A stretch of 7,938 nt of DNA from an uncultured Oscillospiraceae bacterium (GTDB taxonomy: Bacteria > Bacillota_A > Clostridia > Oscillospirales > Oscillospiraceae): contig CAAEOU010000319.1 of NCBI GenBank assembly GCA_900757695.1, positions 1 to 7,938 on the forward strand, in the 5' to 3' direction. Made by a program: the position numbers and the translations under genes. A model generated the notes under the pieces. The model was not told where the DNA came from. It did no database searches and worked only from the letters and a program-made list of their open reading frames with translations. This document shows, in pieces, positions 1 to 7,938 of the stretch. The number at the start of each line of letters is the position of its first letter. Position 1 is the stretch's first letter.

Positions 1-155
1 GCGCGAAAGTAGAGCACGTATTTGGTGTCGTCAAGAAACAGCTGCGTTTCCGAAAAACACGATACCGAGGGCTCGAAAAGCAGAGAGCCAAATTCAATAC
101 CATGTTCGCATTGGCGAATCTGATTCTGGCTGACAGGCCCTGCCTGGCAGCTTGA
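1..155 (+). CDS. IS5-family DDE transposase, C-terminal fragment cut by the window edge
   Basis: The reading frame starts at base 3 and gives 50 residues, beginning AKVEHVFGVVKKQLRF and ending LANLILADRPCLAA before TGA at 153-155. The segment E-H-x-F-x-x-x-K followed by K-T-R-Y-R-G-L and a hydrophobic FALANL tail is the end of the catalytic domain of IS5-type DDE transposases. The Glu of 'VEH' (residue 4 here) would be the third catalytic acid. Such enzymes cut and rejoin the ends of their own insertion sequence. The rest of the gene lies left of the window, so intactness cannot be judged. It runs towards the 3' end of the minus-strand paralog at 232-1029, which lacks its usual C-terminus. 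The family call is firm; the IS subgroup is not determined. Confidence 0.85.
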   Translation, partial: AKVEHVFGVVKKQLRFRKTRYRGLEKQRAKFNTMFALANLILADRPCLAA

Positions 156-231
156 ATCAGTGCGCTCTGTGGGCAAAAGTATGGGGTAATCCTATTGCTT
201 TTTGCTAAATGGCTTTCCGACAATGTGTATT
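1..231 (+). mobile_element. Right end of an IS5-family insertion sequence (outer edge uncertain)
   Basis: The transposase stops at 155. IS5-type elements usually end within a few dozen bases of their transposase stop, so the right terminal inverted repeat should lie somewhere in 156-231. It could extend slightly into the end of the neighbouring gene. Without the left end the inverted repeat and target duplication cannot be matched, so the boundary given is only the last base before the next gene's stop codon. An imperfect hairpin with AAAA and TTTT flanks (about 175-202, loop TAAT) lies here and could be part of the terminus or a weak terminator. I see no other gene in 156-231. Confidence 0.5.
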
Positions 232-1029
232 TTAGCATTTGTGCGGTGTTGCCCTAAGCATCTTTTCGGGATTGCAGCACTGAATTCCACAACGATAGAA
301 GCACTGAACTCCGCAACAGTCGTCCCCCACCTCTGCAATTACGCAGTAAACTGGACCTGGGGCATAGGGTCGGCAGTCGATCTCCAAGATGTCCCCTGGC
401 TGATAAGGAACCGGGAGGTTGCACGTTACTTCTCCGAACGCAGATTCGTCAAAGCAAAATTCATCATACATCCTTCGGGAAACATGATGCCGATAGTACT
501 GCAATTCTCCGCCGGGTTCGGCAATAAACGTATATTCCGGCCGCCGAAACTCCCATGCTTCTTCGGGGGTGTGCGGCTGCGACAGGTCAAATAGATCTAA
601 AGACCAATACATTTCGTCCCATTTATCATCATAATCCTCATTATTGTGGCGGTAGAACACCATGCATTCCTGCGCTTCTTTCAGATTTGCTGCCATAAAT
701 GGGCCGTCAATGGTATCATTATCATCTTTTTTATAGCCAACGAGCCAGATCTTTAGAACGCAATGCCCGGCTTCAGCCCGCTCCAGCGCCGCCAGCGCAC
801 GATTTAAGACAGCAAGGTACTCAGCGGCATCAGCCTGATAGCTCGCTTGACCGCATTTTAAGAATGCCGTAAGATACTCCCGTTTTTCTTTTAGGGAAAT
901 GGGCGCTCCGGCAATCAGCTCCATATAATCGCCGGGTCTTAGCAATTCGGGGGATGCCAACAGGTATTCCCGCAGCTCCGGAGCGTCCAGCAGCGAGATA
1001 GTTTTAGCTTGTAACATCGGCAGTTTCAA
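232..1029 (-). CDS. Acidic PGDILE-motif paralog 1, C-terminally truncated; function unknown
   Basis: This 265-aa protein is of unknown function and is the third gene of a tandem paralog array. The N-terminal block (TISLL...PELREYLLASPELL, about residues 10-31) and the middle signature (LPVPYQPGDILEIDCRPY, about 205-222) match its two neighbours closely. The siblings (326 and 334 aa) carry a further ~75 residues with a 'RR..GELP..C.WM.ALS.KI' block that is missing here. The protein instead ends in a Cys-rich tail with a duplicated CGxQC unit. I chose the TTG start at 1027-1029. It gives 'MK', aligned residue for residue with the siblings, and has AAAGGAG nine bases upstream; the ATG at 1015-1017 would remove conserved residues. 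The TTG overlaps the TGA of the preceding paralog by two bases, so translation is probably coupled. The truncation lies next to an IS5-type element and the copy may be non-functional. Confidence 0.75.
   Translation of the reverse strand: MKLPMLQAKTISLLDAPELREYLLASPELLRPGDYMELIAGAPISLKEKREYLTAFLKCGQASYQADAAEYLAVLNRALAALERAEAGHCVLKIWLVGYKKDDNDTIDGPFMAANLKEAQECMVFYRHNNEDYDDKWDEMYWSLDLFDLSQPHTPEEAWEFRRPEYTFIAEPGGELQYYRHHVSRRMYDEFCFDESAFGEVTCNLPVPYQPGDILEIDCRPYAPGPVYCVIAEVGDDCCGVQCFYRCGIQCCNPEKMLRATPHKC
277..317 (-). repeat. 24-bp-period imperfect tandem repeat encoding CGVQCFYR / CGIQCCNP
   Basis: GCACTGAATTCCACAAC at 277-293 recurs as GCACTGAACTCCGCAAC at 301-317, exactly 24 bases later with two differences. 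It lies in frame in the truncated paralog, so on the minus strand it gives two adjacent eight-residue units starting CGVQC and CGIQC. Neither sibling has this duplication. It marks the point where alignment with the siblings breaks down. Confidence 0.7.
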
Positions 1030-2006
1030 TTCATTTCACTCCTTTTGACATGTTTTATTGGACAAAATCGAAAGGTATTTTTCAGTCTGGCAATCGTCTC
1101 ACCAAAGGACGGCTCTGATTGTATTTTACTTGACAGTGCTCTCATCCAGCCACAGTTCTCTGGAAGTTCACCTGAATGCCGTCTTACATGATAAAATGCA
1201 GCAAGATAAGACTGCGGAAACAAGTCGGTATTCTCATATTTCACCTGATCCAGTGCGACGATTTTCGATGTGGCATGTGCCGTTTGATAAAGATATTGCG
1301 CTGCGCAGTCAGGATTGTCCGCAGTCAGCAGGATACCGTACACCGGCCCGTATTGATAGGGGCGGCAGTCGATCTCCAGAATGTCACCAGGATGATAAGG
1401 AACCGGAAGACTCAATTTGTCGGAAGTACGTCCAAACGCCGCCTCTGCCTGCCCGTATGGCGTTTCATCTGCATTTTGCCCATGAATATAATATTGGATC
1501 TCTCCGTGTGGATCTGCAAGAAAGGTGTAATCTTCACTGCCATACCACTGAAAGCTGTCTATAGCCTTCAAGTCATACTGTTTGATTCTCCAATACTGTA
1601 TCTGCCAGTCATCCTCATCTTCAGCACGAGCAGTTCGCAGTATTTCCGCAAAGGCATCCCAGGAATGCGTATAATAAGGACCGTCTGTATATTCCCCAAC
1701 ATTGTCAGCGCCACAAAACTCAGCGGCAATCAACGTTTCTCCGGCTGGGCGGGTCATTGATTGAAGCGCCGCATCAAGGCAGGTCACATAACGATGGACA
1801 AATTCAGCGTCACCGCTGTCTGTCAGGCTGGCTTCCAGCTCCCTTAAAAGCTCCTGCTTTGCCCACAGACTGATTGGCGCGCCTGTGATGATATTGGCGT
1901 AATCCGCAGTCTGGAGCTTTTCAGGCGATGCCAGCAGGAAGTCGCAGAGCTCTGGAGAAGAATGGAGCAGGGAGATGATTTTTTCTTGTACGGGTGTTGG
2001 CTTCAT
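1026..2006 (-). CDS. Acidic PGDILE-motif paralog 2, full length; function unknown
   Basis: This is a 326-aa protein of unknown function. The start is ATG at 2004-2006 (MKPTPVQEKIISLL), preceded by AAAGGAGG at good spacing and aligned with the MKPTSIQ start of paralog 3. A longer reading to 2087 would run through a terminator hairpin and is not credible. Visible blocks are an N-terminal helical segment (PELCDFLLASPEKL, about 18-31), a middle 'DGPYYTHSWDAFAEI' and 'YWRIKQYD' region, 'YTFLADPHGEIQYY', the signature LPVPYHPGDILEIDCRPYQY (about 225-244), and a C-terminal 'HVRRHSGELPENCGWMRALSSKI'. There is no signal peptide or membrane segment, so it is probably cytosolic. The gene sits behind its own copy of the duplicated leader. 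Its TGA overlaps the TTG start of paralog 1, making a two-gene unit. I recognise no catalytic motif. Confidence 0.85.
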   Translation of the reverse strand: MKPTPVQEKIISLLHSSPELCDFLLASPEKLQTADYANIITGAPISLWAKQELLRELEASLTDSGDAEFVHRYVTCLDAALQSMTRPAGETLIAAEFCGADNVGEYTDGPYYTHSWDAFAEILRTARAEDEDDWQIQYWRIKQYDLKAIDSFQWYGSEDYTFLADPHGEIQYYIHGQNADETPYGQAEAAFGRTSDKLSLPVPYHPGDILEIDCRPYQYGPVYGILLTADNPDCAAQYLYQTAHATSKIVALDQVKYENTDLFPQSYLAAFYHVRRHSGELPENCGWMRALSSKIQSEPSFGETIARLKNTFRFCPIKHVKRSEMN

Positions 2007-2013
2007 TGGGTAT

Positions 2014-2036
2014 TCCTCCTTTACGAGGATAGTATA
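2014..2036 (-). promoter_or_regulatory. -10-like box and SD-pairing hairpin before paralog 2
   Basis: On the minus strand TATACT (2036-2031) lies 25 bases from the ATG. No convincing -35 is seen: the expected place falls in the T-tract of the upstream terminator. Just downstream, TCCTC (2029-2025) can pair with GAGGA (2018-2014) across the six-base loop GTAAAG, covering the Shine-Dalgarno. Promoter function is tentative; the hairpin is a direct reading of the sequence. Confidence 0.35.
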
Positions 2037-2052
2037 GCAGGGAGGGTGGGAC

Positions 2053-2085
2053 AAAAAGGGAGCAGCAACCGGTGGCTGCTGCTCC
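2053..2085 (-). terminator. Rho-independent terminator after paralog 3
   Basis: On the minus strand a 12-bp stem (GGAGCAGCAGCC with GGTTGCTGCTCC, one A-C mismatch) closes a three-base loop and is followed by CTTTTT. It lies 44 bases after the stop of paralog 3 and about 50 bases before the start of paralog 2. Confidence 0.85.
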
Positions 2086-2128
2086 AAATATCATGGCGCC
2101 ATATTTTCACTTGATCCAGTCACGGAAA

Positions 2129-3133
2129 CTAATGCGAATGAAATGCAAATACTTCCCCCAAATCAACAATCGTCTGTCCAGCACTTGGATTTGCATAGAT
2201 TTTTTTCGATAGTGCTTTCATCCAACTGCACTGATCCGGAAGATCACCATCATACCGTCTGATATGATACACCGGACTGCTCACATGATACATCGCATAA
2301 ATATGCCGTTGACAACAAAAGTTAGATCGCTCATAGCCCAAGCTGTCCAATGTATCAACTAGTACACCCCAATTATTTGTTGGATAAAGATAACGTGCAG
2401 GATAGCCGGAATCGCCCGATGTAAGTATCAGGCAATAGGACGGTCCATATTGATAAGGTCGGCTGTCTACTTCCAGAATATCACCTGGCTGATAGGGCAT
2501 CGGCAGGTTGCGTTCCATATAAGTACTTTCATCTGTAGCACAGCCAAACGCTTGTACCACATACCCATATAGCGTTTCACCATCATAATCACTAAGCCGA
2601 AAGTACTGAACATCTCCATCCGGATCTGCAATATAGGTATAATACGTATTATAGTGCGCGTTATAGCCCCCAAAGAGACTATCAGAATCCGGCGTATCCC
2701 GCCAAAAATACTGCTTTATCTCCCAATACTGTATATTCCACGCCTCGTTATCTGCTTCGCGTTGCTCCTGAATGATCTCCGGGAAAACATCCCATGAGCG
2801 GACATAGTAGGGACCAAACGAACGCTCTCGCTCATCATTAGCGGCGTAAAACTGAGCGCAGAATAACTGCTCATATGTTTCTTCCAGTGGCTCCATTGCA
2901 TCCTCCACACATTCCACATAAATATGAACAAGCTCTGCGTCTTCGCTGTCTGCCAAACTTTCCTCCAGCTTTTCAAGCAGCTCGAGCTTCTTTGAAAGAC
3001 CAAGGGGAGCCCCAGCAATCAATTCTGCATAATCAGTGGTCTGAAGTAATTCAGGAGATGCCAGTAGGTATGCTTGCAGCTCCGGAGAATGGAGCAGGGA
3101 AATAGTCTCTGTTTGTATGGATGTTGGTTTCAT
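2129..3133 (-). CDS. Acidic, Tyr-rich PGDILE-motif paralog 3, full length; function unknown
   Basis: This 334-aa protein of unknown function is the first gene of the paralog array. It starts at ATG 3131-3133 with AAAGGAGG upstream and stops with TAG. By my count it has 54 Asp/Glu against 21 Lys/Arg, and 32 Tyr. Blocks shared with paralog 2 are the start (MKPTSIQTETISLLHSPEL), 'FGPYYVRSWDVFPEI', 'IQYWEIKQY', 'YTYIADPDGDVQYF', the signature LPMPYQPGDILEVDSRPYQY (about 220-239) and the C-terminal 'IRRYDGDLPDQCSWMKALSKKI'. It also has a Tyr-rich insertion (about residues 160-175) not found in paralog 2. There is no signal peptide, membrane helix or recognisable catalytic motif. It is flanked on both sides by near-identical terminator/leader units, so it looks like a self-contained transcription unit. 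Strong acidity would suit an immunity-type or nucleic-acid-mimic protein, but that is inference only. Confidence 0.85.
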   Translation of the reverse strand: MKPTSIQTETISLLHSPELQAYLLASPELLQTTDYAELIAGAPLGLSKKLELLEKLEESLADSEDAELVHIYVECVEDAMEPLEETYEQLFCAQFYAANDERERSFGPYYVRSWDVFPEIIQEQREADNEAWNIQYWEIKQYFWRDTPDSDSLFGGYNAHYNTYYTYIADPDGDVQYFRLSDYDGETLYGYVVQAFGCATDESTYMERNLPMPYQPGDILEVDSRPYQYGPSYCLILTSGDSGYPARYLYPTNNWGVLVDTLDSLGYERSNFCCQRHIYAMYHVSSPVYHIRRYDGDLPDQCSWMKALSKKIYANPSAGQTIVDLGEVFAFHSH

Positions 3134-3140
3134 CGTCTAT

Positions 3141-3163
3141 TCCTCCTTTACGAGGATAGTATA
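3141..3163 (-). promoter_or_regulatory. -10-like box and SD-pairing hairpin before paralog 3
   Basis: TATACT (minus strand, 3163-3158) lies 25 bases from the ATG, the same as in copy A. TCCTC (3156-3152) can pair with GAGGA (3145-3141) over loop GTAAAG. A transcript starting about seven bases after TATACT would lack the TCCTC arm, whereas a readthrough transcript would contain it. No good -35 element is visible. Confidence 0.35.
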
Positions 3164-3179
3164 GTAGGGACGGTGGGAC

Positions 3180-3212
3180 AAAAAGGGAGCAGTAGCCGGT
3201 GGCTGCTGCTCC
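3180..3212 (-). terminator. Rho-independent terminator of the WYL-NADAR operon
   Basis: On the minus strand a 12-bp stem (GGAGCAGCAGCC with GGCTACTGCTCC, one G-U pair) closes the loop ACC and is followed by CTTTTT. It begins 18 bases after the TAA of the HhH-GPD-like gene. It is the same element as at 2053-2085, with a slightly better stem. Confidence 0.9.
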
Positions 3213-3229
3213 AAATGTCATAATTTCAA

Positions 3230-3934
3230 TTACTTCTGTCCGCGCATATGCTCCCAAATCAGGTAATCAACTTGCCGTACAGTTAACGTCGGGTATTTTT
3301 CGTTGAGAATTTTTGTTGTTGCTTCAATAATGGGCTGTGCATCTGCTAATTCCACATTCGCGCTGTATTCGCCCTTTAAGTATCTCAGAATGTGCCGATC
3401 CGGTTTGACCTTAGTATCATCTCCGCAGAGCATTTTCAAATAAGCTAAGGATATCCCGCTTTTCTGTCCACGAATTTTCAGATACTCTGCCTCTAGCTCC
3501 GGATTCCACTTTTCTTCATAATTCTGTAGCGTTTCAATGCCATTTTCCACAAACAACTCTGCGCACATCAAAACAGCTTCTGCTTTCAAGATGCCATTGC
3601 GCGATGAAGTTCGCTGCATATTTTTTAAGTACTTTTTCCCCACGAATGCTTCAATGCCAACATTCTGGATATTGTTTTTCAGCTCACTCATTGTATGCTG
3701 CTCTTTTTCCGCAGGAAATTCTGCGTTATCACGATAAGGCGTTATATGAAAAGCCTCATAATACCGTCTTACCGTATTTTCTGTTGACGTGTATCGAACT
3801 CCAATAGAATATATTGCATCTAGCACACAAAGCGGAAGATTAGAATAGAAATACTCTTTGGGCAGTTTCGCATTACCCAAATCGAAATTCTCATCCAACT
3901 TTTTTGCAAAGTCTCTAAGCTTTTGTTCGTCCAT
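3230..3934 (-). CDS. HhH-GPD (DNA-glycosylase-like) protein
   Basis: This is a 234-aa protein, probably cytosolic. The C-terminal half has a segment 'YLKIRGQKSGISLAYL' (about 151-166) resembling a helix-hairpin-helix, then 'KVKPDRHILRYL' (about 175-186). In the HhH-GPD superfamily (endonuclease III, AlkA, MutY) a conserved Asp follows the hairpin and activates base removal; D179 would be that residue. No C-terminal four-Cys iron-sulfur motif is present. The N-terminal half (about 1-110) is not recognised. The ATG at 3932-3934 has no clear Shine-Dalgarno and a TAA lies two codons upstream, so the start cannot be earlier. It is the last gene of the operon, 23 bases after the 160-aa gene, with a terminator right behind. 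The fold assignment is from motif reading only; substrate and activity are unknown. The gene looks AT-richer than the regulators. Confidence 0.65.
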   Translation of the reverse strand: MDEQKLRDFAKKLDENFDLGNAKLPKEYFYSNLPLCVLDAIYSIGVRYTSTENTVRRYYEAFHITPYRDNAEFPAEKEQHTMSELKNNIQNVGIEAFVGKKYLKNMQRTSSRNGILKAEAVLMCAELFVENGIETLQNYEEKWNPELEAEYLKIRGQKSGISLAYLKMLCGDDTKVKPDRHILRYLKGEYSANVELADAQPIIEATTKILNEKYPTLTVRQVDYLIWEHMRGQK

Positions 3935-3957
3935 ATTTTAGCAGCATTCACTGCTTT

Positions 3958-4440
3958 TCACCAATGAAACGCTTCCCCATCCCCAGTATTCTCCCAATAC
4001 TCCCGCGCCAGCTTTTCCAGACCTTCCGCAAAGCTGTCGATATGCTGATAGCAGTCGCAGTTATAATAAGGCTGATACCGCATCCAGCCGTCCTTCAAGT
4101 GATACCCATATCCAAGCTCCGGCTTACAGACAGATCGAATCAGCCCGCGAGCGTAAGTCGTGCAGGCATCGGACGTATAGTCGCTGACACCGCTGGGATA
4201 ATCCGTCTGCGCTGTGATTGGGACGATAGCCGTCAGCAGTGCCGCACCATCCCGGGTGAGCTTCTCCTCCTCCGCTTCCTGCGTCATAAAATAATGCCAC
4301 GTGTCCAGAAACAACTTCCGAAATTCATCCAGATCCATTTTGCGGTCACAAACCAGTTCCATATTAAACTCATCCCAACGATCCGTCAAATCCATACACA
4401 TCTGCTGCCGCTGCACCTCCGGACTCAATTCATGCTTCAT
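3958..4440 (-). CDS. Unrecognised 160-aa protein in the WYL-NADAR operon
   Basis: I do not recognise this family. The protein is soluble-looking, with no signal peptide or membrane helix. Visible blocks are an N-terminal acidic helical region 'DLTDRWDEFNMEL' and 'MDLDEFRKLFLDTWHYFMTQEAEEE' (about 17-59), a central 'AIVPITAQTDYPSGVSDYTSD' (about 71-91) with 'TTYARGLIRSV' after it, then 'ELGYGYHLKDGWMRYQPYYN' (about 108-127), and an end 'LAREYWENTGDGEAFHW'. The ATG at 4438-4440 overlaps the TGA of the NADAR gene in an ATGA junction, so translation is almost certainly coupled and the two proteins are likely made together. I see no ADP-ribosyltransferase motif and therefore do not call it a DarT toxin. 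Its position makes it a candidate partner of the NADAR protein. Confidence 0.75.
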   Translation of the reverse strand: MKHELSPEVQRQQMCMDLTDRWDEFNMELVCDRKMDLDEFRKLFLDTWHYFMTQEAEEEKLTRDGAALLTAIVPITAQTDYPSGVSDYTSDACTTYARGLIRSVCKPELGYGYHLKDGWMRYQPYYNCDCYQHIDSFAEGLEKLAREYWENTGDGEAFHW

Positions 4441-5093
4441 ACGTCTGTTTCTCCCCTCAGGATCCGCAGAAAATCCTCAAAATCGTTGATCTCAGTCAGC
4501 AGTCCATTTCGGCACAGCGACACATATAGTGCCGCTGCTTTGGCTTGACAGTTGAGGCTTTTCTGCGGGTTAAATTCAATGTCCGTGAAGCCGTCATACT
4601 CCAGCAGCACCGCCGCGCGTTCCGGATTCTGCCGCAGGGCAGTCAGGTACAGCCAATCATAGAACGCCGTCTTCGGCTCCGTTGGATACGCCTGTCCTGC
4701 AAACTGAAATCCGATCAGTGCTCCGGATTCCTTTAACCGTGGATCTCGCTTTGCTTCCTTTGGCGTGCAGGTATATAGGTCCGTGTAAGGGCCGCCGGAT
4801 GCAAATACCTTACCGCCCTGAAAGACATTTTCCACCGGAACGCTTCTCTCCAGCTCCGGCACATAGATGGGCAGGGAAAACGCACTGAGGTTCCGTCCGC
4901 CCTCCAGCGGTGACTTGCCGGAGATCTCAAGGGCATGATGGCCTGGATAGGCGGCTTCATATGCTGCGTGGATTGCAGCAATATTCTTTTGCTTCTGTGA
5001 CACCGCAAAGCCGCCGTTCCATGTAAACTCCGCCTCAAAGGTGTCAAAATAGGGATAGGTTTCCCGAACCATATAAACCGGACGATATGCCAT
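4437..5093 (-). CDS. NADAR-domain protein of the DarT-associated antitoxin type
   Basis: This 218-aa protein shows the pattern of the NADAR family found beside DarT toxins. It starts MAYRPVY and has SQKQKNI (32-38), LEIS-K (55-60), LSAF (69-72), 'VENVFQGGKVFASGGPYTDLY' motifs (about 87-107), AKRDPRLK (114-121), FYDWLY (144-149) and 'YDGFTDIEFNPQKS' plus NCQA (166-184). As known for the family, DarT enzymes attach ADP-ribose to DNA bases and some NADAR proteins remove it from guanosine, acting as antitoxin. The length looks complete. The ATG at 5091-5093 is six bases after the WYL stop, and AAAAGGAG lies inside the end of that gene. The next gene overlaps by four bases. No DarT is visible in the window, so this may be an orphan antitoxin or a shield against foreign DarT. 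The family call is good; the exact substrate is inferred. Confidence 0.85.
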   Translation of the reverse strand: MAYRPVYMVRETYPYFDTFEAEFTWNGGFAVSQKQKNIAAIHAAYEAAYPGHHALEISGKSPLEGGRNLSAFSLPIYVPELERSVPVENVFQGGKVFASGGPYTDLYTCTPKEAKRDPRLKESGALIGFQFAGQAYPTEPKTAFYDWLYLTALRQNPERAAVLLEYDGFTDIEFNPQKSLNCQAKAAALYVSLCRNGLLTEINDFEDFLRILRGETDV

Positions 5094-5099
5094 TGCCGC

Positions 5100-6161
5100 T
5101 CACTCCTTTTCATAGGCCGCAAGGGCCTGACGTAAATCTTCCTTGACCCGATTCCGCAGAGATTCCGGGCTGAGGATCACCACATCCGGGGCGAAATTCT
5201 TGGCAAACTGTTCCAGCGCCCGCTCATTGGTGTACGCGGATACGGTCACGCCTCTTTCGTCCTCGTCCAGAAAGCGAACCTGCGCGCCAAATAGATCCAT
5301 CACATCACTGACCATAGCATGGGTTACCCGAAACCTCGCCTGCACATTTTCGCTGGAATACATATAGGGATGCTCCCGCATATAAGTCGCCAAATCGAGA
5401 CTTCTGCCCCCTGCCCACCTCAGGCGTTCGAAGGGCTTACAAGGCTCATCTGTGATCTGAATGTCACAGATCCGATCCAGCCGATAGTTGGAAATATCAT
5501 CGTATTTATCATAATTGCAAATCAGATAGTATTTGCCCTCTTTGGCGGCCATCTGATAGGGCGAAATGGTGTAGAGCCGCTGGGTGCCATCCGGGCGGCA
5601 TTTCACATGGAGCTGTTTGTCCGTGCCATACTCCAGATACTTGAATATCACCTTGCGATTTCGGCTGATGGCCTCGTCCAGCAGCTCAATGTTGAGGAAC
5701 AGCTGCTTGTTGTCTGCCTGATCCGCTGGCATTTTTGCAATGTGTTCCACCCGGGAACGGAAATAGATACTGGACATGCCCTCGAGTTTTTCCACTAGCT
5801 CTTTGCACTGGCTGTAAGGAACGTGCTTGGAAAATAGCAGCCCGTCAATCAGCAGCCGCAGCTCACTGTCTGTAAACTTCCGCTCCAGATAGAAATCCGA
5901 CCAGAGATAGCTTTCCTCCAGTTCCTTGGTCTTGGGATTTGGCACCATGCGGACAGACTCCCTGTATTCAATATTGTATCCGTAGTCCATGAGGTTTAGC
6001 AGATTCCGCCGGACAGCCTTCCTGTCCGCAGGCATTTGATACTCTGTTTTCAAAATATCAGCAATATCTTTCTGACTCAGCCGATGACTCTCGTCCGTGT
6101 ATTTTTGGAGAATGTCAAGAATATTTAGGATCATTAGCTTCTTTGGCTGCTTTGCATACAT
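5100..6161 (-). CDS. WYL-domain transcriptional regulator (wHTH-WYL-WCX)
   Basis: This is a 353-aa cytosolic DNA-binding regulator. Residues 1-65 form a DeoR-like winged helix ('LSQKDIADILKTEYQMPADRKAVRRNLLNLMDYGYNI' region). The WYL domain spans about 155-236, with 'RLYTISPYQMAAKEGKYYLICNYDKYDDISNYRLDRI' features; YYL (211-213) replaces the literal WYL, and R227, D229 and R230 are the conserved basic/acidic set. A WCX-type C-terminal extension follows (about 274-350). WYL proteins are known to sense nucleic-acid ligands and to control phage-defence and DNA-repair loci. The ATG at 6159-6161 has AAGGAGG eight bases upstream. It is the first gene of the operon, with the NADAR gene six bases downstream, so it probably autoregulates the operon. 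The length is normal for the family. Confidence 0.9.
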   Translation of the reverse strand: MYAKQPKKLMILNILDILQKYTDESHRLSQKDIADILKTEYQMPADRKAVRRNLLNLMDYGYNIEYRESVRMVPNPKTKELEESYLWSDFYLERKFTDSELRLLIDGLLFSKHVPYSQCKELVEKLEGMSSIYFRSRVEHIAKMPADQADNKQLFLNIELLDEAISRNRKVIFKYLEYGTDKQLHVKCRPDGTQRLYTISPYQMAAKEGKYYLICNYDKYDDISNYRLDRICDIQITDEPCKPFERLRWAGGRSLDLATYMREHPYMYSSENVQARFRVTHAMVSDVMDLFGAQVRFLDEDERGVTVSAYTNERALEQFAKNFAPDVVILSPESLRNRVKEDLRQALAAYEKE

Positions 6162-6182
6162 GGCCGCTCCCTCCTTTATTTC

Positions 6183-6211
6183 ATCTTACCATTCTATGGG
6201 CTATGATACAA
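6183..6211 (-). promoter_or_regulatory. Candidate promoter of the WYL-NADAR operon
   Basis: On the minus strand TTGTAT (6211-6206) and TAAGAT (6188-6183) are separated by 17 bases upstream of the WYL gene. This would give a very short leader beginning near the Shine-Dalgarno. A stronger -35-like TTGACC (6227-6222) pairs only with a poor -10 (CATAGC, 16-base spacing). The operon promoter should be here, but which pair is used is uncertain. Confidence 0.35.
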
Positions 6212-6295
6212 GAGGGGCTGGGTCAATTTGGGGACATCATGGACATTCTGACACAGAAAGTCGGACTGAGCAATTGGCAAGGATGCCCTTGCATG

Positions 6296-6329
6296 GCCGG
6301 GAAGGCTCCCGGCAGAAAGATAGCCGGAG
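6296..6329 (+). promoter_or_regulatory. Two mutually exclusive hairpins upstream of the tetR-like gene
   Basis: GCCGGGA (6296-6302) pairs perfectly with TCCCGGC (6307-6313) over loop AGGC. CTCCCGGC (6306-6313) can instead pair with GCCGGAG (6323-6329) with one bulged C. The two structures share the middle arm. No T-tract follows, so it is not an ordinary terminator. A function is not shown; it may be a leader structure or a degenerate repeat. Confidence 0.4.
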
Positions 6330-6482
6330 TATTGCATTATCTTCTTCTCCGCCCCCTCTCCTTCTCCATTTCGCATTGAGCCGTGTTCAGAAAGTAATGG
6401 TCATTGGCGTCCTTCGTCTGCTTTCCCCATGAATATTCACTATTTTCCGATTTCCTATTGCACTTTTTCTGCGCATATGTTG

Positions 6483-6493
6483 CAATCCGATTG
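6483..6493. promoter_or_regulatory. Small palindrome, possible TetR-family operator
   Basis: CAATC-C-GATTG is an 11-bp perfect palindrome 39 bases before the tetR-like start. TTGCAAT (6480-6486) and ATTGCAA (6514-6520) form a wider inverted pair around it. TetR-type repressors often bind palindromes in their own promoter, but these are short and AT-rich, so chance is a real alternative. Confidence 0.25.
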
Positions 6494-6531
6494 TACTCAA
6501 TAGTTGAATTTTAATTGCAAGGGGGAGTCCT

Positions 6532-7233
6532 ATGGCAAAACACGGACTGCAAGCCCGAGGTCTTGCTCGCAGAAGCAAGATGCTCAAGGCCGCCACCTAT
6601 CTGTTTCTGGAGCAGGGCTACGAAAAAACCACCACCATGCAGATCGCATCTGCTGCTGGGATGGCTCAGGCGTCTTTTTTCTCCGCCTTCGACAACAAGG
6701 AAGCTCTGCTGCTGGAACTCACGAAGATCATGTTCTCCAGTCAATTCCATCAGGCCGAGGCCATGGATTCCGCCGAGGACTCCCTGCTGCTCTACGGTCT
6801 GGAAACCGGCCTCCAGCTTCATATCACCGAACTGTCCGAGCCCCTGCGGGAACTGTATGTCACTGCTTACAGCCTCCCCTCCACCTCTGATTACATCTAC
6901 AAAAGCGCCACCAGTAAGCTCATGGAGATTTTTGGCCCCTATCTGCCGGAGTATCAGGAGAACGATTTCTTCGAACTGGAAATCGCCTCCGGAAGCGTCA
7001 CCCGGGGCTACATGTCTCACCCCTGCAATCTCTATTTCACCATGGCTCAGAAGCTCCGCCGACACCTGACCTGCTGCTTCCGGATCTACACGGTGCCCGA
7101 GTCCGATTATCTGCCAGTGATCGAATCGGTGCTCCAGCAGGATCTCCGCTCCCATGCTCAGGCCATTATCGCCGACACGATCCAACGTGCGGAGCAGGGC
7201 TATGAACAGGTCACTACAAAAGAAGGAGAATGA
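6532..7233 (+). CDS. TetR/AcrR-family transcriptional regulator
   Basis: This is a 233-aa DNA-binding protein. The N-terminal domain (about 12-62) has the TetR pattern: 'KMLKAATYLFLEQGYEKTTTMQIASAAGMAQASFFSAFDNKEALL' features, with the helix-turn-helix at about 34-53. The C-terminal ligand/dimer domain is not assignable to a known effector. It contains 'LELHIT'-like helices and a two-Cys stretch (TCC, about residue 181). ATG 6532-6534 follows an AAGGGGGAG Shine-Dalgarno at close spacing. Its TGA is one base before the start of the exported-protein gene, whose Shine-Dalgarno lies inside this gene, so the two form an operon. It probably controls itself and that gene. Synonymous codons are GC-rich, unlike the paralog array, which suggests a more native block. 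Confidence 0.9.
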   Translation: MAKHGLQARGLARRSKMLKAATYLFLEQGYEKTTTMQIASAAGMAQASFFSAFDNKEALLLELTKIMFSSQFHQAEAMDSAEDSLLLYGLETGLQLHITELSEPLRELYVTAYSLPSTSDYIYKSATSKLMEIFGPYLPEYQENDFFELEIASGSVTRGYMSHPCNLYFTMAQKLRRHLTCCFRIYTVPESDYLPVIESVLQQDLRSHAQAIIADTIQRAEQGYEQVTTKEGE

Positions 7234-7234
7234 T

Positions 7235-7938
7235 ATGAAAAAACGAATCCTCAGCCTGCTGCTTTGCTTTAGCCTGCTCTTCGGCGTGGCGGTTCCCGCC
7301 ATGACCCCTCAGGCTGATGCCATCATCGGCACCATCATCAAAACGGGCGTTAAGATGTCCGCTTCCATCATCAAAAGCTGTGTCAACGTCTGCAAAAATC
7401 AGCACAGCTACGACAACGTTGGTCAGGCCGTAGGAACCCTGTTTAAGGACGCCGCCATGGACTTCATCGGCATGGGCGGCAGCTCCGGCGGTGGTTCCGG
7501 CGAAGGCGGCGGCACCACCACCACCACCATCATCCAGAAGGTAGACCTTTCGCTGGTGGAAAGCTCTCTGAGTGATATCAACGGTACGCTGGTAAAGCAA
7601 AACGAAGCCATCTACCAGCTGGAATCCACTGTCACTCAGGGCGTACAGAACCTCTCCGATCAGCTCTCGGTCATCAACAATAAGATTGATCAGATGAAGG
7701 ATCAGCTGACCAACTCCACCCAGCTGCTGCAATACTATACCTACCTCAATACCTTCTTCGATTTCTACAATGAGTATTACGAGGCACTGAGCTACTATGA
7801 TCAGGAAATGAACCTGATGCTCTCCAGCGGTGGCTATTCCACCGCCGACCAGAAGAACCTTTTTGACCGGTTCTATCAGCTCAGCGATGTGGAGTACACC
7901 GGCAACTTCCACTCCGCCGTTGACAAGCTGGGCCGTTA
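7235..7938 (+). CDS. Exported coiled-coil protein, partial (runs off window)
   Basis: There are 234 residues visible and the gene continues past the right edge. ATG 7235-7237 has AAGGAG (7223-7228) six bases upstream. Residues 1-29 are a classic Sec signal peptide: KKR, a hydrophobic core and an A-D-A cleavage site at about 27-29. C11 lies in the core but lacks a proper lipobox, so it is probably not a lipoprotein. A short helical region (about 30-80) is followed by a Gly/Ser linker (81-93) and five Thr (94-98). A long heptad-like helical region (about 103-165, 'SLSDINGTLVKQNEAIYQLE' type) and a Tyr/Phe-rich helical part (about 167-190) come next. No family is recognised. It may be a surface or secreted helical-bundle protein, perhaps an effector or pore-former, but nothing proves that. 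It is co-transcribed with the TetR-like regulator. Confidence 0.85.
   Translation, partial: MKKRILSLLLCFSLLFGVAVPAMTPQADAIIGTIIKTGVKMSASIIKSCVNVCKNQHSYDNVGQAVGTLFKDAAMDFIGMGGSSGGGSGEGGGTTTTTIIQKVDLSLVESSLSDINGTLVKQNEAIYQLESTVTQGVQNLSDQLSVINNKIDQMKDQLTNSTQLLQYYTYLNTFFDFYNEYYEALSYYDQEMNLMLSSGGYSTADQKNLFDRFYQLSDVEYTGNFHSAVDKLGR

What the first reader, a model, noticed from the sequence alone, without database searches (positions are those of the whole stretch)
3230..6161. Four-gene WYL - NADAR - unknown - HhH-GPD operon with no DarT toxin
Seen: four minus-strand genes with spacings of 6 bases, a 4-base overlap and 23 bases, ended by a terminator. Known: DarT-linked NADAR proteins reverse guanine ADP-ribosylation of DNA; WYL proteins regulate defence and repair loci; HhH-GPD proteins are DNA base-excision enzymes. 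Inference: the operon is a self-contained module that detects and repairs modified DNA bases, perhaps shielding the cell from incoming DarT-like toxins. The antitoxin is present without its usual toxin.
Basis: partly seen in the sequence, partly recalled or inferred. Interest (0 to 1): 0.8.

Follow-up and report, generated by a model that had tools for sequence, protein, structure and literature searches.

The report
DarT-free NADAR operon with DNA glycosylase
A bacterium carries a four-gene operon that pairs an enzyme type known to strip ADP-ribose off guanine with a DNA-base-cutting type of enzyme under a damage-sensing type of regulator; it looks like a stand-alone DNA protection cassette rather than half of a toxin-antitoxin pair, but its function is untested.

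Summary
In detail: four minus-strand genes (WYL, NADAR, 160-aa unknown, HhH-GPD) with gaps of 6, -4 and 23 bases and a hairpin terminator. The NADAR is of the DarT1-antitoxin type (PF22397, 280 bits) and keeps the published residues E88, K95, D171 and K115. The 234-aa protein models confidently as an HhH-GPD DNA glycosylase fold (pLDDT 94). The 160-aa protein stays unknown.

Missing DarT is not special to this operon. In a tree the window falls in a 31-row, mainly Firmicutes NADAR clade whose other 30 loci show no DarT; of 39 tested genomes with DarT-free loci, 37 show none anywhere. The full four-gene order was found nowhere else in what I could search; pairs recur: NADAR-WYL (one relative, inverted), WYL-HhH (one genome, one fused protein), WYL-160-aa (one fused protein). 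So 'DarT-less antitoxin' holds; 'conserved four-gene module' does not.

Best reading (0.4): an accessory, WYL-controlled cassette that reverses guanine ADP-ribosylation and excises altered bases. It resembles predicted WYL/ADP-ribose-hydrolase defence operons and, in logic, the BapA-Brig3 sugar-hydrolase/DNA-glycosylase operon. Function is inferred only. Verdict: partly supported; new variant of a known kind.

The parts
5100..6161 (-). WYL/WCX transcription regulator, 353 aa, first gene
   Evidence: Pfam WYL 44 bits and WCX 35 bits, both over cut-off; Y212, R227, R230 in 7 of 7 relatives aligned
4437..5093 (-). NADAR of the DarT1-antitoxin type, 218 aa
   Evidence: PF22397 280 bits; E88, K95, K115, D171, E173 present
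3958..4440 (-). 160-aa protein, unknown; 8 homologues found
   Evidence: no Pfam family; AlphaFold pLDDT 50, no usable model
3230..3934 (-). HhH-GPD-fold protein, putative DNA glycosylase, 234 aa
   Evidence: AlphaFold pLDDT 94.3; HhH-GPD glycosylases top the PDB comparison; P178, D179, R180 in 33 of 33
3180..3212 (-). intrinsic terminator after the fourth gene
   Evidence: hairpin z -5.2 with T run
232..3133 (-). three tandem paralogues of an unnamed family downstream; relatives lie in the same loci as NADAR-WYL (L003) and HhH (L149)
   Evidence: outside the operon proper

Best explanation
It is an accessory, WYL-controlled nucleic-acid protection cassette. Proposed working: the WYL/WCX regulator senses single-stranded DNA or nucleotide fragments made by damage, phage attack or a toxin and changes expression of the operon. 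The NADAR, a free-standing member of the DarT1-antitoxin type, hydrolyses ADP-ribose off guanine in DNA (and perhaps RNA), so it neutralises guanine-ADP-ribosylating toxins such as DarT1 brought by prophages, plasmids or neighbours. The HhH-GPD protein excises bases that cannot simply be restored. The 160-aa protein is an accessory of unknown role. Shown: gene content, spacing, terminator, conserved catalytic residues, predicted HhH fold, lack of DarT in the clade's loci. Inferred: ligand of the WYL protein, substrates of NADAR and HhH, joint function.
For: E88, K95 and D171 in 30 of 30 DarT-free clade rows, K115 in 28 of 30 (R in 2), although no DarT gene is in those loci and 37 of 39 tested genomes with DarT-free loci show none. 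DarT1-linked NADARs of non-cognate species protect from DarT1 (PMC11543638, passages). The WYL/WCX protein PafBC is switched by ssDNA through an RxxR pair (PMC11804915, passages) that this family keeps in 7 of 7. HhH-GPD fold. WYL or Nudix operons centred on ADP-ribose hydrolases were predicted as anti-ADP-ribosylation immunity, with NADAR as an occasional extra (PMC9503650 section 3.8, passages). A NADAR is counted among defence factors of a Pseudomonas regulon (PMC11888443, passages). Pairwise links recur: NADAR-WYL in L003, WYL-HhH in L151 and P0132, WYL-160 aa in P0008.
Against: No activity data. E. [quoted passage not shown] The four-gene order was found only in the window. Among the two-gene neighbours on each side of NADAR in 34 loci few families repeat (13 matching pairs, one of them the split NADAR itself). 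HhH has lower GC (41% against 50-53% for the other three) and no clear ribosome-binding site, so it may be a recent or loosely coupled addition.
Confidence: 0.4

Rival explanations
1. Loose accessory cluster: NADAR acts on low-molecular-weight ADP-ribose or nucleotide derivatives, and the four genes share a regulator or transcript but no pathway.
For: Each part is rare and patchy in the order of G001: PF22397 in 5 of 240 genomes (one of them broken by stops), HhH family in 3 of 240, the 160-aa gene one weak partial match with a stop in 245. An IS5-like transposase end (label by eye) lies at the window's left edge. Relatives of the WYL gene sit by many unrelated genes. Phage NADARs are argued to target mostly small ADP-ribose derivatives (PMC9503650, passages); the only NADAR characterised before DarT1's acts on riboflavin intermediates (PMC11543638, passages).
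Against: Tight spacing with a 4-base overlap and one terminator; the recurring NADAR-WYL, WYL-HhH and WYL-160 aa pairs; the DarT1-type D171 and K115 rather than the YbiA-type glutamate.
Confidence: 0.27
2. Restriction of modified phage DNA, by the logic of BapA-Brig3: NADAR strips a ribosyl or ADP-ribosyl decoration from a phage base and the HhH glycosylase then cuts the exposed base out, leaving abasic sites.
For: Brig3, a base-excising glycosylase, sits in an operon with BapA, which strips glucose from the base first; the same cloned fragment carried an ORF predicted to be an ADP-ribosyl glycohydrolase (PMC13160076, passages), and a Brig1 homologue lies next to one (PMC11078745, passages). 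Relatives of this WYL regulator lie near glycosylase-type genes of two superfamilies, one HhH and one UDG over cut-off, others weak. The HhH family occurs in the phages PBS1, AR9 and Goe21.
Against: Brig1 and Brig3 are UDG-superfamily, not HhH, and the ADP-ribosyl glycohydrolase ORF was discarded as not needed for Brig3 defence. I know of no phage with ribosylated or ADP-ribosylated genomic guanine of its own making (recalled). No PADLOC model matched NADAR or HhH.
Confidence: 0.15
3. Decayed DarTG1 toxin-antitoxin locus that lost its toxin.
For: The NADAR is of the DarT1-antitoxin type, and DarT-linked NADARs surround its clade in the tree.
Against: The other 30 rows of the clade (support 100/86) also lack DarT while keeping catalytic residues; a DarT profile found no DarT in those loci; the genes here form a different operon.
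Confidence: 0.08

Closest known systems
DarTG1 (DarT1-NADAR toxin-antitoxin system)
   Same: NADAR of the same Pfam family with the same catalytic and antitoxin-critical residues
   Different: no DarT gene in the window or in the 30 other clade loci; embedded in an operon with WYL and HhH
Predicted ARG-centred anti-ADP-ribosylation immune operons with a WYL or Nudix regulator (PMC9503650, section 3.8)
   Same: WYL regulator plus an ADP-ribose-removing enzyme; NADAR named there as an occasional extra; a phosphatase-like gene accompanies relatives here (L003, L008, L072, L051, L149)
   Different: no ARG gene; NADAR is the only ADP-ribose hydrolase; a DNA-glycosylase fold is included; no phosphatase in the window
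Brig3-BapA anti-phage operon (PMC13160076) and Brig1 (PMC11078745)
   Same: an enzyme that strips a sugar-type group from a base encoded with a base-excising DNA glycosylase
   Different: HhH-GPD instead of UDG superfamily; NADAR instead of BapA; WYL regulator; no phage data
WYL/WCX DNA-damage regulators of the PafBC type (PMC11804915)
   Same: WYL and WCX domains; RxxR pair and WYL tyrosine at the same spacing
   Different: three other PafB arginines are not at the same spacing; here the regulator gene heads its own small operon
HhH-GPD DNA glycosylases (MagIII, Mag1, EndoIII, OGG2)
   Same: fold over the full length; invariant Asp in the HhH-GPD position
   Different: no Pfam match; own family (phrog_29694); substrate unknown

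Membership tests
DarTG1 toxin-antitoxin system | DarT1 gene in the same operon as NADAR | tested here: not met
   none among the window proteins; DarT in 0 of the 30 other clade loci; outside the window on the native contig not testable
DarT1-type (BC4488-like) NADAR, PF22397 | profile match over the curated cut-off | tested here: met
   280 bits, cut-off 27
DarT1-type (BC4488-like) NADAR, PF22397 | E88, K95, D171 catalytic residues and K115 | tested here: met
   all present in the window at E. coli C7 numbering (PMC11543638)
DarT1-type (BC4488-like) NADAR, PF22397 | guanine-ADP-ribose hydrolase activity | not testable with these tools
   needs purified protein
HhH-GPD DNA glycosylase superfamily | fold | tested here: met
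HhH-GPD DNA glycosylase superfamily | conserved Asp 19-20 residues after the hairpin glycine | tested here: met
   G160 and D179 in 33 of 33; the comparison with EndoIII and OGG1 spacing is recalled
HhH-GPD DNA glycosylase superfamily | catalytic Lys of bifunctional members at the hairpin | tested here: inconclusive
   K158 is K in 16 of 33 and not at the canonical place as I recall it
HhH-GPD DNA glycosylase superfamily | sequence-profile link to known members | tested here: inconclusive
   no Pfam match at E 0.1; no HhH chain in the PDB by profile at E 10; hhalign against 13 HhH-GPD proteins P 2.6% though in register
WYL ssDNA-sensing regulators (PafBC type) | WYL and WCX domains | tested here: met
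   both over cut-off
WYL ssDNA-sensing regulators (PafBC type) | RxxR pair and WYL tyrosine needed for ssDNA binding | tested here: met
   Y212, R227, R230 in 7 of 7, with the spacing of PafB Y196, R211, R214; judged by spacing, not by alignment
WYL ssDNA-sensing regulators (PafBC type) | R181, R204, R208 of PafB | tested here: inconclusive
   residues at the same spacing are Y197, Y220 and S224; no structural alignment made
WYL ssDNA-sensing regulators (PafBC type) | ssDNA binding | not testable with these tools
   needs gel shifts
ARG-centred anti-ADP-ribosylation operons (PMC9503650) | ARG (ADP-ribosylglycohydrolase) gene | tested here: not met
   no such Pfam domain among the nine window proteins scanned
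ARG-centred anti-ADP-ribosylation operons (PMC9503650) | WYL or Nudix regulator | tested here: met
Brig/BapA glycosylase defence | UDG-superfamily glycosylase | tested here: not met
   the glycosylase here has the HhH-GPD fold
Brig/BapA glycosylase defence | phage restriction | not testable with these tools
   needs plaque assays

The most novel reading that the evidence does not exclude
A two-enzyme base-stripping and base-excising system for decorated guanine: NADAR removes an ADP-ribosyl or ribosyl group and the HhH glycosylase cuts the base, under a portable WYL regulator family that has repeatedly picked up DNA glycosylases of unrelated folds (HhH-GPD and UDG) as cargo.
Probability: 0.1. 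Interest if true: 0.85.

Novelty: new variant of a known kind. Interest (0 to 1): 0.5.

Why it matters
What NADARs do outside DarT operons is stated as open in the field's own papers (PMC11543638, passages; PMC11125620, passages). [quoted passage not shown] here a large clade without DarT in its loci keeps that set, which makes the suggestion directly testable. If the operon works as proposed, it would be a toxin-free repair or immunity cassette joining ADP-ribose removal to base excision.

Tried and rejected
Conserved four-gene module: rejected on present data. 80 NADAR loci gave WYL in 1, HhH in 1 (about 4 kb away), the 160-aa gene in 0 (single-sequence phmmer at E 1e-4 plus an HhH profile). 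The 160-aa gene gave one weak partial match with a stop in 245 genomes of the order, 0 of 170 in the family of G014 (which warns that an empty answer without a positive control shows nothing) and no viral locus.

160-aa fold: AlphaFold with 7 sequences gave pLDDT 50; no claim made.

Is the 220-aa neighbour of NADAR-WYL in L003 also an HhH protein? By eye its glycine-to-Asp spacing fits, but BLASTP and hhalign (P 0.8%, family against A4 P 1.9%) give no support. The hhalign test is underpowered: the HhH family itself scores only P 2.6% against 13 HhH-GPD proteins. Left open.

WYL-glycosylase association: I looked at 16 loci of the close WYL family (window, L003, L151, L117-L126, L220-L222); L129, whose WYL is split over frames, and the more distant L127, L128, L130, L131 were left out of the count. 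HhH in 2 (window, L151); UDG just over the Pfam cut-off in 1 (L123, two genes away); weak UDG in 2 (L122 E 2.8e-4; L222 E 0.067); motif by eye only in 3 (L120, L124, L126; no hhalign or PF03167 support); undecided 220-aa family in 2 (L003, L118); none in 6 (L117, L119 at a contig end, L121, L125, L220, L221). L220-L222 were a fresh test: 1 of 3, weak. The pattern was noticed first and tested later, so it is a lead, not a result. In one search the P=100 for L123 is by construction, since it was in the UDG set.

Plasmid or phage carriage: operon DNA has no near match among plasmids; NADAR no match in phage records. The HhH family is on 23 plasmid records, 28-41% identical. HhH in 9 viral contigs, none with a WYL or NADAR hit in the stretch held. 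PADLOC gave WYL models (and weak Cas3c and AbiEii hits) for the regulator, nothing for NADAR or HhH, and a weak PDC-M09A hit for the secreted-looking protein. Foldseek against viral models gave nothing at E 0.001.

Rows dropped before counts: L012 and L026, with split NADAR ORFs, were left out of the tree (their pieces were not joined). 7 of 24 viral NADAR loci carry no DarT, but in all 7 the stretch begins with NADAR itself, so they say nothing about DarT. In the clade 29 of 30 loci hold at least 700 bp upstream of NADAR, 25 downstream, 24 both. Of the 43 loci without DarT, 39 had their genomes searched; L057, L061, L071 and L075 were not given. The Pfam scan of neighbours took 100 ORFs: 98 of the 130 immediate neighbours and two more of L003.
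Full report
WHAT IS THERE. The window holds four minus-strand genes, from 6161 down to 3230: WYL regulator (353 aa), NADAR (218 aa), a 160-aa protein and a 234-aa protein, with gaps of 6, -4 and 23 bases and a strong terminator hairpin just after the last gene. Further left on the same strand lie three tandem paralogues of an unnamed family, two of them with near-identical upstream stretches that include the terminator, and then, on the plus strand, the end of what looks by eye like an IS5-type transposase. To the right lie a TetR regulator and a secreted-looking protein. No whole genome is held for the window, so nothing beyond its ends could be read.

THE NADAR. It matches PF22397, 'DarT1-associated NADAR antitoxin', at 280 bits, and the one PDB match of its family profile at E 0.01 is the NADAR of Geobacter lovleyi (8bat, E 1.5e-73). 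The residues named for E. coli C7 NADAR in PMC11543638 (passages) are all present at the same numbers: E88, K95 and D171 for catalysis, K115 for rescue from DarT1, and the conserved E173.

NO DarT IN THE CLADE. The best 80 NADAR loci of the genome collection (one search kept 80 of 428 confirmed stretches) were scanned with a DarT profile started from six loci that Pfam calls DarT and extended once with its own hits. 37 of 80 have DarT in the locus, 43 do not, and none of the 30 closest (L001-L030, 51-63% identical) does. In a tree of 103 NADARs the window belongs to a 31-row clade (bootstrap 100, aLRT 86) whose other 30 rows all lack DarT in the locus; most are Bacillota, with two rows labelled otherwise (L005 Coriobacteriaceae, L030 Bacteroidaceae). 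Those 30 keep E88, K95 and D171 in 30 of 30, K115 in 28 (R in 2) and E173 in 29. Over the whole tree, DarT-linked and DarT-free labels need 13 changes, so linkage was gained or lost many times. A genome-wide search for DarT (PF14487) in 42 genomes found it in 3 of 3 positive controls and in 2 of the 39 others; one of these two is a partial match, the other lies apparently 0.4 Mb from the NADAR. Many records are MAGs, so some absences may be gaps. [quoted passage not shown] The data here add a large, mainly Firmicutes lineage with the same residues and no toxin beside it.

THE WYL REGULATOR. It has WYL and WCX domains and keeps, by spacing, the RxxR pair and tyrosine that PafBC needs to bind ssDNA, though not three further PafB arginines. 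Relatives at 52-69% identity exist in the order of G001 and the family of G014, next to very varied genes. WYL next to this HhH family recurs in L151, where the HhH frame overlaps the end of WYL by 11 bases, and in the fused protein P0132 (WYL part 45% identical over 157 aa). WYL next to NADAR recurs in L003 in inverted order. The start of the WYL protein is fused to the end of the 160-aa protein in P0008, a cluster on 4 contigs, which looks like a deletion across a WYL-NADAR-160 order in another lineage. Nowhere else did I see all four genes together.

NEIGHBOURS THAT RECUR. A dual-specificity-phosphatase-like gene (PF00782, below cut-off) lies directly after NADAR in L008, L072 and L051 (the first two are close relatives; L051 is outside the clade), on the opposite strand about 2.4 kb beyond WYL in L003, and beside HhH in L149. 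A member of the window's downstream family lies two genes after WYL in L003 and two genes from HhH in L149, although that family was found in only 3 of 240 genomes of the order, two of them weakly. Predicted ARG-centred immune operons combine an ADP-ribose hydrolase, a WYL or Nudix regulator and a rhodanese-superfamily phosphatase, with NADAR as an occasional extra (PMC9503650 section 3.8, passages). The loci here look like a NADAR-centred counterpart, with a DNA-glycosylase fold in the window's case.

HOW IT MOST LIKELY WORKS. Shown: gene content, transcription-unit anatomy, conserved active-site residues, predicted fold. Inferred: ssDNA or nucleotide sensing by WYL, removal of guanine-ADP-ribose by NADAR, base excision by HhH, joint purpose. 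I give 0.40 to a protection or repair cassette against ADP-ribosylating toxins and base damage, 0.27 to a loose cluster without a shared pathway, 0.15 to restriction of base-modified phage DNA, 0.08 to a decayed DarTG1 locus. The restriction reading gains from Brig3-BapA, where a sugar-stripping hydrolase prepares the base for a glycosylase (PMC13160076, passages), and from a Brig1 homologue that lies beside a predicted ADP-ribosyl glycohydrolase (PMC11078745, passages); against it, such an ORF near Brig3 was discarded as not needed.

IS IT IN PRINT? Searches of a library of open-licence PMC papers for NADAR with DarT (20 of 262 listed), NADAR with WYL (20 of 188), NADAR with phage and guanine (8 of 8), NADAR with DNA glycosylase (10 of 12) and WYL with DNA glycosylase and phage (6 of 6) listed no title or abstract that describes this operon. 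A machine-learning screen reports NADAR-domain proteins among its defence predictions and a UDG in a predicted system (PMC13092281, passages); I could not see its figures or supplements, so overlap is not excluded. I read passages, none in full, of PMC11543638, PMC11125620, PMC9503650, PMC11833690 (also outline and abstract), PMC11804915, PMC11078745, PMC13160076, PMC11888443, PMC7824862 and PMC13092281. Most subscription papers are not in that library.

VERDICT. The 'module' claim is not supported as a conserved four-gene unit, only through its pairs. New variant of a known kind, interest 0.5.

Noticed in passing
window 232-3133, minus strand: Three tandem paralogues of a family with no Pfam match (shared 'PGDILEIDCRPY'-type stretch); the two longer ones have near-identical upstream stretches with terminators, a likely recent duplication.
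   Followed up: partly
window 3-155, plus strand: What looks by eye like the C-terminal end of an IS5-type transposase at the window's left edge.
   Followed up: no
L008:8655-9119, L072:8662-9126, L051:8657-9133, L003:12078-12635, L149:13041-13481: Dual-specificity-phosphatase-like gene next to or near NADAR or HhH genes.
   Followed up: partly
L014:709-1116, L017:7578-7997, L024:5151-5570: An unknown 135-139 aa family adjacent to DarT-free NADARs in three genomes.
   Followed up: partly
L029:2490-4044: Two different NADARs in tandem, PF22397-type then PF08719, 1 base apart.
   Followed up: no
P0070, P0079, P0083, P0106, P0114, P0125: NADARs of about 290 aa carry an extra domain labelled PF21196 in the search table; A1 shows an extra C-terminal tail in such proteins.
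   Followed up: no
L123:3558-4343, L122:7613-8329, L222:3940-4638, L120:1992-3023, L124:5710-6357, L126:7453-8175: UDG-superfamily or UDG-looking genes near relatives of this WYL regulator; only L123 passes the Pfam cut-off.
   Followed up: partly
L151:3526-4773, L220:3357-4655, L221:237-1553: FtsH-like AAA proteins near relatives of this WYL regulator; AAA and Peptidase_M41 scored for L151 and L220, L221 by eye.
   Followed up: no
L049:12659-13291: HhH-family homologue about 4 kb from a DarT-NADAR pair in Paenibacillus rigui.
   Followed up: no
P0154, P0185, L148:7160-8173: HhH-family proteins with a C-terminal part that looks by eye like a MazG-type nucleotide pyrophosphohydrolase; L148 also holds helicase-like and SMC-like genes.
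   Followed up: no
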